The notes under the pieces: generated by a model
What the model was told of the DNA's origin: nothing
What the model saw: only the letters and a program-made list of their open reading frames with translations
Database searches by the model: none
Made by a program: the position numbers and the translations under genes
In this document: piece by piece, positions 1-54,435 of the stretch
Numbering within the stretch: position 1 is the stretch's first letter
How the letters are laid out: every line of letters starts with the position of its first letter
Assembly (NCBI RefSeq): GCF_000980875.1
Contig: NZ_LAYO01000086.1
Location: 1-54,435 of the forward strand
Origin: Leucobacter sp. Ag1
GTDB taxonomy: Bacteria > Actinomycetota > Actinomycetes > Actinomycetales > Microbacteriaceae
Length of the DNA stretch: 54,435 bases
Direction: 5' to 3'

Positions 1-102
1 GGTGCGCTCTACCTCTGGTTCTTCGTCGGCGTCTCGCTGTCGATCCTCGGCCTCACCCATATCGTGCGCCCCTTCAAGGTCAAGGCGGTCGAGGCCGAGT
101 AA
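1..102 (+). CDS. C-terminal end of an unidentified membrane protein (partial)
   Basis: Only the last 33 codons are present; the gene enters from the left edge and stops at TAA. The residues form one hydrophobic helix (about residues 3-21) followed by a short basic and then acidic tail, as at the cytoplasmic end of a polytopic membrane protein. There is too little sequence to name a family. A hairpin lies downstream before the convergent SseB gene. Confidence 0.55.
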   Translation, partial: GALYLWFFVGVSLSILGLTHIVRPFKVKAVEAE

Positions 103-135
103 CCGCGCGCATCCGCCCAGAGCTGAAGCAGATTT

Positions 136-178
136 GGGCTCGGAAGAAGACTCCCGCAGGGGATCTCTTTCCGAGCCC
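136..178. terminator. Inverted repeat between convergent genes
   Basis: The 10-base arms GGGCTCGGAA (136-145) and TTCCGAGCCC (169-178) are perfectly complementary with a 23-base loop. They sit between a plus-strand stop at 102 and a minus-strand stop at 214, so a bidirectional terminator is the likely role. There is no T-tract, so activity is uncertain. Confidence 0.45.
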
Positions 179-213
179 GAATCTCCTTCTGTGCGTTCGG
201 GGGCCTGTCGCCC

Positions 214-753
214 CTACCGCATCTCCTCGAGCGCGGCCGCGTCGATCGGGGCCTCCGAGAGCGCCAGTTCGATGTACTTGCGGAGCACGACGAGCTTCGC
301 GGTGCCCGCGTCGAACTCGGCCGCGACGAAGCGGTCGGAACGGATCAGGTTCAGCGCGCCCAGCGCCGGCATGACCGCGCCCTTCGCCGCCTCGCCGTTC
401 GAGCCCTTCGGCACGGCGGTGCGCAGCTCGGCCATCGAGGTGAAGAGCGGCAGCACGAGCTGGCCCTTGGTCGAGCGGATGGTGCGGATCCGGGTGCCGC
501 CGCGCTTCTGCTTCTTCGCGCCCTTCGCGCCGCCGACCTGCCCGGTCACGTCGGCGACCAGGTAGCCCTCGCGCAACGCCGAGAGGAACGCGGCGAGGCG
601 CTCGTAGTCGGGCGTCGTCTGCAGCGCGTCGAGCGCTTCGCGGGCCCCGGTGTTCTCGTAGTCGGCGGTGAGCCCCTCGGGAACCCGCGGGTCGGCGGAT
701 GCCTCCTCGGGGGCCTCGGGGGTCTGCGAGTCGGGGTTCGGGGCGTCGGCCAT
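214..753 (-). CDS. SseB-domain protein
   Basis: The 179-residue product has an acidic, Pro/Glu-rich N-terminus (about residues 1-35) and then a region like the SseB N-terminal domain: a helix with NTGAREALDAL, a strand-rich core with GQLVLPLFTSMAELR, and an AALGALNLIRSD-like segment. SseB-type proteins are small cytoplasmic proteins of unsettled function, common in actinobacteria. The ATG start is supported by a -10 hexamer seven bases upstream. A basic, Lys/Gly-rich loop (KGAKKQKRGG) lies in the middle. It stands alone, 23 bp downstream of bioY-operon gene bioN's stop and transcribed in the same direction, so read-through from that operon is possible. Confidence 0.75.
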   Translation of the reverse strand: MADAPNPDSQTPEAPEEASADPRVPEGLTADYENTGAREALDALQTTPDYERLAAFLSALREGYLVADVTGQVGGAKGAKKQKRGGTRIRTIRSTKGQLVLPLFTSMAELRTAVPKGSNGEAAKGAVMPALGALNLIRSDRFVAAEFDAGTAKLVVLRKYIELALSEAPIDAAALEEMR

Positions 754-760
754 GCCCTCG

Positions 761-766
761 ATTCTA
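761..766 (-). promoter_or_regulatory. -10 element for the SseB-domain gene (leaderless)
   Basis: On the minus strand TAGAAT lies seven bases before the ATG at 753, which puts the transcription start at or next to the start codon. Confidence 0.5.
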
Positions 767-776
767 CGTTCGCCGG

Positions 777-1436
777 TCAGTCGTCGCCGAGTCCGCGGGC
801 CTGCATCGCGGCTCCGGTGTCACGGGCGTGGGCCACCATGCGGATCACGAGCGGGGTCGCGTAGGCCCGAGGGTTCCTCGAGAGCCCGCGCGCACGCGCG
901 GCGTCGCGCGATTCGGCCGCGATGCGGAACGCCTCCGGCAGGGCGCGGAACGCGAGCGAGAAGGCGAGCCCGACCCGGTCGGGATCCACACCGAAGCGGC
1001 GGAACGGCCGCAGACCGCGGGTGATCGCGTCGACCATCTCCTCCGCCCGGGTGGACGCGGTGACGGCCGACGCGGCGATGACGAGCGCGAACAGCCCGCT
1101 CGTCACGGTGAGCGCCCGGACCGGGCCGTGCTGCCAGGCCTGGAACGCGAAGACGAGCGCGCCGACCACGGCGAAGCCCAGCGCCACTCGGAGGAGCCGG
1201 CGCCCGCGCAGGCCCGCGATCACCGCGGCGAGGAGGCCCAGGGCGAGCGCGGCGAGGCCGCAGACGAGCGCCGGGACCGGGGCGAGCGCCTGCTGCGTCA
1301 CGACGATGCCCACTGCGAAGGCGGCGAGCGCGAGCAGTTTGACCCCCGGAGAGGTCCGGTGCAGGGGGCCGCTGCCGGGCACGTAGCTCCCGATGGGGGA
1401 GCCGGCGGGAGCGCGGAGGCCGCGTCGTCGGGTCAC
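777..1436 (-). CDS. bioN: Biotin ECF transporter transmembrane (T) subunit BioN/EcfT
   Basis: This 219-residue protein is the membrane T-component that couples ATP hydrolysis by the A-subunit to the substrate-binding protein BioY. It has about five hydrophobic segments (around residues 32-50, 55-75, 82-100, 108-127 and 190-205). It also has two Ala-Arg-Gly coupling motifs, near residues 182-184 (RARGLS) and 213-215 (QARGL), which in this family dock onto the ATPase. The start is GTG. The gene is last in bioY-bioM-bioN, four bases after the bioM stop, so the substrate is very likely biotin. An ECF T-subunit shared with other S-components cannot be excluded, but the private operon argues against it. 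Confidence 0.88.
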   Translation of the reverse strand: MTRRRGLRAPAGSPIGSYVPGSGPLHRTSPGVKLLALAAFAVGIVVTQQALAPVPALVCGLAALALGLLAAVIAGLRGRRLLRVALGFAVVGALVFAFQAWQHGPVRALTVTSGLFALVIAASAVTASTRAEEMVDAITRGLRPFRRFGVDPDRVGLAFSLAFRALPEAFRIAAESRDAARARGLSRNPRAYATPLVIRMVAHARDTGAAMQARGLGDD

Positions 1437-1440
1437 GGCT

Positions 1441-2148
1441 TCACACCGTCGCCCGGTAGTGCGCGATCACGTCGGCGGGGCCGCCGTCGGCGACCACGCG
1501 TCCGCCCTCGACGAGCAGGGCGCGGTCGCACTGCGCTGCGAGCTCGAGGTCGTGGGTGGCGACGACGAGCTGCTGTTCCAGTCCGAGCAGCAGTTCGCCG
1601 ATGCGGCGCGCGTTGCGCAGGTCGAGCAGGGTGGTCGGCTCGTCGGCGACGAGGATCCCGGGGCCGGCGGCGAGCACGCTCGCGATCGCGAGGAGCTGCT
1701 GCTGGCCGCCCGAGAGCGTGTGCACGCTGCGGTCGGCGAGCGCCGCGAGGCCGAAGCGCTCCAGCACCGCGAGCGCCGCGGCGTCGCGTTCGGCCCGCCT
1801 GCGATGTTCGCGGCGCAGCGAGAGCGCCACGTCCTCGAGCACGGTCGGCATGACGAGCTGGGCGGCCGGCTGGGTGAAGACGAAGCCGACGTGGCGGCGG
1901 ACCTTCGCCCCGTCGTCGATCGTGTCGAGCGGCGACCCTGCGGCATCGCGCACCCGCACCGCGCCCGCGGTGGGGAGCACGAGGCCGTTGATGAGCCTCG
2001 CGAGCGTCGATTTGCCCGAGCCGTTGGGCCCGATCACGGCGATGCGGCGCTCGGCGAGCACGAGATCGAGCGGGTGCAGGATCCGGACCGGCTCGTCGCC
2101 GGCCCGGTCCGGCTCCAGTGCGACCTCGGCGCCGTCGAACTCGATCAC
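1441..2148 (-). CDS. bioM: Biotin ECF transporter ATPase BioM/EcfA
   Basis: This is a 235-residue ABC ATPase. Walker A is GPNGSGKST (residues 40-48), the Q-loop lies in FTQPAAQL (about 91-98), the signature is LSGGQQQ (145-151) and Walker B is ILVADEP (165-171), followed by a switch histidine in VVATHDLE. It powers biotin uptake with BioN and BioY. The GTG start overlaps the bioY stop (GTGA), which indicates translational coupling. Only one ATPase gene is present, as in BioMNY systems, so it probably acts as a homodimer. Confidence 0.9.
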   Translation of the reverse strand: MIEFDGAEVALEPDRAGDEPVRILHPLDLVLAERRIAVIGPNGSGKSTLARLINGLVLPTAGAVRVRDAAGSPLDTIDDGAKVRRHVGFVFTQPAAQLVMPTVLEDVALSLRREHRRRAERDAAALAVLERFGLAALADRSVHTLSGGQQQLLAIASVLAAGPGILVADEPTTLLDLRNARRIGELLLGLEQQLVVATHDLELAAQCDRALLVEGGRVVADGGPADVIAHYRATV

Positions 2149-2822
2149 GGTGCGGCGGGTGCGGGGGCCGTCGTGCTCGCCGTGCGGCGGTTGCGGCGGG
2201 GCAGCAGGTCGGGGAACGCGCGGTGCACGCCGGTGGCGACGGCGGCCATCAGGAGGTTCTTGATCACGTCGCCGGGCCAGAACGCGAGGTCGATGGCGAA
2301 CGCCTGGTCGATCGTCATGGGGACGCGGAGCGTGAGGCCGAGGATCCCGAGCGGGTGGATGAAGACGAAGCTCGAGACGAGGCCGGCGAGCATGATCAGC
2401 GGGATGCTCGTCGCGATGCTGCGCCGGGGGAGCCGCTCGACGATGAAGCCGGTGAGGAACGCGGCGAAGGGGAACGCGACGAGGTAGCCGACGGTCGGGC
2501 CCGCGAACACGCCGAGGCCCGCGGCGCCGCCCGAGAACACGGGGAGACCGATCGCGCCCAGCGCGAGGTAGAGGAGCACGGCGAGGAAGCCGCGGCGGGC
2601 CCCGAGCACGGCGCCCGCGAGCATCACGGCGAAGGTCTGGAGGGTGATCGGGACGGGCCCGATCGGGATCGCCGGGAGCAGCGCGCTGGCGGCGATGATC
2701 GCGGCGAAACCGGCGATGAGGGCCAGGTCGGTCGCGGTGCTGCCGCGACGGCGCGACTGGGCGCGCTCACGCGTCTCGGGTGCGGTGCGCGCGGCCTTGG
2801 GCTGCGGTGCGGGCTGGGTCAT
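2145..2822 (-). CDS. bioY: Biotin transporter substrate-binding protein BioY
   Basis: This is the 225-residue S-component that binds biotin in the membrane. After a basic, disordered N-terminus of about 35 residues come six hydrophobic segments. BioY-typical motifs are visible: ALLPAIPIGPVPITLQTFAV, then AGAVLGARRGFLAVLLYLALGAIGLPVFSGG, and GPTVGYLVAFPFAAFLTGF. It is first in the bioYMN operon. The upstream region carries two BioQ-like operators, so biotin-dependent repression is likely. A TAGGAT hexamer lies 10 bases before the ATG, and a second -10-like TAAGGT sits between the operators. Confidence 0.92.
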   Translation of the reverse strand: MTQPAPQPKAARTAPETRERAQSRRRGSTATDLALIAGFAAIIAASALLPAIPIGPVPITLQTFAVMLAGAVLGARRGFLAVLLYLALGAIGLPVFSGGAAGLGVFAGPTVGYLVAFPFAAFLTGFIVERLPRRSIATSIPLIMLAGLVSSFVFIHPLGILGLTLRVPMTIDQAFAIDLAFWPGDVIKNLLMAAVATGVHRAFPDLLPRRNRRTASTTAPAPAAP

Positions 2823-2887
2823 CTCGGCTCCGATCCTACGGTTCGCGGCGGTGCGGTGCGCACCGCCGCCGGTGCCGCGGTGGCACC

Positions 2888-2922
2888 TGAACAGTGTTCA
2901 CCTTACCTGAACGGTGTTCAGG
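2888..2922. promoter_or_regulatory. Tandem BioQ-type operators between bioY and bioQ
   Basis: Two copies of TGAAC-N3-GTTCA occur: TGAACAGTGTTCA at 2888-2900 and TGAACGGTGTTCA at 2908-2920. The second extends to a palindrome with CCTGAAC/GTTCAGG arms (2906-2922). Their centres are 20 bp apart, two helical turns, so dimers would bind the same face. A minus-strand TAAGGT (2900-2905) lies between them and could be the bioY -10. The second site covers the -35 region expected for the divergent TetR gene. The pattern matches the TGAAC-containing BioQ sites known from corynebacteria and mycobacteria. Confidence 0.75.
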
Positions 2923-2932
2923 TCTCGGCATG

Positions 2933-2938
2933 TAGCAT
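2933..2938 (+). promoter_or_regulatory. -10 element for bioQ (leaderless)
   Basis: TAGCAT is followed by exactly six bases and then the ATG at 2945. Confidence 0.5.
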
Positions 2939-2944
2939 TCGGGC

Positions 2945-3454
2945 ATGCGCAACTCCCGCTCCGATGTCGTCGCCGCCGCCCTGCGCGTGCTCGACTCGCA
3001 GGGGCTCGAGTTCTGCTCCATGCGACGGGTCGCGGCGGAGCTCGACGTGCAGCCGAGCGCGCTCTACCACCACGTCGCCGACAAGCAGACGCTGCTCGCG
3101 CTCATGGCCGACGAGATCGTCGGGACGGTCGACCTCGGCAGCGAGGACCCCGCCGGGATCTGCGCGGACCTGCGGCGAGCGCTGCTCGGGATCCGCGACG
3201 GGGCCGACGTGGTCGCGACCGCGTCGGCGTTCCGCCTCGGAGCGTCGGCGGTCGAGGCCCGCCTCGGCGAGCTGCTCGGCGAGGACGGCGCGCGCACGCT
3301 GCTGCTCTACGTGTTCGGGCACGCCCAGTCGACGCAGACCCAGCTGCAGGCGCGCGAGCTCGGCGTGCTCGCCGACGGTCCGTCGCCGGTCGAACTCGAC
3401 GCCTCGTTCGCCCGCGGCGTCGGGATCATCCTCGACGGGGTGCGCGCGGACTGA
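2945..3454 (+). CDS. bioQ: TetR-family regulator, probable biotin repressor BioQ
   Basis: The 169-residue protein has a TetR N-terminal helix-turn-helix at about residues 5-50 (SRSDVVAAALRVLD, then MRRVAAELDVQPSALYHHVADKQTLLALMADEIV). A short helical ligand or dimer domain follows. The assignment to BioQ is inferred from context: it is divergent from bioYMN and the shared intergenic region carries two TGAAC-N3-GTTCA sites like those bound by BioQ. BioQ is a TetR-family repressor of biotin genes in actinobacteria; it may sense biotin status indirectly. The leaderless ATG and an operator over the expected -35 region suggest autoregulation. Confidence 0.75.
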   Translation: MRNSRSDVVAAALRVLDSQGLEFCSMRRVAAELDVQPSALYHHVADKQTLLALMADEIVGTVDLGSEDPAGICADLRRALLGIRDGADVVATASAFRLGASAVEARLGELLGEDGARTLLLYVFGHAQSTQTQLQARELGVLADGPSPVELDASFARGVGIILDGVRAD

Positions 3455-3477
3455 GGGCGGTGCCCCGCTGGTGCGCG

Positions 3478-3693
3478 CTACTGGAGCAGCAGCAGGATCC
3501 CCGCCACGGCCGAGACCGCTGCGATGACGAGCGCGATGCCGATCAGCACGGCGTGCACGGTGAGGAATTTCGTCGCCTTGCCCTGCTCGTCGCGGGCGCG
3601 GGGATCCTGGCTGACGCGCTTCCAGAATCGGGGCCAGACGACGGCGTTGTAGAGCGCGTTGATGAGCAGCAGGATTCCGGCGAAGACGGTCAT
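3478..3693 (-). CDS. SCO4848-type small membrane protein
   Basis: The 71-residue product has two transmembrane helices (about residues 3-22 and 46-70). The loop between them carries the family-typical VVWPRFWKRVSQDPRA segment and a conserved-looking HAVLIG at the start of helix 2. Proteins of this type are widespread in actinobacteria and have no known function. The ATG is preceded by a -10 hexamer with a six-base gap. It lies 23 bp from the convergent bioQ stop. Confidence 0.75.
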   Translation of the reverse strand: MTVFAGILLLINALYNAVVWPRFWKRVSQDPRARDEQGKATKFLTVHAVLIGIALVIAAVSAVAGILLLLQ

Positions 3694-3699
3694 GCGTCC

Positions 3700-3705
3700 A
3701 GCCTA
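3700..3705 (-). promoter_or_regulatory. -10 element for the SCO4848-type gene (leaderless)
   Basis: Minus-strand TAGGCT lies six bases before the ATG at 3693. Confidence 0.5.
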
Positions 3706-3734
3706 GGAGCTTGGCGTGAAAGGCCGGAAACACA

Positions 3735-3761
3735 CAACGCCCCGACGAGGTCGAGGCGTTG
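3735..3761. terminator. Hairpin downstream of nucS
   Basis: Arms CAACGCC (3735-3741) and GGCGTTG (3755-3761) pair perfectly, and three more pairs follow after one mismatch. The hairpin lies between the nucS stop and the SCO4848-type promoter. A short terminator for nucS is likely; no T-tract is present. Confidence 0.4.
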
Positions 3762-3822
3762 GCTGATGCGGGAGGCCGGAGCGTCCTGCGACACCTAACC
3801 TACCAGAGGCGGAGACGCGCCG

Positions 3823-4515
3823 CTAGAACAGCGTGTTCTGGTCCTCCATGCCGCGCATCGCGTCGTAGTCGAGCACGAGGCAGCGGATCCCGCGGTCCTC
3901 GGCGAGGGTGCGCGCCTGCGGTTTGATCTCCTGCGCTGCGAAGACGCCCTGCACGGGGGCCAGCACGGGGTCGCGGTTCATGAGTTCGAGGTAGCGGGTG
4001 AGCTGCTCGACGCCGTCGATCTCGCCGCGCCGCTTGATCTCGACTGCGACCGCGGCCCCCGCCTCGTCGCGAGCGAGGATGTCGACCGGGCCGATCGCGG
4101 TCATGTACTCGCGGCGCACGAGGGTGTGGCCGTCGCCGAGGAGCTCGATCTGGTCGGCCAGGAGCTCCTGCAGGTGCGCCTCGACGCCGTCCTTGATGAG
4201 GCCCGGGTCGACACCCAGGTCGTGGCTCGAGTCGTGGATGATCTCGAACAGCGAGACGACGAGCTTGTCGGCGGTCTTCTTGTGCACGACCTGCCACTGC
4301 TCGACGATGCCGGCATCGCGGCGCTCGTCGTCGAGCTCGAGCTGCTCGAGCGAGCAGGGCGGGCTCATCCAGTTGAGCGGCTTGTAGGAGCCGCCGTCGG
4401 AGTGCACCAGGATCGAGCCGTCGCCCTTCAGCATGAGCACGCGCGTCGCGCGCGGCAGGTGCGCCGAGAGTCGCCCGGCATAGTCAACAGAGCAATCAGC
4501 AACCACGATTCGCAC
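3823..4515 (-). CDS. nucS: Mismatch-specific endonuclease NucS (EndoMS)
   Basis: This 230-residue protein replaces MutS/MutL in most actinobacteria. It cuts both strands at G-T, G-G and T-T mismatches and so starts repair. The N-terminal half (about 1-115) is the DNA-binding and dimerisation domain. The C-terminal half is a RecB-like nuclease with catalytic Asp145 (GPVDILARD), Glu159 and Lys161 (VAVEIKRRG), and [10 protein letters not shown]. The last residues, DQNTLF, resemble a sliding-clamp binding peptide, as expected for NucS. The start is GTG with a -10 hexamer six bases upstream. Full length. Confidence 0.93.
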
Positions 4516-4521
4516 CGGAAC

Positions 4522-4527
4522 AGCCTA
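4522..4527 (-). promoter_or_regulatory. -10 element for nucS (leaderless)
   Basis: Minus-strand TAGGCT is followed by six bases and the GTG start at 4515. Confidence 0.55.
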
Positions 4528-4535
4528 CCCGTCGA

Positions 4536-5792
4536 TCAGTGCGCGGCCGCGCGGGGTTCGCGCGCGGCGGAGGCGACGAGGCCGGAGAGCAGCACGATCA
4601 CGGCGAGCGGCCAGAACGCCTGCAGCAGGCCGAAGTGCTCGCCGAGGAAGCCGATCATCATCGGTCCGAGCAGGAACGCGGTGTACGCGATCGCCGACAC
4701 CGTCGCGACGTCGCGCACCGCGGTCGCGGGCCGGTCGGCCGCGGCCGACATGCCGACGGGGAACCCGAGCGCGCAGCCGATGCCCCAGAGCGCGGCGCCG
4801 ATCACCGCGGCCCAGACGGCGGGCACGAGGATCACGATGAGCACGCCGACGGTGCAGAGCAGCGCGCCGCCGCGGAGGACGGGCACGCGGCCGAAGCGGG
4901 TGAGGAGCGCGGCGCCGGCGAATCGGGTCGCGGTCATGCAGACGAAGAACACGCCGAGGACGAGGGTGCCGGTGGCGTTCGCGATGTCGCGCCCGTCGAC
5001 GAGTGCAAGCGGCATCCAGTCGGCGGCGACGCCCTCGGCGAGGCTCATGCTGAGCGTGATGAGGCCGATGAGCAGGATCCGGGGATCGCGCCAGGGGCTG
5101 CGCGTCGGTGCGGGCCCGGCGGGCGCGCCCGCCGGGATCACGGGGATCGAGCCGGTGATGGCGGAGGCTGCGGTACGGGTCTCGGCGGCGCGCTGCGCCG
5201 CGTGCTCGTCGTGCGGGACGAAGCGGACGGCGACGAGCGCGACCGCGACGACGAGGACGAAGATGATCGAGACGTGCACCGGGACGGGGATGCCGAGCTT
5301 CTCGGCGAGGGCGCCGATGCCCATTGCGCTGACGCTGCCGAGGCTGAAGCCCGCGTGCAGGGCGGGCATGCGCGGGCGGCCGAGCGCGCGTTCGGCGGCG
5401 GCGCCGCTGACGTTCATCGCGACGTCCGAGGTGCTGAACGAGAAGCCGTAGATGAAGAGGCAGACGACGCCGGGGATCGTGGCCTCGGTCCAGAAGAGCA
5501 CGGTCGCGAGCGGCATGGCGACGGCCTGCACGATCGCGCCGATGGTCAGGGTGCGGCGCGGCCCGAGCCAGGTGACGGTGCGGCCCGAGATGAGCAGACC
5601 GATGACCGATCCCGCGGCGATGCCGAGCCCGATGAGGCTCATCTCGAAGGTGCTGGCGCCGAGGTGGTCGCGGGTGGCGGGGAGACGGCTCAGCCAGGAT
5701 CCGAATCCGAGCCCGAAGACCGTGAAGATCGCGAGGATCCCGCCGACCCAGACGCGGGGCGAATGGGCGTAGTGCGGTGCGGGCTGGGACAC
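4536..5792 (-). CDS. MFS transporter
   Basis: A 418-residue major facilitator protein with about 12 hydrophobic helices. A central hydrophilic stretch (about residues 195-245, rich in Pro and Ala) separates the two six-helix halves. Helix 2-3 carries the MFS loop signature region (GLLISGRTVTWLGPRRTLTIG). I chose the GTG at 5792 because AGGAG lies seven bases upstream; an in-frame GTG at 5828 would add 12 residues without a good ribosome site. It resembles sugar or drug exporters with few defining motifs, so the substrate is unknown. It is transcribed as a single gene. Confidence 0.8.
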   Translation of the reverse strand: MSQPAPHYAHSPRVWVGGILAIFTVFGLGFGSWLSRLPATRDHLGASTFEMSLIGLGIAAGSVIGLLISGRTVTWLGPRRTLTIGAIVQAVAMPLATVLFWTEATIPGVVCLFIYGFSFSTSDVAMNVSGAAAERALGRPRMPALHAGFSLGSVSAMGIGALAEKLGIPVPVHVSIIFVLVVAVALVAVRFVPHDEHAAQRAAETRTAASAITGSIPVIPAGAPAGPAPTRSPWRDPRILLIGLITLSMSLAEGVAADWMPLALVDGRDIANATGTLVLGVFFVCMTATRFAGAALLTRFGRVPVLRGGALLCTVGVLIVILVPAVWAAVIGAALWGIGCALGFPVGMSAAADRPATAVRDVATVSAIAYTAFLLGPMMIGFLGEHFGLLQAFWPLAVIVLLSGLVASAAREPRAAAH

Positions 5793-5882
5793 GGCGGAAC
5801 TCCTGGGTTCGGGGGCCGCGGGCGGCACCGGTGGCGGATCACGGGCAGTCTTCCGATGCTAGTCGGGGGAGCCCGTGCCGGA

Positions 5883-6278
5883 CTACCCCGCGTAGTGCAT
5901 GAGCTGCACGAGGTTGCCGCAGGTGTCGTCGAGCACGGCCGTGGTGACCGGCCCCATGGTCGTCGGCTCCTGCGTGAACCGGACGCCGAGCGCGCTCAGG
6001 CGGTCGTATTCCGCCTGCACGTCGTCGACGGCGAACTGGGCCGCGGGGATCCCGTCGGCGACGAGGGCGGCGGTGTACGCCCGGGCTGCGGGGTGCAGGT
6101 TGGGTTCGAGCAGCAGTTCGGCGCCGTCGGGTTCCGCGGCGGACACGACGGTGATCCAGCGGGCGGCGCCGGTGGGGACGTCGTGCTTCGCCAGGAAGCC
6201 GAGCGTCTCGGTGTAGAAGGCCTTCGCGCGGTCCTGATCGTCGACGAAGACCTGGGTGAGGCGGATCTGCAGGGTCAT
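5883..6278 (-). CDS. VOC-family (glyoxalase/bleomycin-resistance fold) protein
   Basis: A 131-residue protein with paired beta-alpha-beta-beta-beta modules. It has the typical start IRLTQVFVDDQDRAKAFYTETLGF and an end containing GPVTTAVLDDTCGNLVQLMHY. VOC proteins bind a metal and may detoxify, isomerise or simply sequester small molecules; metal ligands cannot be assigned safely here. The ATG at 6278 is preceded by an AGGAG ribosome site. It lies between two exporter genes in the same direction, with a small gap on each side. Confidence 0.8.
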   Translation of the reverse strand: MTLQIRLTQVFVDDQDRAKAFYTETLGFLAKHDVPTGAARWITVVSAAEPDGAELLLEPNLHPAARAYTAALVADGIPAAQFAVDDVQAEYDRLSALGVRFTQEPTTMGPVTTAVLDDTCGNLVQLMHYAG

Positions 6279-6347
6279 GGGGGGGGCTCCTGTCGTTCGG
6301 ATGCTGCGGGGACGAGTGACGGTACTTCGAGTATGCGCGGGCCGGGC

Positions 6348-7706
6348 TCAGGCGCCCAGGACGATCCAGCGGCCGCCTCGGGCGCGGAGCCAGAGCGTGA
6401 TGGCGCGCGCGGCCATGAAGACGAGGGTGAACCCGGCGGTGAGCGCGATGAGCGCCGGCGTGCCCGTGGGGACGGTCGTCGTGAGGAGCCAGAGCACGGG
6501 GAGGTACACGGCGAGGTTCACGAGGCTGGTCCACGCGAGGTAGCGGGCGTCGCCCGCGCCCATGAGCACGCCGTCGAGCACGAACACGAAGCCGCCGAGC
6601 GGGAGCGAGATGCCGAGCACGATGAGCGCGGGCGGCAGGATCTCGAGCACGCGCGGATCGCTGCTGAACACCCGGCCGAGCACCGGGCTCGTCGCGATGA
6701 GCACGAGACCGACGGCGGCCCCGCAGAGCAGCCCCCAGAACAGGGTGCGCCGCACGACGGCGCGGGCACCCGGTTCGTCGCGCCGGCCGAGCGCGTCGCC
6801 GACGAGCGCCTGCGCGGCGATCGCGAGGGCGTCGAGGGCGAACGCCGCGGTCGAGAAGACGGTGAAGACGACCTGGTAGCCGGCGGTCGCGACGGTGCCG
6901 TGGCTCGTCGCCGCGGCCACGGTGAGCAGCAGCGCTGCGCGGAGGCCGAGGGTGCGGATGAACAGCCAGCCGCCGCTGCGCCCGGCGTGCGCGAGGCCGT
7001 CGCGGTGGGGGAGCAGGCTCGCCCCGTGGGCGCGGGCATGCCGTGAGACCACGACGACGTAGACGAGCACCATGCCCCACTGCGCAGCCACGGTGCCCCA
7101 GGCGCTGCCGCCGATTCCCCAGCCGAGCCCGTAGATGAACACCCAATTGAGCACGGCGTTGACGGCGAAGCCGATCGTGGCGACGGCGAGCGGGGTCTTC
7201 GTGTCCTGCATGCCGCGCAGGAGGCCGGTCGCGGCGAAGACCACGAGCATGGCCGGGATGCCGAGGCACGAGACCGAGAGGTAGATGCGCGCCTGCGCGG
7301 TCGTGTCGGGCGAGGCGCCGAACGCATCGACCAGCGGCCCGCCGACGGCCCAGAGCAGCGCGGCGACGACCGCGCCGAGCGCGAGCGCGAGCCAGAGGCC
7401 GTCGACGCCGGCCTGCACCGCGCCCCGCAGGTCGCCGGCGCCACGACGCCGCGCGACCATCGGGGTCGTGGCGTACGCCAGGAAGATCATGAGGCCGACG
7501 GCGGTCTGCAGGATCGCGCCGGCGACCGCGAGGCCGGCCAGCGAACTCGCGCCCAGGTGGCCGACGAGCGCCGAGTCGACGATGAGGAAGAGGGGCTCCG
7601 CGATGAGCGCGCCGAGCGCCGGGATCGCGAGCGACGCGATCCGGCGGTCGATCGTGCGGCGCCCCTCGCGGGGCGCGTTGCTCAGATCGGGCGCCGTGTC
7701 TGACAT
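6348..7706 (-). CDS. MATE-family efflux transporter (DinF-like)
   Basis: About 452 residues with twelve transmembrane segments in two six-helix halves. The start region IASLAIPALGALIAEPLFLIVDSALVGHLG is typical of the DinF/NorM branch of the MATE family. That family exports cationic drugs or organic compounds with Na+ or H+. I chose the ATG at 7706 because TAGCGT lies seven bases upstream; an upstream in-frame GTG at 7736 would add ten residues but overlap the promoter. Substrate unknown. Confidence 0.85.
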   Translation of the reverse strand: MSDTAPDLSNAPREGRRTIDRRIASLAIPALGALIAEPLFLIVDSALVGHLGASSLAGLAVAGAILQTAVGLMIFLAYATTPMVARRRGAGDLRGAVQAGVDGLWLALALGAVVAALLWAVGGPLVDAFGASPDTTAQARIYLSVSCLGIPAMLVVFAATGLLRGMQDTKTPLAVATIGFAVNAVLNWVFIYGLGWGIGGSAWGTVAAQWGMVLVYVVVVSRHARAHGASLLPHRDGLAHAGRSGGWLFIRTLGLRAALLLTVAAATSHGTVATAGYQVVFTVFSTAAFALDALAIAAQALVGDALGRRDEPGARAVVRRTLFWGLLCGAAVGLVLIATSPVLGRVFSSDPRVLEILPPALIVLGISLPLGGFVFVLDGVLMGAGDARYLAWTSLVNLAVYLPVLWLLTTTVPTGTPALIALTAGFTLVFMAARAITLWLRARGGRWIVLGA

Positions 7707-7713
7707 GGGTTCC

Positions 7714-7719
7714 ACGCTA
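7714..7719 (-). promoter_or_regulatory. -10 element for the MATE gene (leaderless)
   Basis: Minus-strand TAGCGT lies seven bases before the ATG at 7706 and decides between two possible starts. Confidence 0.45.
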
Positions 7720-7768
7720 GCGCCGGGCACCGACATCCGGATCGGGCCGCTTTGTCGGCCGCTGTGGC

Positions 7769-7774
7769 TAGGGT
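7769..7774 (+). promoter_or_regulatory. -10 element for the M13 peptidase gene (leaderless)
   Basis: TAGGGT is followed by six bases and the ATG at 7781. Confidence 0.5.
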
Positions 7775-7780
7775 GGTCGC

Positions 7781-9766
7781 ATGAGCAACGCAGCCTCCTC
7801 CTCCGGCATCGACCTCACCGAGCTCGATCCTGCGGTCCGCCCGCAGGACGACCTGTTCCGTCACGTCAACGGCAAGTGGATCGATCGCACCGAGATCCCG
7901 GGCGACAAGGCGCGCTACGGTTCGTTCGCGGTGCTCGCCGAGAACGCCGAGGAGGCGGTGCGCGACATCATCACCGGCACGGATGCTCCCGCGCCCGGCC
8001 TCATCGAGGGCGGCGCCGAGGCGGAGGCCGACAAGGTCGCCGCGCTCTACGCCTCGTTCATGGACACCAGCCGCGTCGACTTCCTCGGTGCCGAGCCCAT
8101 CTGGGACGACCTGGCCCGGGTGCTCGCCGTCTCCTCGATCCCCGAACTCGTGCGGGTCACCGCCGAGCTCGAGCGGCAGGGCCTCGGCGGGTTCTTCGGC
8201 ATGTACATCGACAACGATCCGGGCGACCCGTCGCGCTACATCGCGTTCGTCATGCAGGGCGGCATCGGCCTGCCCGACGAGTCGTACTACCGCGAGGAGC
8301 AGTTCGCCGGGATCCGCGAGCAGTACGTCGCGCACATCGAGCGCATGCTCGACCTGGTCGGCGTGAGCGAGGCCGATCGCCTCGCCGGCCTCGCGTTCGA
8401 CCTCGAGCGTCGGATCGCTTCCTCGCACTGGGACACGGTGGCGAGCCGCGACATCCAGAAGCTCTACAACCTGCGCACCTTCGCCGGGCTGCAGGAGATC
8501 ACCCCGCAGCTCGACTGGTCGGCGTACCTCGGTGCGATGGGCGCGCCCGAGAGCGCGTTCGCCGAGGTGGTCGCGGCGCAGCCCGAGGCCCTCGCCGGTC
8601 TGGCCGCACTGCTCGTCGACGAGGAGCTCCCGGCCTGGCGGGCCTGGCTCGCCTGGGCCCTCGTCCGCGGTTCGGCCGCGCTGCTCTCGCAGGAGATCTC
8701 GCGCGCCAACTTCGACTTCTACGGCACCGCGCTCACCGGTGCGCCCGAGCAGCGCGACCGCTGGCGCCGCGGCGTCTCCTTCGTCGAAGGCGCGATGGGC
8801 GAGGCCGTCGGCCGACTGTACGTCGAGCGCCACTTCGACGAGAACTCGAAGGCCGAGATGGACGTGCTCGTCGGACACCTCATCGAGGCCTACCGCGACT
8901 CGATCCAGCAGCTCGCCTGGATGAGCCCCGAGACCCGCGAGCGCGCGCTCGACAAGCTCGAGAAGTTCACGCCCAAGATCGGCTACCCGGTGAAGTGGCG
9001 CGACTACTCGTCGCTCGCGGTCGACGCGGGCGACCTCGTCGGCAACTCCCGGCGGGTGTCCGAGTTCGAATTCGTGCGCGAGCTCGGCAAGCTCGGCAAG
9101 CCGATCGACCGCGACGAGTGGTTCATGACCCCGCAGACGGTCAACGCGTACTACAACCCCGGCTTCAACGAGATCGTGTTCCCCGCGGCGATCCTGCAGC
9201 CGCCGTTCTTCGATGCGACGTGGGACGCGGCCACCAACTTCGGCGCGATCGGCGCCGTGATCGGGCACGAGATCGGCCACGGCTTCGACGATCAGGGCTC
9301 GCGCTACGACGGCGACGGCCGTCTCACCGACTGGTGGACCGAGCAGGATCGCAGCGCGTTCGAGGAGCGCACGAAGGCGCTCATCGGTCAGTACAACGCG
9401 CTCTCGCCCGAGGGGGCCGACGGGCAGACGGTCAACGGCGAGCTCACCATCGGCGAGAACATCGGCGACCTCTCGGGCCTCGAGATCGCATGGAAGGCGT
9501 ACCTGCGGGCACTCGACGGTGCCGAGTCGCCGGTCATCGACGGGCTCACGGGCGCCGAGCGCTTCTTCCTCGCCTGGGCCCAGGCCTGGCAGCAGAAGTC
9601 CCGCCCCGAGGAGGTCGTGCGCCTGCTGACCATCGACCCGCACTCGCCCAACGAGTTCCGGTGCAACCAGATCGTGCGCAACCTCGCCCCGTTCCACGAG
9701 GCCTACGGCACGAAGCCGGGCGACGAGCTCTGGCTCGACGCCGCCGAGCGCGTCAGCATCTGGTGA
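7781..9766 (+). CDS. M13-family zinc metallopeptidase (neprilysin/PepO-like)
   Basis: A 661-residue peptidase of the neprilysin family. It has the full zinc site: HEIGH at residues 496-500 (in VIGHEIGHGFDDQG) and the downstream ENIGD with Glu559 as third ligand and Asp563. The substrate-binding segment NAYYNPGFNEIVFPAAILQPPFF precedes the zinc site. The C-terminus has the expected PxxFRCNQIVRN-type motif (PNEFRCNQIVRNLAPF). There is no signal peptide or membrane anchor, so it is a cytoplasmic oligopeptidase like lactococcal PepO. The length matches bacterial members. It probably degrades short peptides, which fits the dipeptide-type ABC operon a few kilobases downstream, although they are not co-transcribed. 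Confidence 0.93.
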   Translation: MSNAASSSGIDLTELDPAVRPQDDLFRHVNGKWIDRTEIPGDKARYGSFAVLAENAEEAVRDIITGTDAPAPGLIEGGAEAEADKVAALYASFMDTSRVDFLGAEPIWDDLARVLAVSSIPELVRVTAELERQGLGGFFGMYIDNDPGDPSRYIAFVMQGGIGLPDESYYREEQFAGIREQYVAHIERMLDLVGVSEADRLAGLAFDLERRIASSHWDTVASRDIQKLYNLRTFAGLQEITPQLDWSAYLGAMGAPESAFAEVVAAQPEALAGLAALLVDEELPAWRAWLAWALVRGSAALLSQEISRANFDFYGTALTGAPEQRDRWRRGVSFVEGAMGEAVGRLYVERHFDENSKAEMDVLVGHLIEAYRDSIQQLAWMSPETRERALDKLEKFTPKIGYPVKWRDYSSLAVDAGDLVGNSRRVSEFEFVRELGKLGKPIDRDEWFMTPQTVNAYYNPGFNEIVFPAAILQPPFFDATWDAATNFGAIGAVIGHEIGHGFDDQGSRYDGDGRLTDWWTEQDRSAFEERTKALIGQYNALSPEGADGQTVNGELTIGENIGDLSGLEIAWKAYLRALDGAESPVIDGLTGAERFFLAWAQAWQQKSRPEEVVRLLTIDPHSPNEFRCNQIVRNLAPFHEAYGTKPGDELWLDAAERVSIW

Positions 9767-9783
9767 GCTGAAGCGCGGTAGTC

Positions 9784-11160
9784 GTGAGCAGCTTCGTCGG
9801 CGGCTTCCTGCGAGGGATCGGACTCCCGCAGGAAGCTGCGGCGCGGCTGTCCGGCCCGCGGCCGCCGCTGCCCGCCCGGCTCCCCGTGAGCGATCTGGCG
9901 CGGGATGCCGTCGGCGCGTTCGCGCTCGCCGCGGAGGCCGCGCGCGATGCCGCGACGGGAAAGTCCCCTGCGCGGCCACCGGAGCGAGCCGAACCGGTGG
10001 GGCTCGACCCGATCCGCATCGCCGCGTCGTTCCGCAGCGACCAGCTCGGCCGGCTCGACGGTCAGTCCCCTCCGGTCTGGGCGCCGCTCTCCGGGTTCTT
10101 CCCGGCGGCCGATGGGTGGGTGCGCACCCACGCCAACTATCCGTGGCACGCCGCGGCGCTGCGCGCTGTGCTCGGCCTCGGACCGGACGCAGGCGGCGAC
10201 GCGGTGGCCGCGGCGATCGCCGAACGCGGCGCACACGAGCTCGAGGATGCCGTGTTCCGGGCGGGAGGCCTCGCGGTCGCCGTGCGTGAGCCCGACGCCT
10301 GGGCCGCGCAACGCGGAGCACCCACGGCGCCGATCCGCGTGGATCGTGCCGGAGCGGCGCGCGCCGTTCTCGGGGCGGATCCGGAACGACCCCTCGACGG
10401 TGTCCGGGTGCTCGACCTCACCCGGGTCATCGCCGGTCCCGTCGCGACGCGCGCGCTCGCGGGCCTCGGCGCCGACGTGCTGCGCGTCGATTCGCCGGTG
10501 CGACCCGAACCGCTCTGGCAGTGGCTCGACACGGGGCGCGGCAAGCGCTCGAGCCTGCTCGACCTCGAGGATCGCGCCGACCGATCCCGGTTCGCCGAGC
10601 TCCTGGCGGAGGCGGACGTCGTGGTCACGGGGGCACGCCCCGGGGCGCTCGCGCGCTTCGGACTCGAACCCGAGCAGATCGCCGAATCCCAGCCGGGCAT
10701 CGTCACTGCCCGGGTGCGTGCGTGGGCTCCCGGCGGCGACTGGGGCGAGCGGCGGGGGTTCGACAGCCTCGTCCAGGCGGCCTCCGGCATCGCCGCCGTC
10801 GAATCCGCGGACCGCGAGAACCCGGGGAAGCTGCCGGCGCAGGCGCTCGACCACTCCGGCGGGGCGCTGCTCGCGGCCGGGATCACCGCGCTCCTCGCCG
10901 AGCGGAACGCGGGCGCCGTCGAGGTGACGCTGGAGAGCATCGGGCGGGCGCTGCTCGCGGCCGGCGCGGCGGCGAGCACCGGCGCGGGTTTCATCGAGCC
11001 CGAGCTGCTCTCCGCGGTCGGCGGCTTCGTACCGGAGGCCGCGCCGAGCCGCTGGGGCGCCCTGGGAATCGTCGGCGAAGCGTATCTGCCGAGCTGGCAA
11101 TCGGATCCGGGACCTTGGGCCGGGAGTGCATTCGGTGAGGATCCGCCGCGATGGCGCTGA
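9784..11160 (+). CDS. CaiB/BaiF-type (family III) CoA-transferase
   Basis: A 458-residue protein. The clear family III core starts near residue 200 with LDGVRVLDLTRVIAGPVATRALAGLGADVLRVD, then GRGKRSSLLDLEDRAD and VTGARPGALARFGLEP. Family III enzymes move CoA between carboxylic acids through an aspartyl-CoA anhydride. The first 190 residues are also CaiB-like (WAPLSGFFPAADGWVRTHANYPWH), so the order of halves looks permuted compared with simple CaiB, as in some actinobacterial two-lobed members. The start GTG is 17 bases after the peptidase stop, with no obvious ribosome site. The substrate is unknown. Confidence 0.8.
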   Translation: MSSFVGGFLRGIGLPQEAAARLSGPRPPLPARLPVSDLARDAVGAFALAAEAARDAATGKSPARPPERAEPVGLDPIRIAASFRSDQLGRLDGQSPPVWAPLSGFFPAADGWVRTHANYPWHAAALRAVLGLGPDAGGDAVAAAIAERGAHELEDAVFRAGGLAVAVREPDAWAAQRGAPTAPIRVDRAGAARAVLGADPERPLDGVRVLDLTRVIAGPVATRALAGLGADVLRVDSPVRPEPLWQWLDTGRGKRSSLLDLEDRADRSRFAELLAEADVVVTGARPGALARFGLEPEQIAESQPGIVTARVRAWAPGGDWGERRGFDSLVQAASGIAAVESADRENPGKLPAQALDHSGGALLAAGITALLAERNAGAVEVTLESIGRALLAAGAAASTGAGFIEPELLSAVGGFVPEAAPSRWGALGIVGEAYLPSWQSDPGPWAGSAFGEDPPRWR

Positions 11161-11267
11161 GCACCACCGGCGCTGCGCGCGGCCGGGAATGCCGCTCACC
11201 CGGCGCCGGTTACGACACGTGTCGCCCGATTCGCGCGGGTGGACCGACCTGGCGCATACTGAAGTGT

Positions 11268-11288
11268 TGCGAATGCGAGACATTCGCA
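11268..11288. promoter_or_regulatory. Palindrome at the expected transcription start of the DUF1684 gene
   Basis: TGCGAATG (11268-11275) and CATTCGCA (11281-11288) form a perfect 8-bp inverted repeat with a five-base spacer. A -10-like CATACT lies at 11256-11261, so the palindrome would sit at +1, a usual place for a repressor site. No regulator gene is adjacent. Confidence 0.45.
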
Positions 11289-11356
11289 GACTTCGCATGT
11301 TGCATCGCACCGGGCAACGCCGGACCGTACCGGCGGACGAGCAGATTGGACGGATC

Positions 11357-12139
11357 ATGACCGAGCACCCGCAGTCCACGCAGAGCACGGCCGCGGCCGC
11401 CCACGACGCCTGGCGGGTCGCGCGTCGCGAGGCCGTCACCTCTGCCACGGGCAACCTCAGCCTGGTCGAGACCCGCTGGTTCCCCGCGGGCACGACCGCG
11501 CAGGAGGCGGGCATCACCGCCGAGGCCGAGCGCTCAGCCGCGCGTGCCGAGGGGCGCGGCGACCGCGTCACCGTGACCGAGCTGCAGCGCCGCGACCTCA
11601 CCACCGGAGAGCCCGAATACGGCATCCGCGTGTGGGACGCCGATTCGGCGGCGATCCGCGCCTTCGACGGCACCGCCACCTTCGACTACGACCCCGCGTG
11701 GGTGATCGAGGCCGAGTTCACGCCCGTCGCCTCCGATCGCACGATCCCGTTCGAGCACATCCGCGACGCCGGGCTCACCCGCGACCTCGTCGTCCCGGGC
11801 GACATCGCCTTCGAGCGCGACGGCGAGCGCTTCACCCTCTCGGCGTTCGACGACGACGGCCAGCTGCTGCTCGTGTTCGGCGATCCGACGAACCGCGCGA
11901 CCGACGGGACGCAGAGCTACGGCGCGGGCCGCTTCCTCTTCGTGCCGCGCGACGCGGGCGCCTTCGGCGAGGCCGGTCGGGTGACGCTCGACTTCAACCG
12001 CGCCTTCGTGCCGCCGTGCGGCTTCTCGGCGCAGTACAACTGCCCGATGCCGCCCGCGCAGAACCGCCTGCCCTGGCCGATCCTCGCGGGCGAGCGCCTG
12101 CCCGAGTTCCGCGACGGCTTCGACATCTACACGGTGTGA
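11357..12139 (+). CDS. DUF1684-domain protein
   Basis: A 260-residue cytoplasmic protein of the DUF1684 family, whose function is unknown. The family fingerprint is in the C-terminal third: QSYGAGRFLFVPRD, then VTLDFNRAFVPPCGFSAQYNCP, and NRLPWPILAGERLPEF. The start is the ATG at 11357, preceded by a GGACGGA ribosome-site-like stretch. The leader begins near a palindrome at 11268-11288. It lies 79 bp upstream of the peptide ABC operon, with a small GGATCC-containing hairpin between, and may be transcribed separately. Confidence 0.85.
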   Translation: MTEHPQSTQSTAAAAHDAWRVARREAVTSATGNLSLVETRWFPAGTTAQEAGITAEAERSAARAEGRGDRVTVTELQRRDLTTGEPEYGIRVWDADSAAIRAFDGTATFDYDPAWVIEAEFTPVASDRTIPFEHIRDAGLTRDLVVPGDIAFERDGERFTLSAFDDDGQLLLVFGDPTNRATDGTQSYGAGRFLFVPRDAGAFGEAGRVTLDFNRAFVPPCGFSAQYNCPMPPAQNRLPWPILAGERLPEFRDGFDIYTV

Positions 12140-12144
12140 CCGGA

Positions 12145-12170
12145 GCGGATCCTGCGCGAGCCGGATCCGC
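12145..12170. terminator. Short hairpin after the DUF1684 gene
   Basis: GCGGATCC (12145-12152) and GGATCCGC (12163-12170) pair with a 10-base loop immediately after the stop at 12139. A weak terminator is possible; there is no T-tract. Confidence 0.35.
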
Positions 12171-12218
12171 CGTACGCACCCACTTACTCAGCACCACTGC
12201 CCGACCCGAAGGAATCCC

Positions 12219-13724
12219 ATGATCTCTCTGAAGCGGAAGGCCCTCGCGGCCGCTGCGGCCCTCACCGTCTCGGCCCTCGCCCTGACGGGCTGCGCCCAGG
12301 GCGGCGGCGCGAGCGCCGGCGGAGCCGACGCGACGATCCGCATCGGATCGCTCTACGAGCCCGTCAACCTGAGCAACGTCGCGGGCGGCGGCCAGGGTGT
12401 CACCGAGGCGCTCACCGGCAACGTCTACGAGAGCCTCTTCAAGCTGAACGACGACGGCACCATCTCGCCGCTGCTCGCCACGAAGCACGAGATGAGCTCT
12501 GACGGACTCACCTACACCTTCACGCTGCGCGACGGCGTGAAGTTCCACTCGGGCAAGGCGCTGACCTCCGCCGATGTGAAGGCGAGCATCGAGGCGGTGC
12601 TCGCGCCCGACTCCCAGTCGGCGCGCAAGTCGAGCCTCGAAGTGATCAAGAGCATCGAGACGCCCGACGCGCACACCGTGAAGGTCGACCTCAAGCAGCG
12701 TTCGATCTCGTTCCCCTACCTGCTCTCGTACATCTGGGTGGTGAACGCCGACGCCAAGAATCTCGAGAAGCAGGAGGACGGCACCGGGCCGTACACGCTC
12801 GGCGAGTGGAAGCGCGGCAGCACCCTGACGCTGAACCGCTGGAACGGCTACTGGGGCGAGAAGGCGAAGAACGGCAAGGTCGTGTTCTCGTACTTCACCG
12901 ACGCGACGGCCGAGGACACGGCGCTCACGAGCGGCCGCCTCGACCTGATCACGAGCGTGCAGAACCCCGATGCGCTGCCGCAGTTCGAGAAGAGCGGAAA
13001 GTTCACGATCAACGACGGCAAGTCGACCACCAAGGAGCTGCTCGCCTTCAACGACAAGGCGAAGCCGTTCACCGACGCCAAGGTGCGCCAGGCGATCTAC
13101 TCGGCGATCGATCGCAAGAAGCTGCTGAACGCGATCTGGGGCGACTACGGCACCCTGATCGGTTCGATGGTGCCGCCGAGCGACCCCTGGTACGAGGACC
13201 TCACGAAGCTGAACCCCTACGACCCCGCGCGCTCGAAGACCCTGCTCGCGGAAGCCGGGCTGGCGAACGGCTTCACCTTCACGCTCGACACCCCGAGCTA
13301 CGATCCGCACCCCGCGGTCGCCGAGTTCCTGCAGTCGGAGCTGAAGAAGGTCGGGATCACGGTCAAGATCAACACGATCAGCGCCGACGAGTGGTACACG
13401 AAGGTGTTCAAGAACCACGATTTCGAGGCGACGCTGCAGGAGCACGTCAACGATCGCGACGTGGTCTGGTACGGCAACCCCGAGTTCTACTGGGGCTACG
13501 ACAACCCGCAGGTCACGAAGTGGATCGACGAGGCCGAGCAGGCCTCGAGCGAGGCCGAGCAGGTCAAGCTGCTGAAGCAGGCCAACCGGCAGATCGCCAC
13601 CGATGCGGCGAGCGCGTGGCTGTACCTGTACCCGCAGATCGTGGTCGCGTCGAAGGACGTCAGCGGATACCCGGTCAACGGGCTGAACTCGCAGTTCCCC
13701 GCCTATAACATCGTCAAGAAGTAG
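12219..13724 (+). CDS. ABC transporter substrate-binding lipoprotein, family 5 (peptide/nickel type)
   Basis: A 501-residue extracellular solute-binding protein. The N-terminus is a lipoprotein signal (KRKALAAAAALTVSALALTGC), with Cys near residue 26 as the lipidation site. The family 5 fold follows, with VTEALTGNVYESLFKLNDDGTISPLLATK, then YTFTLRDGVKFHSGKALTSADV, and DAKVRQAIYSAIDRKKLLNAIWGDYGT. It captures peptides, or possibly other solutes, for the permease pair downstream. It is first in the operon and followed by a very stable hairpin at 13731-13775, which would favour high expression of this gene over the rest. Confidence 0.9.
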   Translation: MISLKRKALAAAAALTVSALALTGCAQGGGASAGGADATIRIGSLYEPVNLSNVAGGGQGVTEALTGNVYESLFKLNDDGTISPLLATKHEMSSDGLTYTFTLRDGVKFHSGKALTSADVKASIEAVLAPDSQSARKSSLEVIKSIETPDAHTVKVDLKQRSISFPYLLSYIWVVNADAKNLEKQEDGTGPYTLGEWKRGSTLTLNRWNGYWGEKAKNGKVVFSYFTDATAEDTALTSGRLDLITSVQNPDALPQFEKSGKFTINDGKSTTKELLAFNDKAKPFTDAKVRQAIYSAIDRKKLLNAIWGDYGTLIGSMVPPSDPWYEDLTKLNPYDPARSKTLLAEAGLANGFTFTLDTPSYDPHPAVAEFLQSELKKVGITVKINTISADEWYTKVFKNHDFEATLQEHVNDRDVVWYGNPEFYWGYDNPQVTKWIDEAEQASSEAEQVKLLKQANRQIATDAASAWLYLYPQIVVASKDVSGYPVNGLNSQFPAYNIVKK

Positions 13725-13730
13725 CTCGAA

Positions 13731-13775
13731 GACGCGAGGGTGCCGGGGGCCGCTGGTCCCCGGCACCCTCGCGTC
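13731..13775 (+). terminator. Intercistronic hairpin between binding protein and permease
   Basis: Two perfectly complementary 18-base arms (13731-13748 and 13758-13775) flank a nine-base loop. The hairpin lies between the binding-protein stop and the permease ribosome site. No T-tract follows, so partial termination or 3-prime-end mRNA protection is more likely than full termination. Confidence 0.7.
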
Positions 13776-13814
13776 GGTGGCGGCGACCGCCCGACCCGTG
13801 GGAAGGAGTGCACG

Positions 13815-14777
13815 ATGCTCGGCTATCTGCTGCGCCGCGGCGCGCTCCTGATCGGATCGCTCGCGGTCGCGATGATCGTGATCTTCGTGCTGCTGCGCCT
13901 GTTGCCCGGCGATCCGGCGAACGCGCTGCTCTCGGTGAGCGCGACTCCCGAGCAGATCGCGGCGGCGCGCAAGCAAGTGGGATCGGATCAGCCGCTGCTC
14001 GTGCAGTTCGGTGCCTGGGCGGCCCAGATGCTGCGCTTCGATCTGGGCGAGTCCCTCATCACCGGTGCGCCGGTCGGACCCGAGATCTCCTCGCGACTGC
14101 GGGTGACGCTGCCGCTCACGCTCCTCGCGTTCGGCATCGCGCTGGTGCTGTCTGTCGCGGCGGGCGTGACCGCGGCGGTGCAGTCGGACCGCTGGTACGG
14201 CACGCTGCTGTCGGGCGTCGCGCAGCTCGGCATCGCGGTCCCCGTGTTCTGGATCGGGATCATCCTCGTGTGGGTCTTCGGGCTCGGGCTCGGCTGGTTC
14301 CCGACGGGCGGCTTCCCCGCGGACGACTGGTCGGATCCGGCGGGGGCGTTCTCGTCGCTCGTGCTGCCCGCGCTGGCCATCGGTCTCGTGATGGGGGCCT
14401 CGCTGACCCGCTACATCCGGTCGGCGACGCTCGACGTGCTCGGCAGCGACTACCTGCGCACGGCGCGGGCGCACGGATCGGGCTTCGGTGAGGCGCTGTG
14501 GCGGCACGGGCTGCGCAACGGCGCGGTGCCGGTCGTCTCGGTGCTCGGCATCGAGCTCGCGACGACGCTGCTCGGGGCGGTCGTGGTCGAGAGCGTCTAC
14601 GCGCTGCCGGGGCTCGGCAGCTACCTCGTCGACGGTATCGCGAAGCACGACTTCGCCGCGATCCAGGGGGTGCTCGTCGTGACCACCCTGCTGGTGCTGC
14701 TCGTCGGCTTCGCGGCCGATGTCGTGCAGCGCCTCATCGATCCCCGGCTGCGGGCGAGCGTGGGGGTGGCGTCGTGA
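13815..14777 (+). CDS. ABC transporter permease, DppB type
   Basis: A 320-residue inner-membrane permease with six transmembrane helices. The N-terminal helix and DppB signature are present (FVLLRLLPGDPANALL near residue 25), as is the EAA loop (SDYLRTARAHGSGFGEALWRHGLRNG) that contacts the ATPases. The ATG at 13815 has GGAAGGAG six bases upstream. It forms the channel with the next gene, which starts by a GTGA overlap. Confidence 0.9.
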   Translation: MLGYLLRRGALLIGSLAVAMIVIFVLLRLLPGDPANALLSVSATPEQIAAARKQVGSDQPLLVQFGAWAAQMLRFDLGESLITGAPVGPEISSRLRVTLPLTLLAFGIALVLSVAAGVTAAVQSDRWYGTLLSGVAQLGIAVPVFWIGIILVWVFGLGLGWFPTGGFPADDWSDPAGAFSSLVLPALAIGLVMGASLTRYIRSATLDVLGSDYLRTARAHGSGFGEALWRHGLRNGAVPVVSVLGIELATTLLGAVVVESVYALPGLGSYLVDGIAKHDFAAIQGVLVVTTLLVLLVGFAADVVQRLIDPRLRASVGVAS

Positions 14778-15589
14778 AGCGCGCAACGCTCTGGATCGGT
14801 CTGGGCCTCGTCTCGGTCGTGGTGCTCGTCGCCCTCGTCTCGCTCGTGTGGCTGCCGTACCCGCTCGACGACACCTCCGGCGGGCGCCTGTCGCCGCCCT
14901 CGGGGGAGCACCTGCTCGGCACCGACAAGCTGGGGCGCGACCTGCTCAGCCAGCTCATGGTCGGCGCCCGCATCGCGCTCCTGGTCGGTGCGGGATCGGT
15001 CGTGATCGCGACACTCATCGGGGTGACCCTCGGCCTCATCGCCGCGTTCGCGGTCCAGTGGCTCGACGACTCGATCTCGGCGCTCCTCGACGTGGCCATC
15101 GCGTTCCCCGTGCTGCTCACGGCCATGCTCATCGTCGCGCTGCAGCCGCCGTCGCTGGGCTCGGCGATCCTCGCGATCGGGCTCGGCATGTCCGCGGTCA
15201 TCGCGCGCATCGCGCGGATCCTCGCGAAGCGGGTCGTCGGATCGCAGTACGTCACCGCGGCGCGCACGAGCGGCACGCGCACGCTCGGGATCGTGCGGCG
15301 CCACGTGCTGCCGAACATCGCGCCCACGCTCGCGGTCACCCTCGCCCTGCAGTTCGGCGCGGCCGTGCTCGCAGAGGCGAGCCTCTCGTACCTGGGACTC
15401 GGCGCTCCGCCGCCCAACGCGTCGTGGGGCCGCCTGCTGCAGGAGGCGCAGGGCACCGTGCTCGAGGCCCCGGTCGGCGCGATCGCACCGGGTATCGCGC
15501 TCGTGGTGCTCGTGCTCGGCGTGAACTTCGTGGCGGACGGCCTGCGCGACGCGGCCGACCCCACCCGGCGCAGGAGGCGATCCGCATGA
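14774..15589 (+). CDS. ABC transporter permease, DppC type
   Basis: A 271-residue permease partner. After a short N-terminal helix comes the DppC-typical periplasmic segment with SGEHLLGTDKLGRDLLSQLMVGARI. The coupling loop is SQYVTAARTSGTRTLGIVRRHVLPN. The GTG start overlaps the preceding stop by four bases, so translation is coupled. The last residues are basic (PTRRRRRSA). Confidence 0.9.
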   Translation: MKRATLWIGLGLVSVVVLVALVSLVWLPYPLDDTSGGRLSPPSGEHLLGTDKLGRDLLSQLMVGARIALLVGAGSVVIATLIGVTLGLIAAFAVQWLDDSISALLDVAIAFPVLLTAMLIVALQPPSLGSAILAIGLGMSAVIARIARILAKRVVGSQYVTAARTSGTRTLGIVRRHVLPNIAPTLAVTLALQFGAAVLAEASLSYLGLGAPPPNASWGRLLQEAQGTVLEAPVGAIAPGIALVVLVLGVNFVADGLRDAADPTRRRRRSA

Positions 15590-16476
15590 GCGTTCAGACC
15601 GGCGAGCGGGCGGGCGCGGACGCGCCGCTGCTCCGTGTCGAGGGGCTCACCGTCTCGGCGGGTGCCGGGGCGGAGGCGACCGAGCTCGTGCGCGGCATCT
15701 CGTTCGAGATCGCCGCGGGCGAGCGGGTCGGCCTGATCGGAGAGTCCGGCTCGGGCAAGTCCCTCACCGCGCTCGCGATCGCGGGCCTGCTGCCTGCCGG
15801 GCTGTCGGCCGGCGGTTCCGCCGTGCTCTCCGGCGTCGAGACCATCGGCGCGAGCGAAGCCGAGCTGCGGCCGCTGCGCGGACCCGCGATCGGTTTCGTG
15901 TTCCAGGAGCCGCTCACCGCGCTCGACCCGCTGATGCGGGTCGGCAGGCAGATCGCCGAACCGCTGCGACGGCACCGCGGCCTCCGCGGTGCCGAGCTCG
16001 CCCGGGCGGTCGCAGAATCCCTCGCCGAGGTGCGGCTCGAGGATCCGCGCCTCGCCCGCGCCTACCCGCACGAGCTGTCGGGCGGGCAGCGGCAGCGCAT
16101 CGCGATCGCGATCGCCCTCGCCGCGCGTCCGGAGCTGCTCGTCGCCGATGAGCCCACGACCGCGCTCGACGTGACCGTGCAGGCCGACGTGCTCGGGCTG
16201 CTCGACCGGCTCGTCGCCGAGCGCGGTATGGGCCTGCTCTTCATCAGCCACGACCTGGCGGTGGTCTCGCAGCAGACCTCGCGGGTGCTCGTGCTGCGTG
16301 CGGGCGAGGCCGTCGAACGGGGCGCGGTCGCCGATCTGGTGCGCGCTCCGCAGCATCCGTACACGGCTCAGCTCGTCGCGCATGCGCGAGCGCTCGACGC
16401 GGCGCTCGACGGCGCGGCGGGCGGCGGGAGCACCGCGGCGGACGGCCGCGGCGGAGACGCAGGAGGCGACGCATGA
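15586..16476 (+). CDS. ABC transporter ATPase, DppD type
   Basis: A 296-residue ATPase. It contains Walker A GESGSGKS (about residues 59-66), signature LSGGQRQRIAIAIALA and Walker B LLVADEPTTALD, then the switch histidine in FISHDLAVV. The end of the domain shows QHPYTAQLVAHA, typical of peptide-transporter ATPases. The C-terminus is a low-complexity Gly/Ala/Asp tail without the usual Cys-rich Fe-S-like motif of DppD. The ATG overlaps the previous stop (ATGA). Confidence 0.9.
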   Translation: MSVQTGERAGADAPLLRVEGLTVSAGAGAEATELVRGISFEIAAGERVGLIGESGSGKSLTALAIAGLLPAGLSAGGSAVLSGVETIGASEAELRPLRGPAIGFVFQEPLTALDPLMRVGRQIAEPLRRHRGLRGAELARAVAESLAEVRLEDPRLARAYPHELSGGQRQRIAIAIALAARPELLVADEPTTALDVTVQADVLGLLDRLVAERGMGLLFISHDLAVVSQQTSRVLVLRAGEAVERGAVADLVRAPQHPYTAQLVAHARALDAALDGAAGGGSTAADGRGGDAGGDA

Positions 16477-17228
16477 CCGTGCTCGAGGCCGCGAACGTCG
16501 ACTTCGCCTACGGTCGCCGCCCGATCCTGCACGGGGTCTCGCTGCGGCTCGGCGCGGGCGAGTCCGTCGGTGTCGTCGGCGAGTCCGGTGCCGGCAAGTC
16601 GACGCTGCTCTCGCTGCTGCTCGGGCTCGCGGCGCCCTCGGCGGGCGAGGTGCGGTTCGACGGAGCCCCGCTGCGGTTGCGCGATCGAGCCGCGATGCGG
16701 CGATTCCGCTCGGGCGTGCAGGCGGTGTTCCAGGATCCGTACTCGTCGCTCGACCCCCGGCAGCGCGTCGACCGGATCGTGGCCGAACCCCTCGAGTCGC
16801 TCGGGATCGCGCGCGGCGCCGACGCGGCGGATCGGGTGCGGGCCGCGCTGGCCTCGGTCGGGTTGCCCGAGGACGCTGCGCTGCGGTATCCGCACGAGTT
16901 CTCGGGCGGTCAGCGGCAGCGCATCGCGATCGCCCGGGCCACGGTCGTGCGCCCGCGCGTGCTCATCGCGGACGAGCCGGTGAGCGCCCTCGACGTGAGC
17001 ACACGCACCCAGGTGATCGACCTGGTGAACGAGCTGCGCGCGACGACGGGCCTCGCGCTCGTCATGGTGTCGCACGACCTCGGGGCCGTCGCCGCGACCT
17101 GCGAGCGCACGCTCGTGCTCGAGGGCGGTCGCGTGGTCGAGGAGGGCCCCACCTCGGGCATCCTGTCGACGCCGCGAGAGGACTACACGCGCCGACTCAT
17201 CTCGGCGATCCCGCGGCTGCCGGGGTAG
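16473..17228 (+). CDS. ABC transporter ATPase, DppF type
   Basis: A 251-residue ATPase forming the second nucleotide-binding subunit. It contains Walker A GESGAGKST (about residues 36-44), VFQDPYSSLDPRQRV, the signature FSGGQRQRIAIARA and Walker B VLIADEPVSALD, and a switch histidine in VMVSHDLGAV. It is coupled to the previous gene by ATGA. Its last 32 bases overlap the 3-prime end of the convergent oxidoreductase gene. It completes a peptide importer with one binding protein, two permeases and two ATPases. Confidence 0.9.
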   Translation: MTVLEAANVDFAYGRRPILHGVSLRLGAGESVGVVGESGAGKSTLLSLLLGLAAPSAGEVRFDGAPLRLRDRAAMRRFRSGVQAVFQDPYSSLDPRQRVDRIVAEPLESLGIARGADAADRVRAALASVGLPEDAALRYPHEFSGGQRQRIAIARATVVRPRVLIADEPVSALDVSTRTQVIDLVNELRATTGLALVMVSHDLGAVAATCERTLVLEGGRVVEEGPTSGILSTPREDYTRRLISAIPRLPG

Positions 17229-17838
17229 TCGCGATCGGCTCTGCGGCAGCGCTTCGGCCGGAGCGCAGGTCGTCCCGGCGTCGATCAGAGGCTCCGGTTC
17301 GGGCTGCCTCGGCGATCCAGCGCTCGCGCTGCCGTTCGCTCGCGGCGCCGACGCCCAGCATGCGCCGCACCGGGAACGGGCGCACGCCGCAATAGCGCAT
17401 CGTGTGCCGAGAGACCTGGCGCGCGGCCGGGGTCCCCACGAACGGCAGCGCGATCCGAGGGGTGTCGGCGAGCAGGTACATGCGACCGCGGCGCCCGGTG
17501 AGCAGGCCCTGCGGGAGGCCCGCGGGCGACATCCGGTACTCCTGCTGCGGCAGCAGGGCGCGGTCGAAGAAGCCCTTGAGCAGCGCGGGCACCGATGCCC
17601 ACCACATCGGGGTGGCGATCACGATGCGCTCTGCGGCGTGCAGGGCGTCGCGCGCGTCCTGCAGATCGGGTTCGATCGGGATCCGCTTGCGATAGCCGAA
17701 GCGCATGTGCGGGTCGAAGTCGAGGTCTCGGAGTGCGAGCAGGCGAGCGTCGCCGTGCCCGTCCGCGTAGCTGCGGGCGATCGCCGAGGTGAGCGAATCG
17801 GGGTTCGGGTGTCCGTCGATGACGAGGGCGGTGGGCAT
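17197..17838 (-). CDS. NAD(P)H-dependent flavin oxidoreductase (flavodoxin-like fold)
   Basis: About 213 residues of the flavodoxin-fold quinone reductase type (MdaB/Kef-accessory-like). It starts MPTALVIDGHPNPDSLTSAIARSYADG, has the flavin-loop segment IVIATPMWWASVPALLKGFFDRALLP (about residues 75-100), and a later TPRIALPFVGTPAARQ. An in-frame ATG at 17850 would add four residues. It is divergent from a TetR regulator with an inverted repeat between, so induction by a quinone or electrophile sensed by that regulator is plausible. The C-terminal 50 residues are Arg/Ala-rich and overlap the ABC ATPase gene end. Confidence 0.8.
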   Translation of the reverse strand: MPTALVIDGHPNPDSLTSAIARSYADGHGDARLLALRDLDFDPHMRFGYRKRIPIEPDLQDARDALHAAERIVIATPMWWASVPALLKGFFDRALLPQQEYRMSPAGLPQGLLTGRRGRMYLLADTPRIALPFVGTPAARQVSRHTMRYCGVRPFPVRRMLGVGAASERQRERWIAEAARTGASDRRRDDLRSGRSAAAEPIATTPAAAGSPR

Positions 17839-17850
17839 CCGGCGATCCAA

Positions 17851-17886
17851 TCTTGACAGTGTCTATTTATGTGGGCAGTGTCAAGA
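17851..17886. promoter_or_regulatory. TetR-type operator between the oxidoreductase and its regulator
   Basis: TCTTGACA (17851-17858) and TGTCAAGA (17879-17886) are perfect 8-bp inverted arms 20 bases apart. Each arm contains a consensus -35 (TTGACA), one on each strand, so one bound dimer could block both divergent promoters. A third TGTCAAG half-site lies at 17906-17912, inside the start of the regulator gene. Confidence 0.6.
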
Positions 17887-17892
17887 TAAGGA

Positions 17893-18483
17893 ATGATGTT
17901 GCTCGTGTCAAGTTCCCGAGAGGCCTACCATCACGGTCGGCTGGCCCAGGCGCTGGAGGACGCGGCCATGCAGCTGCTCGAGCGCAAGCCCGCGACCGAG
18001 ATCAGTCTGCGCGAGGTCGCGCGCGCGGCCGACGTCAGCCACAACGCTCCGTACCACCACTTCACCGACCGGCGCGGGCTGCTGAAAGCGCTCGCCGAGC
18101 GCAGCATGAGGGAGCTGCTGGCCGGCGTGCGGGACGCGGTCGGCGGCGCCCGAGCCGCCGGCGGGCCCGTCGACGCGCTGCTCGCGGGCGGCAGCGCCTA
18201 CATCCGGTTCGCCGTCGAGCACCCGAACGCCTTCACCGCCGTCTACGACCCGACGGTGTGCATCCCGGGCGCCCCGACCGAGACGATGGCGCCGCTCATC
18301 GAGGAGCTCGAAACGATCCTGGGGTCGACCGCGGCCGCGGTCGGTCTCGGATCCGAGAGCGATGCGCTCGCGCTGTGGGGGCTGATGCACGGCCTCGGCA
18401 CCCTCTGCGCGGCGGGGCACTTCCCGGCCGCCGCGGCGCAGGCCGCATTCGCTGCGGGTGCGACCCGCATGCTGCCGAACTGA
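17893..18483 (+). CDS. TetR-family transcriptional regulator
   Basis: A 196-residue regulator with an N-terminal helix-turn-helix (REAYHHGRLAQALEDAAMQLLE, then ISLREVARAADVSHNAPYHHFTDRRGLLKALAE, about residues 9-60). An all-helical C-terminal domain follows, resembling the WHG-type C-terminal domain (GGSAYIRFAVEHPNAFTAVY). The start is uncertain: ATG at 17893, ATG at 17896 and GTG at 17905 are all possible, and the AAGGA at 17888-17892 fits a start a few bases downstream better. It probably represses itself and the divergent oxidoreductase. Confidence 0.82.
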   Translation: MMLLVSSSREAYHHGRLAQALEDAAMQLLERKPATEISLREVARAADVSHNAPYHHFTDRRGLLKALAERSMRELLAGVRDAVGGARAAGGPVDALLAGGSAYIRFAVEHPNAFTAVYDPTVCIPGAPTETMAPLIEELETILGSTAAAVGLGSESDALALWGLMHGLGTLCAAGHFPAAAAQAAFAAGATRMLPN

Positions 18484-18508
18484 CGACCCGAGCAGCTCGG
18501 TCGAACGC

Positions 18509-19444
18509 TCAGGCCGCGATGTGCTCCTCGCAGGAGGCGCCCGCGTGGGACGCGCACAGCACGAGGCGCTTGCGGCAGGCCGGGTCGGCGCAGTTCGCGA
18601 GCTGCTTCGACGCCTCGCCGCAGACGGCGCAGCGCCCGAGCACCGCGGCCCCCGGAGCGAAGTCCATCGACTCGCGGCCGTCGAACACCGCGAGGGATCC
18701 CTCCCAGAGCCCGTCGTTGCCGAAGGCCTCGCCGTACTTCACGATGCCGCCGTCGATCTGGTAGACCTCGCCGAACCCCCGCTCGACCATCGCGGCCGAG
18801 AGGATCTCGCAGCGGATCCCGCCCGTGCAGTAGGTCACGACCGGGCGACCCTTGAGCTCGTCGAACGTGCCGCTCTCGATCTGCTCGATGAACCCGTGGG
18901 TGGTGCGCACGTCGGGCACGACCGCGTCCTTGAACCGGCCGATCTCGGCCTCCCAGGCGTTGCGGCCGTCGAAGAACACGACCTCCTCGCCGCGCTCCGC
19001 GACCAGCTCGTTGACCTGCTGCGGCGACAGGTGCGTACCGCCGCCGACCACGCCGTTCTCGTCGACCACGGTCTCGTCGGGGATCCCGAAGGCGACCAGC
19101 TCGTCGCGCGCCTTCACACTGAGCTTCGGGAAGTCGGCGATGCGCCGCCAGGGCGCGCGCCGGTCGACGCCGTGCAGCGGCTCGGCCGCATCGGGTTCGA
19201 ACGCGGTGCCCTCGCTCCACTTCGGCACGAGCGCGGCGAACGGCGCGTACGCCTTCGTGCGACGCAGGTACTGCTTGCAGGCGTCGAGCTCGCCGCCGAC
19301 GGTCAGATTGATGCCGTGCTTCGAGATGATGATGCGGCCGCGGAGGCCGAGGGACTCGCACAGCTCGCGCTGCCAGAGGCGCACCGCCTCGGGATCGGGG
19401 ACGGGGGCGAAGGCATAGGCGAGCAGGATCTTGGGCGCGGACAC
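18509..19444 (-). CDS. trhO: tRNA uridine(34) hydroxylase TrhO (rhodanese-domain, YceA-like)
   Basis: The 311-residue protein belongs to the family that hydroxylates U34 of certain tRNAs with oxygen (5-hydroxyuridine). Domains in order: an N-terminal ferredoxin-like domain (about 1-110, with [12 protein letters not shown]), the rhodanese domain with the active-site loop YCTGGIRCE (Cys206), and a C-terminal Cys-rich region (CAVCGEAS, then [15 protein letters not shown]) that probably binds zinc. The start is GTG with a -10 hexamer six bases upstream. The length fits the family's usual 310-330 residues. Confidence 0.9.
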
Positions 19445-19450
19445 CCGTCA

Positions 19451-19456
19451 ATGGTA
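19451..19456 (-). promoter_or_regulatory. -10 element for trhO (leaderless)
   Basis: Minus-strand TACCAT is followed by six bases and the GTG at 19444. Confidence 0.5.
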
Positions 19457-19484
19457 GGCGACGTGCCCGCGCCCGCGCCGTGTC

Positions 19485-20684
19485 TCAGCGTCCGGCTGCG
19501 AACTCGGCGTAGGGGGCGCGCTCCGCGCGTGCGAGGAGCAGGCGCTCGCGCAGCTCGGGCGACGCCGCCGCCCCGGCCGCGGTCAGTGCGAGCGCGATCG
19601 CGCCGTCGATGGCTGCGCGATCACCGGCTTCGGAACGCGCTGCCGCAGCGAAGTCGGGGTGGTGCGGCGACGCCGAGGTCCCGCGGATCTCGAGCATCGG
19701 ATGGATCGCGGGCAGGTACTGCGAAACGTTTCCCATGTCGGTCGAACCGCCGACGAAGCCGCGGGGCGGTTCGCCGAGCACGTAGTCCAGCTCCTCGGTC
19801 ACGGCGCGATCCCAGAGCGCCGAGAGCTCTGCGTGCGAATCGAGCGGCTCGTAGGGAGCTTCGGTCTGCTCGATCGCCCACTCGCAGCCGGTGGCGATGG
19901 CCGCCCCCTCGGCCACGCGACGCACCCGCTCGCGCGCCGCGGCCCACTCCTCGGGATCGGTGCCCCGGATCTCGATCTCCATGAGCCCGCGTGCCGGGAT
20001 CACGTTCGTGGCTTCGCCCGCTTCGACTACCCGCGACGCGACGACGATCGACTTCGGCAGCTGCTGCCGGAGCAGACCGATGCCGACCTGCGTCAGTGTG
20101 ACGGCGTCGCCCGCGTTGATCCCCGTGTGGGGCATCGCTGCGGCGTGCGCGGCACGGCCGGTGAACTCGATCTCGATGTGCTCGAGCGCGAGCGTGAGGT
20201 GGCCGCTCGCGGGCAACTGCCCCGTGGGGGCCGGGTGCACCATCAGCGAGAGCGCCGCATCGTCCCAGGCGCCCCGCTGCAGCAGCAGGATCTTCCCGCC
20301 CCCGTCCTCCTCGGCCGGTGTGCCGAGCAGGACCACGCGCAGGCCCAGCTCATCGGCGACCTCGGCCAGTCCGAGCGCCGCGCCCACCGAGGCGGTCGCG
20401 ATCACGTTGTGCCCGCAGGCATGGCCCACCGTGGGGAGGGCGTCGTACTCGCAGGGGATCACGACGGTGAGATCGCCGGTCCCGAAGACGCCCTCGACGG
20501 AGGTCGGCAGCTCGTACGCGCCTCGGGTCACGGCGAAACCGCGGCGCTCGAGCAGGGCGGCCACGCGTTCGGCGGCGCGAACCTCGGCGAAGGCCAGCTC
20601 GGGGTCGTCGCTGATCTCGTGGCTCAGGCGCAGCAGATCGGCTTCGGCCGCGGCGATGGCGGAGCGGATGCGGTCGGTGGTCAT
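19485..20684 (-). CDS. M20-family amidohydrolase / metallopeptidase
   Basis: A 399-residue M20D-type hydrolase. It has HACGHNVIA for the first metal site, GTPAEEDGGGK with the catalytic Glu pair, a dimerisation or lid domain with HIEIEFTGRAAHAAAMPHTGINA, and a late STDMGNVSQYLPAIHPML segment. The family cleaves N-acyl amino acids or aminobenzoyl-glutamate-like amides. The ATG overlaps the stop of the upstream MFS gene by one base (TGATG), so the two are co-translated. The natural reading is import of an amidated compound by the MFS protein followed by hydrolysis here. Confidence 0.88.
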   Translation of the reverse strand: MTTDRIRSAIAAAEADLLRLSHEISDDPELAFAEVRAAERVAALLERRGFAVTRGAYELPTSVEGVFGTGDLTVVIPCEYDALPTVGHACGHNVIATASVGAALGLAEVADELGLRVVLLGTPAEEDGGGKILLLQRGAWDDAALSLMVHPAPTGQLPASGHLTLALEHIEIEFTGRAAHAAAMPHTGINAGDAVTLTQVGIGLLRQQLPKSIVVASRVVEAGEATNVIPARGLMEIEIRGTDPEEWAAARERVRRVAEGAAIATGCEWAIEQTEAPYEPLDSHAELSALWDRAVTEELDYVLGEPPRGFVGGSTDMGNVSQYLPAIHPMLEIRGTSASPHHPDFAAAARSEAGDRAAIDGAIALALTAAGAAASPELRERLLLARAERAPYAEFAAGR

Positions 20685-22195
20685 CAGAGTGCCTCCTCGG
20701 CGATCGGGGTGTTGGGGGTGCTGGGAGAGTCGGGAGTGTTCGGGGCTTCGACGGTGCTCGCATCGCCCGCGGGCACACGATCCCGCAGCCGCATGGCGAG
20801 CACCGTCGCGACGGCTCCGAGCAGCGCGAAGAATGCGAAGGTGAGCTGGAACGCGACGAAGGGGGCGGGAACCTCGGCGAGGTCGGCTCCGGCCGGAGCC
20901 GAGGCTGCGGTGAGCACGGTCATGAGCGTCGCGATCACGGCGCCCGAGATCGATCCGCCGATGGTGCGTCCGGTGTTGTAGATGCCCGAGATGGACGCAG
21001 CGGACTCCTGCGGAGCACGCTCCACGACGATGCCGGGCATGGTGGCGAGCAGGATCCCGAGGGCGAACCAGGACACGGCGAAACAGGCGGTGGCGAACAC
21101 GGCGTTGCCGGGGCCGGTCGCGAGCACGCACATGGTCGCCGTGACGATCGCAGTGCCGATTATGACGGTCGTGCGCACGCTCAGCGCGCGACGGAGCAGG
21201 GGCGTCGCGAAGGAGCCGAGACTCGAGGAGATGCCGGTGATGGCGAAGATCAGGCCGACGGCACCGGGGGAGACACCGGCGCCGTACCCGGCCGCCTCGG
21301 GCGACGCGGTGAGGTAGAGCACCATCGGGGTCTGGGAACCGAACATGACCATCGCGGCGAGCAGCCCGAGCGCGAGGGGGACGCCGAGACGAATGCGGCG
21401 CAGCAGCGCCAGGTCGAAGAGCGGGGTCGTCGCGCGGAGCTCGACGAGGACGAAGGCCGCGAGCGCGAGTGCGCCGACCGCTGCCGGGATGAGGGCATCG
21501 GGCGCGAGCCATCCGGCGGACGGGCCGTTCGCCAGACCGTACATGATTCCGGCCACGCCCAGCCCGAGCAGCAGGGCGCCCCACCAGTCGACGCTGCGTC
21601 GGCTGTCGCCCGGAGTCGCGGGAACCGCGACGAGCAGGACGAGAGTGATGATCGCGAGTCCGACGGCGGGAACGCTCTGCGTCAGGACGAGGTTTCCACT
21701 CCACTCCATGATCGTGCCGCCGAAGAGCGCTCCGAGCGCGACGCCGATGGTCAGGGTGCCTACCAGTGCACCGACGATGCGCGCGGCGTTCTGGGATCGG
21801 TGATGCTTCAGCGTCGCCATCTCGAGCGGGAGCAGCGCCGCGACCGGGCCCTGGACGATCACGCCGATGAGGAGCAGCGGGAAGCTCGGGGCGAAGGCGA
21901 TGAGCAGAGACCCGATCGCCGTGCATGCGGCGCAGACGACGAGCAGCACCTTGGCGCCGAAGCGGTCGGCCAGCATCGTCATGAGGGGCACGGAGACGGC
22001 CGAGGAGAGCAGGCCGACGGTGAGCACCCAGTTGAGGGCGCCGTCACCGACGCGGTAGTGGGTGCCGATGGTTTCGAGCAGCGGCACGATCCAGCCCTGC
22101 ACGAGGCCGCCGAACAACTCGAGCAGGATGAAAGCGGGGACGAGCAGCGGTGCGGCCTGTCTGAGGCCGGTGCGCTCGACGGAGGAGTTCGTCAT
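20684..22195 (-). CDS. MFS transporter, DHA2-like (14 helices)
   Basis: A 503-residue major facilitator. It has about 14 hydrophobic helices, the loop motif LADRFGAKVLLV after helix 2, and the motif region GALVGTLTIGVALGALFGGTIMEWSGN. The C-terminal 25 residues are a low-complexity Pro/Thr/Asn/Ser tail (TPDSPSTPNTP). It is translationally coupled to the M20 hydrolase downstream and divergent from a double-domain Lrp regulator, which probably controls both. Drug export is the usual role of DHA2, but the coupled hydrolase suggests transport of an amino acid conjugate. Confidence 0.82.
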   Translation of the reverse strand: MTNSSVERTGLRQAAPLLVPAFILLELFGGLVQGWIVPLLETIGTHYRVGDGALNWVLTVGLLSSAVSVPLMTMLADRFGAKVLLVVCAACTAIGSLLIAFAPSFPLLLIGVIVQGPVAALLPLEMATLKHHRSQNAARIVGALVGTLTIGVALGALFGGTIMEWSGNLVLTQSVPAVGLAIITLVLLVAVPATPGDSRRSVDWWGALLLGLGVAGIMYGLANGPSAGWLAPDALIPAAVGALALAAFVLVELRATTPLFDLALLRRIRLGVPLALGLLAAMVMFGSQTPMVLYLTASPEAAGYGAGVSPGAVGLIFAITGISSSLGSFATPLLRRALSVRTTVIIGTAIVTATMCVLATGPGNAVFATACFAVSWFALGILLATMPGIVVERAPQESAASISGIYNTGRTIGGSISGAVIATLMTVLTAASAPAGADLAEVPAPFVAFQLTFAFFALLGAVATVLAMRLRDRVPAGDASTVEAPNTPDSPSTPNTPIAEEAL

Positions 22196-22287
22196 TGAGG
22201 TTCCTATTCGCAGGGGAGGACCTGCGCTTCTACACTCGTGTCAGGCCCGCAGACAGCGTGCCAGCATCGCGAGAAGTCCGTGATGAA

Positions 22288-22302
22288 TGCAGAAAATCTG
22301 CA
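22288..22302. promoter_or_regulatory. Palindrome just upstream of the Lrp-like gene
   Basis: TGCAGA-AAA-TCTGCA is a perfect 15-bp palindrome with an AT-rich centre, the usual form of Lrp/AsnC sites. It ends two bases before the AGGAGG ribosome site (22305-22310) and lies in the region shared with the divergent MFS gene. Autoregulation is the simplest reading. Confidence 0.55.
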
Positions 22303-22317
22303 ATAGGAGGTTCCCTG

Positions 22318-23346
22318 ATGTCAGAAAACCTCGAATCGGCACTCGGGGCACTCGACCTGCAGATCCTCAACGCCATGCAGCTCGATCCTCGGATCCCCTG
22401 GAACGCGGTCGCACGGGTCGTCGGCGTGGACGCCGCCACCGTGGCAAGGCGCTGGGCGCGCATCGAGTCGGAGGGGCGGGCCTGGATCTCGCTCACCGAG
22501 GGGCCGAGACGGATGCCCGTCGCGGCCTTCATCGAGTTCTCCTGCGAACCTGGCCGCGTCCTCGAGGTCGCGGATCGAGTGGCCGTCGATGACCGCGTCG
22601 CCTCGCTCGACCTCACCGCCGGCCGCCGCGATCTCCTCGCGACCCTCTTCGCCCGCACGGAGGACGCGCTGGCCGATCACGTGCTCTCGGAGCTCGGAGC
22701 GCTGCCCGGTGTGCGCAGTATGCAGACCCACGTGCTCGACCGGATCATGCGGATCGGCTCGGACTGGAGTCTCGGGACACTGTCCGCCGAGCAGCGCGGG
22801 CGGATTCCGAAGCCGCGGCCGCCGCGGGCCGGATCCGCGAAGCGGGTGGATCCCGCGCTCGCCGACGCGCTCGTCGAACTGTTGCGCCGGGACGGCCGCG
22901 CATCGTTCGCAGAGCTGGGGTCGGCTCTCGGAATCAGCGCGCAGCGCGCGGCGGATGCTGTGTCCCGACTGCGCCGCTCGGGAGACGTCGTCCTGCGGGT
23001 CGACGTGGCACTCCGCCAATCGAACTGGCCGGTAGCCGCGTGGTACTTCATCCAGGCTCCCGCGGAGACCGTGATCGGCAGCAGCGCTGCGCTCGCCGAT
23101 CTCGACGCCGTCCAGGTTGCCGCCTCGGTTACCGGGCCCTACCCGCTGATCGTGGCCGCCGGTGCCACTTCCCGGGCGGAGGCGCTCGACTTCGAGGCGC
23201 AGCTCGAACGCCGACTGCCGCGAGCCAGGGTCGCCGACCGCTCGCTGATCCTCCGGGTTCGCAAACATCTCGGCCGTGCGCTCGACGCGCGCGGGCTCGC
23301 CCGTCCGGAGATCGCGGAGCAGAACGGCTGGACCGGTCCAGACTGA
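22318..23346 (+). CDS. Lrp/AsnC-type regulator with two tandem units
   Basis: The 342-residue protein is about twice the size of a normal Lrp. The first unit has a helix-turn-helix at about residues 10-55 (LDLQILNAMQLDPRIPWNAVARVVGVDAATVARRWARIE) and a ligand-binding domain to about 150. The second unit has another helix-turn-helix at about 178-225 (VDPALADALVELLRRDGRASFAELGSALGISAQRAADAVSRL) and a second binding domain. Such two-unit proteins are common in actinobacteria. The ATG at 22318 has AGGAGG eight bases upstream. It probably controls the divergent MFS-M20 pair and perhaps the decarboxylase 77 bp downstream. Confidence 0.85.
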   Translation: MSENLESALGALDLQILNAMQLDPRIPWNAVARVVGVDAATVARRWARIESEGRAWISLTEGPRRMPVAAFIEFSCEPGRVLEVADRVAVDDRVASLDLTAGRRDLLATLFARTEDALADHVLSELGALPGVRSMQTHVLDRIMRIGSDWSLGTLSAEQRGRIPKPRPPRAGSAKRVDPALADALVELLRRDGRASFAELGSALGISAQRAADAVSRLRRSGDVVLRVDVALRQSNWPVAAWYFIQAPAETVIGSSAALADLDAVQVAASVTGPYPLIVAAGATSRAEALDFEAQLERRLPRARVADRSLILRVRKHLGRALDARGLARPEIAEQNGWTGPD

Positions 23347-23423
23347 AGCGGGCTTGTGCGATTCCCGCCGCAGGATCGAGACTTGCGATGCACACCCGTC
23401 TGCGCACGACCCGGGAGACCGTC

Positions 23424-24824
23424 ATGACCGCCGAAGCCGACCCGAACGCCCACACCCGCATGCACTCGGTCTCCGAGGAGACCCGGAGCATCGTCGACCT
23501 GGTGCTCGACTACTCCCGGCGCCGCCTGCTGGCCACCGACACCCCGCTCGACCACGCGTCCTCACCGGGCGAGCTGACCCGCCTCGCGGGCCGCACCATC
23601 AGCGAGGAGGGCATCGGTGCGAGCCGCGCGCTCGCCGCCTTCGAGATGGTGCTCGCGCCCGCCTGCATCACAACCGATCACCCGCAGTACCTCTCGTTCA
23701 TCCCGAGCGCTCCGTCGAAGGCCGCGATGGCGTTCGATCTCGTCGTCTCGGCGAGCGCGCTGTACGGCGGATCCTGGCTCGAGGGATCGGGTGCCGTGCA
23801 CGCCGAGAACGAGGTGCTGACGTGGCTCGCCGGCGAGTTCGGCCTGCCCGCCGGAGCCGGCGGCGTGTTCGTGCAGGGCGGGACCATCGGCAACCTCTCC
23901 GCGCTCGTCGCGGCCCGCGACACCGCGCGCCGCGCCCGCACCGCGGCGGGGCTTCCCGCCCGCCCCGAAGGCGGCTGGGCGGTCGTCTGCAGCGCCGAAG
24001 CGCACTCCTCGGTGAAGTCCGCGGCCGAGATCATGGACGTCGACGTGATCGCCGTGCCCGGCGGCGACACCGGATCCCTCTCGGCCGCCGCCGTGCGCGA
24101 GGCGCTCGAGTCCGACGGCGAGCGCGTGTTCGCGGTCGTCGCGACCGGTGGATCCACGAACTTCGGCATCGTCGACGACATCGCGGGCGTCGCCGCGCTG
24201 AAGGACGACTTCGACTTCTGGCTGCACGTCGACGGCGCCTACGGCCTCACCGCGATACTGTCGCCGCTCGCCCGGCACCACTTCGCGGGCGTCGAGCGCG
24301 CCGACTCGGTGATCGTCGACCCGCACAAGTGGCTGTTCGCGCCCTACGACGTGTGCGCGCTGATCTACCGCGATCCCGAGAACGGCCGCCTCGCGCATAC
24401 CCAGCACGCCGAGTACCTCGACGTGCTCACCGAGCAGGCGGCCTACGACCCCTCCGACTACTCGATCCAGCTGACGCGCCGGCCGCGCGGCCTGCCGCTC
24501 TGGTTCTCGCTCGCGACCTACGGCGCCGCGACCTACCGGGACGCGGTGACGCACTCGATCGCGCTCGCCCGCCGCATCGCCGACGAGATCGAGCGACGCC
24601 CGGGCTTCTCGCTCGTGCGCGATCCGCAGCTCTCGGTCGTCGTGTTCGAGCGCGACGGCTGGTCGAAGGCCGATTACGAGCGGTGGTCGGATCAGCTGCT
24701 CGAGGACCAGCAGGCGTTCGTGGTGCCGAGCTCGCACGCGGGACGCACCAACGCCCGCTTCGCGATCGTGAACCCGCTCACCACCTTCGAGCAGCTCACC
24801 GCGATCCTCGATTCGATGAAGTAG
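23424..24824 (+). CDS. PLP-dependent group II decarboxylase
   Basis: A 466-residue PLP enzyme of the group II decarboxylase family (glutamate, diaminobutyrate or aromatic amino acid decarboxylases). The PLP lysine is Lys302 in VDPHKWLFAPYDVC. Asp270 in HVDGAYG contacts the pyridine nitrogen. The phosphate-binding region is GGTIGNLSALVAARD, and HSSVKSAA carries the ring-stacking histidine. The substrate pocket cannot be read from sequence alone. The ATG at 23424 has GGGAGA upstream; another ATG at 23388 would add 12 residues. It follows the Lrp-like gene in the same direction. Confidence 0.85.
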   Translation: MTAEADPNAHTRMHSVSEETRSIVDLVLDYSRRRLLATDTPLDHASSPGELTRLAGRTISEEGIGASRALAAFEMVLAPACITTDHPQYLSFIPSAPSKAAMAFDLVVSASALYGGSWLEGSGAVHAENEVLTWLAGEFGLPAGAGGVFVQGGTIGNLSALVAARDTARRARTAAGLPARPEGGWAVVCSAEAHSSVKSAAEIMDVDVIAVPGGDTGSLSAAAVREALESDGERVFAVVATGGSTNFGIVDDIAGVAALKDDFDFWLHVDGAYGLTAILSPLARHHFAGVERADSVIVDPHKWLFAPYDVCALIYRDPENGRLAHTQHAEYLDVLTEQAAYDPSDYSIQLTRRPRGLPLWFSLATYGAATYRDAVTHSIALARRIADEIERRPGFSLVRDPQLSVVVFERDGWSKADYERWSDQLLEDQQAFVVPSSHAGRTNARFAIVNPLTTFEQLTAILDSMK

Positions 24825-24913
24825 TCGCCTCCTTCGGCCCGCCCCTCCCGAGGCCCGCGGAATGCCGTCATCCTGCGCGAGGTACGAGTCGCAGGATCTC
24901 GCACTCTCATCGC

Positions 24914-24944
24914 TTGACCTTGACGTTACGTCAAGTTCTACCGT
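24914..24944 (+). promoter_or_regulatory. MerR-type promoter with 19-bp spacer and central palindrome
   Basis: The -35 TTGACC (24914-24919) and -10-like TACCGT (24939-24944) are separated by 19 bp, the over-long spacing typical of promoters activated by MerR proteins. The spacer carries a perfect palindrome, CTTGACGT-T-ACGTCAAG (24919-24935). The downstream gene is a MerR/TipA-type regulator, so autoactivation is expected. Confidence 0.7.
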
Positions 24945-25002
24945 TGAATCGTCGGGATCGGAGGGGCCACGGACGGCCCCGTCCCGACGACCGGGAGGAA
25001 CC

Positions 25003-25866
25003 GTGGAGTACTCGATCCAGGAGGTGGCGAAGGCCGCGGGCACGACCTCGCGCACCCTGCGCCACTACGGCGAGCTCGGCCTCGTGCCGCCCAGCCGGGT
25101 CGGTGCGAACGGCTATCGCTTCTACGACGACCGCGCGCTCGTGCGGTTGCAGCGGGTGCTGCTGCTGCGCGATCTGGGCCTCGGGTTGCCGCGCATCGGC
25201 GAGGTGCTCGCGGCTCAGGACGCGACGGTTCGGGATCCGGGCCGCGCGGCGGCGGATCCCGCGGCGAGCGCCGCGGGTGCCTCGCGCGCCGAGGCCGGGA
25301 TCCTGCGCGGGCACCTCGAGCTGCTGCGTCAGGAGCAGCGGCAGCTCGACGCCCGCATCGGTGCGGTCGAACGTACGATCGCGGAGCTGGATCGGCGCGG
25401 AAGCGGCGGCGCGGACCTCTCGGGAACGGAAGGGAACGGAGGAGACCTCATGTCTCGGAACATCTTCGACGGATTCGATCACACGCAGTACCGCGAGGAG
25501 GTCGAGGAACGCTGGGGCGCCGACGCGTACGCGAAGTCGGACGCCTGGTGGAACGGCCTCGGCGCCGATGGGCAGCAGGAATGGAAGGATCGCGTCGCGG
25601 CGCTGAACGCCGATTGGATCGCGGCCGCCGAGCGCGGCGAGGATCCCGCGGGGGAGGCGGCGCAGGCGCTCGCCGAACGGCACGTCGCCTGGCTGACGGG
25701 CATCGCGGGCACGCCCGCGGCGGCCCCGGGCGGCGATGTCGTCGGGTACGTGCTCGGCCTCGGTGAGATGTACGTCGCCGACGAGCGGTTCGCCGCGAAC
25801 TACGGCGGTGCCGCAGGAGCGACGTTCGTGCGCGACAGCCTGCGCGCGTGGGCCGAGCGCCGCTAG
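25003..25866 (+). CDS. MerR-family regulator with TipAS-like C-terminal domain
   Basis: A 287-residue regulator. The N-terminal winged helix is MerR-like (YSIQEVAKAAGTTSRTLRHYGELGLVPPSRVGANGYRFYDD, residues about 2-43). It is followed by the dimer helix LRGHLELLRQEQRQLDARIGAVERTI. The C-terminal part (from about residue 150) is a TipAS-like antibiotic-recognition domain (FDHTQYREEVEERWGADAYAKSDAWW, then YVADERFAANYGG). TipA proteins bind thiopeptide-like drugs covalently in a pocket and activate their own promoter. The GTG start has GGGAGGAA upstream. An internal AUG after GGAGA at 25450 could also yield the free TipAS domain, as in Streptomyces TipAS. Confidence 0.85.
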   Translation: MEYSIQEVAKAAGTTSRTLRHYGELGLVPPSRVGANGYRFYDDRALVRLQRVLLLRDLGLGLPRIGEVLAAQDATVRDPGRAAADPAASAAGASRAEAGILRGHLELLRQEQRQLDARIGAVERTIAELDRRGSGGADLSGTEGNGGDLMSRNIFDGFDHTQYREEVEERWGADAYAKSDAWWNGLGADGQQEWKDRVAALNADWIAAAERGEDPAGEAAQALAERHVAWLTGIAGTPAAAPGGDVVGYVLGLGEMYVADERFAANYGGAAGATFVRDSLRAWAERR

Positions 25867-25900
25867 GCGGCTCGGGAGGGGCTGCGCAGGCCCCGGCGGA

Positions 25901-26671
25901 CTAGGCCCGGCTCGCCTCGTTGTCGCGCACCTGCGCGATGCGCTCCTCCTGCTCGGGGGTGCGCGGCAGCGGCTGCTTGACCTGGTTCTCGCTCACGATC
26001 ACCACGTCGTGGTCGACGTGGTCGGCCATGGAGTGGACGGCGTCGATGAAGTCGCGGCGGCGGATGGCGTCGAGCACGCGGGCGTGATCGCGCTCCATCT
26101 CGGTCGCGGTGGCGACGTTCGCGAGGCGGCCGCGGTGCTCGGGGCTGCGGAGCTGCTCGTTGATGCCGGCGTAGAGCGCGGCGAGGAGCCGGTTCTTGGC
26201 GGCATCGAAGAGCAGTTGGTGGAATCGGCTGTCGAACGCGCTCGACTCGGCGCCGCGGGTGAACACCGGGCAGCGGTTGCAGCCGAGCTCGTCGGCCGCG
26301 GCCTGCTCGAGCGCCTCGAGGTCGTCGTCGCTGCGGTGCAGCGCAGCCTGCTGCGCGGCCTCGATCTCGAGCGCTCGGCGGTAGCTGAGGATCTCCTCGA
26401 GCGTGAAGTCGACGAGGAACTCGTTGAGGAGCGTGCTCGTGGGCGTCGAGGAGCGCACGAAGGTGCCGCGCCCTGGCAGGGTCTCGAGCATGCCGATGCT
26501 GGCGAGCGAGCGCACGGCCTCGCGCACGGTCGAGCGGCCGACGCCGATCTGCTCGGCGAGTTCGGGCTCGATCGGGATCCGCTCGCCGACGGGCCAGTCG
26601 CCCGTGGTGATCTTGCGACGCAGGTAGGCGAGCGTCGCGCGGGCCCGTTCGGATCCGGTCGTCACTGCCAT
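25901..26671 (-). CDS. GntR-family regulator, FadR/FCD subfamily
   Basis: A 256-residue regulator. The winged helix-turn-helix is at about residues 5-75 (ERARATLAYLRRKITTGDWPVGERIPIEPELAEQIGVGRSTVREAVRSLASIGMLETLPGRGTFV, in parts). The FCD ligand domain follows, with the metal-binding pattern of Asp and His residues (SAFDSRFHQLLFDAAKN and MADHVDHDVV). Members control use of carboxylic or sugar acids. The ATG is preceded by GGAGA, and a consensus minus-strand -10 TATACT lies at 26738-26743. No metabolic target is adjacent; the divergent gene encodes a PEBP protein. Confidence 0.85.
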   Translation of the reverse strand: MAVTTGSERARATLAYLRRKITTGDWPVGERIPIEPELAEQIGVGRSTVREAVRSLASIGMLETLPGRGTFVRSSTPTSTLLNEFLVDFTLEEILSYRRALEIEAAQQAALHRSDDDLEALEQAAADELGCNRCPVFTRGAESSAFDSRFHQLLFDAAKNRLLAALYAGINEQLRSPEHRGRLANVATATEMERDHARVLDAIRRRDFIDAVHSMADHVDHDVVIVSENQVKQPLPRTPEQEERIAQVRDNEASRA

Positions 26672-26737
26672 GTCTGTTTCTCCGCCTCAAGCACGGCCCG
26701 AGTACTCGTTGGCGCACCCGCGCCGAGCCGTGCCCCG

Positions 26738-26743
26738 AGTATA
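26738..26743 (-). promoter_or_regulatory. -10 element for the GntR gene
   Basis: Minus-strand TATACT, nearly perfect consensus, lies 66 bases upstream of the ATG at 26671. This implies a leader of about 60 bases. Confidence 0.45.
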
Positions 26744-26841
26744 TCGACTGCGCGGCTGACGGTAGCCCTCGCCGTCACCTGCTCCTAGGCTGGGGACCGC
26801 AGACAGGATCCCGGCCGCCCGGCCGGACGAGGAGGTCCCCG

Positions 26842-27399
26842 ATGACGCAGCCGACGCAGGGGCGAGGCCCCAACAATCCTTACGCCGCCGTGCGGGAGGT
26901 GCCCGAGTTCGTGCTCGCGAGCACCGAGATCGAGGCGGGCGAACCGCTGCCGGCCGAGATCTACGACACGGCATCCGGCGGCAGCAACCGTTCACCGCAG
27001 CTCAGCTGGTCCGGCTTCCCCACCGAGACCCGCAGCTTCGCGGTCACCTGCTTCGATCCCGACGCGCCGACCGGATCGGGCTTCTGGCACTGGGCCGTCG
27101 CGAACATCCCGGCGAGCGTCTCGGAGCTGCCGGCCGGGGCCGGGGGACTCGGCTCGCCGCTGCTGCCCGCGGGCGCGATCACGATGCCGAACGAGCTGCG
27201 CGAACCGGCGTTCGTGGGGGCGGGACCGCCCGAGGGCACCGGCGTGCACCACTACTGGTTCGTCGTGCACGCGCTGAGCGTCGAGCGCATCGACATCGAT
27301 CCGCAGGCGACGCCCGCGGTGCTCGGCTTCCTCATGCGGGACGCGGTGCTGGCGCGCGGCGTGCTCGTCGCGACGGGCGAGTACGGACAGGCCGACTGA
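26842..27399 (+). CDS. YbhB/YbcL-type PEBP (Raf kinase inhibitor-like) protein
   Basis: A 185-residue cytoplasmic protein of the bacterial phosphatidylethanolamine-binding family. It contains the ligand-pocket motifs SPQLSWSGFPTETRSFAVTCFDPDAPTGSGFWHWAVANIP (in parts, about residues 50-92) and GTGVHHYWFVVHAL near residue 137. The biochemical role of bacterial members is not established. The ATG has GAGGAGG upstream, and a TAGGCT -10 at 26786-26791 gives a leader of about 45 bases. It is divergent from a GntR regulator. Confidence 0.85.
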   Translation: MTQPTQGRGPNNPYAAVREVPEFVLASTEIEAGEPLPAEIYDTASGGSNRSPQLSWSGFPTETRSFAVTCFDPDAPTGSGFWHWAVANIPASVSELPAGAGGLGSPLLPAGAITMPNELREPAFVGAGPPEGTGVHHYWFVVHALSVERIDIDPQATPAVLGFLMRDAVLARGVLVATGEYGQAD

Positions 27400-27565
27400 C
27401 CCGTAGCGCACGCCCCGTTTCGCGGCTCGCCGCGCGGCGGATACCATGCTGAGCAAGTTGTGCGATCTCGTGCGGCTTCCCCTGCTCGAAGGCATCCGGG
27501 TCCCGTGCACACCGCGCAGCGGACCCGACCGGCGTCTCCGGGCCCTATTAAAGGACTCAACACCC

Positions 27566-28573
27566 ATGCGACAGACTTCGCTCCGCCGCCGTGCACTCGC
27601 CCTGGTCGGCATCGCCGCCGCCTCGGCCCTCGCACTGACCGGCTGCTCCGGAACCGCTTCGAACGACTCCGGCTCCGGCTCCGATTCGGCCGCCAAGAGC
27701 GTCAAGATCGGGATCAGCCAGCTCGTGCAGCACCCCGCGCTCGACGCCGCGACCAAGGGCTTCAAGAAGGCCCTCGAGGACTCGGGCATGAAGGTCACCT
27801 TCGACGAGCAGAACGCGCAGGGCGAGCAGTCGAACGCCGTCACCATCGCGCAGAAGTTCGCCTCGAGCGATGCCGACCTGTACCTCGCGGTCGCGACGCC
27901 CGCGGCGCAGGCGCTCGCGCAGGCCGTGACGAACAAGCCCGTGCTCTTCACCGCCGTCACCGACGCGGTCGCGGCGCAGCTCGTCAAGTCGAACGAGCAG
28001 CCCGGCGGCAACGTCACCGGCACGAGCGATGCGGCTCCCATCGACAAGCAGCTCGAGCTGCTGAAGCAGATCGTTCCCGGCGCCAAGACCGTCGGCATCG
28101 TCTACAGCTCGGCCGAAGCGAACTCCGAGGTGCAGGTGAAGGCCGCCGAGGAGGCCGGCAAGAAGCAGGGCCTCGCGTTCAAGACGAAGACCGTGACCAC
28201 CGCGAACGACATCGCGCAGGCGGCCGAGTCGCTCGGCGACGTCGACGCGATCTACGTGCCGACCGACAACACGGTCGTCTCCGGTCTGGCTGCGCTCGTG
28301 CAGGTCGCCGAGAAGAACAAGATCCCCGTGATCGGCGCCGAGGCCGGCACCGTCGAGAAGGGCGCGATCGCGACCCTCGGCATCGACTACGAGAAGCTCG
28401 GCTACCAGACCGGCGAGATGGCAGTGCAGATCCTCAAGGACGGCAAGAAGCCGGCCGATCTGCCGGTCGAGACCGCCAAAGACGTCAACTACGTGGTGAA
28501 CGAGGGCGCGGCGAAGCGCATGGGCGTCACCATCCCCGCCGACATCCTCGACAAGGCCGAGAAGGTCAAGTAG
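27566..28573 (+). CDS. ABC transporter substrate-binding lipoprotein (TrpX-like, PF04392 type)
   Basis: A 335-residue binding protein. The lipoprotein signal ends at Cys near residue 28 (ALALTGCSG) and is followed by a Ser/Gly linker. The periplasmic-binding fold is of the ABC_sub_bind type: VKIGISQLVQHPALDAATKGFKKALEDSG, then TAVTDAVAAQLV, GKTVGIVYSS-like and IDYEKLGYQTGEMAVQIL. Family members in Firmicutes bind tryptophan or other aromatic compounds; the ligand here is unknown. It is followed by a stable hairpin and then permease and ATPase genes. A -10-like TACCAT at 27442 suggests a leader of about 115 bases. Confidence 0.88.
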   Translation: MRQTSLRRRALALVGIAAASALALTGCSGTASNDSGSGSDSAAKSVKIGISQLVQHPALDAATKGFKKALEDSGMKVTFDEQNAQGEQSNAVTIAQKFASSDADLYLAVATPAAQALAQAVTNKPVLFTAVTDAVAAQLVKSNEQPGGNVTGTSDAAPIDKQLELLKQIVPGAKTVGIVYSSAEANSEVQVKAAEEAGKKQGLAFKTKTVTTANDIAQAAESLGDVDAIYVPTDNTVVSGLAALVQVAEKNKIPVIGAEAGTVEKGAIATLGIDYEKLGYQTGEMAVQILKDGKKPADLPVETAKDVNYVVNEGAAKRMGVTIPADILDKAEKVK

Positions 28574-28579
28574 TCGATC

Positions 28580-28613
28580 TCCGGTGCGCCGGGCATTCGC
28601 CCGGCGCACCGGA
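28580..28613 (+). terminator. Intercistronic hairpin after the binding-protein gene
   Basis: TCCGGTGCGCCGGGC (28580-28594) pairs perfectly with 28599-28613 across an ATTC loop. It lies seven bases after the stop at 28573 and has no T-tract. As in the peptide ABC operon, it would raise binding-protein mRNA relative to the membrane genes. Confidence 0.65.
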
Positions 28614-28633
28614 CCGAAGAACAGGAAAACTCC

Positions 28634-29632
28634 ATGATCGGCGCGATCGAACTGGGCCTCATCTACGGTGTGATGGCCCTCGGCGTGTACCTCACCTTCC
28701 GCGTGCTGAACTTCCCCGACCTCACGGTCGACGGCAGCTTCACCACGGGCGCTGCGACCGCCGCCGCGCTGATCACGCTCGGCCAGAGCCCCATCGTCGC
28801 CACGCTCGCCGCGGTCGCGGCGGGGCTCGCGGCCGGAGCGGTCACCGGCCTCCTGCACACCAAGGGCCGCATCGACGGCCTGCTCGCGGGCATCCTCACC
28901 ATGATTGCCCTCTGGTCGATCAACCTCAGGATCATGGGCACGACGAAGCCCGACAGCGCGGTCGCGGCGAACCTGCCGCTGCTGCGGGCCTCGACGGTGT
29001 TCGATCCGCTGCGCGAGAACATGCTGCTCGGCACCTGGGCATCGGTCGCGATCATCGCCGTCGGCGTCATCCTCGTGAAGCTCGTCGTCGACTGGTTCCT
29101 CTCGACCAACCTCGGGCTCGCGATCCGCGCCACGGGCGACAACGGCCCCATGATCCGCAGCTTCGGCGTCAGCACCGACCGCACCACGATCCTCACCCTC
29201 GCCCTGTCGAACGGCCTCGTCGCGCTGTGCGGCGCGCTCGTCGCGCAGTTCCAGGGCTTCGCCGACATCAGCATGGGCATCGGCCTGATCCTCGTCGGCC
29301 TCGCCTCGGTGATCGTCGGCCAGGCGATCCTCGGCCAGCGCTGGATCTGGCTCGCGAGCCTCGCTGTGGTGATCGGCGCGGTGGTCTACCGCCTCATCAT
29401 CTTCTTCGCGATGCAGGTCGGTCTCGATCCCAACGACATGAAGCTCGTCACCGCGGTGCTCGTGGTGCTCGCGCTACTGCTGCCGCGCTGGGGCTTCCTC
29501 AAGCGGGTGCCCTCGCTGCGGGGCCGCGGCGGCCGGGTCCCGCCGCGCGATCCGGCTCCGGATCCCGCTCCCGTCGCAACCGAGGCGGCCCCGACCGCCG
29601 CCGCGACCCCGACCGCTCCGAAGGAGGCCTGA
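28634..29632 (+). CDS. ABC transporter permease (TrpY-like)
   Basis: A 332-residue permease with about eight to nine hydrophobic helices. It starts MIGAIELGLIYGVMALGVYLTFRVLNFPDLTVDGSF, which is typical of the branched-chain/BMP-like permeases paired with PF04392 binding proteins. After about residue 280 there is a hydrophilic Pro/Ala/Thr tail (PPRDPAPDPAPVATEAAPTA), an added cytoplasmic extension. It is co-transcribed with the ATPase, whose GTG follows three bases after this stop. Confidence 0.88.
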   Translation: MIGAIELGLIYGVMALGVYLTFRVLNFPDLTVDGSFTTGAATAAALITLGQSPIVATLAAVAAGLAAGAVTGLLHTKGRIDGLLAGILTMIALWSINLRIMGTTKPDSAVAANLPLLRASTVFDPLRENMLLGTWASVAIIAVGVILVKLVVDWFLSTNLGLAIRATGDNGPMIRSFGVSTDRTTILTLALSNGLVALCGALVAQFQGFADISMGIGLILVGLASVIVGQAILGQRWIWLASLAVVIGAVVYRLIIFFAMQVGLDPNDMKLVTAVLVVLALLLPRWGFLKRVPSLRGRGGRVPPRDPAPDPAPVATEAAPTAAATPTAPKEA

Positions 29633-29635
29633 GCC

Positions 29636-30427
29636 GTGCTCGCCATCACCGACATCGAGAAGACCTTCTTCGCCGGGACCGTCAACGAGCGCCGGGCGCT
29701 CGCCGGCCTCAGCCTGCGGCTGGAGGAGGGCGACTTCGTCACCATCATCGGCTCCAACGGCGCCGGCAAATCCACGCTGCTCAACGCGATCTCGGGCCGC
29801 TACACGGTCGACTCCGGCAGCATCGAGATCGACGGGCGCCGGGTCAACCGCCTCAAGGAGTTCCAGCGCGCGAAGTACATCGGCCGCGTGTTCCAGGATC
29901 CGATGGCCGGCACTGCGCCGACCCTGACGATCGAGGAGAACCTGGCCCTCGCGCTGCGTCGCGGCACGGCGCGCGGCCTCGGCCCGAGCCGCACCCGTGC
30001 GCAGCGGGAGCGGTTCCGCGAGGAGCTGCGCACCCTCGAACTCGGCCTCGAGGATCGTCTCGGCGCCAAGGTGGGCCTGCTCTCGGGCGGTCAGCGCCAG
30101 GCGCTGTCGCTGCTCATGTCGGGCTTCACGCACCCCAGCATCCTGCTGCTCGACGAGCACACGGCGGCGCTCGATCCGCAGCGCGCCGCGCTCGTCACCG
30201 ACCTCACCGAGCGGATCGTCTCGCAGGGCGGCCTCACGACGCTCATGGTCACGCACAACATGGAGCAGGCGCTGCGCCTCGGCAACCGGCTCGTCATGAT
30301 GCACGAGGGTCGGATCGTGTTCGAGGCCGGCGAGGAGCAGAAGAAGGGTCTCACCGTGCCGGCGCTGCTCGCCGAGTTCGCGAAGATCAAGGGCGCCCAG
30401 CTCGACGACCGCGCGCTGCTCGCCTAG
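29636..30427 (+). CDS. ABC transporter ATPase (TrpZ-like)
   Basis: A 263-residue ATPase. It contains Walker A GSNGAGKST (about residues 39-47), the Q-loop in VFQDPMAGTAPTLTIEENL, signature LLSGGQRQALSLLMS, Walker B ILLLDEHTAALDP, and the switch histidine in MVTHNMEQAL. The Walker B Glu-His-Thr in place of Glu-Pro-Thr is common in this subfamily. The GTG start has AAGGAGG overlapping the permease end. It completes a three-gene importer of an unknown, possibly aromatic, solute. Confidence 0.9.
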   Translation: MLAITDIEKTFFAGTVNERRALAGLSLRLEEGDFVTIIGSNGAGKSTLLNAISGRYTVDSGSIEIDGRRVNRLKEFQRAKYIGRVFQDPMAGTAPTLTIEENLALALRRGTARGLGPSRTRAQRERFREELRTLELGLEDRLGAKVGLLSGGQRQALSLLMSGFTHPSILLLDEHTAALDPQRAALVTDLTERIVSQGGLTTLMVTHNMEQALRLGNRLVMMHEGRIVFEAGEEQKKGLTVPALLAEFAKIKGAQLDDRALLA

Positions 30428-30473
30428 CGCCCCGATCCAGCGCGCCTCCCGGGGCGCGCATAGGGGCCAGCCC

Positions 30474-30479
30474 TACAGT
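30474..30479 (+). promoter_or_regulatory. -10 element for the PutA-like gene (leaderless)
   Basis: TACAGT is followed by six bases and the ATG at 30486. Confidence 0.5.
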
Positions 30480-30485
30480 GGGCGT

Positions 30486-33400
30486 ATGGCAGAGGAACGC
30501 GGCGGCGTCGGCGGGTGGGAGAGCATCGCTCGGGCAGCTGAGGCCCGTGCGGCCGACTGGGCGCGCGCCCTGCAGCCGCACGCGGATCCCGAGCGCGGCG
30601 AACGCGCCCCCGAACTGCTCGCCGGCGTGCGCGCCGACGCCGGCGGACTCGACTTCACGCGCCGCCTGCTCGAGCACCTGCTCGGATCCGCGGACCCGTT
30701 CGCGGCCGCGCTCGGCCTGCGGGAGGTCGCCCACGAGCTGCCCGAATCCATGCCGGTGCGCGACCGCCTGGCGGTCCGGGCCGGCGGCATCGCCGCCCTC
30801 GGCCTGCCGTGGGCGGTACTGCCGCTCGCGCGGCGCTGGTTCCGGGATCGGGTCTCGTCGATCGCGTTCACGGCGAAGTTCCCGCAGGGGCCCGAGAAGC
30901 CGATCGACGCATCCGGGCTCGCGGATCGGCTGCTCGCGAAGATCGAACCGGGCACCTCGGCCCTGATCGCGCTCGGCGGCGAGCCCGTGCTCGGCGCCGA
31001 CCGGGTCGAGCTCGAGGTCGCCCGCCTCGTGGCACTCGCCGAGCAGGCCGGGATCGATCAGCTGCTGGTCGATCCGCTGCGGCTGCTGCCGGGCGGCACC
31101 GACTGGACCTTCGACGCCGACGTCACCCGTGCGGTGGACGCCCTGCGGCCCGTGCTCGAGGCCGCGCGCCAGGGCGGCACCGCGATCCTGCTCGACGCCG
31201 TCGGATTCCGAGGCGCCCGACTCGCCCCCGAGGTGCTGCTGCGCGCCGCCGGAGACGCCCGCCTCGACGGCGTGCGCATCGGCCTGGTCGTACCGGCCGA
31301 ACTGCCCGAGTCCCGCCGCGTCGTCGAGCGGATCGGCCGGTGGGCGGTGCAGCGGGCGAGCGACGGCGGAACGCCCACCGAGATCGTGCTCGCCGACACG
31401 GGCATGGCGGGCGCCGAGCGGATCGCGTCGATCCGCAGCGGTCTTCCGGTGCCGACGCTGGACGGGCGCACGGCGGTCGCCGCGCAGCTGCTGCGCCTCG
31501 CGCACCTCGCGCTCGGCTACGGGCCGTCCGTGCGCCTCGTCGTGCAGAGCGAGGAGCCCCGCCTCCTCGCCGCCGCGACCGTGCTCGCCGAACGGCACGG
31601 CACCGGAGAACTGCTCGGCCTGCAGCTGCGCGCCGGCGCGGATCCGTCCCTCGCCCGGGTGCTCGCCACGGGCGCGCACGAGATCCGGATCCGCCTCCCG
31701 CTCATCCCCTCGGGGGAGCCGTCGGGCCTCGCCGAGCCGCTGCTCGCGCTCGCCGCCCACGCGGCGGACCCCGACCGAGTCGACTTCGCGGAGGCCATCG
31801 CCGAGGCCGCCGAACCGTTCCCGGAATCGCACCGGACCCAGCTGCGCGCCCGGGAGTGGGATCCGAGCGAGCGCGACAGCGCCCTGTTCTACCGGCCCCC
31901 GGCCGACCCCGACCGTTTCGACACCGGCGGCCTCACCGCCGCCGTCCTCGGCCTCACCCGCGGATCCACCGGCGAGATCACTCTCGAGGCCGCGGGCCCC
32001 GCGCTGCGCATCCCCGTGATCTCGGAGTCCGGCCTCGCCGCCGAGCCCGCGACCGACGCGTCGCGCACCGACAATCGGGAATGGGTCCGCTCGCTCGTCT
32101 CGCTCGTCGCCGAACCCGGCTCCGAAGCCGCGTCGGCGGCTCCGGGCGACGCCTCGGATGCCCTGGGTGGATCGGGCGGATTCGACGCCGACGCCGTCGT
32201 CTCGGCCGCCTCCACCGCCGCCGGGATCTGGCAGGCGCCGCGCCACGGCGACCGCGCGACGCGGGTGCGCAGGCTCGCCCTGGGCACCGTCGCGGCCCGA
32301 GACCGGCTCATCGCCGCGCTCGCCGCCGAGAGCGGCGACCCGGTGGCGCTGCTGGACGCCGCCGTGGGCGACGCGGTCGACGCGGCCCGCTGGCTCGGGC
32401 GCCTCACGGAGGACCTCGGGTCCGTGCGCGGAGCCGAGTTCCATCCCGACCGGGTCGCGGTCGTGGTCTGCGATGCGGGCACGCCGTTCGCCGAACGTGC
32501 CGAAGCGATCCTCTCGGTGATCGCAGCGGGCAGCGCGGCGATCGTCGCGGCCCACCCCTCGGTGATCCGTTCCACGCGGGTCCTGCTCGAGGAATGGCAA
32601 GCGGCCGGCCTCCCCGCCGGGGTCGTGACGCTGATCGAGCCCGGAGCCGGAGCCGCATCCGAGAGCGAAGCCGACCCCGACGCACCGGACCACCTGGCCC
32701 TGGCCGCCGAGCTCGCGAGCGACCCGCGCGTCGATCGCGCCCTCGTGCTCGGGCGTCGGGAGACCGCCGCGGCGCTGCTGCGCCGGCGCCCCGACTTGCG
32801 GATCGAAGGCCGATTCGAGGCCCGCGCCTCCGTGCTCGTCACGGGCGGCGCCGACGTCGATACCGCGATCCCCGACGTGCTCGCCTCGGCGTTCGGCGCG
32901 CCCGCGGCGGATCCGCTCCGCGCCCGCCAGCTCGTGCTGCTCGGCGGCATCGCGCGATCCCGCCGGTTCCGCTCGCGCCTGGCGGACGCCGTCCGCACGC
33001 TCCGCGCCGGCCACACCGGGCGCGCGGGATCGAGCGACCCGCTCGACCTGCAGCTCGGGCCCCTCCCGGAGTCGCCCGGATCCGCGGGCCTGCGGGCCCT
33101 CACCGAGCTGGACCCCGGCGAGGAGTGGCTCGTCGAACCCGAGCGCCTCGACGACGCGGGGCTCCTCTGGCGGCCCGGCGTGCGCTGGGGCGTCAAGCGC
33201 TCGGCGCGATTCTGGCGCGATTCCATCGGCATGCCCGTGCTCGGCGTGACGCACGCGCGCAGCCTCGACGAGGCGATCGCGATCCAGAACGACGCCGGCA
33301 GCGGGGCCGTCGCCGCGATCCACTCGCTCGACGCCGACGAGATCCTGCCCTGGCTCGAACGGGTCGAGGCGGCGTCGCTGGCGATCTGCCGCCCGACCAC

Positions 33401-34244
33401 GGGCGCGCGCATCGAGCAGCGGCCCGTCGGCGGCTGGAACGACGCCGGGCTTGGCATCGGGTCCCTCGCGGGCGGCCCGAACCGGCTGCTCGCCCTCGGT
33501 TCGTGGAGCGTGCGAGAGGGGACGCAGAGCTCGACGCTGCACCTGCGCGGCCTCGATCCCGAGGTGCAGCTGCTCATCGAGGCGGCCCAGGAGGCGCTCG
33601 ACTACACCGCCTTCGACCGGGTGCGGCGGGCCGCGCTGAGCGACGCGCTGACCTGGCGCACCTCGCTCGGCATCGCGCGCGACACGGTCGGCCTCGGCAT
33701 CGAGCGCAACCTCGTACGGCACTGGCCCGTGGCCACGCAGCTCCGGCTCGCCGAGTCGGGGGAGCTCGCCGAACTCATCCGGGTGCTCGCCGCCGCGCTC
33801 ATCGTACGGGCGCCCATCACCGTCTCGACCGGGGTGGTGCTGCCCGCACCGGTGGTGTCGCTGCTCGAACGGCAGGGCATCGAGGTCTCGCTCGAACGGG
33901 ACGACGACTGGCTCGAGCGCATGTCGGTGCTCGCCGCGGTGGCCGATGCGTCGAGCGCCGCCGACGCCGGTGCGCGGGGGAGCGAGGGCGGTGCCGCGCT
34001 CGTCGGAGTGGATCCGAGCGCAGCGCGCCGGATCCGGCTCATCGGCGGCGACCGCGTGCGCGCGGCGGAGTGGCTCGGCCACGGCGGCCGCGTGGCGCTC
34101 TGGGCGGAACCCGTCACCATGGCGGGGCCGGTCGAGCTGCTCACGCTGCTGCGCGAGCAGTCCATCTCGATCGCGACCCACCGGCACGGGCTCGCAGCCC
34201 CCATCCTCGCGGTCGAGGACCGGGTGATCGAGCTCGGCCGATAG
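30486..34244 (+). CDS. PutA-like protein with both active sites lost (probable pseudoenzyme)
   Basis: The 1252-residue protein matches actinobacterial bifunctional PutA (proline dehydrogenase plus glutamate-semialdehyde dehydrogenase) over its length. The N-terminal part is like PutA (SSIAFTAKFPQGPEKPIDA; IALGGEPVLGADRVELEV). In the barrel (about 155-450) the residues expected for FAD and proline binding are replaced; no RRLEEN-type, VKGAN-type or GHN-type motif remains. In the aldehyde dehydrogenase part (about 570-1005) the PWNFP motif reads DAGTPF, the Lys of ILKPA is Ala-His, the catalytic Glu loop reads RFEARAS (about 777-782) and the GQ(K/R)CSA loop reads APAADPLRA (about 805-813), with no Cys. 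Flanking structural motifs are kept (SRRFRSRLADAVRTL; GGWNDAGLGIGSLAGGPNRL). The frame is open throughout. A regulatory or scaffold role is inferred; a normal putA may exist elsewhere. Confidence 0.8.
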   Translation: MAEERGGVGGWESIARAAEARAADWARALQPHADPERGERAPELLAGVRADAGGLDFTRRLLEHLLGSADPFAAALGLREVAHELPESMPVRDRLAVRAGGIAALGLPWAVLPLARRWFRDRVSSIAFTAKFPQGPEKPIDASGLADRLLAKIEPGTSALIALGGEPVLGADRVELEVARLVALAEQAGIDQLLVDPLRLLPGGTDWTFDADVTRAVDALRPVLEAARQGGTAILLDAVGFRGARLAPEVLLRAAGDARLDGVRIGLVVPAELPESRRVVERIGRWAVQRASDGGTPTEIVLADTGMAGAERIASIRSGLPVPTLDGRTAVAAQLLRLAHLALGYGPSVRLVVQSEEPRLLAAATVLAERHGTGELLGLQLRAGADPSLARVLATGAHEIRIRLPLIPSGEPSGLAEPLLALAAHAADPDRVDFAEAIAEAAEPFPESHRTQLRAREWDPSERDSALFYRPPADPDRFDTGGLTAAVLGLTRGSTGEITLEAAGPALRIPVISESGLAAEPATDASRTDNREWVRSLVSLVAEPGSEAASAAPGDASDALGGSGGFDADAVVSAASTAAGIWQAPRHGDRATRVRRLALGTVAARDRLIAALAAESGDPVALLDAAVGDAVDAARWLGRLTEDLGSVRGAEFHPDRVAVVVCDAGTPFAERAEAILSVIAAGSAAIVAAHPSVIRSTRVLLEEWQAAGLPAGVVTLIEPGAGAASESEADPDAPDHLALAAELASDPRVDRALVLGRRETAAALLRRRPDLRIEGRFEARASVLVTGGADVDTAIPDVLASAFGAPAADPLRARQLVLLGGIARSRRFRSRLADAVRTLRAGHTGRAGSSDPLDLQLGPLPESPGSAGLRALTELDPGEEWLVEPERLDDAGLLWRPGVRWGVKRSARFWRDSIGMPVLGVTHARSLDEAIAIQNDAGSGAVAAIHSLDADEILPWLERVEAASLAICRPTTGARIEQRPVGGWNDAGLGIGSLAGGPNRLLALGSWSVREGTQSSTLHLRGLDPEVQLLIEAAQEALDYTAFDRVRRAALSDALTWRTSLGIARDTVGLGIERNLVRHWPVATQLRLAESGELAELIRVLAAALIVRAPITVSTGVVLPAPVVSLLERQGIEVSLERDDDWLERMSVLAAVADASSAADAGARGSEGGAALVGVDPSAARRIRLIGGDRVRAAEWLGHGGRVALWAEPVTMAGPVELLTLLREQSISIATHRHGLAAPILAVEDRVIELGR

Positions 34245-34284
34245 GCGCGATGCGCCCGGTCGCTAAGCGGGACGCGCCCAGTCG

Positions 34285-34803
34285 CTAGGCGGCGGCCCGC
34301 GGCTCCCGCCGCATCGGCGTGTGCGGGATCCCGTCCTCGACGAACTCCTCGCCGTGCTGCACGAACCCGAAGCGTGCGTACCAGCCGGTGAGGTAGGACT
34401 GCGCGTCGAGCACCATCGGGCGCTCGGGCGATGCGGCGTCGTGCGCGTCGATGGAGGCGCGCATCAGCGCCGCGGCGAGGCTGCGGCCCCGCCAGTCGAG
34501 CGCGGTCGCGACCCGGCCGATGCGGGCCGCGTCGGAGTCCTGCAGCACGCGCAGGGTCGCCGCGACGCGCGCCTCGGGTGCGGCGTCCGCGACCTCGATC
34601 CAGAACTGCTCGGCGCCCGGCTCGAGGTCTCGCCCGTCGAGATCGAGGTAGGGGCAGTCCTGCTCGACGACGAACACCTCGGAGCGCAGCCGGGCGATCG
34701 CGTAGAGCGCGGAGGCGTCCAGGTCCGCGAAACGGGCGCTGCGCAGCGCGAGGCCCTGCGGGAGCGCGGCGGCGGGGCTGCTGGATTCGTGGAGCTCGCT
34801 CAT
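34285..34803 (-). CDS. GNAT-family N-acetyltransferase (ElaA-like)
   Basis: A 172-residue acetyltransferase. It has ALYAIARLRSEVFVVEQDCPYLDLDGRD near the N-terminus, as in ElaA proteins. The acetyl-CoA loop is IGRVATALDWRGRSLAAALM (about residues 92-113), and SYLTGWYARFGFVQHGEEFVEDGIPHTPM closes the fold. The acceptor is unknown. I chose the ATG at 34803; a longer reading frame to 34983 would run into the tRNA gene. A CAGGAT hexamer six bases upstream suggests a leaderless start. A near-perfect 19-base tandem repeat lies just past its stop (34252-34292). Confidence 0.83.
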   Translation of the reverse strand: MSELHESSSPAAALPQGLALRSARFADLDASALYAIARLRSEVFVVEQDCPYLDLDGRDLEPGAEQFWIEVADAAPEARVAATLRVLQDSDAARIGRVATALDWRGRSLAAALMRASIDAHDAASPERPMVLDAQSYLTGWYARFGFVQHGEEFVEDGIPHTPMRREPRAAA

Positions 34804-34933
34804 GCTCCGATCCTGCCACCGGATGCCGCGCCGACACGCTGGGCGACGCGCCGCGGGGCCGAATCCCGGCCCGATTTCGGATCCGAGACGAATCCGGGTA
34901 GAGTGGTCTCTCGGTCGTGTTCGCGCGGCCAAC

Positions 34934-35018
34934 GGCGGGTTACCCGAGCGGCCAAAGGGGGCTGACTGTAAATCAGCTGGCACTGCCTACGGGGGTTCGA
35001 ATCCCTCACCCGCCACCA
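34934..35018 (+). tRNA. tRNA-Tyr (anticodon GTA)
   Basis: An 85-base type II tRNA. The acceptor stem is GGCGGGT paired with ACCCGCC, followed by discriminator A and an encoded CCA (35016-35018). The anticodon GTA is at 34968-34970 in a CTGTAAA loop closed by CTGA/TCAG. A long variable arm is present, and the T-arm is GGGGGTTCGAATCCCTC. It is followed by a strong terminator and then the phage-like island. I found no second copy of its 3-prime end in the window. Confidence 0.97.
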
Positions 35019-35022
35019 CCAG

Positions 35023-35060
35023 AAAAGCCCGGTCAGGATCAAATCCTGACCGGGCTTTTT
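35023..35060 (+). terminator. Rho-independent terminator of tRNA-Tyr
   Basis: A 17-bp perfect stem (35023-35039 with 35043-35059) has a CAA loop, a GC-rich core (GCCCGGTCAGG) and a T-run at 35056-35060. It lies five bases after the tRNA CCA. Confidence 0.92.
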
Positions 35061-35271
35061 GCGTTTTCGGGGGTCGCTCGGCCGGTGCGTCCGGCTCCCT
35101 ACTCCCGGCCGTTCCCTGACCTCTCTGCGGAAATCTGCACGATTTCGGATCCGGGCGCCCGGTGCGTCCGCGATTCTGCGGATCTCCGCGAGATGCCCCA
35201 GATCCGCGCGGAGCCTCCGGGGCCCTTGCGCATTCGAATTACAGAACTGTAGTTCGGCGGTCATCAACAGC

Positions 35272-35345
35272 TTTTCCACATCTCAGAGCCGGTATTCACG
35301 CGTTTTCCCCCGGTTTCCCACAGAGTTATCCACAGCTGTGGATCG
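35272..35345. promoter_or_regulatory. Cluster of DnaA-box-like sites
   Basis: TTTTCCACA (35272-35280), TTTCCCACA (35314-35322), a consensus TTATCCACA (35326-35334) and a reverse-strand CGATCCACA (35337-35345) lie within 74 bases. The last two form the palindrome ATCCACAGCTGTGGAT. The 390-base stretch between the tRNA terminator and the ImmA gene holds no gene, only this cluster and an SOS-box-like site. No dnaA or dnaN gene is nearby. Confidence 0.5.
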
Positions 35346-35393
35346 TTCGTGCGGATCGCTCGGTGTTGAAATAACGCGGATCGCGCATGCGGA

Positions 35394-35409
35394 TCGAACC
35401 CATGTTCGA
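35394..35409. promoter_or_regulatory. SOS (LexA) box-like palindrome
   Basis: TCGAACCCATGTTCGA fits the actinobacterial SOS box CGAAC-N4-GTTCG with six-base perfect arms. It lies 44 bases beyond the 3-prime end of the ImmA gene, with no gene start next to it. It may be a relic or control an unannotated transcript. Confidence 0.45.
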
Positions 35410-35452
35410 CGCGACACGCCGACCCTCACGGTGCGGTTCGAACATCCGCCGC

Positions 35453-35920
35453 TCAGCCCAGCGCGTCGCGGGTATCGGCGAACTTGCGCGACCACTGGCC
35501 GACGCCCATGCGCGGGTGCAGGTAGACGGCGTCGCCGATGCGCTCGAGCATCTGCTGATAGACCTCGACGGCTTCCGAGACGACCCCCAGGTCGTGGGCC
35601 ATGGACGCGACGTGGCCGTCGCGGAGCGCCTCGACCTCGCGGTAGCGCTCGGGTGCGATGAGTCGCGTTGCTGCCCACTCGTCGGCACGGCGCTCCATCT
35701 TCGCGTCGAAGTGGGGGAAGAGCGACGGGACGTCGCCGTTGAGGGCGTGGCAGGTCTCGTGCCCGAGTTTGAACGTGTGCAGGCGCGGCGCCATGTCGCG
35801 CTGGAGCCGGACGAGCTTCAGGTCGTGGTCGTATTCGCCATCCCGATCGAGGTGCTCGAGATTGACGTACTCGACGGTCACGCCGAGCGAGTCGAGGATG
35901 TCGAAGAAGATCAGATCCAT
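35453..35920 (-). CDS. ImmA/IrrE-family metallopeptidase
   Basis: A 155-residue zinc peptidase with the HExxH site at His54-Glu55-His58 (KLGHETCHAL). The probable third ligand region is MERRADEWAATRLIAPERY (Glu76), as in ImmA/IrrE proteins. Such peptidases cleave phage-type XRE repressors, often after DNA damage, and so trigger excision or expression. Its ATG overlaps the stop of the XRE repressor gene by one base (TGATG), so the two are made together, the usual ImmR-ImmA arrangement. It is the last gene of the leftward repressor operon. Confidence 0.85.
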   Translation of the reverse strand: MDLIFFDILDSLGVTVEYVNLEHLDRDGEYDHDLKLVRLQRDMAPRLHTFKLGHETCHALNGDVPSLFPHFDAKMERRADEWAATRLIAPERYREVEALRDGHVASMAHDLGVVSEAVEVYQQMLERIGDAVYLHPRMGVGQWSRKFADTRDALG

Positions 35921-36444
35921 CAGTCGTACTCGCCGTCCTCTCCTCGGTCGCGCGACCGCTTGCTCGCGGCCCGGCGCTGGGACGCGGCGAGCTCTTCGGC
36001 GATCGACTGGTCCTCATCTTGACCGAAGCGTCCGACAATGAGGTTCGACTCTACGGTTTCAGCGGCGTTTCGACGACGGCCGCCGAGAGCCTGCACGATC
36101 GCGGGCTTCGACTCCTCGTTGATGGTGTGCGGGGTGCGCAGGGCGACTCCGTGCTCGGCGAAGACGAGGCGGGCCGGCGAGCGGCGGTCGTGGGCGGCGA
36201 GGAACTCCTCGGCCTCGCGCACGAGCTCCCACGACTCGACGCCCAGCGAGAAGCACATGGCGTCCAGCTGGTCGATGGAGATCGGGCGGACGCCGCGCAC
36301 CATCTTCGACAGCTGGGACTGCGAGGTCCCGACGGACTCCGCCATCTGGCTCTGGCTGACGCCGTACTTGGCCATGAGTGCGCGTACCTGCCCGGCGATG
36401 TGCCGCGTCAGGTCGAGCGTGTCGTAGTCGTTCATGGGGTCCAT
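35920..36444 (-). CDS. XRE-family phage-type repressor
   Basis: A 174-residue repressor. The helix-turn-helix is at about residues 15-70 (IAGQVRALMAKYGVSQSQMAESVGTSQSQLSKMVRGVRPISIDQLDAMCFSLGV, in parts). A long charged C-terminal region follows, ending in an Arg/Asp/Glu-rich tail that could be the part recognised by the peptidase. The ATG at 36444 directly abuts an 18-bp palindrome, so the protein probably blocks its own promoter; an in-frame ATG at 36435 is also possible. Coupled by TGATG to the ImmA/IrrE gene. It faces a Cro-like gene across a 69-bp control region. Confidence 0.85.
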   Translation of the reverse strand: MDPMNDYDTLDLTRHIAGQVRALMAKYGVSQSQMAESVGTSQSQLSKMVRGVRPISIDQLDAMCFSLGVESWELVREAEEFLAAHDRRSPARLVFAEHGVALRTPHTINEESKPAIVQALGGRRRNAAETVESNLIVGRFGQDEDQSIAEELAASQRRAASKRSRDRGEDGEYD

Positions 36445-36462
36445 CGTGCCAGTTCTGGCACG
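36445..36462. promoter_or_regulatory. Operator palindrome at the repressor start
   Basis: CGTGCCAG-TT-CTGGCACG is a perfect 18-bp palindrome ending at the base before the repressor ATG (36444). It would overlap the -10 region of a leaderless repressor transcript. Confidence 0.65.
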
Positions 36463-36505
36463 AGTAGTCCAGAGGGCTTGCTATGTAGTTCCAGAAGAGT
36501 GAATA

Positions 36506-36521
36506 TAGTTCACATGAACTA
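36506..36521. promoter_or_regulatory. Second operator over the Cro-like gene start
   Basis: TAGTTCA-CA-TGAACTA (7-bp perfect arms) covers the ATG at 36514. A -10-like TATAGT (36504-36509) overlaps it. Its sequence is unrelated to the 36445-36462 operator, so two different proteins may bind the two sites. Confidence 0.55.
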
Positions 36522-36843
36522 CGCAACACCCAGTGCCCAAGCCGCTCTGGCCGTGCGAGCTCTCCTGCGCGATCGGTCCGAGACGCAGGAGCGGCTCGCG
36601 GACTCGATCGGCATCTCCCTCTCCACCCTCAAACGACGAATGCTGTGCGCCAGCCCCTTCACCATCGACGAGCTCTTCGCGATCGCACGGTACTTCGACG
36701 TCCCGCTTCCGCACGTCCTGTTCCCCCGAGCCTCGCGCGGCGAGGCGGGACCGGTTCCGCCCGGGAGCCCATCGAACCCGCCGGAGCGACCGCCCGCGAC
36801 CGCGGCGCGGCGCGCACCGAGCGCACCGGAGTCGCCGCGGTAG
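36514..36843 (+). CDS. Small XRE-type (Cro-like) DNA-binding protein
   Basis: A 109-residue protein. Residues about 8-70 form a helix-turn-helix domain (AALAVRALLRDRSETQERLADSIGISLSTLKRRM, then FTIDELFAIARYFDVPLPHVLF). The last 40 residues are a Pro/Arg/Ala-rich tail. It is transcribed rightwards, towards the lysis genes, and opposite the repressor, which is the position of Cro in temperate phages. Its start codon lies inside a palindrome, so it may control its own translation or transcription. The region 36844-37108 after it holds no convincing gene. Confidence 0.78.
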   Translation: MNYATPSAQAALAVRALLRDRSETQERLADSIGISLSTLKRRMLCASPFTIDELFAIARYFDVPLPHVLFPRASRGEAGPVPPGSPSNPPERPPATAARRAPSAPESPR

Positions 36844-37018
36844 GGGTGCCGCAGCGATCCACCAGTTGGCCCCGTTCAGGCGGGGAACCGAAGGCGTCGG
36901 GGTGATGACGCGTGGCCGTCCGTGGTGGGGCGGAACCGGCACGGGGTCACGTGCAGAGCCCGTGCGTGCGCTCGCAGATCGGCGCACGGGCACGGGGACG
37001 TCGCCTATCGACGGCCCT

Positions 37019-37089
37019 GCGGAGGCGCTCGTCGCTCCCCGGACACCCAACGCAGACGAGCCGAACGGAGCGCCTCCGCGCTCACCACC
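37019..37089. repeat. Inverted repeat before the acidic protein gene
   Basis: GCGGAGGCGCTC (37019-37030) and GAGCGCCTCCGC (37078-37089) are perfect 12-base arms with a 47-base loop, ending 11 bases before the GGAGAA ribosome site of the next gene. It could be a leader structure or a processing or termination site; the role is unknown. Confidence 0.5.
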
Positions 37090-37108
37090 GCTATCCGAAA
37101 GGAGAACC

Positions 37109-37348
37109 ATGACCGACATCGACGACCTCGAGTTCGCGAACGCCGGCGAGACCGGCACGGATCCGGGCACGGATCCGGACACCGACCCGGACATCGATCC
37201 GGATCCGGACCCGAACGAGTCGGGCGATCCGCCCCAGACCGACCCGGTCGACCCCACACCCACTCCCGAAGATCCCCCCGGGCACTGCTTCGAGGAGATT
37301 CCCCCGATCGCCCAGATTCCCGAAGGAGGCCCCGGTGGCGAAGATTGA
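37109..37348 (+). CDS. Small acidic Asp-Pro repeat protein
   Basis: A 79-residue protein of extreme composition. It starts MTDIDDLEFANAGE, continues with imperfect Thr-Asp-Pro and Asp-Pro repeats (about residues 16-36), a Pro/Thr-rich stretch, and ends with GHCFEEIPPIAQIPEGGPGGED including a single Cys. No known family. A good ribosome site (AAAGGAGAA) precedes the ATG. The last 14 bases overlap the start of the first M23 gene, whose ribosome site lies inside this gene, so the two are co-translated. It is probably a disordered phage protein; a role with the lysin is inferred only from the coupling. Confidence 0.65.
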   Translation: MTDIDDLEFANAGETGTDPGTDPDTDPDIDPDPDPNESGDPPQTDPVDPTPTPEDPPGHCFEEIPPIAQIPEGGPGGED

Positions 37349-38219
37349 ATGGCCGCTGAAGAACTTCTTCATCACCGATGAGTTCGGTGCGGGCCGCTCC
37401 CATACCGGCATCGACCTCGCAGCCCCAACCGGCACCGGTATCTATGCCACGGACGACGGCGTGGTCTCTGCGAGCGGCAACGGCCGGAACAACTCGTGGA
37501 TGGGACCGATGGCCGGGCTCTACGTGCTCATCAGGCACGCGTGGGGGTATTCCGGCTACGCCCACATGAACGCGTTCGTGGTGTACGCCGGGCAGACCGT
37601 CAAGCGCGGCCAGCTCATCGGCTACGTCGGATCGACCGGCCTGGCGAGCGGTCCCCACTGCCACTTCGAGACGCTGCCCCTCTCGCCGAACTGGGCGAAC
37701 GGCATCTCCGGTCGAGTGGATCCTCGCACCCACACCCTCGTGCCCCAGGGCTCGACCGTCATCCCCCCGGTAACTCCCCCCAAGAAGAAGGAGATCAAAG
37801 TGATCGCATACCACCGTGAAGACAAGTACGCACGCAACGGAGGGCGCACCGTCGCTCCGGGTGCGCACTTCTACCTGCACACCACCACCCCGAACACCTG
37901 GAACGCCGAGAACGTCGCCGGTGGCGTCGGCGCCTACTCCTTCACCGGGCACCTGTACGCCCAGGGGCAGCCGGGTGACGTGGTGCGCATCGTGTACGTC
38001 ATCCAGAACCAGAAGACGACCCCGGCCCGGAGCTCGACCCACTACACCGAGTCCCGCGTCATCGACAAGAACGGCCTGGTGCGCGCGAACGTCGAGTTCA
38101 AGCGCGGTATCGCCGACGGCGATCAGGTCTTCCTGCGCTTCGAAGCGGACACGGCGAACACCGCCCCCGTGAAGGTGACCGCGCTCGACTCGGACGCCTA
38201 CCTGTTCAAGGTGGTCTAG
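37335..38219 (+). CDS. M23 peptidase (lysin-like) with beta-rich C-terminal domain and internal start
   Basis: The 294-residue product has a LytM/M23 zinc peptidase domain at residues about 5-135. The zinc motifs are SHTGIDLAAP (His and Asp ligands), GYAHM and GPHCHFE (the HxH). M23 enzymes cut peptidoglycan cross-bridges. A short Pro/Lys linker (PPVTPPKKKEIK) leads to a 139-residue beta-rich domain of unknown family. At the linker, AAGGAG (37788-37793) stands six bases before an in-frame GTG (37800, codon 156), which could start the C-terminal domain alone. The GTG at 37335 has AAGGAGG five bases upstream. No signal peptide, so a holin-type pore would be needed for release. Confidence 0.82.
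   Translation: MAKIEWPLKNFFITDEFGAGRSHTGIDLAAPTGTGIYATDDGVVSASGNGRNNSWMGPMAGLYVLIRHAWGYSGYAHMNAFVVYAGQTVKRGQLIGYVGSTGLASGPHCHFETLPLSPNWANGISGRVDPRTHTLVPQGSTVIPPVTPPKKKEIKVIAYHREDKYARNGGRTVAPGAHFYLHTTTPNTWNAENVAGGVGAYSFTGHLYAQGQPGDVVRIVYVIQNQKTTPARSSTHYTESRVIDKNGLVRANVEFKRGIADGDQVFLRFEADTANTAPVKVTALDSDAYLFKVV
37788..37802 (+). promoter_or_regulatory. Internal ribosome binding site and GTG start in the first M23 gene
   Basis: AAGGAG, a six-base spacer and GTG lie in frame at the junction of peptidase and C-terminal domain. The predicted short product has 139 residues. Confidence 0.5.
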
Positions 38220-38242
38220 TCCGAGCGACCGGCCCCGAGCCC

Positions 38243-38941
38243 ATGCTCTACTACCCGTTCCCACCGGCCGGTGCGATCGAGTGGCCCGGGACCCGGCCCG
38301 CCGGGTGGGCGCCGCACTGGGGGACCGACTGGCCGATGCCGGTCGGGACCCCGGTGCCCGCCACCAGCGACGGCACGATTGTGTACGTCGGCGATGACGG
38401 GCTCGGCGGGCGGACCATCGACCTGCTGCGCGACGACGGCCTGCTGCAGCGCTTCGGCCACCTGTCGGAGTACCGGGTCGATCTCGGGCAGCGGGTCGCC
38501 GCGGGCCGGATCATCGCCCTCTCGGGCAACACCGGCGCCTCGACCGGGCCGCACCTGCACTGGGAGCTCCGCCGGGACCGGCTCTGGTCGGCCGGCGCCT
38601 GGATCGATCCCCGTTCGCTCCACCCCTCGACATTCGGCCGTGCGACCCGTGCGACCCACCTCGTCCGCTCGGCTCGACCGGCCGTCCCCGCACTCAAGGA
38701 GGTGCTCCCCATGGCCAATCCCATCGGCATGTTCATCGGCACGACCCGCCCCCGGACCGCGACGGAGGAGCGGTGCGTCATCTACGACCTCGACTCGGGG
38801 TTCTACACGACCTTCTCGGGGGTCCCCCAGTCCTACATCAACGACATGGCTCGTGCGCACGGAACCCCGGCCTTCGGACGGATGACGGTCAAGCACTGGA
38901 ACCAGGTCAAGGCGCAGCTGGACGAGGTGAGGCGCTCATGA
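38243..38941 (+). CDS. Second M23 peptidase with small C-terminal domain and internal start
   Basis: A 232-residue product. The M23 domain is at residues about 10-130, with zinc motifs HWGTDWPMPVG, FGHLSE and GPHLHWEL. After a basic linker comes a 77-residue C-terminal part (MANPIGMFIGTTRP...YDLDSGFYTTFSGVP). AAGGAGG (38696-38702) lies eight bases before an in-frame ATG at 38711 (codon 157), giving a much better ribosome site than the gene's own start at 38243, where none is clear. The C-terminal part may thus be mainly made as a separate protein. It resembles the first M23 gene only in domain type. The next gene starts by an ATGA overlap. Confidence 0.78.
   Translation: MLYYPFPPAGAIEWPGTRPAGWAPHWGTDWPMPVGTPVPATSDGTIVYVGDDGLGGRTIDLLRDDGLLQRFGHLSEYRVDLGQRVAAGRIIALSGNTGASTGPHLHWELRRDRLWSAGAWIDPRSLHPSTFGRATRATHLVRSARPAVPALKEVLPMANPIGMFIGTTRPRTATEERCVIYDLDSGFYTTFSGVPQSYINDMARAHGTPAFGRMTVKHWNQVKAQLDEVRRS
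38696..38713 (+). promoter_or_regulatory. Internal ribosome binding site and ATG start in the second M23 gene
   Basis: A full AAGGAGG and an ATG eight bases later are in frame with the peptidase and would yield a 77-residue protein. The site is stronger than any at the upstream start. Confidence 0.65.
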
Positions 38942-39279
38942 GCTCGGCCGAGTCCCTGATCGCCGAGGGGCTGTCGAGGGTGAACTGGGGCACCGTGCTG
39001 ACGGCGCTGCTCGGGGCCTCCGGCGGGGCCTTCGCGGCGCTGAACCGGGCCCGCGGCCGACGGCGGGACGACATGCAGGCGTTCATCGACCAGCTCCAGG
39101 AGGAGCGCAACCAGTACGCGGATCTCCTGCGCGAGGAGCGGCGCGCCGACCAGGCCCGCATGGATCGGATGTGGGCCGACAAGGCGGCGTCCCGCGAGTA
39201 CGTCGCGCAGCTCCGCGCTCACATCCACCGAGGCGACCCGCCCCCGCCGCCGGGCGCTCCCGACGGCTATATCGAATGA
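38938..39279 (+). CDS. Small phage-type protein with one membrane helix and a coiled coil
   Basis: A 113-residue protein. It has one hydrophobic helix at about residues 16-36 (WGTVLTALLGASGGAFAAL). A long charged helix follows (about 45-95, DDMQAFIDQLQEERNQYADLLREERRADQARMDRMW), predicted to form a coiled coil, and a Pro-rich end. This build is typical of the small membrane proteins (spanin-like or holin-accessory) beside endolysin genes. The ATG overlaps the preceding stop (ATGA), which couples it to the second M23 gene. No named family. Confidence 0.72.
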   Translation: MSSAESLIAEGLSRVNWGTVLTALLGASGGAFAALNRARGRRRDDMQAFIDQLQEERNQYADLLREERRADQARMDRMWADKAASREYVAQLRAHIHRGDPPPPPGAPDGYIE

Positions 39280-39307
39280 ACCGACCCCGCTCGCGGAAGG
39301 AGCGCTC

Positions 39308-39694
39308 ATGTTCAAATCCACTCCGGTCCTCCGGCTGGCCGTCTACGGCCTGGCTCTGCTCGCCATGGCGACGAGCTTCTTCATGACCGCAGTCGAGTCC
39401 CCGCTCGCGCCCGCGTTCGTGCAGACCGCGAATCTGCTCGGTGCGGCTGCCGGGGTCGGCGCGATCTCCAACCTCGGCACGCTCTCGCGCAGACCCGGTG
39501 ATGTCGGGATCGTTCCCGACGAACCCGCCGCGGACGGGTTCGGGGCCGCGGACGGATCCGGCACGATCCTCGAAGCGCCGGTCGGGCGATTCGCCGAGCA
39601 CGAGGCCTCCGGCGGGGTAGTCGGGATTGAAGCCGAGGCCGAGGCCGGTACCGAGGCGCCGAGGCACGCGCGGCGCATCCGACCCCCGGGGTAG
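39308..39694 (+). CDS. Putative holin-like membrane protein
   Basis: A 128-residue protein with two hydrophobic helices at about residues 8-30 (LRLAVYGLALLAMATSFFMTA) and 35-57. A long acidic, Gly/Ala/Glu-rich cytoplasmic tail with a basic end (HARRIRPPG) follows. Size, topology and position after two lysin genes fit a holin, the pore that lets lysins reach the wall. GGAAGGAG lies five bases upstream of the ATG. No family match is certain, so the holin role rests on context. Confidence 0.65.
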   Translation: MFKSTPVLRLAVYGLALLAMATSFFMTAVESPLAPAFVQTANLLGAAAGVGAISNLGTLSRRPGDVGIVPDEPAADGFGAADGSGTILEAPVGRFAEHEASGGVVGIEAEAEAGTEAPRHARRIRPPG

Positions 39695-39697
39695 GCT
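39692..39697 (+). promoter_or_regulatory. -10 element for the CitE-like gene (leaderless)
   Basis: TAGGCT overlaps the end of the holin-like gene and is followed by six bases and the ATG at 39704. Confidence 0.5.
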
Positions 39698-39703
39698 CCA
39701 GGC

Positions 39704-40531
39704 ATGACGGCCGCCGCGCTCTCCTACCTGTTCGTGCCCGCCTCGCGGCCCGACCGCTATGCCAAAGCGATCGCCTCGGGAGCGCACCGGGTCGTGATCG
39801 ACCTCGAGGACGGCGTGGCCGTCGCCGACAAGGCGGCCGCGCTGGCGCACGTGATCGCCGCCCTCGAGGCGGAGTCGGGTTCCGAGCACGCGCTCGCCGC
39901 ATCGGTGATCGTGCGCGTCGAAGGTCCGCGGTCCGCACGGTTCGAATCGGAGCTCGCGGCGCTCGCCGGGCTCTCCGCGGGGGCGCGAGGTCGCCTCGCG
40001 GGCATCGCGGTGCCGAAGGTGGAGGATCCGGCGGCGCTCGCGCACGCGATCGCCGCCGCACGAGCGGATGCGGGGACGGGGCCGGCCGCCGGACCGCTCG
40101 AGGTGCTCGCGCAGATCGAGAGCGCAGCGGGCCTGGCCCGGGTGGGCGAGATCGCCGCGGCCGATCTGTCGTTCGATCTCGACGCCGAACTCGACTCGGT
40201 CACGATGGACTTCGCCTATGCCAGGCTCGTGCTGGAGTCGCGCATCGCGGGTCTCCTCGGCCCGATCGCTTCGCCGTCGTTCGAGCTGGCCGACCTGGAC
40301 CGGGTCGAAGGAGACGCGCGCCGCTTCCGCGGGCTCGGCGTGACGGGGCAGTTCGCCGTCCATCCGGTGCAGCTGGCCGCGATCCACGCGGGCTTCGGCC
40401 CGACCGCAGAACAGGTGGCGTGGGCGCGGACCATTGTCGACACGGGCGACGGTGCCGTGCGCGTGGGGGAGCAGATGGTGGACGCCCCGATCCGCGACCG
40501 GGCGGAGCGGATCCTCGCGCAGGCCGGCTGA
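39704..40531 (+). CDS. HpcH/HpaI-type CoA ester lyase (CitE-like)
   Basis: A 275-residue TIM-barrel protein of the citrate lyase beta/malyl-CoA lyase family. It starts SYLFVPASRPDRYAKAIASGAHRVVIDLEDGVAV, where Arg and the Asp/Glu pair bind CoA ester and Mg2+. It has VIVRVEGPRSARFESEL, then LAGIAVPKVEDP, and LAQIESAAGLARVGEIAAA with the Mg2+-binding Glu. The end, GVTGQFAVHPVQLAAIHAGF, is typical of CitE-like stand-alone lyases. No citrate lyase alpha or gamma subunits are nearby, so it is a single-subunit enzyme acting on some 3-hydroxyacyl-CoA. The leaderless ATG marks the return to chromosomal genes after the island. Confidence 0.85.
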   Translation: MTAAALSYLFVPASRPDRYAKAIASGAHRVVIDLEDGVAVADKAAALAHVIAALEAESGSEHALAASVIVRVEGPRSARFESELAALAGLSAGARGRLAGIAVPKVEDPAALAHAIAAARADAGTGPAAGPLEVLAQIESAAGLARVGEIAAADLSFDLDAELDSVTMDFAYARLVLESRIAGLLGPIASPSFELADLDRVEGDARRFRGLGVTGQFAVHPVQLAAIHAGFGPTAEQVAWARTIVDTGDGAVRVGEQMVDAPIRDRAERILAQAG

Positions 40532-40564
40532 ACCGGGTGCGGGGACACCTCGCGCGGTTTCGCG

Positions 40565-40570
40565 TACGCT
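40565..40570 (+). promoter_or_regulatory. -10 element for yajQ (leaderless)
   Basis: TACGCT is followed by six bases and the ATG at 40577. Confidence 0.5.
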
Positions 40571-40576
40571 GGGGGC

Positions 40577-41065
40577 ATGGCAGATTCTTCGTTTGACGTG
40601 GTGAGCAAGATCGACTCGATGGAGGTCGACAACGCGGTCAACCAGGCCCGCAAGGAGGTCGAGCAGCGCTACGACTTCAAGGGCGTCGGCGCCGACATCT
40701 CGATGAGCGGCGAGACGATCCTCATCAAGGCGAACACCGAGGAGCGCGCGAACGCGGTGCTCGACGTGCTGCAGTCCAAGTTCATCAAGCGCGGCCTCTC
40801 GCTCAAGGCGCTCGATTCGGGCGAGCCCTTCGCCAGCGGCAAGGAATACCGCATCGAGTCGAAGCTCAAGGAGGGCATCGACCAGGCCGCCGCGAAGAAG
40901 CTGAACAAGTTGATCCGCGACGAGGGCCCGAAGAGCGTCAAGTCGCAGATCCAGGGCGACGAGCTCCGCGTCTCCTCGAAGAGCCGCGACGACCTGCAGG
41001 CGACCATGGCGCTCCTCAAGGGCGCCGACGTCGACGTCGCGCTGCAGTTCGTCAACTTCCGCTGA
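40577..41065 (+). CDS. YajQ-family nucleotide-binding protein
   Basis: A 162-residue cytoplasmic protein made of two ferredoxin-like folds. The family signature is clear: [33 protein letters not shown] (in parts) at the start and [34 protein letters not shown] near the end. YajQ proteins bind RNA or nucleotides, and some bind cyclic di-GMP. Length and sequence are normal. It is a single gene with its own leaderless start and a strong terminator after it. Confidence 0.93.
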
Positions 41066-41073
41066 GACCTCCG

Positions 41074-41122
41074 AAACGGCTCGGTGCCGCGGGCCACTGC
41101 TCCGCGGCACCGAGCCGTTTTT
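41074..41122 (+). terminator. Rho-independent terminator after yajQ
   Basis: A perfect 19-bp stem (41074-41092 with 41102-41120) has a nine-base loop, arms beginning AAACGGCTCGG and a T-run at 41118-41122. Confidence 0.9.
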
Positions 41123-41232
41123 CGTTCCCGATACCGGCTGTTCGGCGCTGCTCGATCACGGTGTCGAAATCGTTATTACGGAGATACGAATTGTGATCCA
41201 AGAGCGGCTTCGAGATCGCTAATCTTCGAGCC

Positions 41233-41964
41233 ATGAAGCCTTTCTCCTCCGCCCGCCGATCTGGTGGGATCCTCCTGATCACCGCAACGATTCTCGCGTC
41301 GGCCCTGGCCGGTTGCGCCGCTGAGCCGGCGCCGAAGCCCTCTCCGAGTCAGAGCTCCTCGCCGAGCAGCACCCCGAAGCCGAGCGCCACGCCCACCGAG
41401 ACCCCGGCAGCCTGGACGCGATTCTCGGATCAGCGATTCACCGCGTCGTTCGAGCTGCCCCCGGGCTGGAAGCTCGAGGAGCAGAAGACGCCCTATGCGG
41501 ACCAGGGGATCTTCCAGCTCAACGTGCTCGACGCGGCGGGGAAGCGGCAGCTCATCTTCCTGAACGGCGTCACCGGGCTCGGCGGCGCTTGCTCCGCCGA
41601 CAGCGTCCCCATGCAGGTGGAGGAGCTCGATCGCCAGGACGTGTCCCTCACCGGGTACGCTCCCGCCACCGAGCCCGCGGTCGCGTTGACTGCGCCGCAG
41701 TTCGTCTATCGGGCCTGGAGCACCGGGGACGGTGCCGTCGCCGCGACCGTCGCGCTGGTCAACACTCCGCCGGTGAAGACCTGCTTCGACGTCAATCTGC
41801 TGCGGACCGCCGACCGTCTCTACGTGCTCTCCGACGGGATGCAGGTCGGCACGCACGAGGATCTCCGTCCGCGGACCTTCGCGACCATGGACGAGGCGAA
41901 GGCGTTCATGCAGACCCCCGAGTACGCCGCGCTGAAGCGGATCATCACCTCGTTCCAGCTCTGA
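41233..41964 (+). CDS. Putative lipoprotein of unknown function
   Basis: A 243-residue exported protein. The lipoprotein signal has a hydrophobic core (GGILLITATILASALAGC) with Cys near residue 28. A Ser/Pro/Thr linker of about 30 residues (SPSQSSSPSSTPKP) spans the wall. The soluble domain (about 62-243) has strand-rich segments such as FTASFELPPGWKLEEQ and two Cys residues (GGACSADS and VKTCFDVN) that may form a disulfide. The FELPPGW-type start of the domain is seen in many uncharacterised actinobacterial lipoproteins. It is a single gene; the 110 bases upstream are AT-richer than the surroundings and probably hold its promoter. Confidence 0.75.
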   Translation: MKPFSSARRSGGILLITATILASALAGCAAEPAPKPSPSQSSSPSSTPKPSATPTETPAAWTRFSDQRFTASFELPPGWKLEEQKTPYADQGIFQLNVLDAAGKRQLIFLNGVTGLGGACSADSVPMQVEELDRQDVSLTGYAPATEPAVALTAPQFVYRAWSTGDGAVAATVALVNTPPVKTCFDVNLLRTADRLYVLSDGMQVGTHEDLRPRTFATMDEAKAFMQTPEYAALKRIITSFQL

Positions 41965-41991
41965 GACGGGCCCGGTTCCACGAATCGCGGT

Positions 41992-42017
41992 CACCCGCCC
42001 GGTACACTGGGCGGGTG
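41992..42017 (+). promoter_or_regulatory. Promoter hairpin covering the DUF3151 start
   Basis: CACCCGCCC (41992-42000) and GGGCGGGTG (42009-42017) are perfect 9-bp arms. The loop holds the -10 TACACT (42003-42008), and the second arm ends with the GTG start codon (42015-42017). If the transcript begins at the GTG, the hairpin exists only in DNA or in read-through RNA, where it would hide the start. Confidence 0.5.
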
Positions 42018-42449
42018 ATCGGCGAGAACCTTCTCGGTCCCGAGCCCACGCGGCTCCCGGCCGAACCGCATGTCTCTGACGCTCTCGACCGCGGCGAACC
42101 GATCGAGAGCGTGGTTCGCGCGAACCCGGATTCGCCGCTCGCCTGGGCGCTGCTCGCCGATGGCGCGTACGCCGACGGCCGCGAGATCGAGTCCTACGCC
42201 TTCGCCCGCGTCGGCTACCACCGCGGGCTCGACGCGCTGCGGCGGGCCGGATGGCGTGGCGCCGGGCCGGTGCCGTGGACGCACGAGCCGAACCGCGGCG
42301 TGCTGCGCGCGCTCTTCGCGCTGCGCCGCGCGGCCGGCGCGATCGGCGAGACGGGCGAGGTCGAGCGCCTCACCGAATTTCTGAACGGGGCCGACGCGAC
42401 CGCGATCGCCCAGATCGAAGCGAGCGGAACGCTCGAGGGAAGGGGCTGA
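42015..42449 (+). CDS. DUF3151-domain protein
   Basis: A 144-residue cytoplasmic protein of the actinobacterial DUF3151 family, function unknown. The family features are [12 protein letters not shown] at the start, [56 protein letters not shown] (in parts) and the central [10 protein letters not shown]. It is directly upstream of purA, with a one-base gap, so the two are co-transcribed; this pairing may point to a link with purine synthesis. The GTG has a -10 six bases upstream (leaderless). Confidence 0.88.
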
Positions 42450-42450
42450 G

Positions 42451-43737
<1,287 letters not shown>

Positions 43738-43745
43738 GGACCGCC

Positions 43746-44048
43746 GTGTCCGAGCCGTCCGCCCAGGAGCAGCTCGACCGACTGCGGTCGAGCATCGACA
43801 ACATCGACGCCGCGCTGATCCACATGCTCGCGGAGCGCTTCAAGTGCACCCAGGCCGTCGGGCTGCTGAAGGCCGAGCATGAGATGCCCGCGTCGGATCC
43901 CGGCCGTGAGTCGCGGCAGATCGCCCGACTGCGCGAGCTGGCCGAAGGGGCGAACCTCGATCCGGAGTTCGCCGAGAAGTGGTTCAACTTCGTGGTCGCC
44001 GAGGTGATCCACCACCACGTGCGGATCGCCGAGCAGCGGGACGCGTAG
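43746..44048 (+). CDS. Chorismate mutase family protein (AroQ type)
   Basis: A 100-residue all-helical protein of the AroQ class, which converts chorismate to prephenate for Phe and Tyr synthesis. It contains LDRLRSSIDNIDAALIHMLAERFKCTQAVGLLKAEHEMPASDPGRESRQIARLRELA (in parts), including the helix-1 Arg and the Lys of the VGLLKAEH segment that contact chorismate. The KAEHEMPASDPGRE stretch matches actinobacterial chorismate mutases. The GTG start is nine bases after the purA stop, so it is probably the last gene of the DUF3151-purA unit. Confidence 0.85.
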   Translation: MSEPSAQEQLDRLRSSIDNIDAALIHMLAERFKCTQAVGLLKAEHEMPASDPGRESRQIARLRELAEGANLDPEFAEKWFNFVVAEVIHHHVRIAEQRDA

Positions 44049-44052
44049 CCGC

Positions 44053-44083
44053 TGGTCGAGTCGCGGGACCCGCGGCTCGACCA
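44053..44083. terminator. Hairpin between convergent genes
   Basis: TGGTCGAG(T)CGCGGG and its near-perfect complement (one G-T pair) form a 15-bp stem with a very short loop. It lies between stops at 44048 and 44094, so it is probably bidirectional. Confidence 0.6.
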
Positions 44084-44093
44084 CGCTGCCCCG

Positions 44094-44333
44094 CTAGTCG
44101 TCGAGCAGCTCTTCTTCGAGGTTCCAGACCGGATCGCCGCTGTCGCTCTCCGCGAGGGCCACGATGAGGTCGTGCTGCTCGGGGTCGTCGTCGCGGAGCA
44201 TGCCGCGCGCGGCGGCGACGACCTCGTCGCGCTCGGCGTCGTCCCCGGCCTCGCGCTGGGCGTCGCCGAGCGCCCAACGGTAGCTCTCGAGCGCGGCGTG
44301 CAGCTCTTCGTCGGTGATGTGCGACTGGTCCAC
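44094..44333 (-). CDS. Small acidic protein of unknown function
   Basis: A 79-residue, very acidic protein (DQSHITDEELHAALESYRWALGDAQREAGDD at the start; DPVWNLEEELLDD at the end), probably helical. No known family. The GTG start is supported by AGGAGG a few bases upstream and by the switch to high-quality coding sequence at that point. It is a single gene facing the chorismate mutase gene. Confidence 0.65.
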   Translation of the reverse strand: MDQSHITDEELHAALESYRWALGDAQREAGDDAERDEVVAAARGMLRDDDPEQHDLIVALAESDSGDPVWNLEEELLDD

Positions 44334-44440
44334 GGGCCACCTCCTGCGCCGGGCGCGAACCCCCCGTGGGCCCGCTGTCTGCCTCTGCGCACAGCCTAAC
44401 CCGCGCGGGCCCCGACTGTCTCGGGGCGGCGGTGCGTCGT

Positions 44441-44806
44441 TCAGACGGTGCTCCGCGCGGCGACCTTCCACGCGAGTACCCCGGCGGTCGCGGACAGTGC
44501 GAAGCATCCGCCCGCGACGAACCAGAGCCACGGGGTGGTGAGCGCGAACAGGCCGGCGATCAGCGCTCCGCCGAGCAGCAGCACGGCCATGACCCAGAGG
44601 CCCGCGTGCGGTTCGATGACAGTGGCCCCCGCTGCCGCCGACGGCTCCGGCTTCGCGGTCATCACGATGTAGGCGGTCGCGAACGGCCCGAGGAGCAGCG
44701 AGAGCAGGAACCAGTTCAGGCGCGATCGGTTCTTCTGCTCGGCCAGGCCGGCGTTGACGAGCGCAAGGGCGAACCAGCCCCAGCCGCCCTGCTGCCATCC
44801 GTCCAC
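44441..44806 (-). CDS. Small membrane protein divergent from the SOS-box gene
   Basis: A 121-residue protein with three to four hydrophobic helices (about residues 8-20, 28-50, 68-88 and 92-112). It begins VDGWQQGGWGWFALALVNAGLAEQKNRSRLNWFLLSLLLGPFATAYIVMTAK (in parts), a pattern seen in small actinobacterial membrane proteins of unknown function. The GTG at 44806 has GGGAG upstream. The 36-bp palindrome with the SOS box lies 65 bases upstream and could also control this gene. Confidence 0.65.
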   Translation of the reverse strand: MDGWQQGGWGWFALALVNAGLAEQKNRSRLNWFLLSLLLGPFATAYIVMTAKPEPSAAAGATVIEPHAGLWVMAVLLLGGALIAGLFALTTPWLWFVAGGCFALSATAGVLAWKVAARSTV

Positions 44807-44870
44807 GGATCTCCCATCGTCGCGTTCCGGGTACCGAGTCAGGATACTGCTTTCCGACCGGCGAGTGGGT

Positions 44871-44906
44871 TGCGAATCATTCGAACATATGTTCGAATGA
44901 TTCGCA
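44871..44906. promoter_or_regulatory. 36-bp perfect palindrome containing a consensus SOS (LexA) box
   Basis: Two perfectly complementary 18-base halves meet at 44888/44889. The centre, CGAACATATGTTCG (44882-44895), is a perfect actinobacterial LexA box (CGAAC-N4-GTTCG). The outer arms (TGCGAATCAT and its complement) extend the symmetry. TATGTT, a possible -10, occurs on both strands. The palindrome ends on the first base of the radical SAM ATG. Confidence 0.88.
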
Positions 44907-47053
44907 TGCGATGGGACGGTCAACTGCGGGATCCCGGCGCCGCAGAGGCGGCCGCCGATGCGGGATCGTCCGCGCCCGAGGCTGGTTCGGTCTCGGCGAA
45001 AGCGACGGATCCGGCCCTGCCGGGGCTCGAACGGTCGACGCTGGCGGCGCTCCCGGGGCACCTGCGCACGGTGCGGGCGCCGGAGTTCCAGGGCGCGGTG
45101 TTCCACGAGGTGCTGGCGAAGAGCGCGCTCAACCGGGTGCCGGGGCAGTCCTCGATGCCGTTCGCGTGGACCATCAACCCCTACCGCGGCTGCAGTCATG
45201 CGTGCGTGTACTGCGTCTCCCCGGAGACGCTCATCCTCTGCGCGGACGGGAGGCAGCGACCGTTGAGAGAGCTCCAGGTCGGGGCCGAGATCATCGGAAC
45301 GGAACGGCGCGGAAGGTACCGACGGTACGTGCGCACGACGATCCTCGACAAGTGGAGGACCCGAAAGGTTGCCTACCGGGTCGCCCTCGCGGACGGGACC
45401 ACCCTCATCGCGAGCGGCGATCACCGCTTCCTCACCGATCGAGGATGGAAGTTCGTACGGAACAGCGAGTCCGGGCAGCGTCCGCACCTGACCACGGCGA
45501 ATCGCTTGATGGGCTTCGGGCTGGGCGGAGGTGCATCGCGAGGCGCCGTCGATATCGAGGGCGATGCATACCGGCGAGGGTACCTCGCGGGAATGGTGCG
45601 CGGAGATGGCATGATCTTCCGTCGCAGCTACGACGACGGGTCCCGCGTGCGCGACATCGTCATGTTCCGCCTTGCTCTGGCTGACGAGGAGGCCCTGGAC
45701 CGCTCTCGCCGATACTTGGAAGCGGAGGGGATCGTCGTGCGAGAGCGGCCGTTCGCTCCCGCGAGCAGCACCCGCCGGGCGATCCGCGCATTGCACACCG
45801 CCGCCCGGAAGCAGGTCGAGGCGATCGAGCGCATCACGCACGAGACGCGCTTTGCCGACCTGGACTGGTGCGCCGGGTTCCTCGCCGGCGTCTTCGACGC
45901 CGAGGGAAGCTGCTCCCGGGGAATCGTTCGAATACCGAATAAGAACCCCGAGTTCCTCTCGGAGATCTCGGCCGCGATGGAGCGCTTCGAGCTCTCGCAC
46001 ACCGTCGAACCTGCGCGCCCGAACGGGGTGCGGAGTATCCGTCTGCTCGGCGGCCTGCCGACTCGGCAGAGATTCTTCGCCACGGTGCAGCCGGCCATTA
46101 CGAGGAAGCTGTCGGTCGAGGGCGTCGCAGTGAAGACCGTCGCCGATCTTCGGGTGGTCGCGATCGAGCCGCTCGAAGGCGAACGCGAGCTGCTGGACAT
46201 CACCACAGGCACCGGCGATTTCATTGCGAACGGAGTGATCAGCCACAATTGCTTCGCCCGCGGCACGCACCGCTATCTCGACTTCGACACGGGGGCCGAC
46301 TTCGACCAGCAGATCGTGGTGAAGGTCAACGTCGCCGAGGTGCTGGCGCGCGAACTCGCGAGGCCGAAATGGGCGCGCGAGACCGTCGCGCTCGGCACCA
46401 ACACCGATCCCTACCAGCGCGCCGAGGGGCGCTATCGGCTCATGCCTGGCATCATCGAGGCGCTCTCGCGCAGCCGCACCCCGATCTCGATCCTCACCAA
46501 GGGCACCCTGCTGCGCCGCGACCTGCCGCAGCTCGCCGACGCCGCTGAGCGCGCCCCGGTCGACCTCGCCATGTCGATCGCGATCGGCGACCACGAACTG
46601 CAGCAATCGGTCGAGCCGGGCACCCCGAGCACCCGGGCGCGCCTCGAGACCGTCGCGCGAGCGCGCGAGGCGGGCCTGCCCATCGACGTCTTCGTCATGC
46701 CGGTGCTGCCGCACCTCAGCGACGGTGCGCAGCAGCTCGATGCGCTGCTGCGCGAGATCCGGGAAGCCGGGGCGCGGTCGGTCATGTACGGGCCCCTGCA
46801 CCTGCGCGCCGGTGTGAAGCCCTGGTTCTTCGCTTGGCTGCGGCGCGAGCACCCCGACCTGGTCGAGCGGTATCGCGGCCTGTACCCCGAGGGCGCGAGC
46901 CGCGCGCCCCAGGAGTACCGCCGGGCGCTCGCCGCCAGGATCCGACCGCTCATCCGCAAGCACGGCCTCGAGTGGGCGCCAGGGCGCCCGGCGATCCGCG
47001 AGACACCGGAGCCCGCGATCCCGCAGTTGCAACCGCAGCCGACGCTGTTCTGA
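44906..47053 (+). CDS. Rv2578c-type radical SAM protein interrupted by an intein
   Basis: The 715-residue precursor splices to an extein protein of about 369 residues, close to the usual size of Rv2578c-like proteins. The extein starts MRWDGQLRDPG and contains MPFAWTINPYRGCSHACVY. After the intein, CFARGTHRYLDFDTG restores the radical SAM cluster CxxxCxxC, whose third Cys is the residue after the intein. Later motifs include VALGTNTDPYQRAEGRYRLMPGI and PISILTKGTLLRRDLPQL, as in the Spl-like family, which may act in DNA-damage response. The perfect SOS box at its start supports that role. The substrate is unknown. The ATG at 44906 is preferred to 44897 because homologues begin MRWDG. Confidence 0.9.
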   Translation: MRWDGQLRDPGAAEAAADAGSSAPEAGSVSAKATDPALPGLERSTLAALPGHLRTVRAPEFQGAVFHEVLAKSALNRVPGQSSMPFAWTINPYRGCSHACVYCVSPETLILCADGRQRPLRELQVGAEIIGTERRGRYRRYVRTTILDKWRTRKVAYRVALADGTTLIASGDHRFLTDRGWKFVRNSESGQRPHLTTANRLMGFGLGGGASRGAVDIEGDAYRRGYLAGMVRGDGMIFRRSYDDGSRVRDIVMFRLALADEEALDRSRRYLEAEGIVVRERPFAPASSTRRAIRALHTAARKQVEAIERITHETRFADLDWCAGFLAGVFDAEGSCSRGIVRIPNKNPEFLSEISAAMERFELSHTVEPARPNGVRSIRLLGGLPTRQRFFATVQPAITRKLSVEGVAVKTVADLRVVAIEPLEGERELLDITTGTGDFIANGVISHNCFARGTHRYLDFDTGADFDQQIVVKVNVAEVLARELARPKWARETVALGTNTDPYQRAEGRYRLMPGIIEALSRSRTPISILTKGTLLRRDLPQLADAAERAPVDLAMSIAIGDHELQQSVEPGTPSTRARLETVARAREAGLPIDVFVMPVLPHLSDGAQQLDALLREIREAGARSVMYGPLHLRAGVKPWFFAWLRREHPDLVERYRGLYPEGASRAPQEYRRALAARIRPLIRKHGLEWAPGRPAIRETPEPAIPQLQPQPTLF
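45212..46249 (+). mobile_element. Intein with LAGLIDADG homing endonuclease in the radical SAM gene
   Basis: The 346-residue intein begins with Cys (CVSPETLILCADG) and ends VISHN, followed by the +1 Cys of the extein. Block B reads LIASGDHRFLT, with the conserved His. The two endonuclease motifs are YLAGMVRGDGM and FLAGVFDAEGS, whose acidic residues (Asp, Glu) are intact. The C-terminal block is ELLDITTGTGDFIANGVISHN (in parts). All splicing residues are present, so splicing should be active. The AT-richer, less biased codon use (for example CGAATACCGAATAAG) supports later acquisition. Confidence 0.92.
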
Positions 47054-47216
47054 ACGACCGGATCTCCTCCCCGGGTCGGAGCCTCCGGGCGGGAAGTGGT
47101 ACCTCAGGGGGACGTGCTCGGCCGGGTGTCCCGCATACCGTGGAATCATCCCGGAGCGGATCCCCCGCTCGGAACCGACCCCTCGCCTTCGCGCGGGACC
47201 ACGAGAAGGAGCCCCC

Positions 47217-48149
47217 ATGATCGAGGCCACCGGACTCACGAAACGCTACGGAGCCAAGACCGCCGTCGACGGCATCAGCTTCAGCATCCAGCCGGGGCAG
47301 GTCACCGGCTTCCTCGGACCGAACGGCGCGGGCAAGTCGACCTCGATGCGGATGATGGTCGGGCTCGACCGGCCCACCAGCGGCACCGTCACCATCATGG
47401 GCAAGCCCTACGCCGAGCACGACGCACCCCTCGCGGTCGCCGGTGCGCTGCTCGACGCCAAGGGCGTGCACCCGGGTCGCTCCGCCCGCAGCCACCTGCG
47501 GGCGCTCGCCGCGACGCACGGGATCCCCGAGCGCCGCGTCGACGAGGTGCTCGAGATGACCGGCCTCTCAGCGGTCGGCGCGAAGCGCGTCGGCGGCTTC
47601 TCGCTCGGCATGGGTCAGCGGCTCGGGATCGCCGCGGCGCTGCTCGGCGACCCGAAGGTGCTGATCCTCGACGAGCCCGTCAACGGTCTCGACCCCGACG
47701 GCGTGCTCTGGGTGCGCCAGCTGGTGCGCTACCTGGCCTCCGAGGGGCGCACGGTGCTGCTGTCGAGCCACCTGATGGGCGAGATGGCGCAGACCGCCGA
47801 CCACGTGATCGTGCTGGGACGCGGCCGCATCGTCGCCGACGCTCCGATCGATCGGCTCATCGCGAGCGCCCAGACCGACCGGGTCTCGGTGCGCGCCCCC
47901 GAGGCCGCCCGCCTGGCCGAGCTGCTGCTGCGGGTCCCCGAGGTCCGGGTCGAGCACGGCGCCGACGGCTCGTTGACCGTCGAGGGCGTGCCCGCGGCCG
48001 TGGTCGGTCGCGCGGCCTTCGAGTCGGGGGTGGAGCTGCACGAGCTCACGCCGGTGCGGTCCAGCCTGGAGGACGCCTACCTGGCGCTCACCCGCGACGA
48101 CGTCGAGTACCGCACCGACGCCGCGCACGCGTTCCCGCCGGCTCCCTGA
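47217..48149 (+). CDS. ABC-2 type exporter ATPase
   Basis: A 310-residue ATPase of the CcmA/DrrA type. It contains Walker A GPNGAGKST (about residues 38-46), signature FSLGMGQRLGIAAALL and Walker B VLILDEPVNGLDPDG, then SSHLMGEM with the switch His. The C-terminal region (about 215-290) is the extra DrrA-like domain. The signature LGMGQ (rather than LSGGQ) is usual for this lineage. AAGGAG precedes the ATG at 47217. It works with the membrane gene that follows, exporting an unknown compound, perhaps a peptide antibiotic. Confidence 0.9.
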   Translation: MIEATGLTKRYGAKTAVDGISFSIQPGQVTGFLGPNGAGKSTSMRMMVGLDRPTSGTVTIMGKPYAEHDAPLAVAGALLDAKGVHPGRSARSHLRALAATHGIPERRVDEVLEMTGLSAVGAKRVGGFSLGMGQRLGIAAALLGDPKVLILDEPVNGLDPDGVLWVRQLVRYLASEGRTVLLSSHLMGEMAQTADHVIVLGRGRIVADAPIDRLIASAQTDRVSVRAPEAARLAELLLRVPEVRVEHGADGSLTVEGVPAAVVGRAAFESGVELHELTPVRSSLEDAYLALTRDDVEYRTDAAHAFPPAP

Positions 48150-48220
48150 GCCGAGCCGCCAGACACCGAGTTTTCGCCTCGCGCTCATCCGCGACGCACC
48201 AGACGAACAGGATTCACACC

Positions 48221-49102
48221 ATGACCACCACCGCTCCCGCCGGAAGCGCCCCGCAGGCGCCCGCCCGTCGATCCGACGCGCAACGGAACGCCGTGCGCCC
48301 CCGTCTCCGCTTCGGCGGCGTGCTGCGCTCGGAGGGCATCAAGCTCTCCTCGCTGCGCAGCATCCGCTGGACCCTCATCGCCACCGTCGTCGCGGGTCTC
48401 GGACTCAGCTTCCTCATCTCCTGGGGGCTCAAGTCCAGCGCGGGCATGGAGGGCGTGCCCACGATCCCGCCCGAGACCTACGCGCTCTCCTCGGCCACCA
48501 TCGCCGCGCCGTTCATCGCGCTGGTGTTCGGCGTGCTGGGCGTCTTCGCGATCTCGAGCGAGTACTCGAGCGGCATGATCCTCTCGACGCTCACCGCGGT
48601 GCCGAAGCGCACCCCGGTGTTCCTCGCGAAGGCGATCGTGCTCGCCGTCGTCGCCGTCGTCACCGCGGCGATCTTGGTGATCGGTGGTCTGCTCATCGCG
48701 CTGCTGTTCAACTCCGAGGTCGGCTCGGTGATCTTCTCGAAGGTCGTCGTCTCGGGCGGGATCGGCGCCATCGTGTACCTGACGCTCATCGCGCTGCTCG
48801 CGTTCGGCGTCGCGACCCTGTTCCGCAGCACCGCCGGCGGCATCGCGGTGATCGCCGGAGTTACCTTCGTGCTGCCCCTCGGGCTCCAGATCGCCACGAT
48901 GACCGGCTGGGAGTGGGTCACCACCGTCTCGCACTACATCCCGGCCGCGCTGGGCAACACCATGTCCGCCGGCATCGCCGAGGCGACCGTGCCGGGCGCG
49001 ACGGGTCCCGACTACTGGGGCGCGATGCTCATCATGCTCGCCTGGGCGCTCGTCGCGGTGATCCCCGCCGGGATCCTGTTCCGCACCCGCGACGCGAAGT
49101 AG
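48221..49102 (+). CDS. ABC-2 type exporter permease
   Basis: A 293-residue membrane protein. A basic, disordered N-terminus (about 30 residues) is followed by six hydrophobic helices, starting SIRWTLIATVVAGLGLSFLISW. The pattern FAISSEYSSGMILSTLTAVPKRTPVFLAKAIVL, in parts, is the ABC-2 membrane signature region. It pairs with the ATPase gene 71 bases upstream. The substrate is unknown. Confidence 0.88.
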   Translation: MTTTAPAGSAPQAPARRSDAQRNAVRPRLRFGGVLRSEGIKLSSLRSIRWTLIATVVAGLGLSFLISWGLKSSAGMEGVPTIPPETYALSSATIAAPFIALVFGVLGVFAISSEYSSGMILSTLTAVPKRTPVFLAKAIVLAVVAVVTAAILVIGGLLIALLFNSEVGSVIFSKVVVSGGIGAIVYLTLIALLAFGVATLFRSTAGGIAVIAGVTFVLPLGLQIATMTGWEWVTTVSHYIPAALGNTMSAGIAEATVPGATGPDYWGAMLIMLAWALVAVIPAGILFRTRDAK

Positions 49103-49134
49103 CCGCCGCCGGCGCCCGGCCGGGCACCGGGACG

Positions 49135-49174
49135 GACGAAGGCCCGTGATGCGTGAGCATCACGGGCCTTCGTC
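49135..49174. terminator. Bidirectional terminator
   Basis: A perfect 18-bp stem (49135-49152 with 49157-49174) with a GTGA loop lies between the convergent stops at 49102 and 49197. The arms start GACGAAGGCC; T-runs are short. Confidence 0.85.
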
Positions 49175-49196
49175 GTCCGCTGAAGCGCGGGAAGTC

Positions 49197-49829
49197 TTAG
49201 AAGCGCCAGACGACGGCCTGGAAGCCGGCGGGGGGCTCGGGAGTCCAGTTCTCCTTCTTGGTCACGAGGCCCGAACCGCCGGGGCTGTTCGACTGGATGA
49301 TGGTGAGGGTGCCGTCCTTGTCGACGCCGGTGACGAGCACGGTGTGGACGCCGGTGACCCAGGAGGTGGGGGAGGCGATGTTCTCGTACTGGATGATGTC
49401 GCCGGGCTGGGCGTCGGACAGCGCGAGGCGGGTCGCGCCGGCGTAGTTCGCGACGGGATCGCCGCTGCCGACCCACTTGCCGCCGCCCGCGAGGATCCAG
49501 CGTTGGGCCGACATGATGCACTCGCCGGGGGCGCTCCAACCGGTGGGGCGGCTGGTGCCGACCTCGCTCTCGGCGGCCGCGATCGTCTTCTCGACATCGA
49601 AGCCGTGCGGGGCGTTGGCGACATCGCTCATCTTCAGCATGGAATCGAGCGTGTTCGCGCTGACGTCCTCCTGCTGCGTGCGCAGGGTCTGTGCGGGCGG
49701 CTGGACCACTTCTGCGGCAGCTGCGGCGAAGTCGACCGGTGCGGGAGCTGCGCTTGCGGGCGCTGCGCCGAGGGCGAACGTCACGGACGCGACGAGCGTC
49801 ACGATGAACGCCTTGGCGGGAGTCTGCAC
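49197..49829 (-). CDS. Secreted CHAP-like cell-wall hydrolase
   Basis: A 210-residue exported protein. The signal peptide (AFIVTLVASVTFALGAAPASA, cleaved near residue 27) is followed by an Ala-rich stretch. The cysteine-peptidase-like domain is at about 95-210. GECIMSAQRWILAGGGKWVG carries the Cys, VHTVLVTGV the His, and TIIQSNSPGG the Asn expected for a CHAP-type triad. CHAP and NlpC/P60 enzymes cut peptidoglycan cross-links or act as amidases. It ends with VVWRF. A direct repeat resembling an MtrA site and a CATACT -10 lie upstream, typical control for cell-wall hydrolases. Confidence 0.82.
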   Translation of the reverse strand: MQTPAKAFIVTLVASVTFALGAAPASAAPAPVDFAAAAAEVVQPPAQTLRTQQEDVSANTLDSMLKMSDVANAPHGFDVEKTIAAAESEVGTSRPTGWSAPGECIMSAQRWILAGGGKWVGSGDPVANYAGATRLALSDAQPGDIIQYENIASPTSWVTGVHTVLVTGVDKDGTLTIIQSNSPGGSGLVTKKENWTPEPPAGFQAVVWRF

Positions 49830-49891
49830 GCTGCGTTTCTCCTTGGATCCTCGGTTGAAGTTTCACGCTCTGATCGAGCGGCACAAGTTCC

Positions 49892-49914
49892 AGTATGCGT
49901 TACCGTACCGTTAC
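49892..49914 (-). promoter_or_regulatory. MtrA-like direct repeat and -10 for the CHAP gene
   Basis: On the minus strand GTAACG-N5-GTAACG (49898-49914) has an 11-base period, like known MtrA sites. It is immediately followed by CATACT (49892-49897), a good -10, giving a leader of about 55 bases to the ATG at 49829. The rest of the 354-bp gap to the symporter gene (49915-50183) holds its promoter region, with TATGCT near 50072. Confidence 0.55.
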
Positions 49915-50183
49915 AAAGCAAGTCTTGCTGCAAAAACGGCGGATTCATGCGGGAGATTCGGGTGCGTCGAGCCGTCTCGGGCGCGCTTCTCGGGTCGCTG
50001 CGGGACGGTTCGGTCACGGCCCGTTATGAAACATTGCGACATGGGTGACATAAGTGAACGTGATGTGAGGCTATGCTGGACCGCTGTGGGTCCGAACGGA
50101 CCCCTCCACGGAATCGGATCCGGCTGCGCGCCGTCGATCCACCGCGACATCGAAACCCGCGCACCGCGCAGGAAGGACGATCC

Positions 50184-51596
50184 ATGTCGACCACCGCCCA
50201 GGCCCCGACCGCGAAGCGGAGGCTGCCCCGCTGGGCGACCTCCTTCGGCTGGCAGATCCTCGCCGCGCTCGTGCTCGGCGTCGTGCTCGGCGCGATCGCG
50301 CTCTCGCTCGGCAAGGACGGCGCCGGCAACCCCAACGGCCTGCAGGTCACGCTCGACACCATCGGGTCGAAGTACGTCTCGCTGCTGAAGGCCGCGGTCG
50401 TGCCGCTCATCTTCACGGCGATCGTCTCGAGCATCGTCGGTCTGCGCCGGGTCACCAACGCGGCCCGCCTCGCGGGGCAGACCCTGCTGTGGTTCGCGAT
50501 CACGGCGCTCATCGCCGTGACCATCGGCATCGTGCTCGGCATCGTGATCCAGCCCGGATCCGCGGCCGCGCACGGCGAGCTGAAGACCGGCGACCCCTAC
50601 ACCGTCGGCACCTGGTGGAACTTCCTCGCCGGACTCGTCCCCGGCAACTTCCTCGGCCTCGAGGTCCGCGGCGCCATCGCCGACCCGGCGACCGGCGCGC
50701 TCGACCTCGCCCCCAACTTCAACGTGCTGCAGGTCATCATCGTCTCGGCCGCGATCGGCATCGCCGCGCTCAAGATCGGCGAGAAGGCGGAGCCGTTCAT
50801 CCGCGTCGTCGAGTCCGCCCTCGCGATCATCCAGAAGGTGCTGTGGTGGATCATCCGCCTCGCCCCGATCGGCACGCTCGGCCTCATCGGCAACGCGGTC
50901 GCCGAGTACGGCTGGAGCACCATGGGATCGCTCACCTGGTTCGTGGTGACCATCTACATCGGCCTCGCGCTCGTGCTGTTCGTCGTCTACCCGATCCTCG
51001 TGAAGACCCACGGCCTCTCGATCAAGCAGTACTACTCGGGCGTCTGGCCCGCGGTCCAGCTCGCGTTCGTGAGCCGCTCCTCCATCGGCACCCTGCCGCT
51101 GACCGAGCGCGTGACCGAGCGCAACCTGGGCGTGCCCCGCGGCTACGCCTCGTTCGCGGTGCCGCTCGGCGCGACCACCAAGATGGACGGCTGCGCCGCG
51201 ATCTACCCGGCCGTCGCCTCGATCTTCATCGCGCAGTTCTTCGGCCTCGAGCTCTCGTTCACGCAGTACCTGCTGATCGTGCTCGTCTCGGTCGTCGGCT
51301 CGGCGGCCACCGCCGGCACCACCGGCGCCACGGTCATGCTGACGCTCACCCTCTCGACGCTCGGCCTGCCGCTCGAGGGCGTCGGCCTGCTGCTCGCGGT
51401 CGATCCGATCCTCGACATGGGCCGCACCGCGGTGAATGTCGCGGGCCAGGCGCTCGTGCCCGCGATCGTGGCGAAGCGCGAGGGGATCCTCGACCTCGAC
51501 CTCTACAACGCGCCCCGGAACGGCCGCGCGTTCGACAACGACGACGCGGACGCGGATCGCGGCGCCGAACTGGATCCGGAGCCCGCGAAGGCCTGA
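50184..51596 (+). CDS. Dicarboxylate/amino acid:cation symporter (DAACS family)
   Basis: A 470-residue symporter of the GltP/DctA family. It has eight transmembrane helices and two re-entrant loops. Diagnostic motifs: the Ser-rich loop VSRSSIGTLPLT (about residue 300), the GATTKMDGCA motif (GATINMDG-like, with Thr-Lys in place of Ile-Asn), and DPILDMGRTAVNVAGQAL near residue 410, where Asp, Arg and Asn bind the substrate carboxylate and cations. The C-terminal tail is acidic (DNDDADADRGAELDPEP). The start has GGAAGGA upstream. It takes up glutamate, aspartate or C4-dicarboxylates; the exact substrate is not readable. Confidence 0.92.
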   Translation: MSTTAQAPTAKRRLPRWATSFGWQILAALVLGVVLGAIALSLGKDGAGNPNGLQVTLDTIGSKYVSLLKAAVVPLIFTAIVSSIVGLRRVTNAARLAGQTLLWFAITALIAVTIGIVLGIVIQPGSAAAHGELKTGDPYTVGTWWNFLAGLVPGNFLGLEVRGAIADPATGALDLAPNFNVLQVIIVSAAIGIAALKIGEKAEPFIRVVESALAIIQKVLWWIIRLAPIGTLGLIGNAVAEYGWSTMGSLTWFVVTIYIGLALVLFVVYPILVKTHGLSIKQYYSGVWPAVQLAFVSRSSIGTLPLTERVTERNLGVPRGYASFAVPLGATTKMDGCAAIYPAVASIFIAQFFGLELSFTQYLLIVLVSVVGSAATAGTTGATVMLTLTLSTLGLPLEGVGLLLAVDPILDMGRTAVNVAGQALVPAIVAKREGILDLDLYNAPRNGRAFDNDDADADRGAELDPEPAKA

Positions 51597-51622
51597 TCGA
51601 GCGCGAACGCTCGTTCATGACG

Positions 51623-51668
51623 CGGAAGGGCCGGTGCCGGGAATCGATTCCCGGCACCGGCCCTTCCG
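51623..51668. terminator. Bidirectional terminator with a 23-bp stem
   Basis: A perfect palindrome with 23-base arms (51623-51645 and 51646-51668) starts CGGAAGGGCC and has no separate loop. It lies between the convergent stops at 51596 and 51678 and would act on both transcripts. Confidence 0.85.
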
Positions 51669-51677
51669 TATTCGGTG

Positions 51678-53093
51678 CTACGACCGCGCGCTGAGCCGCT
51701 GCAGGAACAGCGCCTCGCCGAGCGCGATCCGGCGGATCTCGTTCGGGTCGACGCTCTCGTTGGTGGAGTGGATCCGGCTCTCCGGATCCGGAACGCCGAG
51801 CAGTACGATCTCGGCCTCGGGGTTGATGCCTGCGAGCACGTTCGTGAGGGGGATCGATCCGCCGCCGCCGCTCGTGACGGTCGCGACGCCGTCGTAGGCG
51901 TCGGTGAGCGCATCGCTGAGCAGGGTGAAGCTCTCGCCCGTCGTGTCGGCGCTGAACGGGTGGCCGAGCTCGCCGGCGCTCGTCTCGACCTTCACGCCCC
52001 ACGGCGCGATGGCGTGCAGGTGCGCGATGAGCGCGTCGCGCAGCGCGGCCGGGTCGGCGCCCGGCGGCACGCGCAGGTTCAGCTTCGCGGCGGCGCGGGG
52101 CTGGATCGCGGCGACCGCGCCGACCACGCGAGGCGCGTCGATCCCGAGCACCGTCAGCGTCGGTCGCGCCCAGAGCTGATCCGCGACCGCGCCCGAGCCG
52201 ATCCGCTCGGTGCCGTCGAGCATGCCCGCGTCGCTGCGGAACGCGTCCTCGCCGTACTCGACGCCGGGCCAGACCTGGTCGGTCGGGATCCCGGGCACGC
52301 TGAGGTCGCCCCGCTCGTCGCGCAGGGTCGCGAGCATGCGGATGAGCGCGGCGAGGGCGTCGGGTGCCGCGCCGCCGAACTCGCCGGAGTGCAGCGAAGC
52401 CTCGAGCGCGGAGACCTCGACGACCACGTCGACGGCGCCGCGCAGGCTCGTCGTCAGGGTCGGCACGCCGTTCGCGAAGTTGCCCGCGTCCTGGATCAGG
52501 ATCACGTCGGCCTTGCGGAACAGCTCCGGGTTCGCTTCGGCGTAGCGGTCGAGGCTCGCGCGACCCTGCTCCTCGGAGCCCTCTGCGACGAGCACGAAGC
52601 CGACGGGGTACGCGGCCGGGTCCGTCGCCGCGGTGTCCGCGCGCAGGGCGCGCAGCGCCGCGAGGTGCGCCACGAGGTTGCCCTTGCAGTCGGCGGAGCC
52701 GCGGCCGTAGAGGCGGCCGTCGCGTTCGGTGAGCTCGAAGGGCGGGCTCAGCCACTCGTGCTCGTCGAGGATCGGCTGCACGTCGTAGTGGCAGTAGAGC
52801 AGCACGGTCGGCGCCCCGGCGGGCGCGGGGCGGTGGCCGATCACGGCGTAGGTGCCGTCCGGGGTCTCGGTGAGCTCGACCGGGATCCCCTCGGTGAGGA
52901 ACGCGTCGCGCACCCACTCGGCGGCGCGCACGCACTCGGCGGGATCGACGACGCGCTCGTCGGCGATCGACGGGATCGCCACGATCTCGGTGAGGTCGGT
53001 GAGGACCTGCGGCATGAGCGCGTCGATGCGGGCGCCGATCTCGACGCGATCGGCGGGCGGGGTGAACGGGGTCTGGACTGCTTCGTCGGTCAT
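51678..53093 (-). CDS. M20-family dipeptidase
   Basis: A 471-residue metallopeptidase of the M20A/CNDP-like branch. Visible motifs: YCHYDVQPIL (first metal ligands), GRGSADCKGNLVAHL (bridging Asp), AEGSEEQG (the catalytic Glu pair), LIQDAGN, a lid domain around residues 230-330 with SLHSGEFGG, and the late SGGGGSIPLTNVL with a ligand region. It cleaves dipeptides or N-acyl amino acids in the cytoplasm. The ATG at 53093 is preceded by CAGAAT six bases upstream, a weaker leaderless promoter. It may process peptides brought in by the ABC importer at 12-17 kb. Confidence 0.9.
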   Translation of the reverse strand: MTDEAVQTPFTPPADRVEIGARIDALMPQVLTDLTEIVAIPSIADERVVDPAECVRAAEWVRDAFLTEGIPVELTETPDGTYAVIGHRPAPAGAPTVLLYCHYDVQPILDEHEWLSPPFELTERDGRLYGRGSADCKGNLVAHLAALRALRADTAATDPAAYPVGFVLVAEGSEEQGRASLDRYAEANPELFRKADVILIQDAGNFANGVPTLTTSLRGAVDVVVEVSALEASLHSGEFGGAAPDALAALIRMLATLRDERGDLSVPGIPTDQVWPGVEYGEDAFRSDAGMLDGTERIGSGAVADQLWARPTLTVLGIDAPRVVGAVAAIQPRAAAKLNLRVPPGADPAALRDALIAHLHAIAPWGVKVETSAGELGHPFSADTTGESFTLLSDALTDAYDGVATVTSGGGGSIPLTNVLAGINPEAEIVLLGVPDPESRIHSTNESVDPNEIRRIALGEALFLQRLSARS

Positions 53094-53145
53094 GCCTCTA
53101 TTCTGTCGCGCCCGGGCCCGCCCGGGCGAGCGCTCGTCGGCGCCG

Positions 53146-53934
53146 TCAGCCCGCCGGCAGCGGTTCCGCGGGGCACCGCTCGAGCACGCCCCGCATCGCG
53201 TTCCGTTCGGCGTCCGTCACCCAGAGCGCGTACTTCGCTTTGACGGCGATCTGCCGCGCCACGTAGGGGCAGCGCGCCCCGGCCCGTGGCGGCAGCCAGC
53301 TCGCGGCGTCGGAGGCCTCCTTGCTGGAGTTCTGCGTGCCCGAGACGGCGAGCAGGTTGAGGGGATCGTTCGCGAGCGACTCGCGCTGCTCCTGCGTCAG
53401 CTGCTGCGCGCCCTTCTGCCAGGCGTCCGAGAGAGCGACGACGTGGTCGATCTGCACGAGCGGCGAGGTCTCGGGGCCGCGTTCGAAGGCGATGGTCTCG
53501 CCCGAGTACGGGTCGAGCAGGGTGCCGGAGGCGATCTTGCAGTTCTTCAGGCGCGCGGTGTCCGTCAGGTCGCGCGCGAGGATGTCGTTGCGGGTGTCGC
53601 AGCCGTTGCGGTCGACATCGAGCCACGCCTTGCCGAACACGACGGTGCGGTCGTAGCCGGTCTTCGGCGCGCGGCCTTTGACCTCGAGCGTTTCGAGCGC
53701 GGCCAGCGCGGCACCGCCGGGCGGTGCGGGCGTCGGGCTCGGCTCGGGGGTGCGGGTCGGATCCGTGCTCGGCGACGGTGACGGCGATGCGGTCGGTGCG
53801 GGATCGAACGCCTCGGGCAGCAGCTTCGCCCCGACGGCGATGGCAGCGACGAGGATCGCACCCAGCACCCATGCGGCGGACTTCAGCCGGCGGCGGGCTC
53901 GGGCCAGGTCGTTCTTCGCGCTCACCGGCTCCAT
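53146..53934 (-). CDS. Membrane-anchored extracellular HNH nuclease (DUF1524-like)
   Basis: A 262-residue protein. A basic N-terminus and one transmembrane helix (about residues 22-42) are followed by a Pro/Ser/Thr linker (PSPSPSTDPTRTPEPSPTPAPPGG). The nuclease domain is at about 75-262, with VQIDHVVALSDAWQKGAQQL (the HNH His with preceding Asp) and NDPLNLLAVSGTQNSSKEASDAASWLPP (second and third parts). Four Cys (NGCDTRND, LKNCKI, ARCPYV, ERCPAE) could form disulfides. The family is widespread as secreted actinobacterial nucleases, probably for DNA use or defence. The chosen ATG has GGAAG just upstream. Confidence 0.85.
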   Translation of the reverse strand: MEPVSAKNDLARARRRLKSAAWVLGAILVAAIAVGAKLLPEAFDPAPTASPSPSPSTDPTRTPEPSPTPAPPGGAALAALETLEVKGRAPKTGYDRTVVFGKAWLDVDRNGCDTRNDILARDLTDTARLKNCKIASGTLLDPYSGETIAFERGPETSPLVQIDHVVALSDAWQKGAQQLTQEQRESLANDPLNLLAVSGTQNSSKEASDAASWLPPRAGARCPYVARQIAVKAKYALWVTDAERNAMRGVLERCPAEPLPAG

Positions 53935-54026
53935 TCTTCCAAGGATCGGTGCGGAGGACTCCTCGCCACGGCTCCGGGCGCGCCGGACCCGAGGGACGGG
54001 TCCGGCGCGCCCGGAGCCGCAGCGGA

Positions 54027-54435
54027 TCAGCGCTCCGATACTGCGTATCGCTGTTGCGCTCGAAGACGAGCACCCCACACGGTGAGTCCTGTGCCGAGCA
54101 GGATCATGATCGCGGCGAGCCATCCGATCTGCGGGGCGGAGGAGGCCCCGGTGACCGAGAGGTCGCTGGTCGCGCCGCGAGTCGAGGCACCTCCCTCGTG
54201 CGGATCCGCGCCGGTACCGCCGCTCGCCGCGCCGGCTTGCGGATCATGATCTCCCTCGGCCTCCGTCGTGGCCGTGGCGTTCGCCGTCGCCGTCGCGGAT
54301 GCGGCTGACTTCGCCGTCGCTTCCGCTGTTCCGGAAGTGCCGGCCTTCGCCGCAGCACCCGCCCCGGCTGCCGAGTTCGCGGAGGCGCCGCCCTTTGTCC
54401 CGGCATCCGCACTCGCTCCGGCTCCGGCTCCGGCT
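54027..54435 (-). CDS. C-terminal part of a surface protein with sortase-like signal (partial)
   Basis: Only the C-terminal 135 codons are inside the window; the gene continues past the right edge. The visible part is a low-complexity Ala/Thr/Gly/Ser stretch (AEATAKSAASATATANATATTEAEGD). It ends in a cell-wall sorting signal: LSVTGA (LPXTG-like), a hydrophobic helix (IGWLAAIMILLGTGLTVWGA) and the basic tail RLRAQQRYAVSER. It would be exported and attached to the wall by a sortase, or held in the membrane. The adhesion or enzymatic part is not visible. Confidence 0.75.
   Translation of the reverse strand, partial: AGAGAGASADAGTKGGASANSAAGAGAAAKAGTSGTAEATAKSAASATATANATATTEAEGDHDPQAGAASGGTGADPHEGGASTRGATSDLSVTGASSAPQIGWLAAIMILLGTGLTVWGARLRAQQRYAVSER

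Follow-up and report, generated by a model that had tools for sequence, protein, structure and literature searches.

The window, the whole stretch of 54,435 nucleotides of Leucobacter sp. Ag1 DNA that was analyzed, carries on its plus strand a 1252-aa frame without stop at positions 30486-34244, which translation, Pfam, structural relatives and alignment identify as the gene of a PutA-like protein, hereafter P0001, that has lost both active sites. Pfam detects an aldehyde dehydrogenase (Aldedh) domain at 1.5e-30 but a proline dehydrogenase (Pro_dh) domain only at 0.016, under the cut-off of that family. The top solved relative is the PutA of Corynebacterium freiburgense (5UX5, 1.4e-89), and the sequence matches include Leucobacter sp. 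OLIS6 at 95%, many further Leucobacter proteins and Canibacter. The plus-strand gene encodes, in order, a PRODH-like half (about residues 44-440, positions 30615-31805), an interdomain linker (about residues 441-545, 31806-32120), which overall matches the paralogues in conservation, exceeding them at 441-520 and falling short at 521-560, and which bears the signature TGGLTAAVLGL (residues 480-490, 31923-31955), an aldehyde-dehydrogenase-like (ALDH) half (about residues 560-1008, 32163-33509) and a C-terminal domain (about residues 1009-1252, 33510-34241) that is as conserved as in the paralogues and bears the signature STLHLRGL (residues 1016-1023, 33531-33554). A structure model predicts the PRODH barrel, the ALDH domain and the C-terminal domain in one chain, the linker being predicted with low confidence. 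Most structural alignments of this model span residues 481-966, and the few that cover most of the chain include the PutAs 5UX5, 4Q72 and 6BSN. A PutA fold devoid of its sites, as the original prediction had supposed, is consistent with the model and with the alignments to 5UX5. The two proteins share full-length architecture and, as predicted, fold, with 24-28% identity in structural alignments; they differ in that 5UX5 has a HAGQKCSA Cys loop whereas every tested catalytic motif is replaced in P0001. In PutA types B and C, a C-terminal domain accompanies the PRODH barrel and the ALDH domain in the single chain (PMC5293562). A ribbon-helix-helix (RHH) DNA-binding domain was found neither by Pfam (E up to 1) nor among the best 25 of 30 NCBIfam matches, so that P0001 appears to lack the N-terminal RHH mark of the trifunctional (type C) PutA regulator. 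On the minus strand a 1266-aa open frame (30387-34187) runs antisense to the whole gene. It has no Pfam match, whereas the plus frame holds the homology and a low dN/dS; we therefore rejected it as the true gene, and it is most likely a shadow frame of high-GC DNA.

To compare the active sites we aligned 30 orthologues of P0001 with 21 paralogues of the same genus, termed site-intact from their motifs. The Cys column holds C in 21/21 paralogues and P (13), L (10), A (6) or S (1) in the 30 orthologues, with P810 of P0001 lying in the former catalytic loop FGAPAADPLRA (residues 803-813, positions 32892-32924, plus strand). At the Glu column the paralogues have E (21/21) and the orthologues R (18), H (10) or Q (2), the P0001 residue being R776 (codon at 32811-32813, plus strand). 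The Lys of the NAD site, likewise present in all 21 paralogues, is replaced by A (18), V (6), S (4), T (1) and others (A688 in P0001). The PRODH Lys column, K in 21/21 paralogues, is D in 30/30 orthologues (D196 in P0001); we take this Lys to be catalytic and the VKGAN motif to be the FAD motif. PWNFP, VKGAN and GHN are all substituted in the 30 dead orthologues as compared with the 21 paralogues. In SmPutA, Cys844 attacks the substrate, the C844S change disables the second reaction, and Glu810 aids hydrolysis of the acyl-enzyme (PMC12398946). Judged from sequence, P0001 lacks the Cys, the Glu, the PRODH Lys and the VKGAN motif of a catalytic PutA, and translation together with the alignment bears out the claim that an uninterrupted 1252-residue frame has had all its catalytic motifs replaced. 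We also looked for an alternative catalytic Cys. No column has Cys in at least half of the 30 orthologues and three of them contain no Cys at all, which excludes a relocated conserved nucleophilic Cys among these 30 proteins; the same counts argue against redox sensing by cysteine, one of the roles first suggested for this protein.

An orthologue of P0001 was found in all 54 genus genomes searched. The frame is fully open over about 3.7 kb in 47 of them, cut by contig ends in two and interrupted in five. Among the 30 orthologues retrieved, 28 are covered by a single frame and two are broken near an end (L020 of G008 near residue 1200, L032 of G016 near residue 90). The remaining 24 comprise 19 full frames, two contig-end cuts (G035 and G045) and three interrupted copies, of which G012 also has its other putA broken, G031 has an NN gap at the break site and G020 has one frameshift in a single-contig genome. 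For seven chosen close orthologue pairs the NG86 dN/dS ranged from 0.038 to 0.186, and for five paralogue pairs, one of them with dS near saturation, from 0.058 to 0.174. The catalytic halves of the dead copy are themselves still under purifying selection by this measure.

Six nucleotides before the ATG lies a TACAGT -10 element (30474-30479, plus strand), a predicted leaderless promoter. In orthologues with 20 nt or more of sequence upstream (two of the 30 fell short of this and were left out), a TANNNT box stands 6-7 nt before the start in 27/28, against 1.0 expected from shuffles. The corresponding count is 0/21 in the paralogues, 16 of which have a Shine-Dalgarno-like sequence instead. The sole miss is L032, the copy broken near residue 90, and its other frame has TACAGT 7 nt before an ATG. 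This conservation of the motif supports the leaderless promoter proposed originally. A pseudogene in slow decay could account for the five interrupted frames, two of which are broken only near one end, but one of the other breaks coincides with an NN gap and another lies in a genome whose other putA is broken too; in view of the 47 open frames, the dN/dS values far below 1 and the conserved promoter motif, we regard decay as very improbable. With a predicted homologous fold, lost catalytic residues and a selected gene, P0001 has the features of a pseudoenzyme, and on this sequence evidence the dead PutA is retained under selection as such. Stops and relaxed selection across orthologues would have spoken for decay; mostly open frames and low dN/dS point instead to selection on a non-catalytic role, as the original prediction held.

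Upstream of the gene lie a GntR/FCD regulator gene (25901-26671, minus strand), a PEBP/YbhB-YbcL-like gene (26842-27399, plus strand) and, just before P0001, an ABC transporter trio of TrpX-like binding protein, permease and ATPase (27446-30427, plus strand). A 350-aa plus-strand frame at 25736 was discarded as a wrong frame, the real gene there being the minus-strand GntR/FCD gene. Leucobacter loci repeatedly have these three neighbours upstream of the dead copy, and g47, g51 and Canibacter share the arrangement in part. The trio stands beside many, not all, orthologues and is duplicated or was not found in some Leucobacter loci. Downstream, a GNAT gene is frequent on the opposite strand. We considered the neighbourhood as a functional clue and rejected it, because the recurring GntR/FCD, PEBP and ABC genes name no pathway and give no pointer to proline metabolism. 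Two adjoining M23 peptidase genes occupy 37335-38219 and 38243-38941 on the plus strand.

A PutA with intact motifs is encoded elsewhere in the genome of the window, as had been suggested for checking, and 45/54 genus genomes have a second PutA that belongs to another type (some copies are cut or broken; the Cys was checked in 21). In the other nine genomes the best matches listed from a direct search with intact PutA were limited to the dead copy and to aldehyde dehydrogenases of about 30% identity, and a search with the Pro_dh family returned nothing in five and the dead gene alone in four. The same Pro_dh search was strongly positive in the three genomes with intact PutA. Completeness reaches 90% or more, and contamination is low, in six of the nine genomes; the case for absence is strongest in G001, G015 and G024, each a single contig, and weak in G041 and G045 (72-76% complete). 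Six of the nine are also leaves of a 32-leaf tree, on which they occupy six separate places, or five without the contaminated draft G034. The dead copy is kept in nine genomes in which no other proline dehydrogenase was found, a new finding, and does not seem to need an intact PutA. Since it is retained even where no working version was found, the catalytically dead PutA is probably kept for a non-catalytic job.

These nine genomes bear directly on the idea that the dead protein is a partner subunit which activates or regulates intact PutA through mixed oligomers. Trypanosome prozymes of AdoMetDC and deoxyhypusine synthase are dead paralogues kept beside active ones (PMC5201418 and PMC3663545), activation by a dead paralogue is described in PMC5201418, and both PutA types coexist in 45/54 genomes. 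Unlike P0001, however, prozymes act on an active partner, and no intact partner was found in nine genomes scattered on the tree, which speaks against prozyme action as the general role. We consider this explanation improbable, and a role exerted only through intact PutA does not fit the distribution. A separate protein with a 64-bit Pro_dh match accompanies the usual intact PutA both in the genome of the window (L234, G000:C6:81975-82646) and in G032 (L233), the frames being 389 and 409 aa long.

We located the constraint on the dead copy by mean pairwise identity in 12 genomes holding both copies. Identity in the PRODH half is 0.465 for the dead against 0.855 for the intact copies, and in the ALDH half 0.546 against 0.832, whereas the values are 0.625 and 0.636 in the linker and 0.653 and 0.645 in the C-terminal domain. 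Resolved into windows of 40 residues, conservation of the dead copy exceeds that of the intact one at residues 441-520, 1001-1040 and 1081-1200 and falls below it elsewhere, including 521-600 and 1201-1240. Constraint is relaxed in both catalytic halves and scarcely in the linker and C-terminal domain, which is a new finding.

The catalytic halves have nevertheless acquired residues of their own. At 19 positions of the PRODH half and 17 of the ALDH half (for example K196D, A212D, T619P, H910W and T912D), a residue nearly invariant in the intact paralogues has given way to another that is nearly invariant in the dead copies, and D196, D212 and W910 are new near-invariant residues of the dead copies across the genus. 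These switches, together with the purifying selection that persists in both halves, leave room for a repurposed pocket, in which the altered barrel or Rossmann site would bind a small molecule or carry out a new reaction, so that the protein would sense a ligand or act as a new enzyme. Constraint dropped most, however, in precisely these two halves, no Cys is conserved and no Lys is kept in 28/30, the FAD and NAD motifs are gone, D196 is changed in genus g51, and E774 is changed in g47, g51 and g6. We therefore regard a repurposed pocket as unlikely, though deserving more weight than the partner-subunit idea.

The C-terminal motif HLRGL is present in 37/38 proteins of the dead clade (the exception being a fragment), in 2/2 of a second dead lineage and in 4/4 intermediates described below. 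It is absent from all 27 intact copies of the type present in Leucobacter, Canibacter, g47 and g51, from the five intact second copies of g17, g19 and g24, and from four PutAs of other families. We found it in 39/42 site-intact family PutAs chosen for resembling P0001 or its linker (43 proteins minus one other-family fragment) and in 13/40 lower-ranking family PutAs, all of which have the Cys; an LTxxVLGL-like linker motif occurs in 31/42 and 9/40 of these, respectively. Because of this difference, HLRGL marks one of at least two types of Microbacteriaceae PutA, and its presence in the dead copies but not in their site-intact partners is a new finding. The linker and STLHLRGL cannot be innovations of the dead proteins, as both are present in intact family PutAs, and HLRGL as a mark of the native PutA of the whole family is ruled out by the 13/40. 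Mean identity to other-family PutAs is about equal for both types. A search for the linker marker outside the family, in 296 genomes of the phylum, gave one hit, the genome of the window itself. Both dead lineages descend from the HLRGL type and their working partners belong to other types; since HLRGL is inherited and marks a type, its persistence reflects ancestry and, possibly, function too.

In an IQ-TREE phylogeny of 55 proteins, rooted arbitrarily on L151, the dead clade comprises Leucobacter, Canibacter and the genera g47 and g51, and is nested inside the Microbacteriaceae PutAs on a long stem (0.91). Branching before it, L059 keeps Cys and Glu and has a changed PRODH Lys, and L182 keeps Cys with both Glu and PRODH Lys changed. 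Adjoining it (ultrafast bootstrap 100), L061 has Cys replaced by Pro and keeps VKGAN. In a separate lineage, genus g17, L072 has Cys replaced by Arg and keeps VKGAN, and L125 and L127, which follow it, have lost Cys, NAD-site Lys and VKGAN. The tree shows graded intermediates and a second independent loss of both sites, which is also new. The family PutA L251 (G087:C3:330700-334800) keeps its Cys (RAGQSCT) and has P at the PRODH Lys and LVTGADR as FAD motif, which may be a third case of loss, incomplete and not within the HLRGL type. In another Microbacteriaceae genome, which also has a full putA, a putA is split into several frames (L199, G157:C1:570000-573500).

The reading we prefer, with a probability of roughly 0.57, is that P0001 is an HLRGL-type PutA that has lost both sites and is kept as a predicted folded protein for a non-catalytic function while a second-type PutA does the catalysis. 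The PutA of another type in 45/54 genomes could carry out proline oxidation, and the HLRGL-type copy would have shed catalysis partly at first and later fully, retaining its linker (TGGLTAAVLGL) and C-terminal domain (STLHLRGL) throughout. The retained function would lie on these two parts and act by partner binding, as in scaffolding or assembly, and not by chemistry; a scaffold role, one of those first suggested, is possible. We advance more tentatively, as a conjecture short of even odds, that linker and C-terminal domain give the HLRGL-type PutA a second function that is not catalytic, that this PutA twice became a pure carrier of that function once the other type took over, and that the working enzyme could then be lost. 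The nearest intact proteins on the tree, the site-intact HLRGL-type Microbacteriaceae PutAs, share the linker and C-terminal signature with P0001 and differ from it in keeping the Cys, Glu and Lys columns. In the human pseudo-aldehyde-dehydrogenase ALDH16A1 the catalytic residues typical of ALDH superfamily members are missing, and the protein is proposed to work via protein interactions (PMC10650815); it resembles P0001 in the missing residues and differs in not being known as a PutA.

Literature searches, with most subscription journals outside their coverage, gave no match that joins proline dehydrogenase with Leucobacter or Microbacteriaceae and no dead PutA among the papers listed. Pseudoenzymes as such are known; here a large two-enzyme protein with both sites lost, present in 54/54 searched genomes of the genus and accompanied by intermediates and a second independent case, offers a rare stepwise record of an enzyme becoming something else. 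Strains in which searches turned up no intact PutA make a hidden function of a metabolic enzyme directly testable by deletion. Naming by similarity would also suggest a proline or P5C dehydrogenase in strains for which the searches revealed no intact proline dehydrogenase, which calls for caution in annotation. Beside the genes discussed above, a siderophore-interacting FAD-binding protein gene (identified by Pfam in the L207 copy) had no match in 42 related Leucobacter loci; it adjoins, in divergent orientation, the intermediate PutAs of three genera (L205, L206 and L207), and it also lies near the dead copy of g47 (L202, 3158-4057) and an intact PutA of g57 (L211, 3209-4072).
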